NCBI RefSeq assembly: GCF_001742225.1
Contig: NZ_CP017075.1
Span: forward strand, 744,001 to 808,000
Length of the DNA: 64,000 nucleotides
Source of the DNA: Novosphingobium resinovorum
Lineage (GTDB): Bacteria > Pseudomonadota > Alphaproteobacteria > Sphingomonadales > Sphingomonadaceae
Reading direction: 5' to 3'
The notes under the pieces were generated by a model, which saw only the letters and a list, made by a program, of their open reading frames with translations, did not search any database and had not been told where the DNA came from. How positions within the stretch are numbered: the first letter of the stretch is position 1; the number at the start of each line of letters is the position of its first letter. The position numbers were made by a program, and so were the translations under genes. This document shows, in pieces, positions 1 to 64,000 of this stretch.

Positions 1-42
1 AAGGCGGGAATCCATCTCCTGATGGTGACTGTTGCAAGGACA

Positions 43-76
43 TCAGTTGGGTCCCCGTTTTCGCGGGGATGACGAA
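43..76. repeat. REP-like intergenic palindrome (GTCCCCG...CGGGGATGACG type)
   Basis: A short hairpin, TCCCCG / CGGGGA with a six-base loop, is followed by ATGACG. It lies just downstream of the stop codon of the leftward amidohydrolase gene. The composition and the GGATGACG tail match a class of palindromic intergenic repeats common in high-GC proteobacteria. Only this copy is visible, so family membership is an inference. It could also act as a weak terminator for the amidohydrolase operon. Confidence 0.5.
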
Positions 77-104
77 CGGTTTTTCAGTCAAATGCGATCA
101 CACC

Positions 105-3100
105 CTAGCCCCGCGGCTTGCTGAACCAGAACGGAGGCATCGCGCGTTTGCGTGGCCAGATTTCGTCGAGCGTATCGCTCTCGTAGAGGCGTCCGTTCTT
201 CATGACCTGCCGGATCGACAGCGTGTTCGCGATGCCATCCAGCGGGTTGCGGTCCAGAATGACGAGGTCGGCATATTTGCCCGGCTCGAGGCTGCCGAAG
301 TCGGCGTCCCGTCCGATCGCGCGGGCACCGTCGATCGTCGCGGCGCGCAGCACTTCCAGCGGCGTCATCCCGCCCATGGCATAAGCCTGCATTTCCCAGT
401 GAGTGCCGAGGCCCGGGACTTCGCCATGCGCGCCGAGGCCGAGCAGGCCGCCCATGTGCGTAAAGCGGGCGGCGCTCTTCGCCACATCGGGGAACAGGTA
501 CTCGCCCGGATCGCGCCACTCGCGCTGCCAGAATTTCTGGTCGCGGAACCAGTCCGGGGCGAACCGGGCATACTTCGCATCGCCGTGCGGAGCGTCGCGC
601 GCGATGAAGTAGTTCTGCCCCGGAACGCCGCCATGGGTGATCTGCAGGGTCAGCGTATAGCTCGTGCCGCTGCGGGCGAGGAGTTGCAGCACATCGTCAT
701 GCAGTGTGGCGGGAGGGATGCTGTGCTCATTGCCTGAAAAGCCGTCGATGATGTGGGTGATGTCCAGCTTGCGGGACAGCGCGCCCTCGGTCGTGGGGTT
801 GAGGCCCAGTTCCCGCGCGGCCTCGACCACCCATTGCCGGGTGCGGCGGTTGCCGGTGCGGTACTGCTTGATGTTGCCGAGGCGGTAATCGTCCCGGTAG
901 CGGGAGAGGACCGCCTTCACTTCGGCCTTCGAGCGGAAGTCGTTGAAGGAAAAGACGGCCGGTCCCGTCGTCATGATGCGCGAGCCGATCATCTGGCCGC
1001 TGTCCACCAGGTCCTCGTAAGCCAGCATGTCGATGCTGAGCGAGGAGGGATCGAAGGCCAGCGTCACGCCGTAGGCCAGGTTCGCCGCCGGTCCCCAGTT
1101 GTGCATGTCGAGTACGTCGCGGCGGATGTCGGCGACGTGGTCGTGGATGTCGATGAAGCCGGGGACGATCGTTGCGCCTGCCAACTCACGGATCGCGGCA
1201 TCGGCGGGCACGGGAAAGCTGCCTCGGGGGCCAATGGCGCGGATGTGATCGTCCATGATCAGGATATCGGCGTCAGGGATGACCTCGTCGCCCTTCATGG
1301 TGATCGCCCGGGCACCGCGCAGCAGCAGGGTGCCTTGCGGCGTATCGCGCGGAACGGTGACGACGAGCGGCCGCGCCGCGCCGCCGACGTCCGCCGCGCG
1401 GGGCGGTGTGCCCGCATCATCGAGCCTGACGCCGGAGAGGGCGCGGCGGTGCAGGGTCGACCCCACAGACCACCATATCGTCCGGCCGTCCTGCGACCAT
1501 CCGAAGAAGTCGGCACCGACGTCGGTGATGCGGCGGTGCCTGACGGCGGGCGCGGTCAGGTTCACCGTCTCGCCGGCCTTGTCGGGCATGGTGAAGAGAT
1601 GCAGTTGCTGTGCGATATGGGCGAGCGCCCAGCGCCCGTCGGGGCTGATCCTCAGATCGTCGGCGGACGCGAGGCCTTGCGCGAAATACCAGTTCGGCCC
1701 GGCAGCTTGTACGGCAAGGTGGTCGCTAGCACGCCCCCGCCACTTCACGGCATGGACGCCGTCGCTCTCGTTCAGGTAGACTGTGTCCGGCAGCGGCCCG
1801 AAATGCGGCGTGCCGCCGATCCGGCCGCTCAGCACGACCTGCTCGCCGTCGCTGTCGCCGTCGTCATCCCCACCTCTGCCCAGCCGCACGAGGTCGGCGC
1901 TGCGCAACTGGCCGAATTCGACATAGCTGTTCAGCCGGTCCGCCTGAGGCGATCTGATGACGAGGACCGACGCGCCGTCAGGCGTGAACACGGGGTGCGT
2001 GTAGAACGCGGGGGTATCGGTCAGGCGCCGGGCAGGCCCACCGTCCAGCGGCTTCTCCCACACGAAGCCGCCGTCCTGCGCCGTCCAGGTGACATAGAGC
2101 AACCGCTTGCCGTCGGGCGACCAGCTGGGATGGAACTGCGGCGTCTCGTCGGCGTCGATGCGCTGCGGGCGTGCGCTGCCCTCGACCGGGGCTGTGTAGA
2201 GATGGCCCAGCGCGGAGAAGGCGACCGTCCTTCCATCGGGCGAGAGAGCGGGCGTCTGCATTAGCCGCGCGCGGACAGGGCCGGTCTCCTGCCGGATCGG
2301 ACGGCGGGTGAGGGGGGCGAGGTCCATGTCGATGCGAGCGGTGAACGGGATGGCCGTCGCCGTGCCGCTGGCGATATCGATGCGGCTGATACCGCCGCCC
2401 ATGTTCAGTACCAGCACCTTGTCGTCGGGCGTGAAGGCGAAGTGGGGGATGATGTCGCTCCAGGCCGATGCCTGAAGTTCGTCGTGATCGATCCGGATCA
2501 GTTCGCGGTCCATGCCGCTGCCGAGATCGCGAACGTGGAGGAACGTCCTGCCCACCCGGCGCATGCCGTAGGCCAGCGTGCGTCCGTCATGCGAGAGGAC
2601 GGGGCGAAAGGCGCTCGACTGGACGGGGCCGAGCCGAATGTCGCCGATTGCCTTGACGATCGTATCGTCGATGCCGGTCGCGAGGTCGCGGCGGGCGATC
2701 TGCCATTCGGCAAGGGTGTCGAAGTCCGGCGATCCCTTGAGCCTGGCGTAATAGAGCAAGCGGCCGTCCGCGCTCGGCATGAGTCCGAGGCTGTTGATCT
2801 TGTCCTCTGTCTGGCCAGCATCCGGCCAGTTCGGCAGCGCCGCGGTGCCGAACCTGTCGCTGCCGTCGGCGGCGAAGAGCCAGCCTTCGTAGGCATTGCG
2901 GTCCGGCCAGAAGCGGCTGACCCAGGCCGTCTTCCCGTCGCTGGACCAGACGGGGGATACGAATATCGGATCGTCGTCGTAGAAGCTGAGCTGCCGGGCA
3001 TCACCGCCATCGGCATCCATGACCCACAGGTTCTCGGCTCCCGATCGATCCGAGAGGAACAGGATGCGCCTGCCGTCGGGCGAGAAGGCGGGCTGGCTGT

Positions 3101-3470
3101 CATAGGCCATACCCCGGCTGATCGGCCTAGCCTCTCCGCCCTTGGCGTCCATGACGTAGATGTCGCCAAGCATATCCAGCACGATGGTCCGCCCGTCCGG
3201 AGACAGGTCGATCGAGGCAGCCGTCAGTTCGCTCGTGTCGAAGCGGATCTTGCGGTCGGGCTTGAGCGGCAGCGTTTGTCCGGCCTTGGCCGGGGTGCGC
3301 GGCAGGGTTCCGGAGGGACCTTCGGCTGCTGCCCCGCCCGTGGGTGACAACAGGGGCAGCGGTGGCTCGCCGAGTTCCTGCGGACCATGCGCCTGCAGCG
3401 GTGTAGTTCCCGTGGCCAGAGCCAGCAGGACGGCATGCGCGATCAGCCGTCGTACCGATATGTCGCGCAT
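105..3470 (-). CDS. Secreted amidohydrolase with N-terminal TolB/WD40-like beta-propeller
   Basis: This 1121-residue protein has an N-terminal signal peptide (residues 1 to about 28, ending in LQAHG). It is followed by many TolB/PD40-type propeller repeats with the signature SPDGR (about residues 80-680), and then a metal-dependent amidohydrolase domain (about 720-1110). The metal motif is seen as DIHDHVAD, and the typical C-terminal end ARAIGRDADFGSLEPGKYADLVILDRNP is split over the last 70 residues. The family hydrolyses C-N bonds in cyclic or peptide-like substrates; the substrate here is unknown. It starts 19 bases after the stop of a siderophore-type TonB receptor on the same strand, so the two are probably one operon for uptake and periplasmic processing. 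The start at 3470 has a GGGAA ribosome site. Confidence 0.88.
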   Translation of the reverse strand: MRDISVRRLIAHAVLLALATGTTPLQAHGPQELGEPPLPLLSPTGGAAAEGPSGTLPRTPAKAGQTLPLKPDRKIRFDTSELTAASIDLSPDGRTIVLDMLGDIYVMDAKGGEARPISRGMAYDSQPAFSPDGRRILFLSDRSGAENLWVMDADGGDARQLSFYDDDPIFVSPVWSSDGKTAWVSRFWPDRNAYEGWLFAADGSDRFGTAALPNWPDAGQTEDKINSLGLMPSADGRLLYYARLKGSPDFDTLAEWQIARRDLATGIDDTIVKAIGDIRLGPVQSSAFRPVLSHDGRTLAYGMRRVGRTFLHVRDLGSGMDRELIRIDHDELQASAWSDIIPHFAFTPDDKVLVLNMGGGISRIDIASGTATAIPFTARIDMDLAPLTRRPIRQETGPVRARLMQTPALSPDGRTVAFSALGHLYTAPVEGSARPQRIDADETPQFHPSWSPDGKRLLYVTWTAQDGGFVWEKPLDGGPARRLTDTPAFYTHPVFTPDGASVLVIRSPQADRLNSYVEFGQLRSADLVRLGRGGDDDGDSDGEQVVLSGRIGGTPHFGPLPDTVYLNESDGVHAVKWRGRASDHLAVQAAGPNWYFAQGLASADDLRISPDGRWALAHIAQQLHLFTMPDKAGETVNLTAPAVRHRRITDVGADFFGWSQDGRTIWWSVGSTLHRRALSGVRLDDAGTPPRAADVGGAARPLVVTVPRDTPQGTLLLRGARAITMKGDEVIPDADILIMDDHIRAIGPRGSFPVPADAAIRELAGATIVPGFIDIHDHVADIRRDVLDMHNWGPAANLAYGVTLAFDPSSLSIDMLAYEDLVDSGQMIGSRIMTTGPAVFSFNDFRSKAEVKAVLSRYRDDYRLGNIKQYRTGNRRTRQWVVEAARELGLNPTTEGALSRKLDITHIIDGFSGNEHSIPPATLHDDVLQLLARSGTSYTLTLQITHGGVPGQNYFIARDAPHGDAKYARFAPDWFRDQKFWQREWRDPGEYLFPDVAKSAARFTHMGGLLGLGAHGEVPGLGTHWEMQAYAMGGMTPLEVLRAATIDGARAIGRDADFGSLEPGKYADLVILDRNPLDGIANTLSIRQVMKNGRLYESDTLDEIWPRKRAMPPFWFSKPRG

Positions 3471-3489
3471 GCAGTTCCCGTCATTCAGG

Positions 3490-5721
3490 TCAGAAGGTCT
3501 TGGTAACCGTGCCGATTACCTGACGTCCAGCCCCATAAGTACAGCCCGCCGGGCCCGAGCAGCGCGCGACGTAGAGCTTGTTGAAGATATTCGATCCGTT
3601 GACCGCGATGCGCCAGCCCGGAATATCGTAATGGACGATCGCATCGAACAGCGTGGACGCCTCTCCGTAGTAGACCACGGGATTGAACGGGCCGGGCAGG
3701 CTGCCCGCGCTGTCGCTGGTGTAGCGCCCGCCGAAGCCGAAGCCCAGACCGCCCAGAGAGCCCTTCTGGATGGTATAGTCCACGAACAGCGACAACTTGT
3801 GCTTGGGGGTCACGGGCAGCGGCGCGCCGATTTCTGCAGCAACGTTGCTCTTTTTGACCTCGCTGTCGTTGTAGCTGTAGGCGCCGTTGATCGAGAGCTG
3901 GTCGCGCAGGCGGGCGACGAATTCCAGTTCCGCGCCCTTGACCTCGACTTCGCCGGACTGCGTGCCGAAGACCGGGGACACCGACGGTGCCGTCGCCACC
4001 ACGTTGGTCTGGTTGATCTTGAACACCGTCGCCGTCACCAGCAGCTTGATGCCTTCGCCAAGGCCGCGCGCGTCGTACTTGACGCCGCCTTCCCACTGCT
4101 TGCCCGCGCTCGGCTTGTACGGGGCCAGGGTGACGCCGTCGGTGCCGACGACCGGCTCGAACGAGGTCGCGTAGCTGACGTAAGGCGCGAAGCCGCTGTC
4201 GGTGACGTAGTTGGCGCCCGCGCGCCAGGTGAACTTCTTCTGCCTCTGTTTGGTGAGCGGGGTATCGACGTCCGCTGCGGCGAAGGGCGTCATGTAGCTC
4301 ATGCGGACCCAGTCGTACCGGCCGCTGACCGTCAGGTACAGGTTGCCGATCGCGGCATGGTCCTGAAGATAGATGCCGGTTTGCTTGCGCCACTGCGTGT
4401 TGAAGCGCGTCGCATAGCCGGGGCGAAGCTGCGCGTCTGTGTAGGTGGTGTAGACCGGGTCGAACAGGTCCACCGTGCCGATCCCGTAATTGAAGGTATA
4501 GGCGGAATCGTTGAAGGTGCGGCGATAGTCGACTCCGGCGATCAGGTTGTGCTCGATCGGACCGGTTCCCAGCGTCGCGTCGAACCGGTTGTCGGTGGCG
4601 AAGCTGGTGACGTGTTCCTTGTAGGTGAAGTTCGACTGCAGGACCGTGCGATAATCGTCTGGAATACCGTCGAAATTGTTGTCGATCAGACCGCCGCTGC
4701 CGTAGATCTGGGTGGGCGTATCTTCGTTATAGCGGCTCCACTTGGTGTTGGAATGGAAGCTGACGCTGCCGAAGTCGTGACTGAAATCCCAGCCCGCGCC
4801 CCATTGCCTGCGCTTGTAGAGGTTGTTCGGATCGCCGACGTTGGCGCGGTGCGAAATCTTGCCCAGCGGATTGTCGAGCAGGGTGCCGTAGACCGGCATG
4901 AAGCCGTTGGTGTCGCCGCGCACAGTGTCGTACTGATAGTAGCCGAGCAGGGTCAGCTTCGTGTCCGGACCCAGCTTGAGCGTCGCGGTCGGCGCGGCGA
5001 GCAGGCGCTCGGCGTGGACGAGGTCGCGTTCGGCATCGCGATTGCGATAGAGGGCGGTGAAGCGCACGTCGAGCATGTCGCTGACCGGCCCGGTCATGGT
5101 TCCGGCGATCTGCTTGTAGTCGTCGGTGCCGTACTTCACGCCGATCTCGCCGCCGAATTCGCTGCTGGCGCGCCGGCTGGTCTCGTTGGTAAGGCCACCC
5201 GGCGGCGACGAGCCGTAGAGCACCGAAGCAGGCCCCTTGAGCACGTCGAGCGACTGGAAGGCGTAGAGATCGACGCCCACGCTGGAGATCGAGGTGGAGT
5301 TCGGCGTCGCCAGCCCGTCCATGTATTCCTTGGGCGTGAAACCGCGCACGGTCAGGAAGTCGAAGCGCAAATCGGGGCCGTAGCTCTCGCCGAAGACGCC
5401 TGCGGTATAGCGCACGGCCTGCTGGGCATCGACGAAGTTGAGCAGGTCGATCTGGTCGCGGGTGATGACGGACACCGACTGCGGCGTCTCGATCAGCGGG
5501 ATGTTCGCCTTGGAGGCCGTGTTGGTGCCTTCCGGCACATAGTGCGGCGCGGTGACGATGATGGCGTTCTCGCCGTCGATCGTCGTGCGGCTGGTGTCGA
5601 GGGTGGCCTCGGCGGTCGCGTCCTGCGCGAAGGCGGTGGTCGGCAGCAGCGTCAGCGCGGCGCCGCATAGCAAGGCTTTCCGGACGGCGCTGCGCTCGGC
5701 GTGGCTGGAAACGAACCTCAT
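3490..5721 (-). CDS. TonB-dependent siderophore receptor
   Basis: The 743-residue product is an outer-membrane receptor of the ferrichrome/pyoverdine type. I chose the ATG at 5721, because a GGGGGAT ribosome site precedes it and it places a signal peptide (residues 1 to about 32, ending TTAFAQ) at the N-terminus. A TonB box (AIIVTA) is followed by the plug domain, with RDQIDLLNFVDAQQ and VLKGPASVLYGS as landmarks, and then a long beta-barrel ending in the aromatic residue F. Such receptors import ferric siderophores using TonB-ExbBD energy. The amidohydrolase gene follows after 19 bases. No convincing Fur box is visible upstream, so iron control is not shown. Confidence 0.92.
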   Translation of the reverse strand: MRFVSSHAERSAVRKALLCGAALTLLPTTAFAQDATAEATLDTSRTTIDGENAIIVTAPHYVPEGTNTASKANIPLIETPQSVSVITRDQIDLLNFVDAQQAVRYTAGVFGESYGPDLRFDFLTVRGFTPKEYMDGLATPNSTSISSVGVDLYAFQSLDVLKGPASVLYGSSPPGGLTNETSRRASSEFGGEIGVKYGTDDYKQIAGTMTGPVSDMLDVRFTALYRNRDAERDLVHAERLLAAPTATLKLGPDTKLTLLGYYQYDTVRGDTNGFMPVYGTLLDNPLGKISHRANVGDPNNLYKRRQWGAGWDFSHDFGSVSFHSNTKWSRYNEDTPTQIYGSGGLIDNNFDGIPDDYRTVLQSNFTYKEHVTSFATDNRFDATLGTGPIEHNLIAGVDYRRTFNDSAYTFNYGIGTVDLFDPVYTTYTDAQLRPGYATRFNTQWRKQTGIYLQDHAAIGNLYLTVSGRYDWVRMSYMTPFAAADVDTPLTKQRQKKFTWRAGANYVTDSGFAPYVSYATSFEPVVGTDGVTLAPYKPSAGKQWEGGVKYDARGLGEGIKLLVTATVFKINQTNVVATAPSVSPVFGTQSGEVEVKGAELEFVARLRDQLSINGAYSYNDSEVKKSNVAAEIGAPLPVTPKHKLSLFVDYTIQKGSLGGLGFGFGGRYTSDSAGSLPGPFNPVVYYGEASTLFDAIVHYDIPGWRIAVNGSNIFNKLYVARCSGPAGCTYGAGRQVIGTVTKTF

Positions 5722-6130
5722 ATCTTTATCCCCCTCTGGATATGCCTGCCGCACCGCCCTGGCTCGGTACGCACCAGCCAGCCCGTCGCTTTGGCGTTCG
5801 GGCGGCATGGTGTTGCGCTCAAATCATCGCACGCATCATAAAATGACTCTTAGCGAAATTCCGCTGCGTTTAGACGGTCGGATGAGAAAGCTCCGCGACT
5901 GCGACACAATTGCAACAGCGATCGTTGCGCGCGCAATCCCGCTGTGTGATGTGTCCGGGTGAGGAGTATGGGCGCGGCGTCCGTGATCGATCACCTCGAT
6001 CCCAGTATCCGGACGTTCCAGCGCCAGACTTCGGCCGCCATGCCGACGGGGGCGAACGCCGCGCCGTCGCCGAAAAGGTACGTAGGCCAAGCAAACGCGC
6101 GGGCCTGGGTGATCGCGCGTCAAGCACCGG
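5722..6130. other. Intergenic region upstream of the TonB receptor, no gene supported
   Basis: About 410 bases lie between the TonB receptor start and the terminator of the next leftward gene. The part nearest the receptor (5815-5930) is richer in A+T and should hold the receptor promoter and any iron operator, but I cannot name a specific site. A leftward open frame of about 43 codons at 5993-6121 has coding-like third positions but no start codon at its beginning. Confidence 0.5.
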
Positions 6131-6166
6131 GCCGGCGGTCGCCTCCTTGCGAAGGCGACCGCCGGC
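6131..6166 (-). terminator. Hairpin terminator after alcohol dehydrogenase gene
   Basis: A perfect 14-bp inverted repeat (GCCGGCGGTCGCCT and its complement) with an eight-base loop begins seven bases beyond the stop codon of the leftward alcohol dehydrogenase gene. There is no clear T-run, so it may act as a strong transcript end or RNA-stability hairpin, not a classical intrinsic terminator. Confidence 0.6.
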
Positions 6167-6172
6167 TTGCGG

Positions 6173-7231
6173 TCAGGCCGCCGCGTCGAGCGACGCGCTG
6201 TCGATCACGAAGCGATAGCGCACGTCGCTGCGCATCATGCGCTCGTAGGCGTCCTCGATCTGCTGGATGTCGATCATCTCGACGTCTGAGACGATGCCGT
6301 GCTCGGCGCAGAAATCGAGCATTTCCTGCGTCTCGGCAATGCCGCCGATCAGCGAGCCCGCGATCGTCTTGCGGCCGAAGATCATGCCGCCGACATTGGG
6401 CGAGGGGTGCGGATGCTCGGGCACGCCCAGCATGACCAGCGCGCCGTCGCGCTTGAGCAGGCCGATATAGGTGTCGAGGTCGTGGCTCGCCGCGACCGAG
6501 TCGATGATCAGGTCGAACGTGCCGGTGTGCGCAGCCATTTCCTCGGCCTCGCGGCTGACCACCGCGCTGTCGGCGCCGAGGTCGATCGCGTCCTTGCGCT
6601 TGGCGGGCGTCGAGGTGAAGGCGACGACTTCGGCCCCCATGGCATGCGCGATCTTGATCGCCATATGGCCGAGACCGCCGATGCCGACGACGCCGACCTT
6701 CTTGCCCGGACCGGCGTTCCAGTGACGCAGCGGCGAGTACGTGGTGATGCCCGCGCAGAGCAGCGGCGCCACGGCGGCAAGCTGCTCCGCCGGGTGGCTG
6801 ATCGAAAGGACGAAGCCTTCATCGACGACGATCCCGCGCGAATAGCCGCCCATGGTGTGGCCGGGCGCATCCGCCGTCTTGCCGTTGTAGGTGCCGACGA
6901 AGCCGTTCTCGCAATACTGTTCGAGATCGTCATGGCACGAACCGCAGTGGCCGCAGCTGTCGACCATGCAGCCGACGCCGACGGTGTCGCCGACCTTGAA
7001 GCGGCTGACTTCGCCGCCCACCGCGCTGACGGTGCCGACGATCTCGTGACCGGGAACGCAGGGGAAAAGGGTGCCGCCCCACTCGCTGCGCACGGTGTGC
7101 AGGTCCGAGTGGCACACGCCGCAATAGCTGATGTCGATCGCGACGTCGCGCGGGCCCGGCTCGCGCCGTTCGATGGTCATGGCTTCGAGGGGCTTGTCGC
7201 CGGCATGTGCGCCATAGGCGTTGACTTGCAT
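6173..7231 (-). CDS. Zinc-dependent NAD(P) alcohol dehydrogenase (cinnamyl-alcohol/YahK type)
   Basis: This 352-residue cytosolic medium-chain dehydrogenase interconverts alcohols and aldehydes. The catalytic zinc ligands are in CGVCHSDLH (Cys37) and GHEIVG (His62, Glu63). The structural zinc site is the four-cysteine lobe CGHCGSCHDDLEQYC (residues 93-107). The Rossmann motif is GIGGLGHMAIKIAHAMGA. It is closest in style to the YahK/cinnamyl alcohol dehydrogenase branch, usually NADPH-linked and broad in aldehyde range. The start at 7231 was preferred over longer readings because AAGGA lies eight bases upstream. It is probably monocistronic, with a hairpin just after its stop. Confidence 0.9.
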   Translation of the reverse strand: MQVNAYGAHAGDKPLEAMTIERREPGPRDVAIDISYCGVCHSDLHTVRSEWGGTLFPCVPGHEIVGTVSAVGGEVSRFKVGDTVGVGCMVDSCGHCGSCHDDLEQYCENGFVGTYNGKTADAPGHTMGGYSRGIVVDEGFVLSISHPAEQLAAVAPLLCAGITTYSPLRHWNAGPGKKVGVVGIGGLGHMAIKIAHAMGAEVVAFTSTPAKRKDAIDLGADSAVVSREAEEMAAHTGTFDLIIDSVAASHDLDTYIGLLKRDGALVMLGVPEHPHPSPNVGGMIFGRKTIAGSLIGGIAETQEMLDFCAEHGIVSDVEMIDIQQIEDAYERMMRSDVRYRFVIDSASLDAAA

Positions 7232-7384
7232 GGAATGTCCTTGCTGTCGGAGGAAAATGGAAACTGGATCGGCACACGTGCCGCAAGTGCGAGATAGGCG
7301 CTTATCGCGCCAGCGATTAGTGTGGGATTTCTTCACGTCGCGATGAGTGGTGCTCACTATGGCGCGACAACTTCACCCCCACCC

Positions 7385-7461
7385 CGTCATTGCGAGCGCA
7401 GCGAAGCAATCCAGGGCGGTTTAAAGCTGCCCTGGATTGCTTCGCTGCGCTCGCAATGACG
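7385..7461. repeat. Long perfect palindrome, REP-type (ATTGCGAGCGCAGCGAAG family)
   Basis: Two 32-base arms (7385-7416 and 7430-7461) are perfect reverse complements around a 13-base centre. Each arm contains GCGAGCGCAGCGAAGCAAT. It lies between the divergent alcohol dehydrogenase and M20 peptidase genes. The arm sequence resembles a palindromic intergenic repeat found in many proteobacterial genomes (recalled, not searched). It occupies most of the 349-base gap at 7232-7580, which otherwise should hold the two promoters. Confidence 0.85.
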
Positions 7462-7580
7462 AAGGGTGGCGGGCGGGATTGCGCAGGCCCCGGTCGCTCG
7501 ACAGGATAGCCCTCTCGCGATCGCGGCGATTCTTTGTCGGCGCGACCGTGCAAGACACCAAGTTCAGGGGCTTCATCACG

Positions 7581-8981
7581 ATGCGCTTTTCGATCCCGGT
7601 CCTGCTTTCCCTCGGCGCCAGCCTGCTCGCATCGAGTACCGCGCAGGCGAAAGGCCATCCCGAGGCGGAAGCGCAAGTGCTTGACCTGTCGAAGCGCGCC
7701 ATCGCTCTTCGCTCGGTGCAGGGGCCGGGCAACAAGACCGGCGAAGTCGCGGCGCTGTTCCGCGATGCGCTGCTGAAAGCCGGGTGGACCGCCAGCGACA
7801 TCGAGATCGTGCCGCTCGGCGACACCGCCTACCTGATCGCGACGTGGAAGGGCAGCGACCCCGGCCTCAAGCCCCTCGTCATTTCCGCGCACATGGACGT
7901 GGTCGAGGCGAAACCGGAGGATTGGGAGCGCGATCCCTTCACCCCGGTGGTGGAGAACGGCTATCTCTTCGGGCGCGGCGCCAGCGACACCAAGTTCGAG
8001 GCGGCGCTGGCGCTGTCCTCGGTGATCGAACTGCGGCGCGAAGGGTTCCGGCCGAAACGCAGCATCGTCATCGCCTATTCGGGCGACGAGGAGACGACCA
8101 TGGATACCTCCAAGGTCATCGCCGAGCGGCTGAAGGGCGCGGAACTGGTGCTCAACGTCGACGGCTCCTCGGGCACGCTGTCGGAGGCGGGCAAGCCGCT
8201 CTACTGGAGCTGGCAGGGGGCCGAGAAGACTTACGTGGACTACAAGGTCGAGGTGACGAACCCCGGCGGTCACAGCTCCGCGCCCCGGCCCGATAACGCG
8301 ATCGTGCAACTGGCGCAGGCGATGGAGCGGATCGGCGCCTATCGCTTCAAGCCCGAACTCAACGACGTGACGCGCCAGTACTGGACCGGCGCCACGAAGA
8401 TCGAGCCCGACCCCAAGCTCGCGGCGGCAATGAAGGCCTTCGTTGCCAATCCGAACGATCCGGCAGCGTTGCAGGTGCTGCGCGCCAATCCCGCGACGGT
8501 CGGGCGCGTGTCGACGACTTGCGTGCCGACGATGATCTCGGGCGGCCATGCCCAGAACGCGCTGCCGCAGAGCGCGACGGCCAACATCAACTGCCGTATC
8601 TTCCCCGGCCACACCCGGCCCGAGATAATGGCGGAACTGGAGAAGGTGGCGGCGATGCCCGCGGCGAAGTTCACCGACGTGACCGGCGACGATTCGGTCG
8701 AGGCGCCCGCATCGCCGGTGCGGCCGGACTTCGTGGCGGCAGTGGGCAAGGCGGTAAAGGCGGCCTGGGGGCCGGTGCCGATCATCCCCTCGCAGTCCTC
8801 GGGTGCTTCGGACTCGATGTGGTATCGCGCGCTCGGCGTGCCGAGCTATGGCGCCAGCGCCTCGATGATCCGGGACTCCGACGAATTCGCCCATGGCCTC
8901 AACGAGCGCATCGGCCTGCTGAACATCGCGCCGGGCGTGGTCTACTACACCACCTTGCTGACGGACCTCGCGGGCAAGTGA
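7581..8981 (+). CDS. Secreted M20-family metallopeptidase
   Basis: This 466-residue M20/M28-type zinc aminoacylase or dipeptidase has a signal peptide (residues 1-22, ending STAQA). The metal-binding landmarks are ISAHMDVVE, GRGASDTKFEAA and YSGDEETTMDT, in the usual order, with the dimerisation domain inserted at about 220-340 (NPGGHSSAPRPDNA). The family cleaves small peptides or N-acyl amino acids. The ATG at 7581 is the first start that gives a clean signal peptide. The next gene starts inside its stop codon, so the two products are made together and probably degrade peptides in the periplasm. Confidence 0.9.
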   Translation: MRFSIPVLLSLGASLLASSTAQAKGHPEAEAQVLDLSKRAIALRSVQGPGNKTGEVAALFRDALLKAGWTASDIEIVPLGDTAYLIATWKGSDPGLKPLVISAHMDVVEAKPEDWERDPFTPVVENGYLFGRGASDTKFEAALALSSVIELRREGFRPKRSIVIAYSGDEETTMDTSKVIAERLKGAELVLNVDGSSGTLSEAGKPLYWSWQGAEKTYVDYKVEVTNPGGHSSAPRPDNAIVQLAQAMERIGAYRFKPELNDVTRQYWTGATKIEPDPKLAAAMKAFVANPNDPAALQVLRANPATVGRVSTTCVPTMISGGHAQNALPQSATANINCRIFPGHTRPEIMAELEKVAAMPAAKFTDVTGDDSVEAPASPVRPDFVAAVGKAVKAAWGPVPIIPSQSSGASDSMWYRALGVPSYGASASMIRDSDEFAHGLNERIGLLNIAPGVVYYTTLLTDLAGK

Positions 8982-10255
8982 GGGCGGCGGCGCTCGCTGC
9001 GGCTCTGGCTCTTGCGGGGCTGGCTGCTCCGGCGAGCGCGGCGTCGGTCTATGTCAGGGCAGGGCGCTTGCTCGACGTGGAGAGCGGCACTGCCAGCACC
9101 GGGCAATGCGTGCTGGTTGAGGGCGAGCGGGTGGCGAGGGTCGAGCCTTGCGCCGTGCCGCCGCCGGGTGCCGAAACGCTCGACTGGTCGGCCTATACGG
9201 TGCTGCCGGGGCTGATCGATCTCCACACGCACCTCGCCGATACCGGGCAGAGCGCCGACGTCGCCGCGCCGCTCAAGACTTCGCCGCAACTGACGGCGCT
9301 GATCGGCGCGCACAACGCGAAAGTGACGCTGGAGGCGGGCTTCACCACGGTGCGCGATGTCGGCACCTATCGCGGGCTGACTGACGTGGCCTTGCGTGAT
9401 GCCATCGCGCAGGGGCTGGTGCCGGGGCCGCGCATGTTCGTCGCGGGGGCCTACATCACGTCGCCGGGCGGCGGCGGCGAACTCAACGGCATCGTGCCCA
9501 ACGACCAGCTTCCCGCCGACATGCGCCTCGGCGTCGTCCACAATGCCGGTGAAGCGCGCGAGAAGGCGCAGTACCTGTTCGATCACGGCGCCGACTTCAT
9601 CAAGATGATCGCCACCGGCGCGGTCCTCGCGATCGGCACCGAGCCGGGGCAGATCGAATTGAGCGACGACGAGATGCGCGCCGTCGTGGACGTCGCGAAG
9701 GCGCACGGCAGCTACGCGACCGCCCATGCCCACGGCGCGGCGGGCATCAAGGCGGCGATCCGCTCCGGCGTACACAGCATCGAACACGCCAGCCTCATCG
9801 ACGATGAGGGCCTCGCCATGGCGAAGAAGGCGGGCGTCTGGCTGGTCATGGACATCTACGACGGCGACTGGATCGACGAGCAGGGTACGCGCGAAGGCTG
9901 GCCGCAGGAATACTTGCGCAAGAACCGCGAGACGACGCAGCAGCAACGCGACGGCTTCGCCAAGGCAGTGAAGCGGGGTGTGAAGCTAGGCTTTGGCACC
10001 GACGCGGGTGTCTATCCGCACGGGCTGAATGCGCGGCAGTTCGCGTACATGGTCCGCTACGGGATGACCCCGGCGCAGGCGATCCGGGCCGCTACGATCG
10101 ATGCCGCCGCGCTGATCGGGCATGAGAAGGAACTGGGCTCGATCGCGCCGGGCAAGTTCGCCGACATGATCGCAGTGGAAGGTGATCCGCTGTCCGATGT
10201 GCGTGTGCTGGAGCAGGTCGTCCACGTGATGAAGGCCGGTGCGGTAGCGAAGTAG
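8978..10255 (+). CDS. Secreted amidohydrolase (imidazolonepropionase/prolidase-like)
   Basis: This 425-residue protein begins with GTG at 8978, overlapping the stop of the M20 peptidase by four bases (GTGA), a translational-coupling arrangement. Residues 1-21 form a signal peptide ending APASA. The amidohydrolase metal site is seen in GLIDLHTHLAD, in the carbamylated-lysine segment DFIKMIATGA, in AHAHGAAG and IEHASLID, and in the final aspartate of GTDAGVYPHG. Members of this branch act as Xaa-Pro or other dipeptidases or lactamases. Together with the upstream peptidase it suggests a dipeptide-degrading pair. Confidence 0.88.
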   Translation: MRAAALAAALALAGLAAPASAASVYVRAGRLLDVESGTASTGQCVLVEGERVARVEPCAVPPPGAETLDWSAYTVLPGLIDLHTHLADTGQSADVAAPLKTSPQLTALIGAHNAKVTLEAGFTTVRDVGTYRGLTDVALRDAIAQGLVPGPRMFVAGAYITSPGGGGELNGIVPNDQLPADMRLGVVHNAGEAREKAQYLFDHGADFIKMIATGAVLAIGTEPGQIELSDDEMRAVVDVAKAHGSYATAHAHGAAGIKAAIRSGVHSIEHASLIDDEGLAMAKKAGVWLVMDIYDGDWIDEQGTREGWPQEYLRKNRETTQQQRDGFAKAVKRGVKLGFGTDAGVYPHGLNARQFAYMVRYGMTPAQAIRAATIDAAALIGHEKELGSIAPGKFADMIAVEGDPLSDVRVLEQVVHVMKAGAVAK

Positions 10256-10282
10256 TCCGATGGTCGAGGTGCGTTAGGGTAT

Positions 10283-10310
10283 CTTTAGGTGCCGTTGAGT
10301 GCCGTTATGT
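10283..10310 (+). repeat. 28-bp repeat, copy 1 (also at 25081-25108, opposite strand)
   Basis: This segment is identical over 28 bases to the reverse complement of 25081-25108. It contains two GTGCCGTT units spaced ten bases apart. In both places it reads toward, and lies shortly upstream of, a gene start: here 16 bases before the glycosidase-like gene, there before purL. A shared regulatory site or a small mobile repeat is possible. Confidence 0.9.
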
Positions 10311-10325
10311 AGCCGGGAGGTCCGC

Positions 10326-11249
10326 ATGGTCGCAGCAATGTTTTCACGCAGGCAAGCGGCGGCCGGGCTGGCGGTCCTGCCGCTGGTCCCGGCAACCGTC
10401 CGCGCGGCGCCCTCGCGGCTCGACAGGGTGATGGTGCAGGGGCGTCCGCAGGATACGGCCTCGCTCTACAAGGTGCGCAACATATTGCCTGCGCTGGATA
10501 AACTTGGCGGCCTGCGGCGAATGCGATGCCGGGAGCCCTACAGCGGGACGCCCGGATGGAACACGTACATCGGTCTCGCGCGGGCGGGCGTGACGTTCTG
10601 CTTCACCCTCTCCGGCCGGGAAATCGCAAAGTCGATCGCCGATCTCAAGGCTTTCGCCGCTCAGGCTCCCGGTGCGATCTGGGCCATCGAATTCCCGAAC
10701 GAGCCCGATCTGAATCCTGTAACCTACAACGGCGTTCGCGATCCGCGTCTAGGATTTAGAACCGGAAATGCTCCGGCATTTATTTCGTATATCAAAGACT
10801 TCTCGGCAGAATTTAAAGCAGAATCAAGACTGAAAACGATTCCCCTCATCGCCAGCAACGACTTCATGCAGGCAGACCAGGGGCCTTTCACGACTTACGG
10901 CAACGCCCATATCTACCCCAGCCCCACAACCGTGGTAGCGGACCGCCTGAAGGGCTTCGGCAAGAAGATAGAGGCAGGTCGCCATACACAAGGCGTGATC
11001 ACCGAATGGGGCAGAACCACGGGTGGAAGCGCGAAAAACGTTACTTCTCCGCCGGTTTCGCTGGACCAGCAGGCCAGCCTGCTCGCCTCCGATGTTGAGG
11101 CTGCGCTCGCCCAGCCCTTCATCCGCGCGATCAGCCTTTACGAACTGTTTTGCTGGGCCGGACCCGGCGAGATGAACAACTTCGGCCTGTTCAACGCCGA
11201 CCTGACTCCGCGCCCCGCTGTCGCCGCGATCCTGGCCGTAATCGGCTGA
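10326..11249 (+). CDS. Tat-exported glycoside-hydrolase-like protein (TIM barrel)
   Basis: The 307-residue product has a twin-arginine leader (SRRQAAAGLAVLPLVPATVRA). The body looks like a clan GH-A TIM-barrel glycosidase: WAIEFPNEPDLN supplies a likely acid/base Glu after Asn, and GVITEWGR a likely nucleophile Glu. The end ISLYELFCWAG...FGLFNADLTPRPA is also typical. The sugar substrate cannot be told. GGGAGG lies five bases before the ATG at 10326. A stretch around 10755-10850 is notably AT-rich compared with the neighbours, a hint of acquisition. It sits alone between the amidohydrolase and a convergent FAD oxidoreductase. Confidence 0.68.
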   Translation: MVAAMFSRRQAAAGLAVLPLVPATVRAAPSRLDRVMVQGRPQDTASLYKVRNILPALDKLGGLRRMRCREPYSGTPGWNTYIGLARAGVTFCFTLSGREIAKSIADLKAFAAQAPGAIWAIEFPNEPDLNPVTYNGVRDPRLGFRTGNAPAFISYIKDFSAEFKAESRLKTIPLIASNDFMQADQGPFTTYGNAHIYPSPTTVVADRLKGFGKKIEAGRHTQGVITEWGRTTGGSAKNVTSPPVSLDQQASLLASDVEAALAQPFIRAISLYELFCWAGPGEMNNFGLFNADLTPRPAVAAILAVIG

Positions 11250-11252
11250 AAA

Positions 11253-12878
11253 TTAGCGAAAACGTCGGTACATCCCACCGAAACCCAGCGCCATTCCGCG
11301 ACTGTCGGCAATGACCTCATGCGCGCAATTATGCCCCGGAGCCCCGGTCACGCCGCCGCCGGGATGTGTTCCCGCGCCGCACATGTAGAGCCCCTTGATC
11401 GGCCCCCGATACGCGCCATGCCCCAGCACCGGCCGCGCCGACCACATCTGGTCGAGCGTCAGATTCCCGTGCATGATGTCTCCGCCGACCAGCCCGAATT
11501 TGCGCTCCAGCCCCTTGGGACTGAGCACCTGTCGTCCCAGGATCGAGGCGCGGAAGCCCGGTGCATGCGCCTCCACCGTGTCGATAATGGCATCGGCGGC
11601 CTTGTCCTCCTCCATGTCCCAGTCGCGTCCATCGGGTAGTTCGGGCGCGAATTGCTGGCAGAACAGGCTGGCGACATGCTGGCCCGGAGGGGCGAGGCTG
11701 TCGTCCACGGTAGAGGGGATCAGCATCTCGACGATAGGCTTGCGCGACCAGCCGAACTGCTTGGCGTCGATGAAGGCGCGGTCCATGTAATCGAGGGTCG
11801 GGGCGATGATGATGCCGGACTGATGATGCTCGCCGGGCTCGGGAAGGCAAGTGAAGCGGGGTAGTTCCGAAAGCGCCACATTCATCCGGAACGTGCCGCT
11901 TCCCGCCTTGAAGCCCTTCATCCGCCTCCGGAAGTCGGCATCGAGGTCGGTGGGCGCGATCATCCGGTCGTAGAGCAGCTTCGGCCCGACATTGGCGATC
12001 ACGCGGGGTGCGGCGATCTCCTCACCGCTTTCCAGGCGCACGCCCGCGACTTTGCCGCCATCGACCATGACCTGAGAAACCGGCGCTTCCAGACTGATTT
12101 CGACACCGAGGTCGCGGCAGACTTTGGCCATGATCTGCGTGATCGCGCCCATGCCACCGACGGAGTGACCCCAGGCGCCTTTCTTGCCGTTCACCTCGCC
12201 GAAGACATGGTGCAGCAGGACGTAGGCGCTGCCGGGCGTGTCAGGCGAGGCATAGTTGCCGACCACCGCGTCGAAGCCGAACGCGGCCTTCACGGCCTCG
12301 CTCTCGAACCAGCCGTCCAGCAGGCTGCGGGCCGACTTGGTGAACAGGTCGAGCACGTCGCGCTGGGCTTCCATGGACAGGCCAGCCAGCTTGCGCCCCT
12401 GCAGGGCCGCATCGACCAGCGCGCGCCAACCACCGCCTGCCTCGGGCGGGGTCCTAAGAGCGAGGTCGCGCAGCACCTCGGCGACGCCTTCAAGGGCATC
12501 GTAATAGGCCGGGAGAACATCGGCGTCGTGCGCGGAGAAACGGCGGAACTCCGTCTGTGTGCGCTCCAGTCCGCCGCCGAGCTTGAGGTAGCCGCCATCC
12601 TCTTGCGGCAGGAGATTGCTTATGGGCCGCTCGATCACGCGGTAGCCGTGGTCGGCAAGGCGCATGTCGGCGATGACCTTGGGCTGCAGCAGGCTGACCG
12701 TGTAGCTGGCGACCGAGTTGCGAAAACCGGGGTGGAACTCCTCCGTCACCGCCGTCCCGCCGACGATGTCCCGCCGCTCCAGAATGCGCACCTTTAGCCC
12801 TGCGCGGGCGAGATAGAAGGCGCAGGTCAGGCCGTTATGGCCGCCGCCGATGATGAGTGCGTCGTAACGGTCGGTCAT
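11253..12878 (-). CDS. FAD-dependent oxidoreductase, phytoene desaturase-like (PYROXD2 type)
   Basis: The 541-residue flavoprotein starts with a dinucleotide-binding fold, ALIIGGGHNGLTCAFYLARA and the Glu-ended second strand RILERRD, and ends with the FAD motif YMCGAGTHPGGGVTGAPGHN. This architecture is shared by carotenoid desaturases and PYROXD2-like proteins of unknown substrate. No other carotenoid genes are nearby, so pigment synthesis is unlikely. Its ATG overlaps the stop of the Rieske oxygenase gene upstream (ATGA). The two form an operon controlled from the TetR intergenic region, which suggests oxidation of the same compound. Confidence 0.85.
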   Translation of the reverse strand: MTDRYDALIIGGGHNGLTCAFYLARAGLKVRILERRDIVGGTAVTEEFHPGFRNSVASYTVSLLQPKVIADMRLADHGYRVIERPISNLLPQEDGGYLKLGGGLERTQTEFRRFSAHDADVLPAYYDALEGVAEVLRDLALRTPPEAGGGWRALVDAALQGRKLAGLSMEAQRDVLDLFTKSARSLLDGWFESEAVKAAFGFDAVVGNYASPDTPGSAYVLLHHVFGEVNGKKGAWGHSVGGMGAITQIMAKVCRDLGVEISLEAPVSQVMVDGGKVAGVRLESGEEIAAPRVIANVGPKLLYDRMIAPTDLDADFRRRMKGFKAGSGTFRMNVALSELPRFTCLPEPGEHHQSGIIIAPTLDYMDRAFIDAKQFGWSRKPIVEMLIPSTVDDSLAPPGQHVASLFCQQFAPELPDGRDWDMEEDKAADAIIDTVEAHAPGFRASILGRQVLSPKGLERKFGLVGGDIMHGNLTLDQMWSARPVLGHGAYRGPIKGLYMCGAGTHPGGGVTGAPGHNCAHEVIADSRGMALGFGGMYRRFR

Positions 12879-14044
12879 GCGGTCCTGCTCCAGCCGGGGG
12901 CGGGGGAATGTTCGAAGCGGGCAGCGGGAATGATCTCCCGCATACGCTTGCAGAAGTGGCGCAGGCAGACCTCCTTGTCGGAGAGCGGCCCGATCGAGAA
13001 ACTGCGCGACGCCATGCCCGCCTGCACGCGGGTGATGAGCGCGGTATCCTCTGCGTTCACCTCGCGATTGATGCGCCAGTTGAGGTAGCGCGCCGCCTTC
13101 ATTTCGCGCCGGTGATCATCGAGGACATAGCTGATCTCGCGGATAATGCTGGTGGTCGGGCTGACCGGAAGCCATTGCATGAAATCGACCTGATCGGGAT
13201 AGACGTCGAAGGCGACGTTCGGCCACAGCTTGAAATAGAGCCAGTGACGCTGCCGTTCCGGCGGCAGGTGCGGCACCGGCGGGAGCAGGCGCTGGTACAT
13301 CCGCTCCGACCAGTTGGCGGAGGGCATGTCCATCAGGTCGCCCCACATGCGATCGACGTTTGCCTCAGCCTCTACGCCATAGCTGCGACCGAACAGCCGT
13401 GTGAGGCCCGGATGGGCGACCGGGATGTGCAGCCCGTCGGAATAGTTGTCGCCTATGTTCTTCCAGTTCACATCGCGAGGGCGCAAGGTCACGCGGCCGA
13501 GCGCCTTCAATTCGCGGAAGCGATAGGGTGCCACCATCTGCTCGTAAGGCGCCATCATCCGGGCCACCGATGGGCCGCCGTCATTCACCAGCCGCACGAA
13601 GACGAAACTACTCCAGACCTCGATCTCGACCGGTGCAAGCCCGTGCCCGGCCTTGTCGAAAGCACGGTAGCTGGCGCTGTCCGGCACGCCGGTCAGGCGA
13701 CCGTCGAGGTCGTAAGTCCAGGCGTGGTAGGGGCACACCAACTTCTTCGCGCAGCCGTTCGAACCATCGACGATGCGCGAACCGCGGTGTCGGCACACGT
13801 TGGTGAAGGCTCTCAGGGCATCGTCCCTGCCGCGCACCACGACCACGCTCTCGCCGATATAGTCGAGCGTGTGCCAGTCGCCGGGGTTGGGGATGTCGCT
13901 TTCGTGGCAGACGATCTGCCAACTGGGCGCGAACACGCGCTCCTTTTCCGCCTCGAAGAATTCGGCGTCGGAGTAAGTCCACGCGGGCAGGCTCCAGCCT
14001 TCCAGCGGATCGGTCATGGGGGCGTCGGCGACTTGCGTTGCCAT
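12875..14044 (-). CDS. Rieske non-heme iron oxygenase, alpha subunit
   Basis: This 389-residue oxygenase has the Rieske [2Fe-2S] ligands Cys84, His86, Cys104 and His107 (CRHRG...CPYHAW). It also has a mononuclear iron site in NWKNIGDNYSDGLHIPVAHPG with two histidines. Such enzymes insert oxygen into aromatic rings or demethylate N- and O-methyl groups; the reductase partner is not adjacent. The ATG at 14044 has AGGAG seven bases upstream. It is divergent from a BetI-like TetR gene, with a palindrome between them, and is co-transcribed with the FAD oxidoreductase. Quaternary-amine demethylation is a possible role but is not shown by the sequence. Confidence 0.9.
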   Translation of the reverse strand: MATQVADAPMTDPLEGWSLPAWTYSDAEFFEAEKERVFAPSWQIVCHESDIPNPGDWHTLDYIGESVVVVRGRDDALRAFTNVCRHRGSRIVDGSNGCAKKLVCPYHAWTYDLDGRLTGVPDSASYRAFDKAGHGLAPVEIEVWSSFVFVRLVNDGGPSVARMMAPYEQMVAPYRFRELKALGRVTLRPRDVNWKNIGDNYSDGLHIPVAHPGLTRLFGRSYGVEAEANVDRMWGDLMDMPSANWSERMYQRLLPPVPHLPPERQRHWLYFKLWPNVAFDVYPDQVDFMQWLPVSPTTSIIREISYVLDDHRREMKAARYLNWRINREVNAEDTALITRVQAGMASRSFSIGPLSDKEVCLRHFCKRMREIIPAARFEHSPAPGWSRTA

Positions 14045-14056
14045 GGCGGGCTCCTT

Positions 14057-14074
14057 GCTATACGATCGTATAAC
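14057..14074. promoter_or_regulatory. Putative TetR operator in divergent promoter
   Basis: A perfect 14-bp palindrome (TATACGATCGTATA, 14059-14072), imperfectly extended by two bases on each side, lies in the 36-base gap between the Rieske oxygenase and TetR start codons. Its centre is about 21 bases from the Rieske start and 15 from the tetR start. The position is ideal for a TetR dimer repressing both genes. Confidence 0.75.
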
Positions 14075-14080
14075 AAGCAT

Positions 14081-14674
14081 ATGGCCCAGCATCAATCCTT
14101 CACGCGGGAGCATCCCGACGAACGCCGCCAGAGCCTGGTGGAGGCTACCGCCAGGTGCCTTGCACGACATGGCGTAGCCGGGACGTCGGTAAGGGCGATC
14201 TGCGCCGAGGCGGGTGTCTCGCCGGGGTTGCTGCGCCATTACTTCGCAGGCGTGACCGATGCGATCGCACAGGCCTATCGTTGGACCGGCGGCCGCGTAG
14301 AGCAAGCGCTGGCGGATGCGGTGGCCGCCGCGGGCGAGGAGCCCCGCGCGCGACTTCTGGCCTATCTGTCGGCCAGTTTCCGGCCGCGGATCGCCGATCC
14401 GGCCCTGCTCGCGACATGGCTTGCGTTCTGGAGCATGACCCCGGTGAATGACGGGATCGGCCAGCTACATCAGCAGATATACGGTCAGTTCAGGACGGGT
14501 ATCGAGGAGCTTATCCTCGCAGTGAATCCCGCCATGGGCGATGCCCGATTGCCTGCGATCGCCCTGACTGCGCTGATCGATGGCCTGTGGTTGGAACTTA
14601 GCCTGGGCAAGGCGCCGTTTACGCCTGACGAAGCAGAAGGGCTCGTCGAAAAGTGGCTCGATGCGCTGCTTTAG
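14081..14674 (+). CDS. TetR-family transcriptional regulator (BetI-like)
   Basis: The 197-residue regulator has an N-terminal helix-turn-helix, with SLVEATARCLARHG leading into TSVRAICAEAGVSPGLLRHY at about residues 18-55. The C-terminal ligand domain resembles the BetI branch (LLATWLAFWSMTPVNDGIGQ). It probably represses the divergent Rieske/FAD operon and itself through the palindrome at 14059-14072. The ATG at 14081 has almost no leader after the operator. Its end overlaps the convergent permease gene by four bases. Confidence 0.9.
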   Translation: MAQHQSFTREHPDERRQSLVEATARCLARHGVAGTSVRAICAEAGVSPGLLRHYFAGVTDAIAQAYRWTGGRVEQALADAVAAAGEEPRARLLAYLSASFRPRIADPALLATWLAFWSMTPVNDGIGQLHQQIYGQFRTGIEELILAVNPAMGDARLPAIALTALIDGLWLELSLGKAPFTPDEAEGLVEKWLDALL

Positions 14675-15996
14675 GTTTCGCGGCGGGTCCAGAGCCAGAT
14701 CGGCAGGCCCAAGGCCATGAGGATGAAGCTCATCCCGCTCGCGCCGATGCCTGCGCCCCACAAGGCCCACAGCGCGTAGAGCGTGCCCAGAGCGGCGAAC
14801 GGACGACAGACCCGCAGTTTCCACGCGGCCAGTGCGCAGGCGAGGTAAAGCCAGAGGGTCGCCGAAGTGGACAGCAGCAGCAGGTATTCGAACAGGCCGC
14901 GCATGGAGCGCAATCCGTTCATGATCACGAAAAGCGTCGTGATTCCGGTCGATACCACAAGCGCGCGGCGGGGCGTTCCCTCGCCATCGGTGGAGGCAAA
15001 CCACCGGGGAAGTAGTCCCCGAACTGCCATGTCGCGTGACAGTTCGGCTTCGAGCAGGGTCCAGCCATTCAGGGCTCCGACGCAGCTGACCACGGCGAAG
15101 AGCGTGACCATGGCGGCCGCCGATCCGTTCCAGTAGCGCGCGACGAACGTGGCGAACGGCGCAGGGGACGCGGCCGCGATGCTCATCGGCAAGAGCATCG
15201 CGATGGCGGAGCAGACGATAAGGTACAGCAATCCGGTTAGTCCCGTTCCCCATAGCGTGGCGCGGGCAATGTTCACTTGCGGATTGCGTACCCGCGCCGC
15301 GACGATGCTGGCGGATTCGAACCCCAGTAAAGCCCACAAGGTGAGCGTCGCCGACGCATTTATGGATCCCGGTGTGATCGGCACGGCATCGAGCGGCATG
15401 ACCTGGGCTTCACCGTTGAACAGCAGCCTTGCCGCTATGACGATCACGACGAGCAGCGGCACGATCTTGATGGCTAGGGTCGCGATCTGAAAACCGCCGG
15501 CCGACCGCAAGCCGCGCAAGTTGATGAGAGCGGTCAGCCACAAGAGGACGATTGCCGCCAACGCAGGTCCGAATGGGGCGGCTGACAGGGCTGGAAGTAC
15601 GCTCGACATATAACTGACTGCGGCTACGGCGATCGTCGCAACCGCAGTCCAGATAGAGACGAGGTAGATCCAGCTGACGAAGAAACCCGTCATCTGACCG
15701 AATGCGACGGACACGAAGCCGGCTGGACTTCCCGCGCCGGGTTCGGCCTTGGTCAATCCGGTGAGTACGTAAGCTAGGACCAGGACGCCTGCGGTCGTCA
15801 CGATCCATCCAGCGACCGCGTTCCAGCCAAGCGGGGCGAGACTGGCCGGCAGGAGAAAGACGCCGGAACCGATCATGTTGCCCATGACCAGAGCCATCGC
15901 GGCAAGGAGCCCGAGATGCTCCTTGCCGAGGCCGGTGCCATCGCTGGCGGTGCTCACTCCCGCGGGCGGACCGGTATCGTCTCCTGCGACGTCCAA
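14671..15996 (-). CDS. APC-family amino-acid/polyamine permease
   Basis: The 441-residue inner-membrane transporter carries the APC signature GNMIGSGVFLLPASLAPLGW in the first membrane segment and about twelve hydrophobic segments in all. This resembles the AdiC/CadB-like antiporter branch. The substrate is not determinable. The longest reading starts with TTG at 15996, four bases after the stop of the upstream TonB receptor; a GTG 13 codons downstream is an alternative. The order receptor then permease on one strand suggests an operon carrying one substrate across both membranes. Confidence 0.85.
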   Translation of the reverse strand: MDVAGDDTGPPAGVSTASDGTGLGKEHLGLLAAMALVMGNMIGSGVFLLPASLAPLGWNAVAGWIVTTAGVLVLAYVLTGLTKAEPGAGSPAGFVSVAFGQMTGFFVSWIYLVSIWTAVATIAVAAVSYMSSVLPALSAAPFGPALAAIVLLWLTALINLRGLRSAGGFQIATLAIKIVPLLVVIVIAARLLFNGEAQVMPLDAVPITPGSINASATLTLWALLGFESASIVAARVRNPQVNIARATLWGTGLTGLLYLIVCSAIAMLLPMSIAAASPAPFATFVARYWNGSAAAMVTLFAVVSCVGALNGWTLLEAELSRDMAVRGLLPRWFASTDGEGTPRRALVVSTGITTLFVIMNGLRSMRGLFEYLLLLSTSATLWLYLACALAAWKLRVCRPFAALGTLYALWALWGAGIGASGMSFILMALGLPIWLWTRRET

Positions 15997-16000
15997 GCGA

Positions 16001-18382
16001 TCAGAAGTCCCGTCCGATCTTCAGCCCGATCACGCGTGGCCGGATCACATAGTCGTAGAACACGCCGCCCGTACCGGTCTGCCCCAAGGGATCGCCACAG
16101 GTGGTTTCAAGGCATTGGACGGAGCTGTTGATCACCCCGTTGCTGTCGAACATGTTGTTTGCATAAATATCAAAGCGCCAGATATCATTCTTTATACCGA
16201 TACTGAAGTCTGCGGTGGTGTAGGCGGCGAATTCGCCCTTGATGGCGTTCTCTGCATTGCGCAGATCGCTGCGTCGCTTGCCGATGTAATTGACTGCGCC
16301 CTGGATATGACCGGTCCATTCGCCGATCGGGAATTCGTAGCGAGCCAGGGCATTGCCCTTGAAGCGCGCGGTGATCGGCAGATGCGTTCCGGCTTGAGCC
16401 AGGCGGGTGTTCCCGTCGGGAATCGAGCAATCGAACGTGGCATTGGCGATGAGGCAGAAATCCTTGGTGATCTTGGCATCGTTGTAGCTGCCCGAGGCAT
16501 TGAGCGTCAGCCCGCCCTCGCGGTAGCCCATGTCGAATTCGACGCCGTAAATCCGTGCCTGACCCGCGTTGCGGATAAGCGTCAGCCCGTTTTCACCAAG
16601 GAATGATAGCTGGATGTTGCTCCAGTCTTCGCGGAACATCGCATAGTTGAAATGGAACGCGCCGATCTGGCTCTTCCAGCCGAATTCGTAGTTGTCCAGC
16701 GTGTCCGGCGCATAAGGTGGCTGACCGCCGCGACGATTGATCCCGCCAGGGCGGAAGCCGCGCGACCAGGTGGCATAGACCAGCCAGTCAGGCGTCAGCT
16801 TGTAGGTCAGGTTGGCCTTGTAGATAGATCCGGTGTCCGACGTCTTGGCATCGAGGTTGGTGCATGGCGAACCGGCGACCTTCGCCTCTTCGAAGCAGGC
16901 AGCGACGCCGGTGCGCGGCGAATAGCCGGCGCTGTAGCCGAAGAACCCTACGAGCGAGTTCTTGTACTTGTAGACCCGCAGGCCGCCTGTCGCGGTAAGC
17001 TGGTCGGTGATGTCGAAACTCAGTTCGCCGAAAGCGGCATAGTCGCGGTCCACGCGTTTCTGGCGGGTGAGCCAGATATCGCTTTCGGTGCCGGGCACGG
17101 TGATGGCGTCGGCGATGCCGTCGATGATGTAGTTCTGCGTAATTTCATGGACCTGGCGCTGGGCGAAGAGCCCTGCCATCAGGCGCAGGCGGCTATCCTG
17201 CGGCGAAGAGATACGCAGTTCGCCGAATTGGCGGCGGTATTTGTCACGCCCCTTGATGTACTGGTTCGGGCTGACGAGATCGCCCGCATTGTCGTAGAGG
17301 AACTCGCCCGAGCCATATAGCGCATCGTAAAAGTAAGAGTAGTCCGAATAGTCGGACTCCGTGCGGTCCTTGCGGTTGAGGATGCCGCCCGTGGCGACGA
17401 GGTCCCAGTTGCCGATCTTGCCCTCGATGGTGAGGGCGGCCTGATACCATTCGTCCTTGCTGCTTTCGGGGTTGTACTGGACGGTCTGGAGCTTCTTGCT
17501 GACCGCGCTCGAGCGTTCCTGCGCGAAGCTGCCGTTGACCTTCTGGACCTGCCCCATCAGCGTCGGGGTGATCGTCCAGTCGTCGTCCAGTTCGATGCCC
17601 AGCGCCATGCGGGCGCCGTAAGTGTCGACGTCGTTGTAATTCTTCTCGACGAGGTCTGCGTTGGTCTGGGTTATGCCCGAGACCGGGTATGTCCGGCTGC
17701 CGGCGATGTTGTCGATATAGCCGCCGTCATGCCGATACCAGCCGACAACGCGCAGGGCCGAGCGGTCGGACAGCCTGAAGTTCAGGAACCCCTGCGCCAC
17801 GCCGCCGACATCGCCGTGGGCGACGGAGTTCAGTTCCATGTCGGCCGCGCCGTAGGTGCCCGAGTAGTCGGGCTTGTTGGTCACGATCTTGATCGTCCCC
17901 GCCATCGAGCTTGCGCCGTAGATGGTGCCTTGCGGCCCCGCCAGCGCCTCCACGCGCGCGATGTCGTAGGCATGGATATCGAGCGCGCCCTGGATGGTCG
18001 TGATCGGCATCTCGTCGAGGTAGGTGCCCACGGTCGGCAGCGGACCGGAGTGATTGGCGTTCTCCCCCGACGCCACACCGCGGAAGTAAACCTGGCTGAA
18101 GCCGGGCTGAGTAGTCTGGATCGTGACCGAGGGGATGTTCTTGACCGCGTCCTGCAGTTCCTTGACCTGCAACTCGCGCAATTTCTCGCCGCCCAGCGCG
18201 GTGATGGCGATCGGCACGTCCTGGAGGTTTTCGGTTCGCTTTTGCGCGGTGACGAGGATGACGCCGTCCTCACCGGCGGCTGGAGCGCTTTGCGCCAACG
18301 CAGGTTGCGCTGCAGCAATCGCGGACGACCCGAGCAGCGCGACGACAACGCTGCGACGACAACCAAAACGCGATGAATTCAC
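16001..18382 (-). CDS. TonB-dependent receptor (sphingomonad catabolic type)
   Basis: The 793-residue outer-membrane receptor has a signal peptide ending QPALAQ, the TonB box VILVTAQKR, and a plug starting TENLQDVPIAITAL. Then comes a 22-strand-type barrel whose final residues end in F. This subclass usually imports organic nutrients, not siderophores. I chose GTG at 18382, because GGGGGAA lies five bases upstream; a GTG at 18421 is in frame but lacks such a site. Its stop is four bases before the APC permease start, so the pair likely forms an uptake operon. The upstream TPR-sulfotransferase is on the same strand but 128 bases away. Confidence 0.92.
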   Translation of the reverse strand: MNSSRFGCRRSVVVALLGSSAIAAAQPALAQSAPAAGEDGVILVTAQKRTENLQDVPIAITALGGEKLRELQVKELQDAVKNIPSVTIQTTQPGFSQVYFRGVASGENANHSGPLPTVGTYLDEMPITTIQGALDIHAYDIARVEALAGPQGTIYGASSMAGTIKIVTNKPDYSGTYGAADMELNSVAHGDVGGVAQGFLNFRLSDRSALRVVGWYRHDGGYIDNIAGSRTYPVSGITQTNADLVEKNYNDVDTYGARMALGIELDDDWTITPTLMGQVQKVNGSFAQERSSAVSKKLQTVQYNPESSKDEWYQAALTIEGKIGNWDLVATGGILNRKDRTESDYSDYSYFYDALYGSGEFLYDNAGDLVSPNQYIKGRDKYRRQFGELRISSPQDSRLRLMAGLFAQRQVHEITQNYIIDGIADAITVPGTESDIWLTRQKRVDRDYAAFGELSFDITDQLTATGGLRVYKYKNSLVGFFGYSAGYSPRTGVAACFEEAKVAGSPCTNLDAKTSDTGSIYKANLTYKLTPDWLVYATWSRGFRPGGINRRGGQPPYAPDTLDNYEFGWKSQIGAFHFNYAMFREDWSNIQLSFLGENGLTLIRNAGQARIYGVEFDMGYREGGLTLNASGSYNDAKITKDFCLIANATFDCSIPDGNTRLAQAGTHLPITARFKGNALARYEFPIGEWTGHIQGAVNYIGKRRSDLRNAENAIKGEFAAYTTADFSIGIKNDIWRFDIYANNMFDSNGVINSSVQCLETTCGDPLGQTGTGGVFYDYVIRPRVIGLKIGRDF

Positions 18383-18510
18383 CCGCTTCCCCCTGTAATT
18401 GCCTGATCGGGAAGCGGCCACAATTCATGAGATTTGACAATAGGTCAGCAATCGAACGCTAATTGTGCAGTGCAATGTATGACATTTTCGCCACAATTTT
18501 CAGAGCCGCT

Positions 18511-20289
18511 TCACCGTGTCGCATACGTCTCCGGCAGATCGCCAAGTGCCCGGCGTAGCGGGCCGAGCCAGGCGTCGTAGGGGCGCCACTGGTCCACGCC
18601 ATCGCGATTGAGGGGACGGCGCACCTGCTCGCTCGACGCGGTTCGAACTGCCCTGTCGTTGCGATGGAACTGAAGGCACCCCTCCTCGAAATCGAGAGCG
18701 AGATAAGCGAGAAGGGCGCGTACTTCCGCTTCGGGATCGTCCAGCAAGCGCTCATGAATTACCCGATGGATCCGTCCGGGCATGATCACGTCGTAATGTG
18801 CCATGGCGCGGACATATTCGGCATAGTAGCGTCCGATGTGCTCCAGATCGTAAGAGAACGCCTGCCCTTTCGCGAAATGCTGCCGGAAATTCGAGAAGCA
18901 GCAGTCCAGCGGAGCGCGGCGAGCGTCGATGATCCTGGCATTGGGGAGGATTGCGGCGATGAAGCCTGCATAAGCCCAGTTGTTGGGCAGTTTGTCGATG
19001 TAGAACGGCTTGTCTGTCTTGCGCTGGATGCGGGTGCGCTCGATGAACTCGGCGCCCAGTTCGGCAAGGCGGGAAGGGGGCATCGCGGCGAGCGCTTCCG
19101 GCCATTCCCGTGCGCTGCTGCCATAGGCCTGTGCTTCCCGCATGGCCATGGCTGGAATGTCTGGGAGTTCCATGGTGCCTTCCACCCGGGAATGGCTCGA
19201 CAGAATCTGTTCGATGAGCGTGGAGCCTGCGCGCGGCAGGCCGAGGATGAAGAGTGGGTCGGGGCAGGGATGGCCTGCCCCCTCGATCCGGGCAAGCAGT
19301 GTGGGGGTTACCGCTGCGATCACGGCATTCACCTGTTCGCGCACGACCTTCGGATCGAAATCGAGCTGTTCGCGGCGCACACGATTACCCGTCTCGTAGT
19401 GCTTGAAAGCGAGGTCCGCCACATTGCGATCGTCCAGCGCCTTGCCAAGTGCAAAGTGCAGGTGCAGGCGGTCGTCGTCAGAGAGCGTCTCGTCCTCCAG
19501 CGCGGCTTCCATCGCGGCGAGATCCGCGTCGCTGAACTGCCATGTCTTGAGGTTCGCCAGGCTCCACCAGACTTCCCCGAGCCCCGGTTCGATGGCGATT
19601 GCGCGGCGGTAGGCGGCAACGCTTTGCGCCTGCTCGCCCAGCGTCTTGAGAATGTGCCCGTAGCTCATCCAGAGCCTGGCGTGATCCGGAAACGTTTCCG
19701 TGAGGTCCGCATAGATGCGCCGCGCTTCGGCATAGTCGCCTATCCGTCCCAGCGCCGCCGCACGCAGGTTCAGATCGCCCGCCTGTGCTTCGCCTTGCGC
19801 GAGCACTGTGTCGAGAACGGCGACGGCCTCTGCGAAACGGTTCTGCCGATAGAGCGCGATGGCGAGGTTGGCGCGTGCCGCCGTGAAACCGGGGGCCAGT
19901 TCTAGGGCGCGGCGCAGCAGTGCCTCGGCGTCGCGATAGCGGCCGATGCGGCCCGCCAGCTCCGCCATCATCCGGATCGCTGCCACATCGGTGGGCTGGT
20001 CGCGAAGCCTTTGTCGCAGGCCGGCTTCCGCCACGGGCAGATCACCGGCGAACAACGCCCGGGCAATGATGACGAGGTCCGGGTCGTGCGCCGAAGCGCG
20101 GATTGCGTCTCCTTCGGCCATAATCGCCTCTTCGTCGCGCCCCAGGGCCCGCAGCGCCCGCCCAAGCATCCGGTAGACCACGGCATTGCGGGGTTCGCGC
20201 AGGATTCTGGCGCGCAAGACTGGCACTGCGCGTGCAGGGTCGGCAGCGACCAGGGCGGAGATCGAAACGGCGTCGGCGGGGCGGTTCAT
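18511..20289 (-). CDS. TPR-repeat protein with C-terminal sulfotransferase domain
   Basis: This 592-residue protein has about eight tetratricopeptide repeats (roughly residues 20-290), recognisable by the spacing of alanines in segments such as RDAEALLRRALELAPGF. A sulfotransferase domain follows. The PAPS 5'-phosphosulfate loop is LGLPRAGSTLIEQILSSH at about residue 345, and the 3'-phosphate segment is near IIDARRAPLDCCFSNF. It transfers sulfuryl groups from PAPS to an unknown acceptor, with the repeats likely binding a protein or peptide partner. This two-domain type is common in sphingomonads, often beside TonB receptors, as here. Confidence 0.9.
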   Translation of the reverse strand: MNRPADAVSISALVAADPARAVPVLRARILREPRNAVVYRMLGRALRALGRDEEAIMAEGDAIRASAHDPDLVIIARALFAGDLPVAEAGLRQRLRDQPTDVAAIRMMAELAGRIGRYRDAEALLRRALELAPGFTAARANLAIALYRQNRFAEAVAVLDTVLAQGEAQAGDLNLRAAALGRIGDYAEARRIYADLTETFPDHARLWMSYGHILKTLGEQAQSVAAYRRAIAIEPGLGEVWWSLANLKTWQFSDADLAAMEAALEDETLSDDDRLHLHFALGKALDDRNVADLAFKHYETGNRVRREQLDFDPKVVREQVNAVIAAVTPTLLARIEGAGHPCPDPLFILGLPRAGSTLIEQILSSHSRVEGTMELPDIPAMAMREAQAYGSSAREWPEALAAMPPSRLAELGAEFIERTRIQRKTDKPFYIDKLPNNWAYAGFIAAILPNARIIDARRAPLDCCFSNFRQHFAKGQAFSYDLEHIGRYYAEYVRAMAHYDVIMPGRIHRVIHERLLDDPEAEVRALLAYLALDFEEGCLQFHRNDRAVRTASSEQVRRPLNRDGVDQWRPYDAWLGPLRRALGDLPETYATR

Positions 20290-20463
20290 CTGCGTCCGGT
20301 TATGGGCAAGTCACGACATCATCACAAGCACGCCCGCCGCATCGTCCCGCGCTTGTGCATCTTGCAGAATTATGACAGCCTCTCGTGTGACTTGATCGCC
20401 GTAAAAGGGATCGTTAGCCGGGCGCTCCGCAGGCCGGGCTGACAACTCCAGGGGGTGAATCTC

Positions 20464-20679
20464 ATGCGCTTAAGTACTGTGCGCAAAGGAATTTTTAGGA
20501 CGCGATTGCCGGGTCTCGGAGAGTGTGCCCGTGTCGATATGAGTGCAGGCGATGCCGCGCCTTATCTTGAGCGGGACATGTACGTTCTGCTCGGTTTCGA
20601 GCCGAGTTTCGACCAGTTGCCCGAGCAATGCGCCGATGCGAAACCGGCATCGCGTCCGCTTTGGGCAGAGCAGTCCTGA
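20464..20679 (+). CDS. Small hypothetical protein
   Basis: A 71-residue open frame begins with ATG at 20464, with AGGGGG nine bases upstream, a convincing ribosome site. The product has no signal peptide or membrane segment. Its middle, ERDMYVLLGFEPSFDQLPEQ, looks protein-like, but I do not recognise a family. Codon bias is weaker than in the neighbouring genes. It sits alone in the 550-base gap between the sulfotransferase and helicase genes, divergent from the former. Confidence 0.42.
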   Translation: MRLSTVRKGIFRTRLPGLGECARVDMSAGDAAPYLERDMYVLLGFEPSFDQLPEQCADAKPASRPLWAEQS

Positions 20680-20842
20680 TCCCGTCAATCAGCACGAATC
20701 GTCGCGAAAGTGAAATTGTAGCGCGCAAATTCACGCGGTTTGGTCTATGGGCCGCCCAACAGGTGAGCCCGAGGGCCGCCACGCAGCCCTCCCTATGCTC
20801 TTTGAAAGCCGCCTCGAAGCGGCAGGACCCGTTGACCCTATA

Positions 20843-22648
<1,806 letters not shown>

Positions 22649-22671
22649 GGTACTGAAAACACGGGGGGCGA

Positions 22672-22781
22672 CCCTTCGACAAGCTCAGGGTGAGCGGGGT
22701 TGGTGTAAACCGCCCCGTTTCCAAGGTGGCGCGAGTTCGAAGGCAAACCTCCCGTCCCCGCTCAGGCTGAGCTTGTCGAAG
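22672..22781. repeat. Inverted pair of a 26-bp palindromic repeat
   Basis: Two copies of a CTTCGACAAGCTCAG-type element face each other, at 22674-22699 and 22756-22781, 56 bases apart. They differ at only two positions in 26, so the transcript could fold into one long stem. They lie just after the helicase stop codon and before its terminator. This element type occurs in intergenic positions of many sphingomonad genomes (recalled, not searched). Confidence 0.8.
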
Positions 22782-22803
22782 CCCCATCGGCCAGACGCGA
22801 AGC

Positions 22804-22850
22804 AAAAGAAAACCCCGGCCGCTCCTTCGAGCGCCGGGGTTTTCTTTTGT
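22804..22850. terminator. Bidirectional intrinsic terminator between helicase and purL
   Basis: A perfect 17-bp inverted repeat (CAAAAGAAAACCCCGGC and complement) carries A- and T-rich flanks on both sides, plus a smaller GCTC/GAGC inner stem. It can end transcription from the rightward helicase gene and from the leftward purL gene, whose stop lies 25 bases away. Confidence 0.92.
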
Positions 22851-22874
22851 CCCGAAGGGCCGGGGGAAGGGCTC

Positions 22875-25034
<2,160 letters not shown>

Positions 25035-25080
25035 GGGGGAGCCCTTAGCCGCGTCTTTCCGGCTGCGCCAGAGCGTATGG

Positions 25081-25108
25081 ACATAACGGCACTCAACGGC
25101 ACCTAAAG
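25081..25108 (-). repeat. 28-bp repeat, copy 2, upstream of purL
   Basis: This is the exact reverse complement of 10283-10310. Read on the minus strand it points toward purL, with its proximal end 46 bases from the purL start, and contains two GTGCCGTT units in tandem. It lies in the 183-base gap between purL and the divergent xseB gene. Confidence 0.9.
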
Positions 25109-25217
25109 GGGGTCTAGAAGAGGGGCTGGGCAGCACCAAGGTCTTCCATACGACGTTACGGCCGGTAAATACTGGCCCCACCTTGACCGTTACTGCGCCG
25201 AGCGCCATTGCTTGCCC

Positions 25218-25463
25218 ATGGAATCCGAAACTTCGACCATCGACACGCTCAGCTTCGAGGATGCACTGCGCGCGCTGGAAACCATCGTGCGCCAGCTCGA
25301 AAGCGGCGACGTGCCACTGGAAGATTCGATCTCGCTCTACGAAAAGGGCGAGAAGCTGCGGCAGCATTGCCAGAAGCGCCTCGACGCTGCGCAGGCGCGG
25401 ATCGAGCGTATCGTCGCCGGGCCGGACGGCGCGGCGGCGGGCACCCAGCCTTTCGACCTGTGA
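25218..25463 (+). CDS. xseB: Exodeoxyribonuclease VII small subunit
   Basis: This 81-residue protein pairs with XseA to form the single-strand exonuclease VII. The family signature is complete: [20 protein letters not shown], then [16 protein letters not shown] and a C-terminal helix [15 protein letters not shown] at 25218 was preferred over the TTG two codons upstream. The gene overlaps ispA by four bases (GTGA), the common alphaproteobacterial xseB-ispA arrangement. Confidence 0.95.
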
Positions 25464-26368
25464 CCGAAGTGGCCGCGCCTGATTCGCTGCTGGCCGAGGG
25501 TCTCGCGCGGATCGCCGAGGAGATCGACGGCGCCTTCGACGCGCTGCTCGCCGTTCCCGACGATGCCCGCGCTAAGCTGGTGGAGGCGATGCGCTATGCC
25601 GCGATCGGCGGGGGCAAGCGGCTGCGTCCGCTGCTGCTCGCCAGCGTCGCGGAGATGTACGGCGTCCAGCGCGAAGCTGCGATCCGGGCCGGTATCGCCA
25701 TCGAATCGATCCACGTCTATTCGCTGATCCACGACGATCTGCCGTGCATGGACGATGACGCCCTGCGCCATGGCAAGCCGACGCTTCATCTGGCGTTCGA
25801 CGAGGCCACTGCCGTGCTTGCAGGCGATTCGCTGCACGCCTTCGCTTTCGAGGTCCTGTCCGATCCGGCGACCACGCCCGATCCCTTTACCCGCATCGAA
25901 CTCGTCCGCACGCTCGGCCACGCCAGCGGCGCGCAGGGCATGGCAGGCGGGCAGATGATGGACCTCGTCGCCGAAACCAGCGAGTTCGACCTGCAGACCG
26001 TCACCCGCCTGCAGCAGCTCAAGACCGGCGCGCTGCTCGGCGCGGCGGTGGAGATGGGCGCGATCCTCGGCCGCATTCCGCCGGAGGGGCGCACACATCT
26101 GCGCGGCTATGCCCGCGACATCGGGCTGGCCTTCCAGATCGCCGATGATCTCATCGACCACGAGGGCGACGCCGCTCTCGCGGGCAAGGCCGTGGGCAAG
26201 GACGCGGCGGCGGGCAAGGAAACCTTCGTCTCGCTGCTCGGCCCCGAACGCGCCCGCGAACAGGCGCGCATGCTGGTCGAGCAAGCCGTCGGCCATCTCG
26301 CCCAGCATGGGAAGGAAGCCGACCTGCTTCGCGCCGTTGCGCGCTATATCATCGAGAGGGATCACTGA
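25460..26368 (+). CDS. ispA: Farnesyl/geranyl diphosphate synthase
   Basis: The 302-residue trans-prenyltransferase condenses isopentenyl diphosphate onto allylic diphosphates for quinone, undecaprenyl and terpenoid synthesis. The first Asp-rich motif is [10 protein letters not shown] (residues 91-100) and the second is [13 protein letters not shown]. The IPP-binding GGGKRLRP lies at residues 50-57. The GTG start at 25460 overlaps the xseB stop. The next gene, coaD, begins within its stop (TGATG), so xseB, ispA and coaD are one operon. Confidence 0.95.
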
Positions 26369-26886
26369 TGGCTTCGGCTGAGCGTATCGGCGTCTACCCC
26401 GGCACTTTCGACCCGATCACGCTGGGCCATGCCGACATCATCCGGCGCGGCGCCAAGCTGGTGGACAAGCTGATCATCGGCGTCACCACCAACCCGTCGA
26501 AAAACCCGCTGTTCACGCCGGACGAGCGCATGGCCATGGTCGAGCGCGAGGTCGCGGCGATGGGGATCGACAACGTCAGCGTCGTCGGCTTCAATGCGCT
26601 GCTGATGAAGTTCGCCCAGAAGCAGGGCGCCAGCGTGATCGTGCGCGGCCTGCGCGCGGTGGCGGACTTTGAATACGAATACCAGATGGCCGGCATGAAC
26701 CAGCAGCTCAATTCCACCATCGAGACGGTGTTTCTGATGGCGGACGTCAGCCTGCAGCCGATCGCGTCCAAGCTGGTCAAGGAAATCGCGATGTTCGGGG
26801 GCGACATCGTGAAGTTCGTCAGCCCGGCGGTACGTGAGGACGTCGTCGGGCGGATCGCGCAAAACGGATTATTGGGGGACTACTGA
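26368..26886 (+). CDS. coaD: Phosphopantetheine adenylyltransferase
   Basis: This 172-residue enzyme makes dephospho-CoA from 4'-phosphopantetheine and ATP. The nucleotidyltransferase signature GTFDPITLGH is at residues 12-21, the conserved VIVRGLRAVADFEYEYQMA follows, and the late ATP loop is METVFLMADVSLQPIASKLVKE-like (seen as TVFLMADVSLQPIASK). Length is normal. The start codon shares a base with the ispA stop, and GAGAGGG lies upstream as a ribosome site. Confidence 0.96.
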   Translation: MASAERIGVYPGTFDPITLGHADIIRRGAKLVDKLIIGVTTNPSKNPLFTPDERMAMVEREVAAMGIDNVSVVGFNALLMKFAQKQGASVIVRGLRAVADFEYEYQMAGMNQQLNSTIETVFLMADVSLQPIASKLVKEIAMFGGDIVKFVSPAVREDVVGRIAQNGLLGDY

Positions 26887-26998
26887 GCTTGCGCGGATGG
26901 GCGGGTCCGCGTGGAAATCATTCATTGTGCCGACAGCGGGGGCGCTTTATCGCGTCCGATTACGCGGCTCGGCCGTTCATTGCCCAGGTGACAGATAC

Positions 26999-27700
26999 AT
27001 GAAGTTTCGCCTTCCCCTGACCGCGCTGATGCTCGGCGCCGCCCTCGTCGCGGCCCCGGCCATCGCGAAGGACAAGGACAAAAAGGACGAGGCAGCGGCC
27101 ACGCCGACGCCTCCGCCCCTGCCGACCACGATCGACACCGACATCACGCATGAGCCCGAGAACGTGCTCCTGCTTGACTTGTCGGACGGCGGCCGCGTCG
27201 CCATTCGCATGATGCCGCAGTGGGCTCCGCACCATGTCGAGCGGGTCAAGACGCTGGCGGCGCAGGGCTTCTACAACGGCCAGATATTCCACCGCGTGAT
27301 CGACGGATTCATGGCGCAGACGGGCGATCCGACCGGCACCGGGCAGGGCGGCTCGCAGCTTCCCGACCTTCAGGCCGAATTCAACACGATGCCGCACCTC
27401 CGCGGCACCGTTTCGATGGCGCGCACCAACGACCCGAACAGCGCCAACAGCCAGTTCTTCATCGTGTTCTATCCGCGCTTCGCGCTGGACAAGAAGTACA
27501 CGGTGTTCGGCCGTGTGATCTCGGGGATGCAGTACGTCGATGCGATCCATCGCGGCGAGCCGCCCGAGGACCCGACGAAGATTGTCCAGGCCTCGCTGGC
27601 GTCGGAGAACAAGCCGGCCCCGGCCGCGCCGGTGGCTCCGGCGGCACCTGCGCTGAAGGCGCCTTCGATTTCGGACCTGAACAACTCCAAGTCCAACTGA
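26999..27700 (+). CDS. Periplasmic cyclophilin-type peptidyl-prolyl isomerase
   Basis: The 233-residue protein has a signal peptide (residues 1-23, ending PAIA), a Lys/Asp and Pro-rich linker, a cyclophilin domain (about 55-195), and an Ala/Pro-rich tail. Domain landmarks are GFYNGQIFHRVIDGFMAQTG with the catalytic Arg after FH, GTVSMARTNDPNSANSQFF, and YTVFGRVISGM. It isomerises prolyl bonds in exported proteins. The ATG at 26999 gives the signal peptide; the longer upstream reading runs into coaD. It is probably transcribed with coaD or from the 112-base gap. Confidence 0.92.
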   Translation: MKFRLPLTALMLGAALVAAPAIAKDKDKKDEAAATPTPPPLPTTIDTDITHEPENVLLLDLSDGGRVAIRMMPQWAPHHVERVKTLAAQGFYNGQIFHRVIDGFMAQTGDPTGTGQGGSQLPDLQAEFNTMPHLRGTVSMARTNDPNSANSQFFIVFYPRFALDKKYTVFGRVISGMQYVDAIHRGEPPEDPTKIVQASLASENKPAPAAPVAPAAPALKAPSISDLNNSKSN

Positions 27701-27707
27701 GCCAATC

Positions 27708-27738
27708 GCGTCGTCCCAGGCTCGCCCGGGACCGCTGG
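27708..27738 (-). repeat. REP-like element, reverse copy (GTCGTCCC...GGGACCG family)
   Basis: This segment is an imperfect reverse complement of the element at 27785-27826, with which it can form a long stem. It lies eight bases after the cyclophilin stop codon. It shares the GCGTCGTCCC start and the CGGGACCG end with that family, with several substitutions between. Confidence 0.65.
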
Positions 27739-27784
27739 CCGTAAACAACTCCTCTTCCGGCGGGGCACCCGTGGCCGGGGGGCG

Positions 27785-27826
27785 CCTAAAGACAGCCACC
27801 GGTCCCGGATCAAGTCCGGGACGACG
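27785..27826 (+). repeat. REP-like element (CCTAAAGAC...GTCCGGGACGACG), copy 1
   Basis: About 42 bases match the element at 59156-59197, including the nine-base start CCTAAAGAC and a 27-base core. The core has a perfect eight-bp stem GTCCCGGA / TCCGGGAC with loop TCAAG. It lies in the 163-base gap between the cyclophilin and queA genes and may terminate or stabilise the upstream transcript. Confidence 0.85.
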
Positions 27827-27863
27827 CCTTGCCCGCAGCCCCGCTCTGGTCTAGCGCGCCGCC

Positions 27864-28892
27864 ATGCGCGTAGACCTCTTCGACTTCGACCTTCCGCCCG
27901 AGAGCATCGCCCTGCGTCCGGCGCGTCCGCGCGATGCGGCGAAGATGCTAGTGGTGGACGGCGACACTCCCTTCGCCGACCATCACGTCCGCGACCTGCC
28001 TGCTCAACTGCGCGCAGGCGATGTCCTCGTCTTCAACGACACCCGCGTCATCCCCGCCCAGCTTGAGGGCACGCGCGGAGAAGCGCGCATCGGCGCCACG
28101 CTCCACAAGCGTATCGACCTTCGCCGCTGGCAGGCGTTCGTGCGCAACGCCAAGCGCCTGCGCGAGGGCGACCGCATCGCTTTCCCGGCGGAGGTTACCG
28201 CCATCGCGGAAAGCCGCCTGCCCGACGGCAGCTGGACGCTCGCCTTCGAGGGCGACGAGCCGGTCGAAGTCCTGCTCGAACGTGCAGGGAGGATGCCGCT
28301 GCCGCCCTACATCGCGGGCAAGCGACCCACCGACGAGGCCGACGCCAGCGACTACCAGACGATGTTCGCGCGCGAGAAGGGCGCTGTCGCCGCACCCACG
28401 GCGGCGCTGCACTTCACCCCCGAACTGGTCGAGGCGCTCGACGCGGCGGGCGTGGCGCGCGAGACGCTGACGCTCCACGTCGGCGCAGGCACCTTCCTGC
28501 CGGTGAAGGCCGACGACACCGTGGACCACCAGATGCACGCCGAGTTCGGCCGCATCGATCAGGCCACCGCCGACCGCCTCAACGCCGCGCGCGCCGCCGG
28601 TGGCCGGGTGATCGCAGTAGGCACCACCTCGCTGCGCCTGCTCGAAAGCGCCACCGGCGAAGACGGCGTGATCCGTCCGTTCGAGGGCGACACCGCGATC
28701 TTCATCACCCCGGGCTACCGCTTCCGCGCGATTGACGGGTTGATGACCAACTTCCACCTGCCCAAGTCCACGCTGATGATGCTGGTTTCGGCGCTGATGG
28801 GGCTGGAGAAGATGCAGGCGGTCTACGCCCATGCCATCGCCAACGGCTATCGCTTCTACAGCTACGGGGATTCCTCGCTGCTGCTTCCGTGA
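27864..28892 (+). CDS. queA: S-adenosylmethionine:tRNA ribosyltransferase-isomerase
   Basis: The 342-residue enzyme moves the ribosyl part of SAM onto 7-aminomethyl-7-deazaguanine in tRNA, giving epoxyqueuosine. Family landmarks are the start [67 protein letters not shown] and [16 protein letters not shown]. Length is normal. The tgt gene, which acts one step earlier in queuosine synthesis, lies about 3.8 kb downstream on the same strand. Confidence 0.97.
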
Positions 28893-28900
28893 CTTGCGTG

Positions 28901-28940
28901 GTTACGGGAAGGTTACGGATGGCTGTTAAATTGCTGTAAG
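28901..28940 (+). promoter_or_regulatory. Candidate Pho-box-like direct-repeat array before nuclease gene
   Basis: Four seven-base units are spaced exactly 11 bases apart: GTTACGG, GTTACGG, CTGTTAA and CTGTAAG, starting at 28901, 28912, 28923 and 28934. The last two (CTGTTAA-ATTG-CTGTAAG) have the 7-4-7 layout of a PhoB box (consensus CTGTCAT-N4-CTGTCAT), with substitutions. They end 61 bases before the start of a secreted nuclease gene, a plausible phosphate-starvation target. No mapped promoter supports this. Confidence 0.45.
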
Positions 28941-29001
28941 CCTTTGCGGCGCACTGTCGGCCCCAATGCCCGGGAAGGTCCGGGCGCATGGGGGCGGCCA
29001 C

Positions 29002-29667
29002 ATGAAATCCTGGATATTGCCGGCATTGCTCGTCGCGGCGGTGTCTCCCGCATCGGCGGAGGAATTCGCGGGCGCAGGCCGGGCCGTGGATGGCGACTCC
29101 TTGTTCGTCGGCGGGCGTGAGGTGCGTCTGTTCGGCATCGATGCACCCGAATATCGCCAGACCTGCCGCGTGAACTGGAGCAGCTGGAGTTGCGGCTCCG
29201 ACGCAGCCGCTGCCTTGCGCGCCATGGTCGATGCCCGGCAACTGACCTGCTCCTCCCGCGACCGCGATGTCCATGGCCGGACGGTCGCAAGCTGCCGGGC
29301 AGGGGGCGTGGATCTTGCGGCGGCGATGCTGGAAAAGGGGCTGGCGATTGCGCTCGACAACGCGCCTGCCAGCTATGCCGCGCTTGCCGATCACAGCAAG
29401 GCGCAGCGCGCGGGCATCTGGGGTTCCGAGTTCGATGCCCCGGCCGTCTATCGCGCCGCCAATCCCCGAAATTCCGGAGCGCGCGTGGTATCCGCAACCG
29501 TGCCGCGCCCGGTTGTGGCGCGGTCGGTTCCTTCCGGGGCGTTCCGCATCTGCGCGGAGGCGCGTGCCGCCGGCGCCGCGCCCATGCGGCGCGGGCAGCC
29601 GGGTTACAACCCGCAACTCGACGGCGATAACGACGGGATCGCCTGCGAGCCCTATCGGCGGCGCTGA
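29002..29667 (+). CDS. Secreted thermonuclease-like protein with excalibur domain
   Basis: This 221-residue protein has a signal peptide (residues 1-19, ending SPASA), a staphylococcal nuclease (SNase) domain (about 22-145) and a C-terminal calcium-binding excalibur domain (about 183-221, DGDNDGIACEP). Nuclease landmarks are AVDGDSLFVGGREVRLFGID, with the metal Asp residues, then APEYRQTC and the Glu-Lys-containing end AAAMLEKGLAIA. It should degrade DNA or RNA outside the cytoplasm. ATG at 29002 gives the clean signal peptide. The possible Pho box upstream would fit use of nucleic acid as a phosphate source. Confidence 0.88.
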   Translation: MKSWILPALLVAAVSPASAEEFAGAGRAVDGDSLFVGGREVRLFGIDAPEYRQTCRVNWSSWSCGSDAAAALRAMVDARQLTCSSRDRDVHGRTVASCRAGGVDLAAAMLEKGLAIALDNAPASYAALADHSKAQRAGIWGSEFDAPAVYRAANPRNSGARVVSATVPRPVVARSVPSGAFRICAEARAAGAAPMRRGQPGYNPQLDGDNDGIACEPYRRR

Positions 29668-29745
29668 TCTCCTCAACGCCGCATTGCAAAAGATACTGCG
29701 TCCGGGGGCTTGGAACCGGAACGTTTCGGCCCCATTCATGCGGCT

Positions 29746-30708
29746 ATGCAGCCTATCCTCGAAATCAGCGGCCTGACGAAAACTTACGCAGGCGGTTTCA
29801 CGGCGCTCAAAGGCGTCGATCTCACCATCAACAAGGGCGAGATTTTTGCGCTCCTCGGGCCGAACGGCGCTGGCAAGACCACGCTGATCGGCGCGGTCTG
29901 CGGGATGGTGCGGCCGACCTCGGGCACGATCACCGCGTTCGGCGAGGACATGGGCCGCCACTGGCGCACCTTGCGCAAGCGCGTCGGTCTCGTGCCGCAG
30001 GAACTGGCGACCGACATGTTCGAGCCGGTGCTGCGCTCGGTCAACCATTCGCGCGGGCTCTTCGGGCTCGCCCCCAACCCGGCGCTGGTCGAGGACATCC
30101 TCAAGGCGCTCAGCCTCTGGGAAAAGCGCGACGAGCAGATCCGCAACCTCTCGGGCGGCATGAAGCGCCGCGTGCTGATCGCCAAGGCGCTGGCGCACGA
30201 ACCCGAACTGCTGTTCCTCGACGAGCCCACCGCAGGCGTCGACGTCGAACTGCGCCGCGACATGTGGAAGCAGATCGCCCTCCTGCGCGAGCGTGGCACC
30301 ACGGTGATTCTCACCACCCACTACATCGAGGAAGCCGAGGAAATGGCCGACCGCGTCGGCATCATCCGCAAGGGCGAAATCCTGATGGTGGACGAAAAGG
30401 CGGCGATGATGGAACGCCTGGGCCGCACCGAAGCGCTGATCTCGCTCGCGCAGCCGCTGGCCGAAGTTCCCGCCGGGATCGCGGCATTCCCCGTGACGCT
30501 TTCCGAGGACGGCCGCACGCTCGTCTATCGCGGCGGCGGCGGGGAGGGGGCGTCTGCGGGCACCGCCGAAGTCGCCGAACTGACCAAGGCCCTGACCCGC
30601 GCCGGGATCGACTACACCGCGATCGACATCCACGAATCGAGCCTGGAGGACATCTTCGTGAACCTGCTCGAAGGGCCCGACGCGCCTGTTCAGGAGACTG
30701 CGGCATGA
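29746..30708 (+). CDS. ABC-2-type exporter, ATP-binding subunit
   Basis: The 320-residue ATPase has Walker A GPNGAGKTT, the signature LSGGMKRRVLIAKALAHEPE, Walker B LLFLDEPTAGVD and the switch TTHYIEEAEE. It resembles the YadG/NodI/DrrA branch of drug or polysaccharide exporters. ATG at 29746 matches the family start MQPILEISGLTKTY; a TTG 12 codons upstream is in frame. Its stop overlaps the start of the membrane subunit (ATGA), so the pair is an operon. The cargo is unknown. Confidence 0.93.
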   Translation: MQPILEISGLTKTYAGGFTALKGVDLTINKGEIFALLGPNGAGKTTLIGAVCGMVRPTSGTITAFGEDMGRHWRTLRKRVGLVPQELATDMFEPVLRSVNHSRGLFGLAPNPALVEDILKALSLWEKRDEQIRNLSGGMKRRVLIAKALAHEPELLFLDEPTAGVDVELRRDMWKQIALLRERGTTVILTTHYIEEAEEMADRVGIIRKGEILMVDEKAAMMERLGRTEALISLAQPLAEVPAGIAAFPVTLSEDGRTLVYRGGGGEGASAGTAEVAELTKALTRAGIDYTAIDIHESSLEDIFVNLLEGPDAPVQETAA

Positions 30709-31478
30709 GCCTGTTCAACGCCCGCTCCGCCTGGACCATCTACAGGCAGGAACTGATGCGCGCCTTCCGTACGGCGATGCAGTCGATCCTCGCGCCGGTG
30801 CTGACCACCACGCTCTACTTCGTCGTCTTCGGGGCCGCGATCGGCGGCCAGATGAAGAGCGGGGTGGACGGCCTCAATTACGGCGCGTTCATCGTACCGG
30901 GCCTTCTGCTGCTGACGATCCTGGGCGAGAGCGTCTCCAACGCCAGCTTCGGCATCTACATGCCCCGCTTCACCGGCGCGATCTACGAGCTGCTCTCCGC
31001 GCCCGTGGGCGTCGCCGAAACCCTCGTCGGCTTCGTCGGCGCGGCGGCGACCAAGTCGCTGATCCTTGCCGCGATCATCCTCGCGACGGCCAGCTTTTTC
31101 GTCGATTACTCGATCGCGCATCCGGTCTATGCGTTCTTCTTCGTGCTGCTGGTTTCCGCCAGTTTCTCGCTGTTCGGCTTCATCCTCGGCATCTGGGCGG
31201 ACAGCTTTGAGAAGCTGACGATCGTACCGTTGCTGATCCTGACCCCGCTGACGTTCCTCGGCGGCACGTTCTACTCGATCGACATGCTGCCCGAGCCCTG
31301 GCGTCAGGTTGCGATGGCGAACCCGGTGGTCTACCTCGTGAACGGGCTGCGCTGGACGTTCTACGGCAGTTCGGACGTGCCGATCGCGCTGTCGCTCGGC
31401 CTGACGCTTCTGTTCCTCGTCCTTTGCGTCGGATTCATCACATGGATCTTCAAGAGCGGGTGGCGTTTGCGCACGTGA
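30705..31478 (+). CDS. ABC-2-type exporter, membrane subunit
   Basis: The 257-residue inner-membrane protein has six hydrophobic segments and the ABC-2 signature near its end (LTPLTFLGGTFYSIDMLPEPW followed by NPVVYLVNGLRW). It resembles YadH, the partner of YadG. It starts within the stop codon of the ATPase gene. A DUF481 outer-membrane protein gene follows after 18 bases, so a transenvelope link is conceivable but unproven. Confidence 0.93.
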   Translation: MSLFNARSAWTIYRQELMRAFRTAMQSILAPVLTTTLYFVVFGAAIGGQMKSGVDGLNYGAFIVPGLLLLTILGESVSNASFGIYMPRFTGAIYELLSAPVGVAETLVGFVGAAATKSLILAAIILATASFFVDYSIAHPVYAFFFVLLVSASFSLFGFILGIWADSFEKLTIVPLLILTPLTFLGGTFYSIDMLPEPWRQVAMANPVVYLVNGLRWTFYGSSDVPIALSLGLTLLFLVLCVGFITWIFKSGWRLRT

Positions 31479-31496
31479 CGCGTTAGCGTTTGCAGC

Positions 31497-32531
31497 ATGA
31501 CGATGCTCCGACCGGTCCTCTCCGGCCTTCCCGTTATGCTGCTTGCCGTTCCCGCCCATGCGCAAGTGCACCAGTTCGACGAGCCGCTCGTTCTGGTCCC
31601 GCTCCCGCCGCCGCCGCTGGTGCTCGACCTGCCGGATTATCCCGAGTTCGTGCCTTACGTGAGGGCGGAGCGGCCGCGCCTGCCGCTGGCGGTGCGCGCA
31701 CTGCTGGAAGCCGCGATGAAGACCGACGACGGGGCCTCCGTGTCCGCGATGGTCAAGTTCGCGCAGCAGACCCAGCCTTACGACAAGGACGAGATCCGCG
31801 ACATGCAGCGGGTCTACAACGACCGTCGCGCCAAGGAGATCGCCGCCAAGACTGAGGCGGAACTGGCCCGCATCCGTGCCTCGGGTGTGCTCGAACTGTG
31901 GAAGGGCCAGATCGAGGTCGGCGCCTTCCGCTCCACAGGAAACACCGAGAACTTCGGTTTTACCGCTGCCCTCAAGCTCAACCGCAAGGGTATCAAGTGG
32001 GAGCACATCATCCAGGCCAACGCGGACTATCAGGAAGATCGCGACACCGTAACCCGCGAACAGTATTCTGCCAGCTACCAGCCGCGCTACACCCTGAACG
32101 ACGGCTTCTTCACCTATGGTCGCACGCAGTACGAGCGTGACCGCATTCAGGGCTTCGCTGATCGTTACACGCTCTCGGGCGGTCTCGGTTACCGGGTGCT
32201 CAACCGTCCCGCCATGACGCTGGCGCTGGAAGCAGGTCCGGCGTTTCGCGCCACCAACTATGTGGACGACGTCAACCAGACGACATGGTCGGTGCTGACC
32301 TCGATCGACTTCGACTGGACGATCAACCCGACGATCAAGCTGACGCAGGACGCCAGCAGCTACATCGGGTCGGACAACAACACCTTCACCTCGATGACCG
32401 CGATCGAGGCCGGCATGATGAGGGGGCTGAAAGCCAAGCTGTCCTACTCCATCGAGCATGAGACGCGTCCGCCCAGCGGATCGCTCAAGACCGACACGAT
32501 CTCGCGCTTCTCGCTGGTCTACGGGTTCTGA
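31497..32531 (+). CDS. DUF481 family outer-membrane beta-barrel protein
   Basis: The 344-residue protein has a signal peptide ending AVPAHAQ, an N-terminal Pro-rich and helical region (about 25-130), and a DUF481 barrel domain. The barrel has alternating strands such as GQIEVGAFRSTGNTENFGF and ends in the aromatic F required by outer-membrane proteins. DUF481 proteins (E. coli YdiY type) have no assigned reaction; some respond to acid or metal stress. It follows the ABC exporter pair by 18 bases. A second ATG two codons in is an equal start candidate. Confidence 0.85.
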   Translation: MTMLRPVLSGLPVMLLAVPAHAQVHQFDEPLVLVPLPPPPLVLDLPDYPEFVPYVRAERPRLPLAVRALLEAAMKTDDGASVSAMVKFAQQTQPYDKDEIRDMQRVYNDRRAKEIAAKTEAELARIRASGVLELWKGQIEVGAFRSTGNTENFGFTAALKLNRKGIKWEHIIQANADYQEDRDTVTREQYSASYQPRYTLNDGFFTYGRTQYERDRIQGFADRYTLSGGLGYRVLNRPAMTLALEAGPAFRATNYVDDVNQTTWSVLTSIDFDWTINPTIKLTQDASSYIGSDNNTFTSMTAIEAGMMRGLKAKLSYSIEHETRPPSGSLKTDTISRFSLVYGF

Positions 32532-32547
32532 TCGTCCTCCTTCCTCT

Positions 32548-32585
32548 CGTCACCCGCGAGCGCTTAGCTGCGCTCGCGGGTGACG
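32548..32585. terminator. Hairpin after DUF481 gene
   Basis: A perfect 16-bp inverted repeat (CGTCACCCGCGAGCGC and complement) with loop TTAGCT lies 17 bases after the DUF481 stop codon. No T-run follows. It probably marks the transcript end of the exporter operon before tgt, or may be another member of a palindromic repeat family. Confidence 0.65.
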
Positions 32586-32654
32586 GAGGGTGCGGCGAAA
32601 TCGTTGGCGATCGGATGTTTCCACCGCGCCTGAAAATGCTCTAAGGGCGGCGCC

Positions 32655-33785
32655 ATGAAGCCTCGTTTCCAGTTTTCCATCCACGCCACGGACGGCAAGG
32701 CCCGCACCGGCACCATCCAGATGCGCCGCGGCGAGATCCGCACGCCCGCTTTCATGCCGGTCGGCACCGCTGCCACAGTCAAGGCCATGAAGCCGCAGGA
32801 CGTGCGCGCCACTGGCGCCGACATCCTGCTCGGCAATACCTATCACCTGATGCTGCGCCCCGGCGCCGAGCGCGTCGCGCGCCTCGGTGGCCTGCACAAG
32901 TTCATGAACTGGGACCGCCCGATCCTGACCGACAGCGGCGGCTATCAGGTGATGAGCCTGTCGGATCTGCGCAAGATCACCGAGGAAGGCGTGACTTTCG
33001 CCAGCCACATTGACGGCTCGCGCCACATGCTAAGCCCCGAGCGGTCGATGGAGATCCAGCGCCTGCTCGGCTCCGACATCGTCATGTGTTTCGACGAGTG
33101 CCCCAAGATCGACCAGCCCCGCGACGTCATCGCCCGCTCTATGGAAATGTCGATGCGCTGGGCGAAGCGTAGCCGCGACGCCTTCGACACCGGTGGCGCG
33201 CATGCGGAAAGTTCCGCCCTGTTCGGCATCCAGCAAGGCGCGCTCGACGAAGGCCTGCGCAAGACCAGCGCCGATGCCCTGACCGAGATCGGCTTCGACG
33301 GCTACGCGATCGGCGGCCTTGCCGTGGGCGAGGGACAGGAGGCGATGTTCGCCACGCTGGAATTCGCCCCCGGCCAGCTTCCCGCCGACCGTCCGCGCTA
33401 CCTGATGGGCGTGGGCAAGCCCGATGACCTCGTCGGCGCGGTGGAGCGCGGCGTCGATATGTTCGACTGCGTGCTGCCGACCCGCTCGGGCCGCAACGGG
33501 CAGGCCTTCACCTGGAACGGCCCGCTCAACATGCGCAACGCCCGTCACGCCGAAGACACCGGCCCGATCGACGAGCGCTGCAAGTGCCCGACCTGCGGTA
33601 CGTACACCCGCGCCTACATCCACCACCTCATCAAGTCCGGCGAGATGTTGGGCGCGATGCTGCTGACCGAGCACAATCTCTCGTTCTACCAGCAACTGAT
33701 GCAGGGCATGCGCGACGCGATCGCAGAGCAACGCTTTGCGGCGTTCGCGGCCGACTTCCGGCGGGACTATTTCCGCAAGGAATGA
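32655..33785 (+). CDS. tgt: tRNA-guanine transglycosylase
   Basis: The 376-residue enzyme exchanges guanine-34 of GUN anticodons for preQ1. Seen are the catalytic-Asp region [41 protein letters not shown], the second Asp in [19 protein letters not shown], and the zinc site [17 protein letters not shown]. Length is normal for bacterial Tgt. It acts upstream of QueA, encoded about 3.8 kb away on the same strand. The next gene starts 17 bases after its stop. Confidence 0.97.
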
Positions 33786-33801
33786 TCGGTCGGAGCGGAG
33801 C

Positions 33802-34485
33802 ATGGACGACAGTACCGGCACCATCGTTCGCGACCGGACACTGACGCGCGCCGACTTCGAGCGGCTGCCCGATTCCGTGCGCCATCTGGTCGGTTGCGAT
33901 CTGGATGAGGCGCAACTCAGCGGGCTTGACCTGTGGGGCTGGACGTTCGAGGCCTGCAGCCTGCGCCGAACCGATTTGAGCAGGGCCAAGCTCGACGGCA
34001 CGACCTGGAAGTCCTGCAGGGCCGCTTTCGTCGACTTTTCCGGGAGCGACCTCGACGGCGCCAGTTTTCATGCCAGCGATTTCAACAACGTTTCGTTCCG
34101 ACGCGCTTCGCTGGCTTCGGCGAGGATAACTCGGTGCAAGTTGACGGGTGCCGATTTGTCGGATGCTGCGTCTCTCGACACCGTCTTCGAGGAGACCCTG
34201 CTGGTCAGCGCGCGCCTGCCTCGCCATTCGTTCCGGGGCGCGACGCTGCAGCAGGTTGATTTTTCGCAGGCTGATCTGAGCCGCTGCGATTTCCGGCAAG
34301 CGGCATTGCTGGACTGCAGCCTGCGCGATGCGGATTTGACCGGGGCGCGGTTCGACGGCGCCGATCTGCGTGGGGCTGACTTGGGTGGCCTGCGTCTGGT
34401 CGATGCTACCCTGTTCCGTGGCGCGATCATCTCGCGCATGCAGGCAAGCCAGATTCTCGGCGAACTGGGGATCAGCGTCCGCTAA
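33802..34485 (+). CDS. Pentapeptide-repeat protein
   Basis: The 227-residue protein is built almost entirely of A(D/N)LXX-type five-residue repeats (for example GADLSDAASLD, QADLSRCDF, DADLTGARFDGADLRGADL), predicting a right-handed quadrilateral beta-helix. The C-terminal RMQASQILGELGI may be a capping helix for dimerisation. Some such proteins mimic DNA and shield gyrase from quinolones (Qnr, MfpA), but many have no known role and nothing here proves resistance. CGGAG lies just before the ATG at 33802. It may be co-transcribed with tgt. Confidence 0.88.
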   Translation: MDDSTGTIVRDRTLTRADFERLPDSVRHLVGCDLDEAQLSGLDLWGWTFEACSLRRTDLSRAKLDGTTWKSCRAAFVDFSGSDLDGASFHASDFNNVSFRRASLASARITRCKLTGADLSDAASLDTVFEETLLVSARLPRHSFRGATLQQVDFSQADLSRCDFRQAALLDCSLRDADLTGARFDGADLRGADLGGLRLVDATLFRGAIISRMQASQILGELGISVR

Positions 34486-34497
34486 GCTGAAGCCCGG

Positions 34498-34692
34498 TCA
34501 CGCAGTGACGGGTATGCCCGGTGCGTCTTCGCCGTGCATGGTTTCCAGCACCGTCTCGACATAGGCGACGAAGCGGCCGGTCATTTCGTCGAGAAATCCG
34601 GCGCCGATCTCGCAGGCATGGCGCTGCGCTGTCCTGAGATCATTGTACCATTTACCGGTGCGGTGCGGAGTGATGAAACGGTAGCGAGTCAT
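34498..34692 (-). CDS. Small conserved-looking hypothetical protein
   Basis: This 64-residue protein begins MTRYRFITPHRTGKWYNDL and contains RHACEIGAGFLDEMTGRFVAY, a composition typical of a real small cytosolic protein. It has no signal peptide or membrane segment. No ribosome site is obvious. The gene is convergent with the pentapeptide-repeat gene, 12 bases apart. I do not know its function. Confidence 0.62.
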   Translation of the reverse strand: MTRYRFITPHRTGKWYNDLRTAQRHACEIGAGFLDEMTGRFVAYVETVLETMHGEDAPGIPVTA

Positions 34693-34788
34693 GATGCTAG
34701 GCTAATGCCCGATCTCGACGGCAGTTCCCTTACAAGTGCTGCAAATCGTGTAATTTTTCGTGTCGTTTGAACAGTTCGAAACACATAA

Positions 34789-34820
34789 GAAAAAGGCGGC
34801 CCCGAAGGACCGCCTTTTCT
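34789..34820 (-). terminator. Intrinsic terminator of rpsD with UUCG loop
   Basis: Read leftward, AAGGCGGTCC pairs with GGGCCGCCTT around a TTCG tetraloop, with A-rich and T-rich sides. One pair is G-U only on this strand, showing that it is built for the leftward transcript. It lies 24 bases after the rpsD stop. Confidence 0.88.
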
Positions 34821-34844
34821 TGTTTCCGTTGCCGGAGAACCGGA

Positions 34845-35459
34845 TCAGCGCGAGTAGAACTCGACGACCAGATTCGGTTCCATCTTCACCGGATAGGGCA
34901 CTTCGTCGAGCGTCGGAACGCGAACGAAGGTCACCTTGTCGGTGCCGTCCTGGGCGACGTAGTCGGGCACTTCGCGCTCGGGCAGGTTCTGCGCTTCGAG
35001 AACGAGAGCCATTTCCTTGGCCTTGTTGCCCAGGGTGATGATGTCACCGACCTTCACGCGACGCGAGGCGATGTTGCACTTCACGCCGTTGACGCGGATG
35101 TGGCCGTGCGAAACGATCTGGCGGGCCGAGAAGATGGTCGGCGCGAACTTGGCGCGGTACACGACCATGTCCAGGCGCTGCTCCAGCAGGCCGATCAGGT
35201 TCTGGCTGGTGTCGCCCTTCATCGAGGACGCTTCCTGGTAGGTGCGCTTGAACTGCTTCTCGGTCACGTCGCCGTAGTAGCCCTTGAGCTTCTGCTTGGC
35301 GCGCAGCTGCAGACCGTAGTCCGAAACCTTGCTCTTGCGGCGCTGGCCGTGCTGGCCCGGGCCGTAGCTGCGGCGGTTGACCGAGCTCTTGGGACGGCCC
35401 CAGATGTTCTCGCCCATGCGGCGGTCGAGTTTGTACTTCGAGCTTTGACGCTTCGACAT
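34845..35459 (-). CDS. rpsD: 30S ribosomal protein S4
   Basis: The 204-residue protein binds 16S rRNA early in small-subunit assembly. The N-terminal [20 protein letters not shown] and the alphaproteobacterial block [19 protein letters not shown] are followed by the S4 RNA-binding domain ([20 protein letters not shown], then [12 protein letters not shown]). ATG at 35459 gives the standard MSKR start; an ATG five codons upstream is also in frame. Transcribed alone, it has a long leader and its own terminator. Confidence 0.97.
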
Positions 35460-35628
35460 AATGTCGTCCTTCAATCTGCTTGCCGTGCGGCCATCGTGGC
35501 TGCACGATCCATGGTTCCCCCGGGGCGCACCATCAGGCCTATTATGCCGGATGCGGCCGCCGCTTCACCGGGAGTGCGGGGCCGAGTGGACGTGCTGCGA
35601 AGACGCAGGCGCCATGTGAGGGGCCGCC

Positions 35629-35654
35629 CTTATAGGGTCGGGCGCAGGAGTCAA
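35629..35654 (-). promoter_or_regulatory. Candidate rpsD promoter
   Basis: Read leftward, TTGACT and TATAAG are separated by 14 bases, close to a sigma-70 promoter though with a short spacer. Transcription from here would give a leader of about 165 bases before the rpsD start. S4 regulates its own synthesis in other bacteria, so a control structure in this leader is possible but I cannot define one. Confidence 0.4.
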
Positions 35655-35670
35655 GCCAAGTCTGGGGCGA

Positions 35671-35928
35671 TTATTGACCGGTGCCGAGCGGGCTGCCCAT
35701 GGTGTTGGCCCGCCCCATCATCTGCCCTGCCTGTTTTGCACCTGCCGAATCAATGGCACTCCATTCCGCAGCGGTATGGCACACGCGCTTGCGCATGATG
35801 GTCCCCGTGGGTGCTTCGAACCGGCATATTTTCTTGTCGGGATTGAGCGGCTCGCCTTGCTTGTCCTTGGCCATCGCGGGCGACAGCGTGGCAAGCGCCA
35901 GGGCGGTGACAGTAATGATGCGGATCAT
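35671..35928 (-). CDS. Small secreted hypothetical protein
   Basis: The 85-residue product has a signal peptide (MIRIITVTALALATLSPAMA) and a mature part with two cysteines in KICRFEAPTGTIMRKRVC followed by HTAAEWSAID. Proteins with this Cys-spaced CR(F/Y)...G(S/T)...R.C.T..EW pattern are common small periplasmic proteins in sphingomonads, of unknown role. ATG at 35928 was chosen because it starts the signal peptide. It follows trmJ by 74 bases on the same strand. Confidence 0.75.
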   Translation of the reverse strand: MIRIITVTALALATLSPAMAKDKQGEPLNPDKKICRFEAPTGTIMRKRVCHTAAEWSAIDSAGAKQAGQMMGRANTMGSPLGTGQ

Positions 35929-36002
35929 GTTTGAGAAATTCCCGAAACTGTAGGCAGCCGCCGTTTTACGCAGGAGCAATAAACCCGCAAATGAAATCCA
36001 GG

Positions 36003-36731
36003 CTATTCTTCCGAATTCCTAGGCCGCCGGTTGCCGCCCAGCGCGCTCAGCACGCCGCGCATGGTGCGCACTTCGAGGCTGTTCCAGCCCGGCTTGGTAA
36101 GCATGTTGCGCAAGGTCCGGCGCGTGGCGGCGGAGCGGCTTTCCGGGTAGAAGTACTTGGTCGGCTCCAGCACTTTCTCGAACTGCTGGATCATGCCTTC
36201 CAGTTCGTCCTGCGGGGCAGGGGGGAGCAGTTCCTCAACCGTCGGCTGCGCCAATGCGGCGCCCTTCGACCATTCGTAGGCGCACAGGATCACTGCCTGC
36301 GCCAGGTTGAGCGAGGCGAACTCGGGGTTGATCGGCACCGTCAGGATCGCGCGGGCGAGGGCAACGTCGTCCGTCTCCAGCCCCGAACGCTCCGGCCCGA
36401 ACACGTAGGCCGAGCGGCCAGTTGCCGCGTAGACCTCGCGCGCGGCTTCCTCGGGCGTGACGACCGGTTTGGTGACGCCCCGCTTGCGCACGGTGGTGGC
36501 GTAGACGTTGGCGCAGTCGTGCACGGCTTCGGCGAGCGTCTCAAAGACCTCGGCCTTTTCCAGCACGTCGTCGGCACCGGCCGCCGCCGGGCCTGCCGAG
36601 GGGTTCGGCCAGCCGTCGCGTGGGGAGACGAGGCGCATCTCGGTCAGCCCGAAGTTGAGCATCGCGCGCGCGGCCTTGCCGATGTTCTCGCCCAGCTGCG
36701 GGCGCACCAGTACGATGACGGGCTGTTTCAT
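36003..36731 (-). CDS. trmJ: tRNA (cytidine/uridine-2'-O-)-methyltransferase TrmJ-type
   Basis: The 242-residue SPOUT methyltransferase probably methylates position 32 of tRNAs with SAM. Motifs seen are VLVRPQLGENIGKAARAMLNFG, FGPERSGLETDDVALA (the knot) and the closing segment PEFASLNLAQAVILCAYEW. The TrmJ-like C-terminal helical extension is present. The start at 36731 is one base after the nrdR stop, indicating translational coupling; two upstream ATGs inside nrdR are less likely. It ends the rpiB-glyA-nrdR operon. Confidence 0.9.
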   Translation of the reverse strand: MKQPVIVLVRPQLGENIGKAARAMLNFGLTEMRLVSPRDGWPNPSAGPAAAGADDVLEKAEVFETLAEAVHDCANVYATTVRKRGVTKPVVTPEEAAREVYAATGRSAYVFGPERSGLETDDVALARAILTVPINPEFASLNLAQAVILCAYEWSKGAALAQPTVEELLPPAPQDELEGMIQQFEKVLEPTKYFYPESRSAATRRTLRNMLTKPGWNSLEVRTMRGVLSALGGNRRPRNSEE

Positions 36732-36732
36732 T

Positions 36733-37209
36733 TCAATTGACGCCGACATCGCGCACGGTTCCTGCAAATTCCTCGAAATCCCTCGCCTCGTTGAAGGCGC
36801 GGTAGACGCTGGCGAAGCGGATGTAGGCGACCGAGTCGAGCTGTCGCAGCCCTTCCATCACCAGTTCGCCGATGACGCGCGAAGGCACCTCGTTCTCGCC
36901 GATCGTCTCGACCTGGCGCTGCACGCCCGAGACGAGCCGCTCGATCTTCTCGCGGTCGATGCCGCGCTTGCGACAGGCGAGGGTGACAGACTGCTCGATC
37001 TTGGCGCGGTCGAACGGCTCGCGGCGTTCGAGCCCGGCCGCATCGTTGCTCTTGACCACCACGATCTCGCGCAGCTGCACGCGTTCGAACGTCGTGAAGC
37101 GGGCGCCGCAGCTTGAACACTGGCGGCGGCGGCGGATCGCAGTGGCATCCTCGGTCGGGCGGCTGTCCTTGACCTGGGAATCGTCGTGGGCGCAAAAAGG
37201 ACAGCGCAT
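36733..37209 (-). CDS. nrdR: Transcriptional repressor of ribonucleotide reductase genes
   Basis: The 158-residue regulator has a zinc ribbon (CPFC at residues 3-6, CSSC at 31-34) and an ATP-cone domain starting [22 protein letters not shown]. It senses ATP/dATP and binds NrdR boxes before nrd genes, none of which are in this window. The typical sequence DSRPTED is present. It lies between a small membrane-protein gene and trmJ in a tight operon. Confidence 0.97.
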
Positions 37210-37223
37210 TCAGTGGGTTACTT

Positions 37224-37451
37224 TCATTCAGGACGGACGCGCTTGTAGAACTTGTAGCCTGCGCCCGCCGCCAGCCCGAGGCCGATGGAGACGAAGGGCA
37301 GGAACGCGCCCGCAACCGCGCCCGCAGCGCCCCAGATCAGAACCGGCTTGGTCGAAGGATGAGCCATGCCATCCTTGAGCATTCCGGCGAGTTCCTCGCG
37401 GGCATCGCTGACGAAGTGGCCGGAGTTCTGGGGGCGCTGCGGGTCGGTCAT
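37224..37451 (-). CDS. Small membrane protein, hypothetical
   Basis: The 75-residue protein has a soluble N-terminus (MTDPQRPQNSGHFVSDAREEL) and a glycine-rich hydrophobic segment (VLIWGAAGAVAGAFLPFVSIGLGLAAGAGY) long enough for one or two membrane passes, ending in a basic tail. ATG at 37451 has GAGGA about nine bases upstream. It lies four bases after glyA and 14 before nrdR, so it is certainly in their operon. I do not recognise a family with a known function. Confidence 0.8.
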   Translation of the reverse strand: MTDPQRPQNSGHFVSDAREELAGMLKDGMAHPSTKPVLIWGAAGAVAGAFLPFVSIGLGLAAGAGYKFYKRVRPE

Positions 37452-37455
37452 AGAC

Positions 37456-38754
37456 TTAGTCCTCGTAGATGGGGAAACGATCACACAGCGCTTCAACGCG
37501 CGTGCGAACGTTCTGCTCCACCTGAGCGTCACCTGCTTCGCCGCACTTGGCAAGACCGTCGAGAACGTCGGCGACCATGTTGCCGATCTCGCGGAATTCC
37601 TCGGGACCGAAACCGCGGGTGGTGCCGGCGGGCGAACCGACGCGGATGCCGCTCGTCTTCATCGGCGGCAGCGGGTCGAACGGGATGCCGTTCTTGTTGC
37701 AGGTGATCCCTGCGCGCTCCAGCGCCTCGTCGGCGTCCTTGCCGGTGACGCCCAGCGGCGAGAGGTCGATCAGCGCGAGGTGGGTGTCGGTGCCGCCCGA
37801 GACGATCGCGGCACCGCGCGCCTTGAGGGTGGCTGCCAGAACCTGCGCGTTCTCGATCACGCGCGCGGCGTAGTCCTTGAATTCGGGGCGCAGCGCTTCA
37901 CCGAAGGCGACGGCCTTGGCGGCGACGACGTGCATCAGCGGGCCGCCCTGCAGGCCGGGGAACACCGCCGAGTTGATCTTCTTGGCCAGCGCCTCGTCGT
38001 TGGTCAGGATCATGCCGCCACGGGGCCCACGCAGCGTCTTGTGCGTGGTGGTGGTGGCGATGTGCGCATGCGGGAACGGCGAGGGGTGCAGACCAGCCGC
38101 GACGAGCCCGGCGAAGTGCGCCATGTCGACCTGGAACAGCGCGCCGACGCTGTCGGCGATCTCGCGCATGCGCTTGAAGTCGATCACGCGCGGATAGGCC
38201 GAGCCGCCCGCGATAATGAGCTTGGGCTGGTGTTCCTTGGCAAGGGCCTCGACCTCATCGTAGTCAATGAGGTGGGTGTCCTTGGTCACGCCATACTGCA
38301 CGGCCTTGAACCACTTGCCCGAAAGCGCTGCGCGGGCGCCGTGGGTGAGGTGGCCACCGGCGTCGAGGCTCATGCCCATGATGGTGTCGCCGGGCTTGAC
38401 GGTCGCGAGCAGCACTGCGCCGTTGGCCTGCGCGCCCGAGTGGGGCTGGACGTTGGCGAAGCCGCAGTCGAACAACTGCTTGGCGCGCTCGATGGCGAGG
38501 GTCTCGACTTCGTCCGAAGGCTCGCAGCCCTGGTAGTAGCGCTTGCCGGGATAACCCTCGGCGTACTTGTTGGTCAGCACCGAGCCCTGCGCCTCGAGCA
38601 CGGCCTTGGAGACGATGTTCTCCGAGGCGATCAGTTCGATCTGCTTGCGTTCGCGCTTCAGTTCGTGGCCGATCGCGGCGGCGACGGCGGGGTCGCTCTG
38701 GGCGATCGTGTCGGTGAAGAAGCCGGGTGAACGGATGGCGGTTTCTACGGTCAT
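37456..38754 (-). CDS. glyA: Serine hydroxymethyltransferase
   Basis: The 432-residue PLP enzyme interconverts serine and glycine while charging tetrahydrofolate with a one-carbon unit. The PLP lysine is in [17 protein letters not shown]. Other landmarks are [10 protein letters not shown] (Glu near the substrate), [15 protein letters not shown] and [23 protein letters not shown] at 38754 has GGAGCC upstream. It follows rpiB by 14 bases, as in many alphaproteobacteria. Confidence 0.97.
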
Positions 38755-38768
38755 GGTTCTTGGCTCCT

Positions 38769-39206
38769 TCAGAAGGACGGATTGGAGAGCTTTTCGACGC
38801 GGCCTGCATGGCGGCCGCCGCCGAACTCGGTGGAGAGGAAAGCGTCGAGGCAGGCCTTGGCCATGTCCTCGCCGGTCAGGCGTGCGCCCATGGCGATGAC
38901 GTTGGCGTCGTTGTGCTCGCGGGCGAGGGCGGCCGAGAGCGGCTCGCCCACCAGCGCGCAGCGGCAGGCGGGATCGCGGTTGACGGCGATCGAGATGCCG
39001 ATGCCCGAGCCGCAAAGCGCGACGCCGAACTGCACGGTGCCGTCGGCGACGACCGAGGCCAGCTTGTATCCGTAATCGGGGTAATCCACCCGGTCGGCGG
39101 TTTCGGGGCCGAGGTCGGCGACTTCGTGGCCGGCCTCGATGAGGTATTCGCGCAAGGTCGCCTTGAGGTCGACGGCGGCGTGGTCGGATGCGATCGCGAT
39201 ACGCAT
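38769..39206 (-). CDS. rpiB: Ribose-5-phosphate isomerase B
   Basis: The 145-residue enzyme interconverts ribose-5-phosphate and ribulose-5-phosphate. Family landmarks are the start [16 protein letters not shown], the active Cys in [16 protein letters not shown], and [15 protein letters not shown]. It is the first gene of the leftward rpiB-glyA-nrdR-trmJ operon. The 247-base gap to the Kazal-type gene should hold its promoter; no clear site was identified. Confidence 0.95.
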
Positions 39207-39453
39207 GGGAGAGGTGCTTCCTGCCTGCGAGGGATTCGTTTGCGGCTCCCTTAGTCGCGGCTTTGCAATATTGCGAGTCTTGTGGGCACAGCGTTTGGAT
39301 CGCCAATGGAGCCATGCGGGCAATTGTGCAGCGCATATGGATGTTTCAGCCGCATGATGCTTGCAAGGGTTTGTTCAGGGGCGCAAGTTCCGGCTCCCGA
39401 TAGGCTGGCCCGAAAAGGCCGGACGCAGGGCCGACAGAAGAAAGGGGATTGCC

Positions 39454-39705
39454 ATGAAGCTGACCGTCATGCGCGCATTGAGCCTCGCCGGGGTGCTGGT
39501 TCTCACAGGGTGTCTGGAGACGATGCCGGGACCGGATCGCCCCCATCGCCCGCGCCCGGAAAAGCCCGCGATCTGTACGCGCGAATATGCGCCGGTCTGT
39601 GCGCAAAAGCGTCGCCATCGCCAGACTTTCAGCAATGCCTGCATGGCGCGCGCCGAAGGGTTCCGGGTTGTCAGCTCAGGCGCCTGCGAGCGCGGCGGGC
39701 AATAG
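39454..39705 (+). CDS. Lipoprotein with Kazal-type inhibitor domain
   Basis: The 83-residue protein has a lipobox (VLVLTGC, Cys at about residue 20) and a Pro/Arg-rich linker. A compact domain with Kazal spacing follows: ICTREYAPVCAQ, then FSNACMARAEGFRVVSSGAC, six cysteines counting the last. Kazal domains inhibit serine proteases; bacterial versions are thought to protect the envelope. AAAGGGGA lies about eight bases before ATG 39454. It stands alone, divergent from rpiB. Confidence 0.78.
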   Translation: MKLTVMRALSLAGVLVLTGCLETMPGPDRPHRPRPEKPAICTREYAPVCAQKRRHRQTFSNACMARAEGFRVVSSGACERGGQ

Positions 39706-39901
39706 GAGGGCCGGACGCGGAGGCAGAAGCGGGGTTTTCGGGTTCTTCGAATAGTTGCGACGATCTTATTGGTCTGATGCGGACCTCGGTGGCGGGCTAG
39801 CACCGGGATGCAACTTCACGAAGGCAGACCGCGATGATCCTCAACTGGCCCCTCTGGCCCGCATTTCCTCTCCGCCCCGCCCGTCCTGCGGGAGAGGCGG
39901 C

Positions 39902-40516
39902 ATGAGCGGGAGCGGGGGCGTCGTACACAACGTCGGCTCGGCATTCGACGTGACGCTGGATGTGGCGGCGTGGGACGGTGCGGGCGCGCAAGTGGACCTT
40001 TCGTGCGCGGCGATGTTCAGCGAGGAACCGGCCGGCGCGCCCACGGGCGGGCTGGCTCACCTCGACGCAGCGCTGGGCGGGCGGCTGCTCGAACTGCGCC
40101 GCGAAGGCCATTTCACCGGTGCTCCGGGCGAATGCCTGCTGATTTCCCAGCCGCCCGAAACGGTTGCGGCCAAGGCGCTGCTGGTGGTCGGGCTGGGCCA
40201 TCCGCAAGGGTGGACGCCGCTTCACTTGCGCGAAGCGGTGCGCTCGGCGGCCACTTTCGCGCTGGCGCTCGGTGTGCGCAGCGCCGCCTTCGCACCGGGC
40301 ATGCGCGACAGCGGCCTCTCGGCGGACGGGACGGCCGGAGCGCCCGCGCACATGATCGCTGGGCTTGCCGCCGCGCTTGCCACCCGGCACAGGCTGGTCC
40401 CCATGGGCCTTGCTCCGGCGCCGGTTCTGGAACGCTGGGTGTTCGACGTCGGCGCGGAAAGGCTCGAGGCAGCGGCGCGGGAGTTTCGCGAGCAACTGCG
40501 CGGGCAAGGCGATTGA
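39902..40516 (+). CDS. Stand-alone leucyl-aminopeptidase (M17) N-terminal-domain protein
   Basis: The 204-residue protein resembles the macro-like N-terminal domain of M17 leucyl aminopeptidases, with segments AKALLVVGLGHPQGWTP and LREAVRSAATFALALGVRSAAF. It stops before any catalytic domain and has no metal-binding NTDAEGRL-type motif. It may bind a nucleotide or ADP-ribose, or be a regulatory remnant. ATG at 39902 follows GGGAGAGG by five bases. It is convergent with rpoD, sharing the terminator at 40526-40551. Confidence 0.7.
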   Translation: MSGSGGVVHNVGSAFDVTLDVAAWDGAGAQVDLSCAAMFSEEPAGAPTGGLAHLDAALGGRLLELRREGHFTGAPGECLLISQPPETVAAKALLVVGLGHPQGWTPLHLREAVRSAATFALALGVRSAAFAPGMRDSGLSADGTAGAPAHMIAGLAAALATRHRLVPMGLAPAPVLERWVFDVGAERLEAAAREFREQLRGQGD

Positions 40517-40525
40517 GCCTGTAAA

Positions 40526-40551
40526 AAAAGCCCCGCCGAAGCGGGGCTTTT
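40526..40551. terminator. Bidirectional intrinsic terminator between M17-like gene and rpoD
   Basis: AAAAGCCCCGC pairs with GCGGGGCTTTT around a four-base loop, with an A-run on one side and a T-run on the other. It serves both the rightward M17-like gene and the leftward yqeY-dnaG-rpoD operon. Confidence 0.93.
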
Positions 40552-40554
40552 CTC

Positions 40555-42585
<2,031 letters not shown>

Positions 42586-42640
42586 CAGTTCGCCGTTATC
42601 CCGTGCCGTCGTGAGTGCGTAAACCTGGGGTCCGTAAACC

Positions 42641-42656
42641 TTGTATAATTATACAA
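42641..42656. promoter_or_regulatory. AT-rich perfect palindrome between dnaG and rpoD
   Basis: TTGTATAATTATACAA is a perfect 16-bp palindrome immediately after the dnaG stop codon, in otherwise GC-rich sequence. It contains TATAAT on both strands, so it may form the -10 of a promoter for rpoD, about 55-70 bases upstream of its start. It may instead bind a dimeric regulator. No good -35 element was found at the right distance. Confidence 0.5.
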
Positions 42657-44543
42657 TCACGACGCATGTCTGGTTGCCATTTGCCTGAGACGGCTATCGA
42701 ATTCCAGCTTTCTCTTCAGCAGTCGCTGCTGTTCGGCGAATGCCGAGTCGGAAAGCTCTGATTCGAACCGCGCCGTTGCTTTTGCCAGTGCCGCTTCGAG
42801 TACTGGTCGCTCGACGAGGAGGTCGATCGCCTGGGCCAGTTCGGCTGCCGCCTGTTCCTCGCTCGTTTCGGGAATCAGGAAGCCGAATCTAAGCCCTGCG
42901 TACTCGGCGGCCTTGGGTTGCACCAGGCCGTTGTCTCGCAATATGGTGGCGAGAACCTCGGTTTCAAGCGCGTCTGCGGCGCCGCAGCAGTCCACCAGTG
43001 TCTCGAAGCGCGGATCGAGACCGGGGGTGCGGGCGAGCGCTTCCGCGTGGCGCGCAAGTTGCGCGGGCCAGCGAATGAGCCCGGCGATGATCGCGGCGGA
43101 GAGCGCATCGCGGGTGCCTGCGCCTGCGAATCGGGTGTTCAGGCGCTCGATCGATTCGGGCGAGGAGGGGGCAGGGCTCGGCTTGCCGTTCCATTTGCCG
43201 CTTCCGCGCTGGTTCTGGCGAGGCTGGAAGTTTCCCCCACCACCTTGCGCTCCACCCTGTTGCCAGCGATTCTCCCGGCGCGGGAAGGCGAATTCGGAAT
43301 ATCGGTCCTGCAGTTCGCGACGGTAAAGCCCGGCGATGTCGGGGTGCTGGATCGTCTCGACGTGGGCCATCAGGCGGGCCTTGAGGCCGGCCTTGTCCTC
43401 GGGCGTATTGAGCGGGACGGCATCTCGCTCCGCCTCCCACAGCACTTCGACGAGGGACTTCGCCTCGCCGAGAATGTCCTCCATCGCGCGGGAGCCGCGC
43501 TGCTTGATGAGATCGTCGGGGTCCAGCCCCTCGGGCAGGCGGACGATTCGCAGGGAGTGGGCAGGGCGCAGCAGCGGCAGGGCGCGGGTGATCGCGCGCA
43601 TCGCCGCGCGCTGGCCGGCCGTGTCGCCGTCGAAGCACAGGGTCGGCGTCTCGACATGGCGCCAGAGCATCTCGATCTGGTGCTCGGTCAGCGCAGTGCC
43701 CAGCGGCGCGACGGCATCGGCGATCCCGGCGGCGGCCAGCGCGATGACGTCCATGTAGCCCTCGACCACCACGATCCGCCCCGACTGGCGCGCGGCGGGC
43801 GCGGCGCGGTGCAGGTTGTAGAGCGTGCGGCCCTTGTCGAACAGCGGGGTATCGGGCGAGTTGAGGTACTTGGGCGCATCGGTCTTGCCCTTGGTGAGGA
43901 TGCGGCCACCGAAGGCGATGACCCGGCCGCGCGCATCCTCGATGGGGAGCATCAGGCGGCCCCGAAAACGGTCGTAGGGATCGCGTTCCTCGACGGCGAT
44001 CCGCAGGCCCGCCTCGATCAGCATGGGCTCGGGGAAGCGGGAGAGGGCCTCTTTCAGTGCCTGCCGCCCCTCGGGCGCATAGCCGAAGCCGAAGCGCTGC
44101 ACGGTATGCGCATCGAATCCGCGCGTGGCGAGATAGGCGCGCGCCGCCGCGCCTTCTGCGCCGGACAGGCTGGCCTTGAACCACGCCTGCGCGGCGGCCA
44201 TCACGTCGTGCAGGCTGTCGCGCTTCTCCGCCGCGCGCGCCATCTGCGGATCGGGCGCGGGGACGTCCATCCCGGCCTCGGCCGCCAGTTCCTTGACCGC
44301 GTCCATGAAGGCGAGGCCCTGGTGGTCGGTCATCCAGCGGATGGCGTCGCCATGGGCGCCGCAGCCGAAGCAGTGGTAGAACCCTTTCTCGTCGTTGACG
44401 TAGAAGCTGGGCGAGTTTTCGTTATGGAAAGGGCAGCAGGCCCGATGCTCGCGCCCCGCCTTCTGCAGCCGCACGGAGCGGCCGATCAGAGCGGAAAGCG
44501 CGGTGCGGGACCGGAGTTGGTCGAGCCATTGGGGGGTGAGCAC
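42657..44543 (-). CDS. dnaG: DNA primase
   Basis: The 628-residue enzyme makes RNA primers at the replication fork. The zinc-binding domain has CPFH (residues 37-40) and CFGC (58-61). The RNA polymerase core follows (RFRGRLMLPIEDARGRVIAFGGR), with TOPRIM motifs VVVEGYMDVIAL and CFDGDTAGQRA. A Gly/Gln-rich linker leads to the DnaB-binding C-terminal domain. It begins with GTG at 44543; no in-frame ATG fits the family start. It is the middle gene of yqeY-dnaG-rpoD. Confidence 0.97.
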   Translation of the reverse strand: MLTPQWLDQLRSRTALSALIGRSVRLQKAGREHRACCPFHNENSPSFYVNDEKGFYHCFGCGAHGDAIRWMTDHQGLAFMDAVKELAAEAGMDVPAPDPQMARAAEKRDSLHDVMAAAQAWFKASLSGAEGAAARAYLATRGFDAHTVQRFGFGYAPEGRQALKEALSRFPEPMLIEAGLRIAVEERDPYDRFRGRLMLPIEDARGRVIAFGGRILTKGKTDAPKYLNSPDTPLFDKGRTLYNLHRAAPAARQSGRIVVVEGYMDVIALAAAGIADAVAPLGTALTEHQIEMLWRHVETPTLCFDGDTAGQRAAMRAITRALPLLRPAHSLRIVRLPEGLDPDDLIKQRGSRAMEDILGEAKSLVEVLWEAERDAVPLNTPEDKAGLKARLMAHVETIQHPDIAGLYRRELQDRYSEFAFPRRENRWQQGGAQGGGGNFQPRQNQRGSGKWNGKPSPAPSSPESIERLNTRFAGAGTRDALSAAIIAGLIRWPAQLARHAEALARTPGLDPRFETLVDCCGAADALETEVLATILRDNGLVQPKAAEYAGLRFGFLIPETSEEQAAAELAQAIDLLVERPVLEAALAKATARFESELSDSAFAEQQRLLKRKLEFDSRLRQMATRHAS

Positions 44544-44566
44544 GAGACCTGCCGCCTGTCAGCAAA

Positions 44567-45019
44567 TCAGGCCAGCGCCGCCTTAACCCAGCCGCTCGCC
44601 TTGGTCATGTCGAGCACGGTGCCGTGGCGGGCTTTCAGTTCGCCCATGACCTTGCCCATGTCCTTCATGCCGCTGGCGCCGGTCTCCGCCTTGATCGCCT
44701 CGATGGCGGCCATGGTTTCTTCCTCGGACAACTGGGCGGGGAGGAAGGTTTCGATGACTTCCAGCTCGGCCTGTTCGTCGGCAGCCTTTTCGGGGCGGCC
44801 GCCCTGCTCGAACAGGGTGATCGATTCGCGGCGCTGCTTCACCATCTTCTGCAGCACGTCGATCACCAGCGCGTCGTCGTCGGGCAGCGTGTCGGCGGTG
44901 CGCAGCTCGATGTCGCGGTCCTTGATCTTTGCAAGGATGAGGCGGACAGTGGCGAGGCGCTGCTTCTCACCGGCCTTCATGGCGGTGATCTGCGCGGCCT
45001 TGATCGAATCACGAAGCAT
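44567..45019 (-). CDS. GatB/YqeY domain protein
   Basis: The 150-residue protein is a YqeY homologue, related to the tail domain of GatB amidotransferase. Landmarks are the start MLRDSIKAAQITAMKAGEKQ, then RLATVRLILAKIKDRDIE, and the Gly-rich end GMKDMGKVMGELKARHG. Its role is uncertain; tRNA binding is inferred from the domain. It starts the leftward operon ahead of dnaG (23-base gap) and rpoD. The 183-base gap to the divergent carA gene holds both promoters. Confidence 0.93.
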   Translation of the reverse strand: MLRDSIKAAQITAMKAGEKQRLATVRLILAKIKDRDIELRTADTLPDDDALVIDVLQKMVKQRRESITLFEQGGRPEKAADEQAELEVIETFLPAQLSEEETMAAIEAIKAETGASGMKDMGKVMGELKARHGTVLDMTKASGWVKAALA

Positions 45020-45202
45020 GGGTTTTCCTGCAAATGAACTGAGTGAACGGGGTGGTGCGTGTGGCAAAGCTAGCAACCTGCGCGCCGATTTGCACGTGCG
45101 CGCCCAAATTGCACCCCCACACCTTGACGCGGTGCACAACCCTCTCTAGCGGCCGCGTCTTAGCACACAACGTTAGAAACGCCGTCAACGGAGCGACCCA
45201 CC

Positions 45203-46369
45203 ATGGCCGACGCCGCATCTTCGCTTGCGCCCAAACCCGAAGGGGCAACGGGCGTTCTGGTTCTCAGCGACGGACACGTCGTCTGGGGACGTGGTTTCGG
45301 TCATGTCGGAGAGTCCGTGGGTGAAGTCTGCTTCAACACCGCGATGACCGGCTACCAGGAAGTCATGACCGACCCGTCCTATGCGGGCCAGATCGTCACT
45401 TTTACTTTCCCGCATATCGGCAATGTCGGCGTGAACGAGGAAGACCTCGAATCGCTGGTCGACGGCGCCGTCGGCTGCGTCGTCCGCGAGGACGTGACGC
45501 TGCCTTCGAACTTCCGTTCCGCAGGCGGCTACGCCGAGTGGCTGGCGAGCAAGGGCAAGGTCGGCCTTTCGGGCGTCGACACCCGCGCGCTCACCCGCCG
45601 CATCCGCAGCGCCGGTGCGCCCAACGCCGTCATCGCCCATGACCCCGAAGGCAACTTCGACATTCCCGCGCTCATCAAGCGGGCGCAGGAATGGCCGGGC
45701 CTCGAAGGCATGGACCTTGCCAAGCTGGTCAGCCGCGAAATCCAGCAGGGCTGGGAAGGCTCGACTTGGACACTCGGTGAGGGCTACGGCACTGCCGACG
45801 GCGAGACCCGCCCGCACGTCGTCGCGATCGACTACGGCGCCAAGGACAACATTTTCCGCAATCTCGTGAAGGCTGGCGCGCGCGTCACCGTGGTTCCGGC
45901 CGAGGCTTCGCTGGAAACCATCCTGTCGCTCGAACCCGCTGGCGTGTTCCTCTCGAACGGCCCCGGCGACCCGGCGGCGACCGGCGCTTATGCCGTGCCC
46001 GTAATCGCGGCGCTGCTGGAGCGTGACATGCCGGTCTTCGGCATCTGCCTCGGTCACCAGATGCTCGGCATCGCGGCGGGCGCCAAGACAGCCAAGATGT
46101 TCCAGGGCCATCGCGGCGCCAACCATCCGGTCAAGCGCCATGCCGACGGCGTGGTCGAGATCACCTCGATGAACCACGGCTTCGCGGTGGACAACACCTG
46201 CCTGCCGGACAATGTCGAGGAAACCCACGTCTCGCTGTTCGACGGCACCAACTGCGGCATCGCGATCAAGGGCAAGCGCGCTTTCGGCGTGCAGTACCAC
46301 CCCGAGGCGAGCCCCGGCCCGCAGGACAGCTTCTACCTGTTCGAGAAGTTCGTGGGTATGCTCGGCTGA
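45203..46369 (+). CDS. carA: Carbamoyl-phosphate synthase small (glutaminase) subunit
   Basis: The 388-residue subunit releases ammonia from glutamine for carbamoyl phosphate, used in arginine and pyrimidine synthesis. The nucleophile is Cys282 in GICLGHQMLG, with the His and Glu in GVQYHPEASPGP. The N-terminal CarA domain (GEVCFNTAMTGYQEVMTDPSY) is complete. The partner carB is not adjacent: two small genes occupy 46516-47547 between them. The start at 45203 lies about eight bases after GGAGCGA. Confidence 0.97.
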   Translation: MADAASSLAPKPEGATGVLVLSDGHVVWGRGFGHVGESVGEVCFNTAMTGYQEVMTDPSYAGQIVTFTFPHIGNVGVNEEDLESLVDGAVGCVVREDVTLPSNFRSAGGYAEWLASKGKVGLSGVDTRALTRRIRSAGAPNAVIAHDPEGNFDIPALIKRAQEWPGLEGMDLAKLVSREIQQGWEGSTWTLGEGYGTADGETRPHVVAIDYGAKDNIFRNLVKAGARVTVVPAEASLETILSLEPAGVFLSNGPGDPAATGAYAVPVIAALLERDMPVFGICLGHQMLGIAAGAKTAKMFQGHRGANHPVKRHADGVVEITSMNHGFAVDNTCLPDNVEETHVSLFDGTNCGIAIKGKRAFGVQYHPEASPGPQDSFYLFEKFVGMLG

Positions 46370-46386
46370 TGGTCGCAGCGGGTCAG

Positions 46387-46513
46387 GCTCCCTTGGCGGC
46401 GTTCGCGCCGTCCCACGCATCGGCGATGATTGCCGGTGCGGCCAAGGGAGCTTTCGACCCGGCCCGGCGGATTGCCTATGCATCCAGGCACCTCATAACA
46501 AAGAAGGTGCCTG
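46387..46513 (+). promoter_or_regulatory. Two hairpins in the carA downstream leader, second covering a ribosome site
   Basis: An 11-bp perfect stem (GCTCCCTTGGC, 46387-46397, with 46441-46451) is followed by a nine-bp stem (CAGGCACCT, 46485-46493, with 46505-46513). The right arm of the second contains the AAGGTG ribosome site of the next gene and ends two bases before its ATG. The structures could regulate translation of that gene or weaken read-through from carA. No T-run follows either stem. Confidence 0.55.
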
Positions 46514-46515
46514 AA

Positions 46516-46902
46516 ATGACTAGCGCAATGTCCGCTCTGATCGACCACATGATCGCCTACTACGTCGCCGGGCCGGCGGCCGAACTCTCGGTCGCGCCGC
46601 GCTTTTATCCCTACGGCGAACTGCAGCTCATCTTCGAGGACAAGGTCTCCGTCGCCGTCCGCAAGTTCGGCCCGAAGGTGCGCAAGCACTCCAAGGAAGC
46701 CGGCAAGGCCTTCATCGATCGCATGATCGAGACGGGCGCCTGGTCCACCAACCAGGGCGAGTACGGCGGCTCGATGCACCAGTTCCAGGCCGACCGCTTT
46801 CGCGAAGTCATTCGCACTGAGCAGGACGCCAACCCCATCATCCAGAACGCGAAAGCCGATCCTGACTACTGGGACAAGGCCTTCGGCGATCTTATGGGTT
46901 GA
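46516..46902 (+). CDS. Conserved-type hypothetical protein between carA and carB
   Basis: This 128-residue soluble protein starts MTSAMSALIDHMIAYYVAGP and contains PRFYPYGELQLIFEDKVSVAVRKFG followed by a helical part and a Tyr/Trp-containing end. It has normal high-GC codon use, unlike its downstream neighbour. I chose ATG at 46516, with AAGAAGGTG about seven bases upstream. An ATG overlapping the carA stop (46369) is in frame but would add 49 atypical residues. I recognise no domain. Confidence 0.7.
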   Translation: MTSAMSALIDHMIAYYVAGPAAELSVAPRFYPYGELQLIFEDKVSVAVRKFGPKVRKHSKEAGKAFIDRMIETGAWSTNQGEYGGSMHQFQADRFREVIRTEQDANPIIQNAKADPDYWDKAFGDLMG

Positions 46903-46908
46903 AGCAAA

Positions 46909-47547
46909 ATGAGCGGGCAGAACGGGTATATGATCAAGCAAGCTGAATTAGAGGCAGTCGTTCTGCTCGCATTGTACAATTATTTTCAAGTTCACAGCGG
47001 AAGTTTGACGATCAGCCAAATCAAGAGACTTTTGAATTTTGACGTGTCTGAACGGCGCGTAGAGATGGCGGTCTCAAATCTTGCGTCGAGTGGCTATGTT
47101 GATGGTGAATATAGCTACGTTGATGAAAATGGTTTTGCGATTTCTGACGCTGGTTACAAATATGCTGAAGAACTCGAAGGCCGGGCTAATGGACGGAAAG
47201 ATGCTGACGAATCTGAAGAGGTTCCAGCCTCTGATCGCGTAGTCGGATTGGATCATAATAGTCGTCAGTTTATCGAGGTGCGGAGCGAGGTGACTTCGCT
47301 TGCCAAACAAATTTCCCTCGCAAATGATGTGGGAAATCTAAGTTCGCGCGAGAAACTCGTAGCTGAGCAAGAAGTTACAGCGCTCGGGGATGCGCTGGAC
47401 CGTGAGTTTATCCGGCCAAAGGAAATTTGGCTACGTTCCAAGTTAACCCTGCAATGGATAGGGAAGGAGGCTGCCGCCGCCGTTATAGGTACTGCGGCAC
47501 TCGCTCTCCTTGCGCTCATTGCTCATTTGCTAGGCTTTGCGATCTAA
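46909..47547 (+). CDS. AT-rich hypothetical protein: winged-helix-like domain plus C-terminal membrane segment
   Basis: The 212-residue protein has an N-terminal part that looks like a winged-helix DNA- or protein-binding domain (about residues 8-95: [20 protein letters not shown], then [20 protein letters not shown]), a charged linker, a helical middle, and one C-terminal membrane segment ([21 protein letters not shown]). Sampled lines have about 35, 55 and 38 percent GC, against roughly 65 percent around it, so it is very likely acquired. It starts six bases after the preceding stop, and its stop lies one base before the carB ATG. An in-frame ATG at 46930 is an alternative start. Function unknown. 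Confidence 0.85.
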
Positions 47548-47548
47548 C

Positions 47549-50500
47549 ATGCCCAAACGTACAGACATCTCCTCGATCCTCGTCATCGGCGCAGGCCCGA
47601 TCATCATTGGTCAGGCCTGCGAGTTCGACTATTCGGGCACTCAGGCGATCAAGGCGCTGAAGGAGGACGGTTACCGGGTGATCCTGGTGAACTCGAACCC
47701 CGCCACGATCATGACCGACCCGGACATGGCCGACGCCACTTACGTGGAGCCGATCACTCCCGAGGTCGTCGCGCGCATCATCGAGAAGGAGCGCCCCGAT
47801 GCGGTGCTCCCCACGATGGGCGGCCAGACCGCGCTCAACTGCGCGCTGGCGCTGTTCAACGACGGCACGCTGGAGAAGTTCGGCGTCCAGATGATCGGCG
47901 CCGACGCCGACGCGATCGACAAGGCCGAGGATCGCCAGCGCTTCCGCGACGCGATGGACAAGATCGGCCTCAACTCGGCGCGTTCGGGCGTGGCCCATAC
48001 GCTGGACGAGGCGTTCGCGGTGCTTGAGCGCACCGGTCTGCCCTCGATCATCCGCCCCAGCTTCACGATGGGCGGCACCGGCGGCGGCATCGCCTACAAC
48101 AAGGCCGAGTTCGAGGCGATCGTGCGTTCGGGCCTCGATGCCTCGCCGACCACCGAAGTGCTGATCGAGGAATCGCTGCTCGGCTGGAAAGAGTACGAGA
48201 TGGAGGTCGTGCGCGACCGCCATGACAACTGCATCATCATCTGCTCGATCGAGAACGTCGATCCGATGGGCGTCCACACGGGCGATTCGATCACCGTCGC
48301 CCCGGCACTGACGCTGACCGACAAGGAATACCAGATCATGCGCAACGCCTCGATCGAGGTGCTGCGCGAGATCGGCGTCGAGACCGGCGGTTCCAACGTC
48401 CAGTTCGCGGTGAACCCCAAGGACGGCCGCCTGATCGTCATCGAGATGAACCCGCGCGTGTCGCGTTCCTCGGCGCTGGCCTCGAAGGCCACCGGCTTCC
48501 CGATCGCGCGCGTCGCCGCCAAGCTGGCGGTCGGCTACACGCTCGACGAGATCATGAACGAGATCACCGGCGCGACGCCCGCCGCGTTCGAGCCGACCAT
48601 CGACTACGTCGTCACCAAGATCCCGCGCTTCGCCTTCGAGAAGTTCAAGGGCGCCAAGAACGACCTCACCACCGCGATGAAGTCGGTCGGCGAAGTCATG
48701 GCGATCGGCCGCAACATCAAGGAATCGATGCAGAAGGCCCTGCGCGGCCTCGAAACCGGCCTTGACGGCTTCAACCGCGTGCCCGCGCTGGAAGGCGCCG
48801 GCCGTGACGTCATCACCGCCGCTCTTTCGCGCGCCACGCCGGAGCGTCTGCTGCACGCCGCGCAGGCCTTCCGCGAAGGCTTCACCGTGGACGAGATCCA
48901 CGCGATCGCCCACTACGACAAGTGGTTCCTGCGCCACATCGAGGAGATCATCGCCGAGGAAACCAAGATCCTCGCTGAAGGTCTGCCCAACGATGCGGCG
49001 GGCATGCGCAAGCTGAAGGCGATGGGCTTCTCCGACAAGCGCCTCGCCACGCTGGCGGTGCGTTCGGTCGGCGTCGCGGGCGGTCTGGGCGAGACCCAGG
49101 CCAAGCGCTCGGGCCTGCTGCATGACGCGCTGCGCGCCATGGCCGGTGCCACCAGCGAGAAGGAAGTGCGCCAGCTTCGCCGCAAGCTGGGCGTCGTCCC
49201 CGTTTTCAAGCGCATCGACAGCTGCGCCGCCGAGTTCGAGGCGGTGACGCCCTACATGTACTCGACCTACGAGGCCCCGATCTTCGGCGAGCCCGAGGAC
49301 GAGGCCATGCCGTCCGACCGCAAGAAGATCGTGATCCTCGGCGGCGGTCCGAACCGCATCGGGCAGGGCATCGAGTTCGACTACTGCTGCGTCCACGCCT
49401 GCTTCGCCCTGTCCGAGGCCGGCTACGAGACCATCATGGTCAACTGCAACCCCGAGACGGTTTCGACCGACTACGACACCTCGGACCGTCTCTACTTCGA
49501 GCCACTGACTGCCGAGGACGTGCTGGAAATCCTGCGCGTCGAGCAGCAGAGCGGCGAACTCGTCGGCGTGCTGGTGCAGTTCGGCGGCCAGACTCCGCTC
49601 AAGCTGGCGCAGGCGCTGGAAGACGAGGGCATTCCGATCCTCGGCACCTCGCCCGACGCGATCGACCTTGCCGAAGACCGCGAGCGGTTCTCGGCTCTGG
49701 TCGACAAGCTCGGCCTCAAGCAGCCCGCCAACGGCATTGCCCGCAGCCGCGACGAGGCGGTGAACGTCGCCAATCGCATCGGCTACCCGGTGCTGATGCG
49801 CCCAAGCTACGTGCTGGGCGGCCGCGCGATGGAGATCGTCGACAGCGAACAGCAGCTCGACGACTACATCACCACCGCCGTGCAGGTCTCGGGCGACAGC
49901 CCGGTCCTCATCGACCAGTACCTGCGCGACGCCATCGAGTGCGACGTCGATGCCCTGTGCGACGGCGAGCGCGTGGTCGTGGCAGGCGTCATGCAGCACA
50001 TCGAGGAAGCGGGCATCCACTCCGGCGACAGCGCCTGTACCCTGCCGCCTTACAGCCTGCCGCCCGAGATCATCGCCGAAATGGAGCGTCAGGCCGAGAA
50101 GCTGGCGTTCGGCCTTAACGTCAAGGGCCTGATGAACATCCAGTTCGCGGTGAAGGACGGCGAGGTCTACCTCATCGAGGTCAACCCGCGCGCCTCGCGC
50201 ACGGTGCCCTTCGTTGCCAAGGCGCTGGGCCAGCCGGTCGCCAAGATCGCTGCGCGCGTCATGGCGGGCGAGAAGCTGGACACCTTCCCGCCGTTCAAGC
50301 GCGACCTGTCGTACATGGCGGTCAAGGAAGCCGTGTTCCCGTTCAACCGCTTCCCCGGCGTCGATCCGGTGCTCAGCCCCGAGATGAAGTCCACCGGCGA
50401 AGTCATGGGAATCGATAGCGATTTCGCTCGCGCCTTCGGCAAGGCGCAGCTTGGCGCCGGCATGAAGCTGCCGGTCGAGGGCACCGTGTTCGTTTCGGTC

Positions 50501-50872
50501 AAGGACAGCGACAAGCCGGTGATCCTGCCCGCGGTGAAGACGCTGATCGAGCAGGGCTTCCGCATTGTCGCCACCAGCGGCACGCAGAAGTATCTGGCCG
50601 AGGCGGGCCTGCAGGTCGATCTCGTGAACAAGGTGGCCGAAGGCCGTCCGCACATCGTCGACAAGATCGTCGATGGCGAGATCGCGCTGATCTTCAATAC
50701 CACCGAAGGCTGGCAGAGCCTGGTGGACTCCCAGTCGATCCGCGCCTCGGCGCTGACCGGCAAGGTTTCGATCTTCACCACGGCGGCGGCCAGTGTCGCT
50801 GCGGCGGAGGCGATCGCGACAATTCGCGGGAGCAAACTTGAAGTGCGATCGTTGCAGGACTACTATAGCTGA
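47549..50872 (+). CDS. carB: Carbamoyl-phosphate synthase large subunit
   Basis: The 1107-residue subunit makes carbamoyl phosphate from bicarbonate, ammonia and two ATP. It has two homologous ATP-grasp halves, marked by [20 protein letters not shown] and [20 protein letters not shown]. An oligomerisation domain lies between them, and a C-terminal MGS-like regulatory domain (about 970-1107, [17 protein letters not shown]) follows. ATG at 47549 gives the family start MPKRTDISS. It begins one base after the AT-rich gene, so translation probably depends on coupling to it. Confidence 0.98.
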
Positions 50873-50909
50873 AATCGATCTCGCCTCCCCCCACATCGCA
50901 GCAGATCGG

Positions 50910-50930
50910 CCCCGCCCGCCTAGGGCGGGG
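50910..50930 (+). terminator. Hairpin after carB
   Basis: CCCCGCCC pairs with GGGCGGGG around five bases, 37 bases after the carB stop. No T-run follows, so termination may be partial and some transcripts may continue into greA. Confidence 0.6.
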
Positions 50931-50986
50931 ACAGGAAACTAGTCGCAAGACCTTTGGGGGAAGGCCGCAGGAGGAAATGAATTAGA

Positions 50987-51463
50987 ATGGCAAGTGTCGA
51001 AAAGCTGCCGATGCTCGCGGAAGGTTACGAGCGGATGACCGCGGACCTCAAGGCGCTTCGCGATGAGCGTCCGCTCATCGTCGACGCCATCGAGGAAGCG
51101 CGTGCCCACGGCGATCTTTCGGAAAACGCCGAGTACCACGCCGCCAAGGAGCGCCAGGGCCAGGTCGAGGCGACCATCGCCGACCTTGAGGACAAGATCA
51201 CGCGCGCGCAGATCATCGATCCCGCGACGCTGTCGGGCGACAAGATCATCTTCGGCGCCACCATCACTCTTCTCGACGATGACGAGAAGCCGGTGAAGTA
51301 CCAGATCGTCGGCCCTTACGAAGCGGACGCGAAGGTCGGCCGCATCAGCTACAACTCGCCGCTCGGCAAGGCGCTGATCGGCCGCAAGGTCGAGGAAGAG
51401 ATCGAAGTGACCGTCCCGTCGGGCGACAAGTTCTACCTGGTGCAGAAGATCGAATTCATCTGA
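50987..51463 (+). CDS. greA: Transcription elongation factor GreA
   Basis: The 158-residue factor enters the RNA polymerase secondary channel and stimulates cleavage of backtracked RNA. The coiled-coil N-terminal domain (residues 1-75) has the tip acidic pair in [19 protein letters not shown]. The FKBP-like C-terminal domain ends in [23 protein letters not shown] lies upstream of ATG 50987. It follows carB, a frequent alphaproteobacterial order, and ends at a strong terminator. Confidence 0.97.
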
Positions 51464-51484
51464 TCCTCTCCGCTTCAGGATAAA

Positions 51485-51516
51485 GAAAAAGGCCGGCGTT
51501 TCCGCCGGCCTTTTTC
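51485..51516. terminator. Bidirectional intrinsic terminator after greA
   Basis: A perfect 14-bp stem (GAAAAAGGCCGGCG and complement) with loop TTTC and A/T runs on both sides ends both the rightward greA and the leftward DUF4170 gene. Confidence 0.95.
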
Positions 51517-51527
51517 GTTTCCGCTGC

Positions 51528-51749
51528 TCAGGCTGCCGGCAGTTCCGGCTCGAGCAGGCGATGAAGATGCACGATCACGTACTTCATCTCGGCATCATCG
51601 ACGGTGCGCTGCGCGGCCGACTTCCAGGCATTCTGGGCCTCGGCGAAATCGGGATAGACACCGACGAGGTCGAGAGCCTTGAGGTCGGTGAATTCGAGGC
51701 TGCGCGGATCCTTGACCCGGCCGCCCATTACAAGGTGAAGCTTCTGCAT
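51528..51749 (-). CDS. DUF4170 family protein
   Basis: This 73-residue protein (MQKLHLVMGGRVKDPRSLEF, then LVGVYPDFAEAQNAWKSAAQ and MKYVIVHLHRLLEPE) has the pattern of the DUF4170 family of small alphaproteobacterial proteins without a known role. It has no signal peptide or membrane segment. Its stop abuts the terminator shared with greA. The 137-base gap upstream has nothing else I can identify. Confidence 0.85.
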   Translation of the reverse strand: MQKLHLVMGGRVKDPRSLEFTDLKALDLVGVYPDFAEAQNAWKSAAQRTVDDAEMKYVIVHLHRLLEPELPAA

Positions 51750-51886
51750 GGGAGAGTGCCGCTTTCCTGCTGGTTGGGAGATAAGCGGCCTATAATTTTG
51801 GAGAGGTCAAGGAGCAAGTGCACAAGACGCACCTTGATCGCGCAGTAAGCGAAAAGGTGCGCCTTTAGCTGAAATTCACGAGCCGT

Positions 51887-52438
51887 TTACGATCTGACAC
51901 GCTTCTTGAGGTCTTCGGCCATGTGCAGAACCTTGGTCGAGCGGACAGCCGCCGCGTCTCCAAGGCGGTTGGCGGTGTCGGCAGCCGCATCGCCAAGCCT
52001 GCTGGCTCGGCGGGCAGTCGCACGGCCGAGGGCACTTGCGGCGCCTACTGCAGCCAGGCCGTACTTTTCGAGATTGAGAATGGCCAGATCGCTGACCTTT
52101 TCAGCGCTGTCCGCGAACTTCGAGGCCTGCTTGCGTGCATCGATGCCGATGTCATGCGCCTTGTCGCCCGCCTTGCGGCCGAGTACGACGCTGGCGGTGC
52201 CGGCAGCCTCCGCGAGGTCCAGCGTGCGCGCGACGATCCGCCTGCTGACGCGGCGCGGCAGGAGGGCGTTCACCGCGACGCCGACGGCGACACCGCCTGC
52301 GACGGTCAGTACCGGGTGCTTCTTGACGAAGGCGATGACTTTGTCAGACGGCGTGGGCTCGGCGATTTTCGCGGGCAGGGCGACGACGTTTGCGCCTTTA
52401 CCGGCAGCGATCGGGGTGGACGACTCGGTCTTGCTCAC
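51887..52438 (-). CDS. Hypothetical membrane-associated helical protein (YqjD-like operon)
   Basis: The 183-residue protein has a short hydrophobic segment (HPVLTVAGGVAVGVAVNALL, about residues 41-60). A long Ala-rich amphipathic helical part follows (repeats of the kind RLGDAAADTANRLGDAA near the C-terminus). I recognise no named family. It is the last gene of a leftward four-gene cluster with a DUF883-like protein and a DUF1469/holin-X protein. A role at the membrane is inferred from composition and neighbours. Confidence 0.75.
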   Translation of the reverse strand: MSKTESSTPIAAGKGANVVALPAKIAEPTPSDKVIAFVKKHPVLTVAGGVAVGVAVNALLPRRVSRRIVARTLDLAEAAGTASVVLGRKAGDKAHDIGIDARKQASKFADSAEKVSDLAILNLEKYGLAAVGAASALGRATARRASRLGDAAADTANRLGDAAAVRSTKVLHMAEDLKKRVRS

Positions 52439-52456
52439 CTGGCGTTCCTTCCTTGG

Positions 52457-52759
52457 TCAAGAGACCCGGTCGCGCGCACTGTCCAACAGGCGCTGCGCCA
52501 GGTCGATAATGGGATTACGCAGAAACCAAAGCACGAGCGCTGCCAAGGTTCCGCCGATTGCGGCGGGATGCTCCTCGACAACGGCAACGGCCTCGTCGAA
52601 CATCAGCTTGGCCTGATCGAGCGCCTCGTCAGCGATCCGGCCGCCGATCCCGCGCTCGTCCATGTCGGCCCTGAAGGCCTGGTAATGTCCGTCGAACTTC
52701 GCCTTCGCGGCGTCGCGCGCGGCCCGGTCCACCAGAACCTGCGCTGCCTGCTTGCCCAT
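52457..52759 (-). CDS. Hypothetical small protein with one membrane segment (YqjD-like operon)
   Basis: The 100-residue protein has a helical, charged N-terminal half (VDRAARDAAKAKFDGHYQAF) and a single membrane segment (HPAAIGGTLAALVLWFLRNPI, about residues 64-84). The layout of a soluble helix and a membrane anchor resembles the ribosome-anchoring ElaB/YqjD proteins, but I cannot assign the family. It lies 18 bases before the next gene in the cluster. Confidence 0.75.
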   Translation of the reverse strand: MGKQAAQVLVDRAARDAAKAKFDGHYQAFRADMDERGIGGRIADEALDQAKLMFDEAVAVVEEHPAAIGGTLAALVLWFLRNPIIDLAQRLLDSARDRVS

Positions 52760-52786
52760 TCGAGCCCCCGTAATAGATTAAATAGA

Positions 52787-53170
52787 TTAATCGTCCTGAG
52801 AACCGCCCGCGATACGCAGCATACGGCGCAGCCGTGCGCGCGCACTCCAGGCCCCGAATGCGGCAAGCGCAAGCAATACCAGCGTGATAACCGCCATCGC
52901 GCCCCACAGTCCGAGCAGCGGGCCGAGAGCAATTACCGTACCGACGACGAAGGCCATGACAGCGAAGAAAACCAGCACCGCTGCCACCACGAGCAGCATG
53001 ACGATAGTGCGTGTTTCCGACCCAACATATGCAGCGCGCGACTTTTGAAACGCGAGTTCAGCTTGCGCAAAAACCTTCGCTTCATCCGCCAGCTGGCGCA
53101 AATCCTGCGCCAGCGACAGATTCTCGTAATCCTCGGCCGCAGGGGCGAGGGTGGGTGTGGTGTCCTGCAT
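52787..53170 (-). CDS. Phage-holin-like/YqjE family membrane protein
   Basis: The 127-residue protein has an amphipathic N-terminal helix (LAQDLRQLADEAKVFAQAEL) and two membrane segments (TIVMLLVVAAVLVFFAVMAF and AMAVITLVLLALAAFGAW). It ends in a basic tail, matching the DUF1469/holin-X or YqjE pattern. Despite the family nickname there is no phage context. In enterobacteria YqjE lies beside YqjD, as a similar pair does here. Confidence 0.8.
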   Translation of the reverse strand: MQDTTPTLAPAAEDYENLSLAQDLRQLADEAKVFAQAELAFQKSRAAYVGSETRTIVMLLVVAAVLVFFAVMAFVVGTVIALGPLLGLWGAMAVITLVLLALAAFGAWSARARLRRMLRIAGGSQDD

Positions 53171-53205
53171 TCTCTCAGGAAGTCAGCTCAGGCGCCGAAG
53201 CGCCT

Positions 53206-53685
53206 TCACTTGCCCCTGAACAGGCGGGAAAGCACGAAGCCGGTCGCGGCCGCGATGCCGAGTGCCTGCCACGGGCTGTTGCGCACGAACGTCTTGGCAT
53301 CCTCGCCAATGTCCTCGATCGACTTCTCGTCCAGCTTGGCTCCGGCGTCGGCCAGCGACTTCGATGCGCTGCGGGCGTAATCGCCGTACTTCACGCCGAC
53401 CTTCTCGTCGATCAGGGCGGCATTGTCGTCGATCAGCTTGGAGACGCCGACGATCGCCTGACTGGCCTTGGCCTTGCCTTCCTCTGCATAGCCGGCGGCC
53501 TTGACCTTGGCATCGGCCGCGAAGGCGCTGGCCTTGTCCTTGGCTTCGCCGCTGCGGGTCTTGCATTCGCTAGACACTTCACCGGCGAAAGCCTGCGCAC
53601 CGGCCTTGGCTTCCTCGACCGCCTTGGAGAAGTGATTCTTGGCGCTTTCGGTGCCGTTTCCGGCGGAGATGGTGGGTTCGACCAT
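53206..53685 (-). CDS. DUF883/YqjD-like membrane-anchored protein
   Basis: The 159-residue protein has a long Ala/Lys-rich coiled-coil-like region with repeats such as AKDKASAFAADAKVKAAGYA. It ends with RNSPWQALGIAAATGFVLSRLFRGK, a Pro-Trp-Gln motif and membrane anchor typical of the ElaB/YqjD (DUF883) family, whose members anchor ribosomes to the membrane in stationary phase. It is the first gene of the leftward cluster 53685-51887 and is divergent from eno. Confidence 0.85.
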   Translation of the reverse strand: MVEPTISAGNGTESAKNHFSKAVEEAKAGAQAFAGEVSSECKTRSGEAKDKASAFAADAKVKAAGYAEEGKAKASQAIVGVSKLIDDNAALIDEKVGVKYGDYARSASKSLADAGAKLDEKSIEDIGEDAKTFVRNSPWQALGIAAATGFVLSRLFRGK

Positions 53686-53834
53686 GCGATTATCCTTCCT
53701 TGTCTATCCTTGGCGCGAATTGGCATCATAAGCCATGTGCGGACAGAGTAACACAACTTGTCGTTCCTTGCTGCAACGCAACTTGTCACGCGAAGTTCCC
53801 CTGCTAAGACCGCCTCCGGACGGATGGCGCGTAA

Positions 53835-55148
<1,314 letters not shown>

Positions 55149-55160
55149 ACCTGAAGTGTC

Positions 55161-55200
55161 GCGGGTGATCGGCGCCGGGGAAATGGCGCCGATCACCCGC
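55161..55200. terminator. Hairpin between eno and the MarR gene
   Basis: A perfect 16-bp stem (GCGGGTGATCGGCGCC and complement) with an eight-base loop lies 13 bases after the eno stop. TTCCTCC follows instead of a pure T-run. The MarR-type gene converges from the other side, so the hairpin may serve both. Confidence 0.8.
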
Positions 55201-55264
55201 TTCCTCCGCACGGCGACCAGCCTGTCCCCCCATGGGGCGAAGAGGTGGCTGGAGGCCGATCGCC

Positions 55265-55828
55265 TCAGCGTGCGGCGACACTGTCCCTTGCGGTATCGTC
55301 GATCAACACGACTGAGCGGGATGCGGAGGCGAAGTATTCGAGCATCGCGGCATAGCCCCGCGCGCTCAGTTTGACGTAGACCCGGCGCGCGTCCCCGGGA
55401 TCGGCCTCCCGTACGAGGTGCCCCTGCTTTTCGAGAATCGCGATCCAGCGCAGCGCCGTCGTCGAAGGGACGGCGGAGCCGATGCATGCGCTCGTCACCG
55501 AGACGCGGCGGCGCTCCTTGGCGGCGATGAAGAGGTCGAGCAGGATGTCCCACGCCGGTTCGCCGAACAGTTCTTCCGAGCGGAAGATCTTGGTGCGCCG
55601 CCGCCGGTCGTCGTAAGTCTGGCGGGCGAGTTCCACCCAGATCGGGTGATCCTGGCTCGCCGTGCCCTTGGGTTCGCGAGCTTCCCCGGTGATGGCGAGG
55701 CTTTCCAGTATCGCCGAGGGACTCTCTCCGATCTCCAGTTCCCGCGCCATTGCCAGAAGTTCGTTGGCGATGCCGATCAGCCGGATCGCTTTCGCCCGAT
55801 TGCGCATCAACTGGTCCGTGTTCTCCAT
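55265..55828 (-). CDS. MarR-family winged-helix regulator
   Basis: The 187-residue protein has a C-terminal MarR-type winged helix (about residues 90-165). It shows WDILLDLFIAAKERRRVSVT, the recognition-helix region AVPSTTALRWIAILEKQGHL, and the wing DPGDARRVYVKLSARG. The N-terminal 80 residues are helical and variable. Its targets are not apparent: it is convergent with eno and not adjacent to an obvious regulon. Confidence 0.82.
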   Translation of the reverse strand: MENTDQLMRNRAKAIRLIGIANELLAMARELEIGESPSAILESLAITGEAREPKGTASQDHPIWVELARQTYDDRRRRTKIFRSEELFGEPAWDILLDLFIAAKERRRVSVTSACIGSAVPSTTALRWIAILEKQGHLVREADPGDARRVYVKLSARGYAAMLEYFASASRSVVLIDDTARDSVAAR

Positions 55829-55911
55829 CGAATAGGATCGCCTGATGCAGGCCGCACGACTTCCTTCGCGAAAGTCATCGCGGCGATTATGCCCATCGTT
55901 GCGAGAAAAGC

Positions 55912-55948
55912 AGCGGCGCTCAGCAGGTTATGACCTGCAGTCGCCGCT
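55912..55948 (-). terminator. Intrinsic terminator after the small 56011-56175 gene
   Basis: Read leftward, AGCGGCG/CGCCGCT and GCAGGT/ACCTGC stems stack with a small internal loop and are followed by GCTTTTCTC. It lies 63 bases after the stop of the small leftward gene and upstream of the MarR gene. Confidence 0.65.
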
Positions 55949-56010
55949 GTGTTGCTTGATCCGCCACGGACAAATCATAGGCAAACTTCCGAGGAAACGT
56001 CTCGCGTAGC

Positions 56011-56175
56011 TTAATCCGTATCGGACGCTTTACGCGGAATGCCGAATTCCCGGCATAAGGATTCGATGGCAGCCTGGAGATGGGCGGCGGCGATCATCGC
56101 GCCGATCTCTTCCAGTTGGTCGAGGCGCGTCTCCAGATCGGCGGCCAGCGACTTCGCGATTGCGTCCTTGTTCAC
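56011..56175 (-). CDS. Small hypothetical protein
   Basis: A 54-residue protein (start VNKDAIAKSLAADLE, then LDQLEEIGAMIAAAHLQAAI and ESLCREFGIPRKA) is predicted to be helical and leucine-rich. GTG at 56175 is supported by GGAG about ten bases upstream; an ATG at 56235 would add 20 less convincing residues. A hairpin (CGGGAGGA/TCCTCCCG, 56191-56215) precedes the start and a terminator follows the stop, so this is probably a real short transcript. Function unknown. Confidence 0.55.
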   Translation of the reverse strand: MNKDAIAKSLAADLETRLDQLEEIGAMIAAAHLQAAIESLCREFGIPRKASDTD

Positions 56176-56466
56176 CCAAGCGTTCTCCAGCGGGAGGAAG
56201 CAGTGCCTCCTCCCGGACCCGATACCACGAGCCATGGTTTGCGACCCGCCGGTTTGCCCGGCGTCAGTTGTTTTAGGTTATACATCCGTTTTCGAGCAAA
56301 ATCGGAGCGACCTGCTCACGAACTACACGATGGATGATAATTGAAAACCGCGAATCCGATGGTGTCCTGTAAGTGAACATTCTGAAATCGGCGATTAATC
56401 GTAGAGAAATTACGCTGATGTGAACGGTATTGAATGGATTTAGGTATAGTTACTTATTCAATTCGA

Positions 56467-56508
56467 TCACGCGATGCCCCCGGATTATCCGTTTCAGGCA
56501 TCGCGTGA
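56467..56508 (-). terminator. Hairpin after ribH
   Basis: A 12-bp inverted repeat (TCACGCGATGCC and complement) with an 18-base loop lies just beyond the ribH stop on its transcript. The T-tract is weak. The rest of the gap at 56236-56466 is AT-rich and shows no gene. Confidence 0.6.
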
Positions 56509-56518
56509 CGATTGGTTT

Positions 56519-56941
56519 TCAGCCGCCGAAGCGACCTTTGAGGTCGTAGAGGGCGATGGCCGCCTTGGCGGCCTCGCCGCCCTTGTCCTTCTGCGCGGCG
56601 TCGGCGCGGACGAGAGCCTGCTCCTCGTTCTCGACGGTGAGGATGCCGTTGCCGATGGCGATGCCGTCCATGGTCAGCGCCATGATCCCGCGCGCCGATT
56701 CGCCGGCGACGATCTCGAAATGGTAGGTCTCGCCGCGAATGACGACGCCGATGGCCACGTAACCGTCATAGTCGCCGGTGGCATCGGCCAGCGAGATGGC
56801 GGCGGGGATTTCGAGCGCGCCCGGTACGGTGATCACCTCCGCCTTGTGGCCCGCCGCCTTGAGCGCGGCCTTGGCGCCCGCGATCAGCATGTCGTTGAGA
56901 TGGTCGTAGAAACGCGCCTCGATGATGAGGAAACGGGCCAT
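56519..56941 (-). CDS. ribH: 6,7-dimethyl-8-ribityllumazine synthase
   Basis: The 140-residue enzyme condenses 3,4-dihydroxy-2-butanone 4-phosphate, made by the adjacent ribB product, with the pyrimidine precursor in riboflavin synthesis. Family landmarks are [48 protein letters not shown] and [13 protein letters not shown]. Its ATG follows the ribB stop by one base, so the two are coupled. Confidence 0.97.
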
Positions 56942-56942
56942 G

Positions 56943-58256
56943 TCAGTTCGATCCTTCGCTGGTCGGGGCGATGATGGGCCGCTCGCCGACGATGTTGAGT
57001 CCGTATCCCTCGAGAGCGACCAGCGAGTGGTGCGTGTTGGTCAGCAGGACCATGTCGTGAATGCCCAGTTCCGCCAGGATCTGCGCGCCCACGCCGTAGT
57101 CCCTCAATTCCTCGAGGTCCGGGGTGCCGCCATTGCGGAACTCCTGCTTGATGTCCATCACGCGCGACATCAACTTGTTCATCGGCCGGTTGATGACCAC
57201 GATCACGCCCGAGCCTTCCTCGCCGATCATTTCCATCGAGCGGTGCAGCAGGTCGCCGCGATCGCCGGTGTCCTCCCCGAAGATGTCCGCGAAGAAGGAC
57301 AGGGTGTGCATGCGCACCATGGTCGGCTTCGACGGGTCGATGCGGCCCTTGACCAGCGCCACGGTTTCGTCGCCGGTCGCGCGGTTGAAGTACGAGCGTG
57401 CCACCCAGTCGCCGCCATGGCGCGAGTGGAAGCTGATCTCGTTGCGCTTCTCGATCATGCGGTCGTGCTTGCGGCGATAGGCGATAAGGTCGCGGATCGT
57501 GCCGATCTTCAGGTCGTGCAGGCGCGCAAAGCCGATGAGGTCGTCCATGCGGGCCATGGTGCCGTCCTCCTTCATGATCTCGCAGATCACGCCGGAGGGG
57601 TTGAGCCCGGCGAGGCGCGAGATATCGACCGCCGCCTCGGTATGGCCGGTGCGGACCAGCACGCCGCCGTCGCGGGCGCGCAGCGGGAAGACGTGGCCGG
57701 GGGTGACGATGTCGTCGCGGGTCTTGGTGCCGTCGATGGCGACCGAAATGGTGCGCGCACGGTCACCCGCCGAGATGCCGGTGGTGACGCCTTCGCGTGC
57801 CTCGATGGAGATGGTGAAGGCAGTTTCATGGCGCGTGCCGTTATGGCGGCTCATCAGGTTGAGGCCGAGTTCATCGACGCGCTGGCTGGTGATCGCGAGG
57901 CAGATCAGACCGCGCCCGTGCATCGCCATGAAGTTGATCGCGGCCGGAGTCGCCATCTGGGCCGGGATGATGAGGTCGCCTTCGTTCTCACGGTCTTCGT
58001 CGTCGACGAGGATGAACATGCGGCCGTTGCGGGCTTCGTCGATGATCTCCTCGATCGGAACGAGCACTTCGCGCTCGTCGTTCGAGAAAAGGACGCGCTC
58101 CAGCTTGCCGAGGGTTTCGGCGGTAGGGTTCCAGTCGTCCTCGGTGCAGTCGCGCAGCGTGTTGGCGTGGAGGCCGGCGGCGCGCGCCAGGCTGGACTTG
58201 CTCATTCCGCCCTCGGTTACGAGCTTGCGGACCTTGTCGATCACATCGGTAGCCAT
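56943..58256 (-). CDS. ribB: 3,4-dihydroxy-2-butanone-4-phosphate synthase with N-terminal HTH and degenerate RibA half
   Basis: The 437-residue protein has three parts. Residues 1-60 hold an XRE-like helix-turn-helix ([19 protein letters not shown] at 19-37). Residues about 68-270 are a complete DHBP synthase with [12 protein letters not shown] and [19 protein letters not shown]. Residues about 275-437 correspond to GTP cyclohydrolase II but lack its zinc cysteines: [20 protein letters not shown] stands where the Cys-rich motif should be. Cyclohydrolase activity is therefore unlikely. It is coupled to ribH. The near-palindrome before its start could be bound by its own HTH domain. Confidence 0.93.
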
Positions 58257-58264
58257 TGTAGTGT

Positions 58265-58290
58265 TCGATCTCACATTTCAGTGTGATCGA
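58265..58290. promoter_or_regulatory. Near-palindrome in the ribB promoter region
   Basis: Ten-base arms TCGATCTCAC and GTGTGATCGA (one mismatch) flank a six-base centre, nine bases before the ribB ATG. A further TCACATT unit lies upstream at about 58306. Read leftward, TTGATC and TATTTC with a 17-base spacer may form the promoter, so a protein bound here would overlap early transcript. Confidence 0.5.
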
Positions 58291-58313
58291 AATAGGCTTG
58301 CTTCACATTCGGA

Positions 58314-59117
58314 TCAAGAGCCTTTGAATTGCGGTGGCCGCTTTGCGAGAAAAGCGGCGACGGCTTCCTCGTGGTCGGCCGTGGCGTGGGCGGCGGCCTG
58401 CATGGCCGAGGCCATCTCCAGCAGCGTGGCAAGGTCCGCACGGCGGCCTTCCCACAGCAGCCGCTTGGTCATCCGTACCGCGTGCGGTGGATTGGCGGCG
58501 ATGCGGCGGGCGAGGGCGCGGGCGGCGTCGAGAAGTTCGCCATCCGGTACCACGCGGCTGACGAGGCCGCAGGCCAGCGCCTCGGCGGCGTCGATCGGAT
58601 CGCCGGTGAGGGCCATTTCGGCGGCTTTAGACCAGCCGATCACACGCGGCAGCAGCCACGAGCCGCCGTCGCCCGCGATGAGGCCGAGCTTGACGAAGCT
58701 CTCCGCGAACTTCGCGCTCTCGCCCGCGATGCGCAAGTCGCACATGCAGGTGAGGTCGCAGCCCGCGCCCATGGCGGCGCCGTTGACGGCGGCTATGATC
58801 GGCACTTCCAGCGCCGCAAAGGCGAGCGGGAGCCGCTGGATGCCGCGCTTGTAGGAAAGACGCGTGGCGGCGGGAGACCCGGCGTTGAGGGTGCCGCCGG
58901 GCTTCATTTCGTTGATGTTGCCGCCGGAGGAAAAGCCCTTGCCCGCGCCTGTCAGGATGGCGACACGGGCCTGCGGGTCCGTCTCGAGCCGGGCGAGGGC
59001 GGCGAGCAGGGCCTCGATGACCTCGGCGTCGGAGATCGGGTTGCGCAGTTCGGGGCGGTTGAGCGTGAGGAGGACGATGCCCTCCTCGTCGATTTCGTAC
59101 AGCACCGCATCGCTCAT
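58314..59117 (-). CDS. Enoyl-CoA hydratase/isomerase family protein
   Basis: The 267-residue crotonase-fold enzyme shows the oxyanion segments GAGKGFSSGGNINEM and IAAVNGAAMGAGCDL. The second catalytic Glu of typical hydratases (ESFVKLGLIAGDGGSW) is partly altered: Asp and Gly occupy the GxxPGxGG region. This allows a hydratase, isomerase or other acyl-CoA reaction. It lies 57 bases before ribB on the same strand but probably belongs with the upstream dehydrogenase. Confidence 0.88.
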   Translation of the reverse strand: MSDAVLYEIDEEGIVLLTLNRPELRNPISDAEVIEALLAALARLETDPQARVAILTGAGKGFSSGGNINEMKPGGTLNAGSPAATRLSYKRGIQRLPLAFAALEVPIIAAVNGAAMGAGCDLTCMCDLRIAGESAKFAESFVKLGLIAGDGGSWLLPRVIGWSKAAEMALTGDPIDAAEALACGLVSRVVPDGELLDAARALARRIAANPPHAVRMTKRLLWEGRRADLATLLEMASAMQAAAHATADHEEAVAAFLAKRPPQFKGS

Positions 59118-59155
59118 CGCCTGTCTTCTTCCGTCCTGTCGCGTCGAAAGCTCAA

Positions 59156-59197
59156 CCTAAAGACCGGCAGCGGTCCCGGATCAAGTCCGGGACGACG
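59156..59197 (+). repeat. REP-like element (CCTAAAGAC...GTCCGGGACGACG), copy 2
   Basis: This matches 27785-27826 over about 42 bases, including the same GTCCCGGA / TCCGGGAC stem and TCAAG loop. It lies between the enoyl-CoA hydratase and short-chain dehydrogenase genes, close to the stop of the latter. Confidence 0.85.
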
Positions 59198-59203
59198 ACT
59201 AGC

Positions 59204-59229
59204 TATGCATCCTGCTTATGCATCCTGCT
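59204..59229. repeat. 13-bp tandem duplication at a stop codon
   Basis: TATGCATCCTGCT occurs twice in direct tandem, and the stop codon of the dehydrogenase gene falls on the junction. The single-copy form would also give a stop at the same residue, so the duplication is probably silent. Confidence 0.85.
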
Positions 59230-60046
59230 TTCGGGCCATCATCTTCGTGATATCGACCTGACCCGTGGCCAAGCCGCCCATGAAGCCGCCGTCCACCGGT
59301 AGCACGACGCCATTGACCACGCCTGCGAGGTCGGAGTTGATCAGGACCAGCGGCCCCGCCTGTTCTTCCGGCGTGGTGTAGCGGCCGAGCGGCTCGGCGG
59401 CGGCATCGACGACCTCCTTGCCGGACACCGCGTGGAAGGTCGCCATCATCGGCGTCTGCGTGGGCGAGGGGAGCGAGCAGTTGATGCGGATGCCCTGCTT
59501 GATCAGGCGGGCACCCATGAACTGCGTCCAGACGATGACGGCTTCCTTGGAGAACGCGTAGCCCTCGCCGACCTGGTCCATGTTCGCCTCGCACCAGTCG
59601 AGACCGGCCTGGAAGCCCTGCGTCGCCAGCAGTTGCATGTGGACCGGGATACGGCGGCTCCAGCCGAGGCCGCCCGTCGAGGCGATCGAGACGATCGCGC
59701 CCTTGCTTCCCATCAGCGGGATGACCTGCTCGGTCAGGTGACGGGTGCCGAGGAAGTTGACCTTCATCGTGTCCATGGCCGGAAAACCGCCTCCGCCAGG
59801 CAGCCCCGCGCAATTGAACAGGGCGTCGATCTTGCCTCCTACGCCGCTGACGGCGGCCTCGAGGCTGGCCGGATCGCGCAGATCGATCTGCGTGAACGAG
59901 GCCATCGGCACGGCGCTTTCCTTGAAGTCGAAGCCGTGGACCTCGGCGCCGAGCGATACCAGCAGCTTCGCGGCGGCCTCGCCCATGCCGGAGAAGCAGC
60001 CGCTGACGATTACGCGCTTGCCCTTGTAGCCCAGAACATCACTCAT
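59216..60046 (-). CDS. Short-chain dehydrogenase/reductase (coniferyl-alcohol dehydrogenase-like)
   Basis: The 276-residue NAD(P)-dependent oxidoreductase has the cofactor loop VIVSGCFSGMGEAAAKLL, NCAGLPG, the catalytic Ser in VSIASTGGLGW and the YxxxK pair in YAFSKEAV. The end VVNGVVLPVDGGFMGG is standard. The FSGMG variant of the glycine motif and the long central insert resemble coniferyl-alcohol or 3-alpha-hydroxysteroid dehydrogenases. It is followed by an enoyl-CoA hydratase, so it may belong to an acyl or aromatic degradation step. Confidence 0.88.
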   Translation of the reverse strand: MSDVLGYKGKRVIVSGCFSGMGEAAAKLLVSLGAEVHGFDFKESAVPMASFTQIDLRDPASLEAAVSGVGGKIDALFNCAGLPGGGGFPAMDTMKVNFLGTRHLTEQVIPLMGSKGAIVSIASTGGLGWSRRIPVHMQLLATQGFQAGLDWCEANMDQVGEGYAFSKEAVIVWTQFMGARLIKQGIRINCSLPSPTQTPMMATFHAVSGKEVVDAAAEPLGRYTTPEEQAGPLVLINSDLAGVVNGVVLPVDGGFMGGLATGQVDITKMMARKQDA

Positions 60047-60233
60047 TGGTCGGTCCTTCCTCTCACGGGCGTGGTGCTGGCCGGGGCCGGACCTGCCGTT
60101 TCCTTTGCCCGTAGCTATGCGCTGTCGCGGCCCGGGTTCAACCGTCGCGGCGGGTCATCGCGGACACGATGGCGGAGGCCGTCTTTCTATCGGTTCGGCA
60201 CTTTGCCCATCGGCGGCTACGGGCGCGCGGCCG

Positions 60234-61358
60234 TTACGCTTCGGCGCTGGCGCCGTCCGCGCGACGCCGCTCTGCTTCGGCGCGGTGATGCTTGCGCCGT
60301 TCGAGTTGCCTTGCCGACGGTATGCCGTCGTCGATCAGGTCGGCCAGTACCGCCCCGCGCTCTCCGGCTGGGCGAGCCGGACCGACCGTGGTGTCGCAGA
60401 AGGTCTGGCGCTCGATCTCGGCATTGAGCAGCGCGCCCAGCAGCACACCGTAGGCCGACAGGAACAGCCACATCAGGAACACGACAATGGCCGAGAGCGA
60501 ACCGTACGTCGCATTGTAGTCGCTGATGTAGGCGACGTAGAGCGAGAACCCGAAGGACACCGCCAGCCACAAGAGCGTGGCCAGCAGTGAGCCGGGCGCC
60601 AGCCAGCGCCATTTGGCGGGGCGCCGGTCCGGTCCGTAGCGCATGATGAGCGCGAACCCGGCGCTGCCCAGCGTGATTGCCGCCACCCAGGTCAGCACCT
60701 TGAACGTCATCTGGGTAGCGCTGCCGAGATATACGCTGGTCTCGGTCTGCAGCCAGGCGAAGACGCCGCCGGAGAGGACTCCGGTGAGGGCCAGCAGGAT
60801 CGCCGCCAGCGTCAGGCCGCCGGTGCGCATTGTGCGGGCGATCACGCCGCGCGTCTCGCGCTCCTCGTTGATGATGTTGAGCGCGCTGACCATTCCGCCC
60901 GCCGCACGCATGCCACCATAGACCGCGAAGAACAGCGCGATAACGAGGGCAAGTCCGGTTACGCCCGAGTTCGTCGAGATGATCCGCAGGAGTTGCTCTT
61001 CCAGCAGGCGGGCGACTTCGGGCGGCACGACATCGACGATGCTGTCCATCTGCTCGCGCACCATGCCGACGTCGGCGACAAGGCCGTAGACCATCACGGT
61101 TGCGGCGATCAGCGGCGTCAGGGCAAGGAAGGTGTAGAACGCAAGCCCCGCCGACAGAAGCCCCAGTTCATGGAACCCGATCATGACATAGACCCGCTTC
61201 ACCACTCGAAACCATGCCGCGCGCGGCATCGCCAGCGGGGAACTGGCATCTGAGCCGGGGACGGTTTCGGATGCGGCGTTGCCAGCCCCGGATCCCGCGC
61301 TATTCACTACAAGCCTGTGTGAACGAGGGAACTTTCGCTGTTGCAATGCGATAGGCAT
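60234..61358 (-). CDS. YihY/BrkB family inner-membrane protein
   Basis: The protein, up to 374 residues, has the six-helix YihY/BrkB domain. Seen are LGLLSAGLAFYTFLALTPLI, the central VYGGMRAAGGMVSALNIINE, and WLAVSFGFSLYVAYISDYNATYGSLSA followed by WLFLSAYGVLLGALLNAE. A basic C-terminal tail follows. The function is unsettled; some members were once taken for RNase BN. The start is uncertain: ATG 61358 lacks a ribosome site, and GTG 61307 or ATG 61229 would remove a disordered N-terminus. It is divergent from tamA. Confidence 0.87.
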   Translation of the reverse strand: MPIALQQRKFPRSHRLVVNSAGSGAGNAASETVPGSDASSPLAMPRAAWFRVVKRVYVMIGFHELGLLSAGLAFYTFLALTPLIAATVMVYGLVADVGMVREQMDSIVDVVPPEVARLLEEQLLRIISTNSGVTGLALVIALFFAVYGGMRAAGGMVSALNIINEERETRGVIARTMRTGGLTLAAILLALTGVLSGGVFAWLQTETSVYLGSATQMTFKVLTWVAAITLGSAGFALIMRYGPDRRPAKWRWLAPGSLLATLLWLAVSFGFSLYVAYISDYNATYGSLSAIVVFLMWLFLSAYGVLLGALLNAEIERQTFCDTTVGPARPAGERGAVLADLIDDGIPSARQLERRKHHRAEAERRRADGASAEA

Positions 61359-61408
61359 TCTCAGGAGGGGCCGGGCAGACCGGTCCGGAAAAGGGGTGAT
61401 TCGTCGCG

Positions 61409-63736
61409 GTGTCCATGTTCAGGCTAATCGATCATCGGCCGGATCGTTCCCTGTCCTTGCGTCATGGATGTGCCGGCGGCGCGGTCGCCCTGGTACTAGC
61501 TCTGGGTACGATGTTGCCGTCGGGCAATGCATCGGCGCAGACGAAACCTGCCGAAGAGACAGCAACCGCCGCCCCTTCGCCCAAGCCGGATCAGGGGGCG
61601 GCACAGGATCTCGAAGCAGGGCAGGTTCAGGTGCCGGCGCTACCGTCCGACTCCGCCCTGCCTCAGGTCGATCCGATCATCCCCGATGGCGAGTTCAACT
61701 CCTCGATCCCTGCGCTCGACACCTCCGACGATCCCGAACTCGACAAGCCGCTCGAATCGATCGACGCTTTCGAACGGCGCATGGCGCAGCAGCAGAGTGG
61801 CGCGAAGCCCACTGAAGGTGCCGCGCCTCCCGCCGGTGACCCTGCTCTGGCGGATGGAGACACGGTCGAGGCGATCGGCGACGCACCCGTGCGTGACGCC
61901 GAACTGACTGCGCCGCTGCCGCCGATCGATCAGTTCGAGGTCACTCCGGTCCAGATCGCCGAGGGTGATGCCGCCGAAAAGGACGTGGAGGTGCGTTATC
62001 GCCTCGACATCAAGGGCCTCGAACTTGCCGACAAGGAGACGGATACCGACCTCGAAGGTCAGTTCGACGCGCTTTCCGCGCTGAAGAAGGGTGACGGCAA
62101 GGCCGCCAACAGCGCCATGATCGCCGCGCGGCTGACCGAGGACAGCCAACTCATGCAGACGGTCCTCGCGTCCGAGGGCTGGTACAGCCCGCAGGTGCGT
62201 ACGCGCATGGACCCGTCATCGGATCAGGACAAGCCAGGCTTGACCGCGGTGATTCAGGTTAACCCGGGCAAGCGCTATGTCTTCTCCGACATTCAGGTGA
62301 AGGCCGACCCGACGGTGCCGCCCAGCCTGATCGCGGACAACTTCCCGCTCAAGGTGGGCGAGCCGATAGTAGCGGAACGTGTGCAGGGCGCCGAGGCACG
62401 GGTTGCCGTGGCTCTTCCCGAGAACGGCTATCCTTTCGCCGAAGTCGGCCAGCGCGATATCCTGCTCGATCAGGACGCGGGCAACGGCGTCTATACGCTG
62501 CCGGTGACGGTCGGCCCGCGTGGTCGCTTCGGCGGTTTTACAACCGACGGTGACATGGCCTTCGATGCGAAGCACATTCAGGTTCTCGCCCGGTTCAAGC
62601 GCGGCGAGCTTTACGACAGCCGCAAGGTCGATGATCTGCGCAAGGCGCTGGTCGCCACCAGCCTGTTCTCGACCGTTGCGGTCGAACCGCAGAAGACGGG
62701 CGATCAGGCCGGCGACGGCACCGAGTACGTCACGCTGCACGTGAAGCAGGATGCCGGTCCGCCGCGCACGATCGCCGGGTCGGTCGGCTATGCGGCCGGA
62801 GAGGGCATCACGGCTCAGGCCACCTGGACTCACCGCAATATGTTCCCGCCCGAGGGTGCGTTGATCGCGCATGCCATCGCCGGTACGCGGCAACAGGGTG
62901 CGGGCGTAACCTTCCGCCGCTCCAATGCGGGCAAGCGCGACCGCACTTTCGAACTGGTCGCCGAGGCGTTCCACAACGACTACGACGCCTATAGCGCCTA
63001 TACCGGGCGTATCGCCGCGCGCATCGCCCGGGATTCCACGCCCATCTGGCAAAAGCGCTACACCTATGCCTTCGGCGTCGAGATGCTGGGCACAGCCGAG
63101 ACGGATTACGATGCTGCAAGCGGTACTCGCAAGCGGCGCACCTATTACGTTGCGGGGCTCAACGGGCAGGTCGGGTTCGACACTTCCGACGATCTGCTCA
63201 ACCCGACCAAGGGCTACCGCCTGACTACGCTGATCCAGCCGGAAGCCACCGTAAGGAACGGCTTCGATCCCTACATCCGCGCGCGGCTCGATGCCTCGAC
63301 CTACTACCCCATCAGCGACAGCTTCGTGCTGGCGGGAAGGATCCGCCTCGGCACGATCCAGGGCGCAGGGCTGTTCGACATCGCCCCATCACGCAGGCTC
63401 TATGCGGGCGGCGGCGGCTCGGTGCGCGGCTTCGCCTATCAGGCACTCGGTGAGCAGGCGCCGGACGGCAACCCCGTCGGCGGTCGCAGTCTGAACGAGG
63501 GGTCGTTCGAGGCGCGCTATCGCTTCGGCAACTACGGCGTCGTTGCTTTCGTCGATGCCGGTCAGGCCTACCGCGAGACGATGCCGCAGTTCAACAATCT
63601 GCGCTATGGCGTCGGCATCGGCGGCCGCTTCTACACCAACTTCGGGCCGATGCGGCTCGACGTGGCGACGCCGATCAACCGGCAGCCGGGTGAATCGCGT
63701 TTCAACATCTACGTATCGATCGGGCAGGCGTTCTGA
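61409..63736 (+). CDS. tamA: Omp85-family outer-membrane assembly protein, TamA-type
   Basis: The 775-residue protein has a signal peptide (to about residue 44, ending NASAQ) and a Pro/Asp-rich low-complexity stretch (45-190). POTRA-like domains (about 195-450) and a 16-strand Omp85 barrel follow, with the LNPTKGYRL and SVRGFAYQALGE signatures and final F. With TamB it helps insert proteins or move lipids to the outer membrane. The reading starts with GTG at 61409; ATG two codons in is equally likely. tamB begins within its stop codon. Confidence 0.92.
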   Translation: MSMFRLIDHRPDRSLSLRHGCAGGAVALVLALGTMLPSGNASAQTKPAEETATAAPSPKPDQGAAQDLEAGQVQVPALPSDSALPQVDPIIPDGEFNSSIPALDTSDDPELDKPLESIDAFERRMAQQQSGAKPTEGAAPPAGDPALADGDTVEAIGDAPVRDAELTAPLPPIDQFEVTPVQIAEGDAAEKDVEVRYRLDIKGLELADKETDTDLEGQFDALSALKKGDGKAANSAMIAARLTEDSQLMQTVLASEGWYSPQVRTRMDPSSDQDKPGLTAVIQVNPGKRYVFSDIQVKADPTVPPSLIADNFPLKVGEPIVAERVQGAEARVAVALPENGYPFAEVGQRDILLDQDAGNGVYTLPVTVGPRGRFGGFTTDGDMAFDAKHIQVLARFKRGELYDSRKVDDLRKALVATSLFSTVAVEPQKTGDQAGDGTEYVTLHVKQDAGPPRTIAGSVGYAAGEGITAQATWTHRNMFPPEGALIAHAIAGTRQQGAGVTFRRSNAGKRDRTFELVAEAFHNDYDAYSAYTGRIAARIARDSTPIWQKRYTYAFGVEMLGTAETDYDAASGTRKRRTYYVAGLNGQVGFDTSDDLLNPTKGYRLTTLIQPEATVRNGFDPYIRARLDASTYYPISDSFVLAGRIRLGTIQGAGLFDIAPSRRLYAGGGGSVRGFAYQALGEQAPDGNPVGGRSLNEGSFEARYRFGNYGVVAFVDAGQAYRETMPQFNNLRYGVGIGGRFYTNFGPMRLDVATPINRQPGESRFNIYVSIGQAF

Positions 63737-64000
63737 TGGCCGGCCCGGAGGAGAACAGCGAAGGCATGGCGCCCCAGCCGGAAACCGAAGCCACCGAGGT
63801 CGTGGTCGAACAGCCTTCGCGCTGGCATCGCATCCGCGTAAGGGCGCTCAAGACCGTCGCCTTCGTGCTGCTGGGCGTCGTCGCATTCCTTGTCGCAGTG
63901 GTCCTGGGGATCAATACCGGCCCCGGCCGCCGCTTCGTCGCGGACCAGATCGCCGCGCTTGAATTCCAGAACGGCATGAAGATCACCGTCGCGCGGATCG
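63736..64000 (+). CDS. tamB: Translocation and assembly module TamB, N-terminal part (cut by window end)
   Basis: Only 88 residues are present: an acidic N-terminus, one membrane anchor (VAFVLLGVVAFLVAVVLGIN), then GPGRRFVADQIAALEFQNGMKI, the usual opening of TamB/AsmA-like proteins. ATG at 63736 shares a base with the tamA stop (TGATG). The full protein would be well over 1000 residues and span the periplasm. Confidence 0.88.
   Translation, partial: MAGPEENSEGMAPQPETEATEVVVEQPSRWHRIRVRALKTVAFVLLGVVAFLVAVVLGINTGPGRRFVADQIAALEFQNGMKITVARI

Follow-up and report, generated by a model that had tools for sequence, protein, structure and literature searches.

orfY and its surroundings in the carAB operon

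The window analyzed here, a 64,000-nucleotide stretch of the Novosphingobium resinovorum genome, contains between carA and carB a small gene, orfY (46909..47547, plus strand), which we regard, with a probability of about 0.72, as a horizontally acquired cassette of an undescribed modular family residing in a hypervariable carA–carB slot. The genes are arranged on one strand in the order carA, a 146-base spacer, orfX, orfY, carB, and greA. The left wall of the slot is carA (45203..46369, plus strand), encoding the small subunit of carbamoyl-phosphate synthase (CPS; Pfam GATase, 5.5e-49; CPSase_sm_chain, 2.5e-47), and the right wall is carB (47549..50872, plus strand), which, like greA downstream of it (50987-51463, plus strand), was named from its translation and which we take to encode the large subunit. 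Matches to carB were found in all 61 genomes searched, the own genome included, with a weak one in G018; in another genome a second frame (G004:C6:8777-9748; 332 aa, 93% identity to the N-terminal part of CarB) lies apart from the main carB and could be an assembly piece. Immediately after greA, the minus strand of 51479-51515 gives a weak Rfam match to ctRNA_p42d (24.2 bits against a cut-off of 50; E-value, 0.083), perhaps a hairpin.

The 146-base spacer (46370..46515, plus strand) is highly conserved across 11 aligned sequences and strongly foldable (fold z, −5.52), with six of the 37 predicted pairs changed on both sides. Its frame is open with that of orfX (46516..46902, plus strand), which is open back to an ATG at 46369. 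Because the three codon positions of the spacer vary about equally (0.21, 0.27, and 0.21, i.e., no periodicity), an RNA or DNA element fits it better than a peptide; it has no Rfam match, and under strict filters the spacer model R1 found one copy each in three of 41 genomes, including the own one. With a host-like GC content of 0.62, orfX was found in 10 of the 61 genomes (own included) and in 39 of 139 distinct carA–carB intervals of the genus.

orfY was listed among the open reading frames of the window with 212 codons. Since its homologues begin at the second ATG (46930), the protein is probably 205 aa long. Judging from the intact frame and from homologues of up to 47% identity in which specific residues are conserved, the frame is real, beyond chance, and it is the sole match of the family profile in its own genome (E-value, 8.5e-26). 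An earlier note, made on this DNA from the letters alone, had described an AT-rich gene fitted with base-level precision into GC-rich surroundings, and both points hold. The GC content of 46930-47547 is 0.484 (GC3, 0.451), in comparison with 0.657 (GC3, 0.833) for carA, 0.656 (GC3, 0.904) for carB, and 0.649 for the whole window; the orfX stop codon ends at 46902, six bases before the first orfY ATG at 46909, and the orfY stop codon TAA (47545-47547) is separated by a single C from the carB ATG at 47549. The placement between carA and carB needs a correction, in that orfY is located inside this interval but its direct left neighbour is orfX, not carA.

Predicted structure of the orfY protein

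The AlphaFold model of orfY consists of an N-terminal winged-helix domain and a C-terminal four-helix module with a PASDR motif at its start (PASDR is a module name coined in this analysis; WTG below likewise denotes a motif). The N-terminal domain (46930..47199, plus strand; residues 1–90 of the 205-aa form) shows the order helix–strand–helix–helix–hairpin–helix in a confident model, with structural matches across the whole domain, and is, as modeled, a winged helix, as had been supposed from the sequence. In sequence, orfY has no Pfam match above the cut-off: PaaX reached an E-value of 0.031 (15 bits against a cut-off of 24.8), PadR and MarR gave no match at E-values up to 1, and a PadR match in one relative (L184; E-value, 0.0012) is likewise below the Pfam cut-off. 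In comparison with winged-helix regulators of the PadR/HxlR/MarR type, orfY thus falls below the Pfam cut-offs in sequence and carries an extra C-terminal module of an undescribed family. Neither of the outcomes named beforehand as fatal to the earlier description, an orthologue of the same composition in all related genomes or a fold other than a winged helix, was encountered.

The C-terminal PASDR module (47215..47544, plus strand; from A6, comprising 42 sequences, and the model) is predicted with a pLDDT of 92.9 and a pTM of 0.84. It begins with PASDR-x-V-x(4)-N, has an N before helix 2, and runs through four helices to the C terminus; in Pfam and NCBIfam only single weak matches were found among the 42 members, and none for the module of orfY. 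The last helix was previously thought to be a membrane segment. It is indeed hydrophobic (Kyte–Doolittle hydropathy, 2.33), but values of at least 1.6, regarded as transmembrane-like, occur in just 11 of the 42 family members, which leaves a membrane anchor of orfY uncertain, as does the model, in which this helix is packed in the bundle.

The two parts of these proteins vary very differently. When 51 proteins (one G011 protein being counted twice, as L037 and L170) were clustered with links at an E-value of 1e-3, the N-terminal parts fell into two large clusters, four pairs, and eight singletons, and the C-terminal parts into one PASDR cluster of 44 and one WTG cluster of seven. The WTG module is unrelated to PASDR and occurs both in slot genes and elsewhere (L032, L094, L098, L204, and L206, and also L203, L205, and L207); in L211 a WTG gene adjoins a phage-type integrase. 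The same winged helix is joined to PASDR in L177 and to WTG in L206 (35% identity over 89 aa; E-value, 1e-17). The PASDR module together with its variable N-terminal part is best read as an undescribed modular family. In L200 (~1501-2751, minus strand), outside carAB, a PASDR-like module is apparently fused to a protein that by eye looks like diaminopimelate epimerase, with one internal stop within the profile match.

Location of the family in the carA–carB gap

Profile searches of genomes of the genus, family, and class yielded 46 distinct loci with the PASDR module, 41 of which are in the carA–carB gap; the five others are L194, L195, L196, L199, and L200. In the genus, profile A2 (13 sequences, the genomic context of 11 of which was unknown when it was built) matched 15 of 195 genomes, own included, and all 15 loci are located in the gap, as is the Erythrobacter locus L043. 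The slot proteins of two loci from this genus group, L056 and L057, are identical in sequence to the Novosphingobium proteins P0014 and P0015, in keeping with Novosphingobium as the probable genus. A wider profile matched 25 of 397 genomes of the family (two counted before; 21 of the 23 new loci in the gap) and 8 of 385 genomes of the class (one counted before; four of the seven new loci in the gap, belonging to three further families). Because the wider profile already included slot sequences, the genus search with A2 is the cleaner positional test. The fit to the neighbouring genes was measured in 37 slot loci from the genus and the family (L043 among them): 34 have a 4-nt overlap between their start and the carA stop, and in 27 the stop codon is either adjacent to the carB start or overlaps it. 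The window is atypical in that orfX comes first and orfY second.

Such a strict position could mean that the gene functions with carA and carB, its winged helix or its PASDR module influencing the synthesis or activity of CPS. The 41 loci within carAB, spread over several families of the class, agree with a regulator of this kind; co-translation with both CPS subunits would suit a partner, and winged helices are frequently transcription regulators. However, most of the genomes searched in the genus, family, and class do without the module, five of its loci are elsewhere, unrelated genes occupy the same slot, and the N-terminal domains differ among members, which makes a car-specific regulator unlikely compared with an acquired cassette.

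Contents and turnover of the slot

The 139 genus intervals were drawn from carB matches, with 176 of the 195 genomes among the matches listed and part of them retrieved. Fifteen contain the module (two of them also orfX), 37 contain orfX only, 54 have other content, and 33 are shorter than 100 bp, among them 13 in which carA directly overlaps carB. The other content includes a DUF6680 protein, an RraB-like protein, and genes with a C-terminal WTG module. We then compared this distribution with a carA tree of 127 intervals, from which 12 of the 139 were omitted for too little carA, including four of the 15 module rows (the window among them); four loci (L030, L031, L042, and L110) had no carA in reach. 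The module requires 11 changes for 11 carriers (shuffled mean, 10.6), orfX 11 changes for 34 carriers (30.1), and the short intervals 22 changes for 33 intervals (29.1). Based on these counts against the shuffles, the module is scattered as if at random, and orfX is an older resident of the slot that is mostly inherited vertically.

The last 15 bases of carA are identical in 12 of the 15 module intervals and in 22 of the 54 with other inserts, but in only one of the 37 with orfX alone and in none of the 33 short ones. A separate comparison of carA 3′ ends was partly circular, as its groups were picked by their last nine bases. Beyond the genus set, seven of 22 slot loci have the same 15-base end; the carA of the window lacks it. 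On the tree it shows 23 changes for 31 carriers, equal to the minimum of 200 shuffles (mean, 27.7), and it is therefore partly inherited. It either travels with the inserts or is constrained by the overlapping start site.

In three loci (L048, L133, and L176) the first insert is followed by a decayed second copy of the first ~23–39 codons of carB, then by a pair that by eye looks like the VapBC type, and finally by intact carB; the decayed copies look like traces of recurrent insertion at the 5′ end of carB.

It could be argued from this variety that the slot merely tolerates neutral or selfish cargo: a short spacer suffices between the two genes, and AT-rich arrivals would be kept because their imprecise removal breaks carB translation. 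Very different genes share the slot, the inserts overlap the genes on both sides, and the direct overlap of carA and carB in 13 of the 139 intervals fits as well. Random landing does not, however, predict that one family with conserved residues recurs in many genera, nor that its module has a confidently predicted fold, and we consider neutral cargo rather improbable, if somewhat less so than a car-specific regulator.

Probable import of orfY by recombination

A sister genome, G029, possesses orfX and lacks orfY. It is closely related to the window in this region (99% identity in the stretch of carA compared; CarB identity rounding to 100%) and has a spacer of its own between orfX and carB, which is replaced in the window. 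This genome, together with the profile matches in just 15 of the 195 genus genomes, bears out the earlier suggestion that orfY was acquired. The differences between the two genomes are concentrated at the edges of the insert. orfX has 18 differences, 11 of them within 90 bases of its 3′ end (Fisher p, 5e-4, for a stretch chosen post hoc), and carB has 77, of which eight are in the first 60 bases (p, 6e-5, with the stretch again chosen post hoc); the latter eight lie within 51 nt and are followed by none up to nt 210. The orfX 3′ end (46816..46902, plus strand) and the carB start (47549..47599, plus strand) are thus the probable left and right edges of an imported tract. Such clusters are the expected trace of recombination with a donor carrying orfX–orfY–carB, and this step, as far as the sequences tell, probably took place. 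The cassette would have entered by homologous recombination in the flanking ends of orfX or carA and of carB, replacing the native orfX–carB spacer.

Over a length of 1067 bases ahead of orfX, 21 differences to G029 were counted; 15 of them lie within one 228-base stretch of carA. This further cluster speaks against a special role of the insert edges and means that recombination may be frequent in the region. The stretch (~45463-45690) points to another tract of recombination, distinct from the first.

A long-standing member of the carAB operon, inherited vertically with many losses, would also be found at the same place in several families of the class. This explanation is very improbable, given that the module ORFs are AT-rich in all of the 37 slot loci measured (mean GC, 0.46; range, 0.33–0.53), that the carA tree gives as many changes as carriers, that G029 has orfX followed by its own spacer to carB, and that differences are concentrated on both sides of the insert, even if carA contains a cluster too.

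Expression of orfY and its possible coupling to carB

Because the stop codon is one base from the carB start, expression and retention of orfY may be tied to the essential operon, through co-transcription and translational coupling with carB. A scan of 44900-47700 for terminator-like sites gave none (2.7 expected); a single promoter-like site, at 47300-47328, is at the level of chance (0.7 expected). A dependence of carB on read-through of orfY, as proposed previously, is plausible from this arrangement. For carB, the Shine–Dalgarno energy is predicted to be −2.4 in the window and −4.0 in G029; throughout the genus, however, the energy is not weaker in tight-ended intervals (n = 46) than in the others (n = 80; p = 0.94), and this null comparison weakens the coupling reading.

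Similar gene orders are known from other bacteria. In Xanthomonas citri an unknown ORF of the carA–orf–carB–greA–rpfE operon is co-transcribed with carA and carB and overlaps carA by one base (PMC4619228), and the order carA–orf–carB–greA in Pseudomonas aeruginosa is cited in the same paper, according to which the two ORFs are mutually dissimilar. As in both of these operons, carA and carB of the window enclose an ORF in the same orientation and are followed by greA. The comparison is one of gene order, not of sequence, and an exchange of inserts is not described in the parts of PMC4619228 consulted. In the literature searched, we found no description of the carA–carB slot of sphingomonads.

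Possible role in genetic conflict

The pattern described above, in which the front part varies, the back part stays constant, and AT-rich imports come and go, is typical of conflict genes. It is conceivable that orfY is a single-gene conflict factor directed against phages or mobile elements, in which the exchangeable N-terminal domain would sense or bind a target and the helical PASDR module would relay the response by oligomerising or by acting on the membrane; we offer this function tentatively, the odds being somewhat against it. Hints come from the off-slot loci. In L195, an AbiJ_NTD4 gene (8878-9639, minus strand) matching the PADLOC candidate PDC-S32 (E-value, 1.8e-50) lies ~0.6 kb from the PASDR gene, and in L194 the PASDR gene adjoins a resolvase; by eye, and with a small part searched, no defence or mobile gene was recognised around those of L196, L199, and L200. 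The likeness to PDC-S32/AbiJ_NTD4 proteins is confined to the neighbourhood of L195, as orfY itself has no match in PADLOC 2.0.0 at E-values up to 0.1, and two of its relatives have weak matches only (0.016 and 0.0029). No relative was found in phage and plasmid records, or in viral contigs searched with one short pattern; in PHROG, one of the 42 modules weakly matches an unnamed family (0.0013). Inspection by eye of the ORFs in 44000-52500 revealed no integrase.

Variable defence hotspots are fixed core locations with accessory genes that change among related genomes. The carA–carB slot likewise combines a fixed core position with changing accessory genes, but differs from such hotspots in that its occupant is often just one gene, which overlaps the genes on both sides and lies within the operon of one essential enzyme. 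A broader proposal, doubtful and held with slightly less conviction than the conflict role of orfY itself, is that the carA–carB junction is a dedicated alphaproteobacterial socket for single-gene conflict or immune proteins with swappable sensors and helical modules, which would be exchanged through recombination in the essential genes on either side and shielded from loss, since their imprecise removal would stop carB translation.

If the acquired-cassette reading of orfY is true, foreign genes would have a reusable docking site in an essential enzyme operon that has no recognised integrase in its vicinity, and reading carA–carB gaps would be a route to many small unannotated accessory proteins. 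It also raises the question of what keeps one undescribed domain almost entirely within this gap. Should the inserts be antiphage, a class of single-gene defence would have been overlooked because it is located inside housekeeping operons and not in islands.
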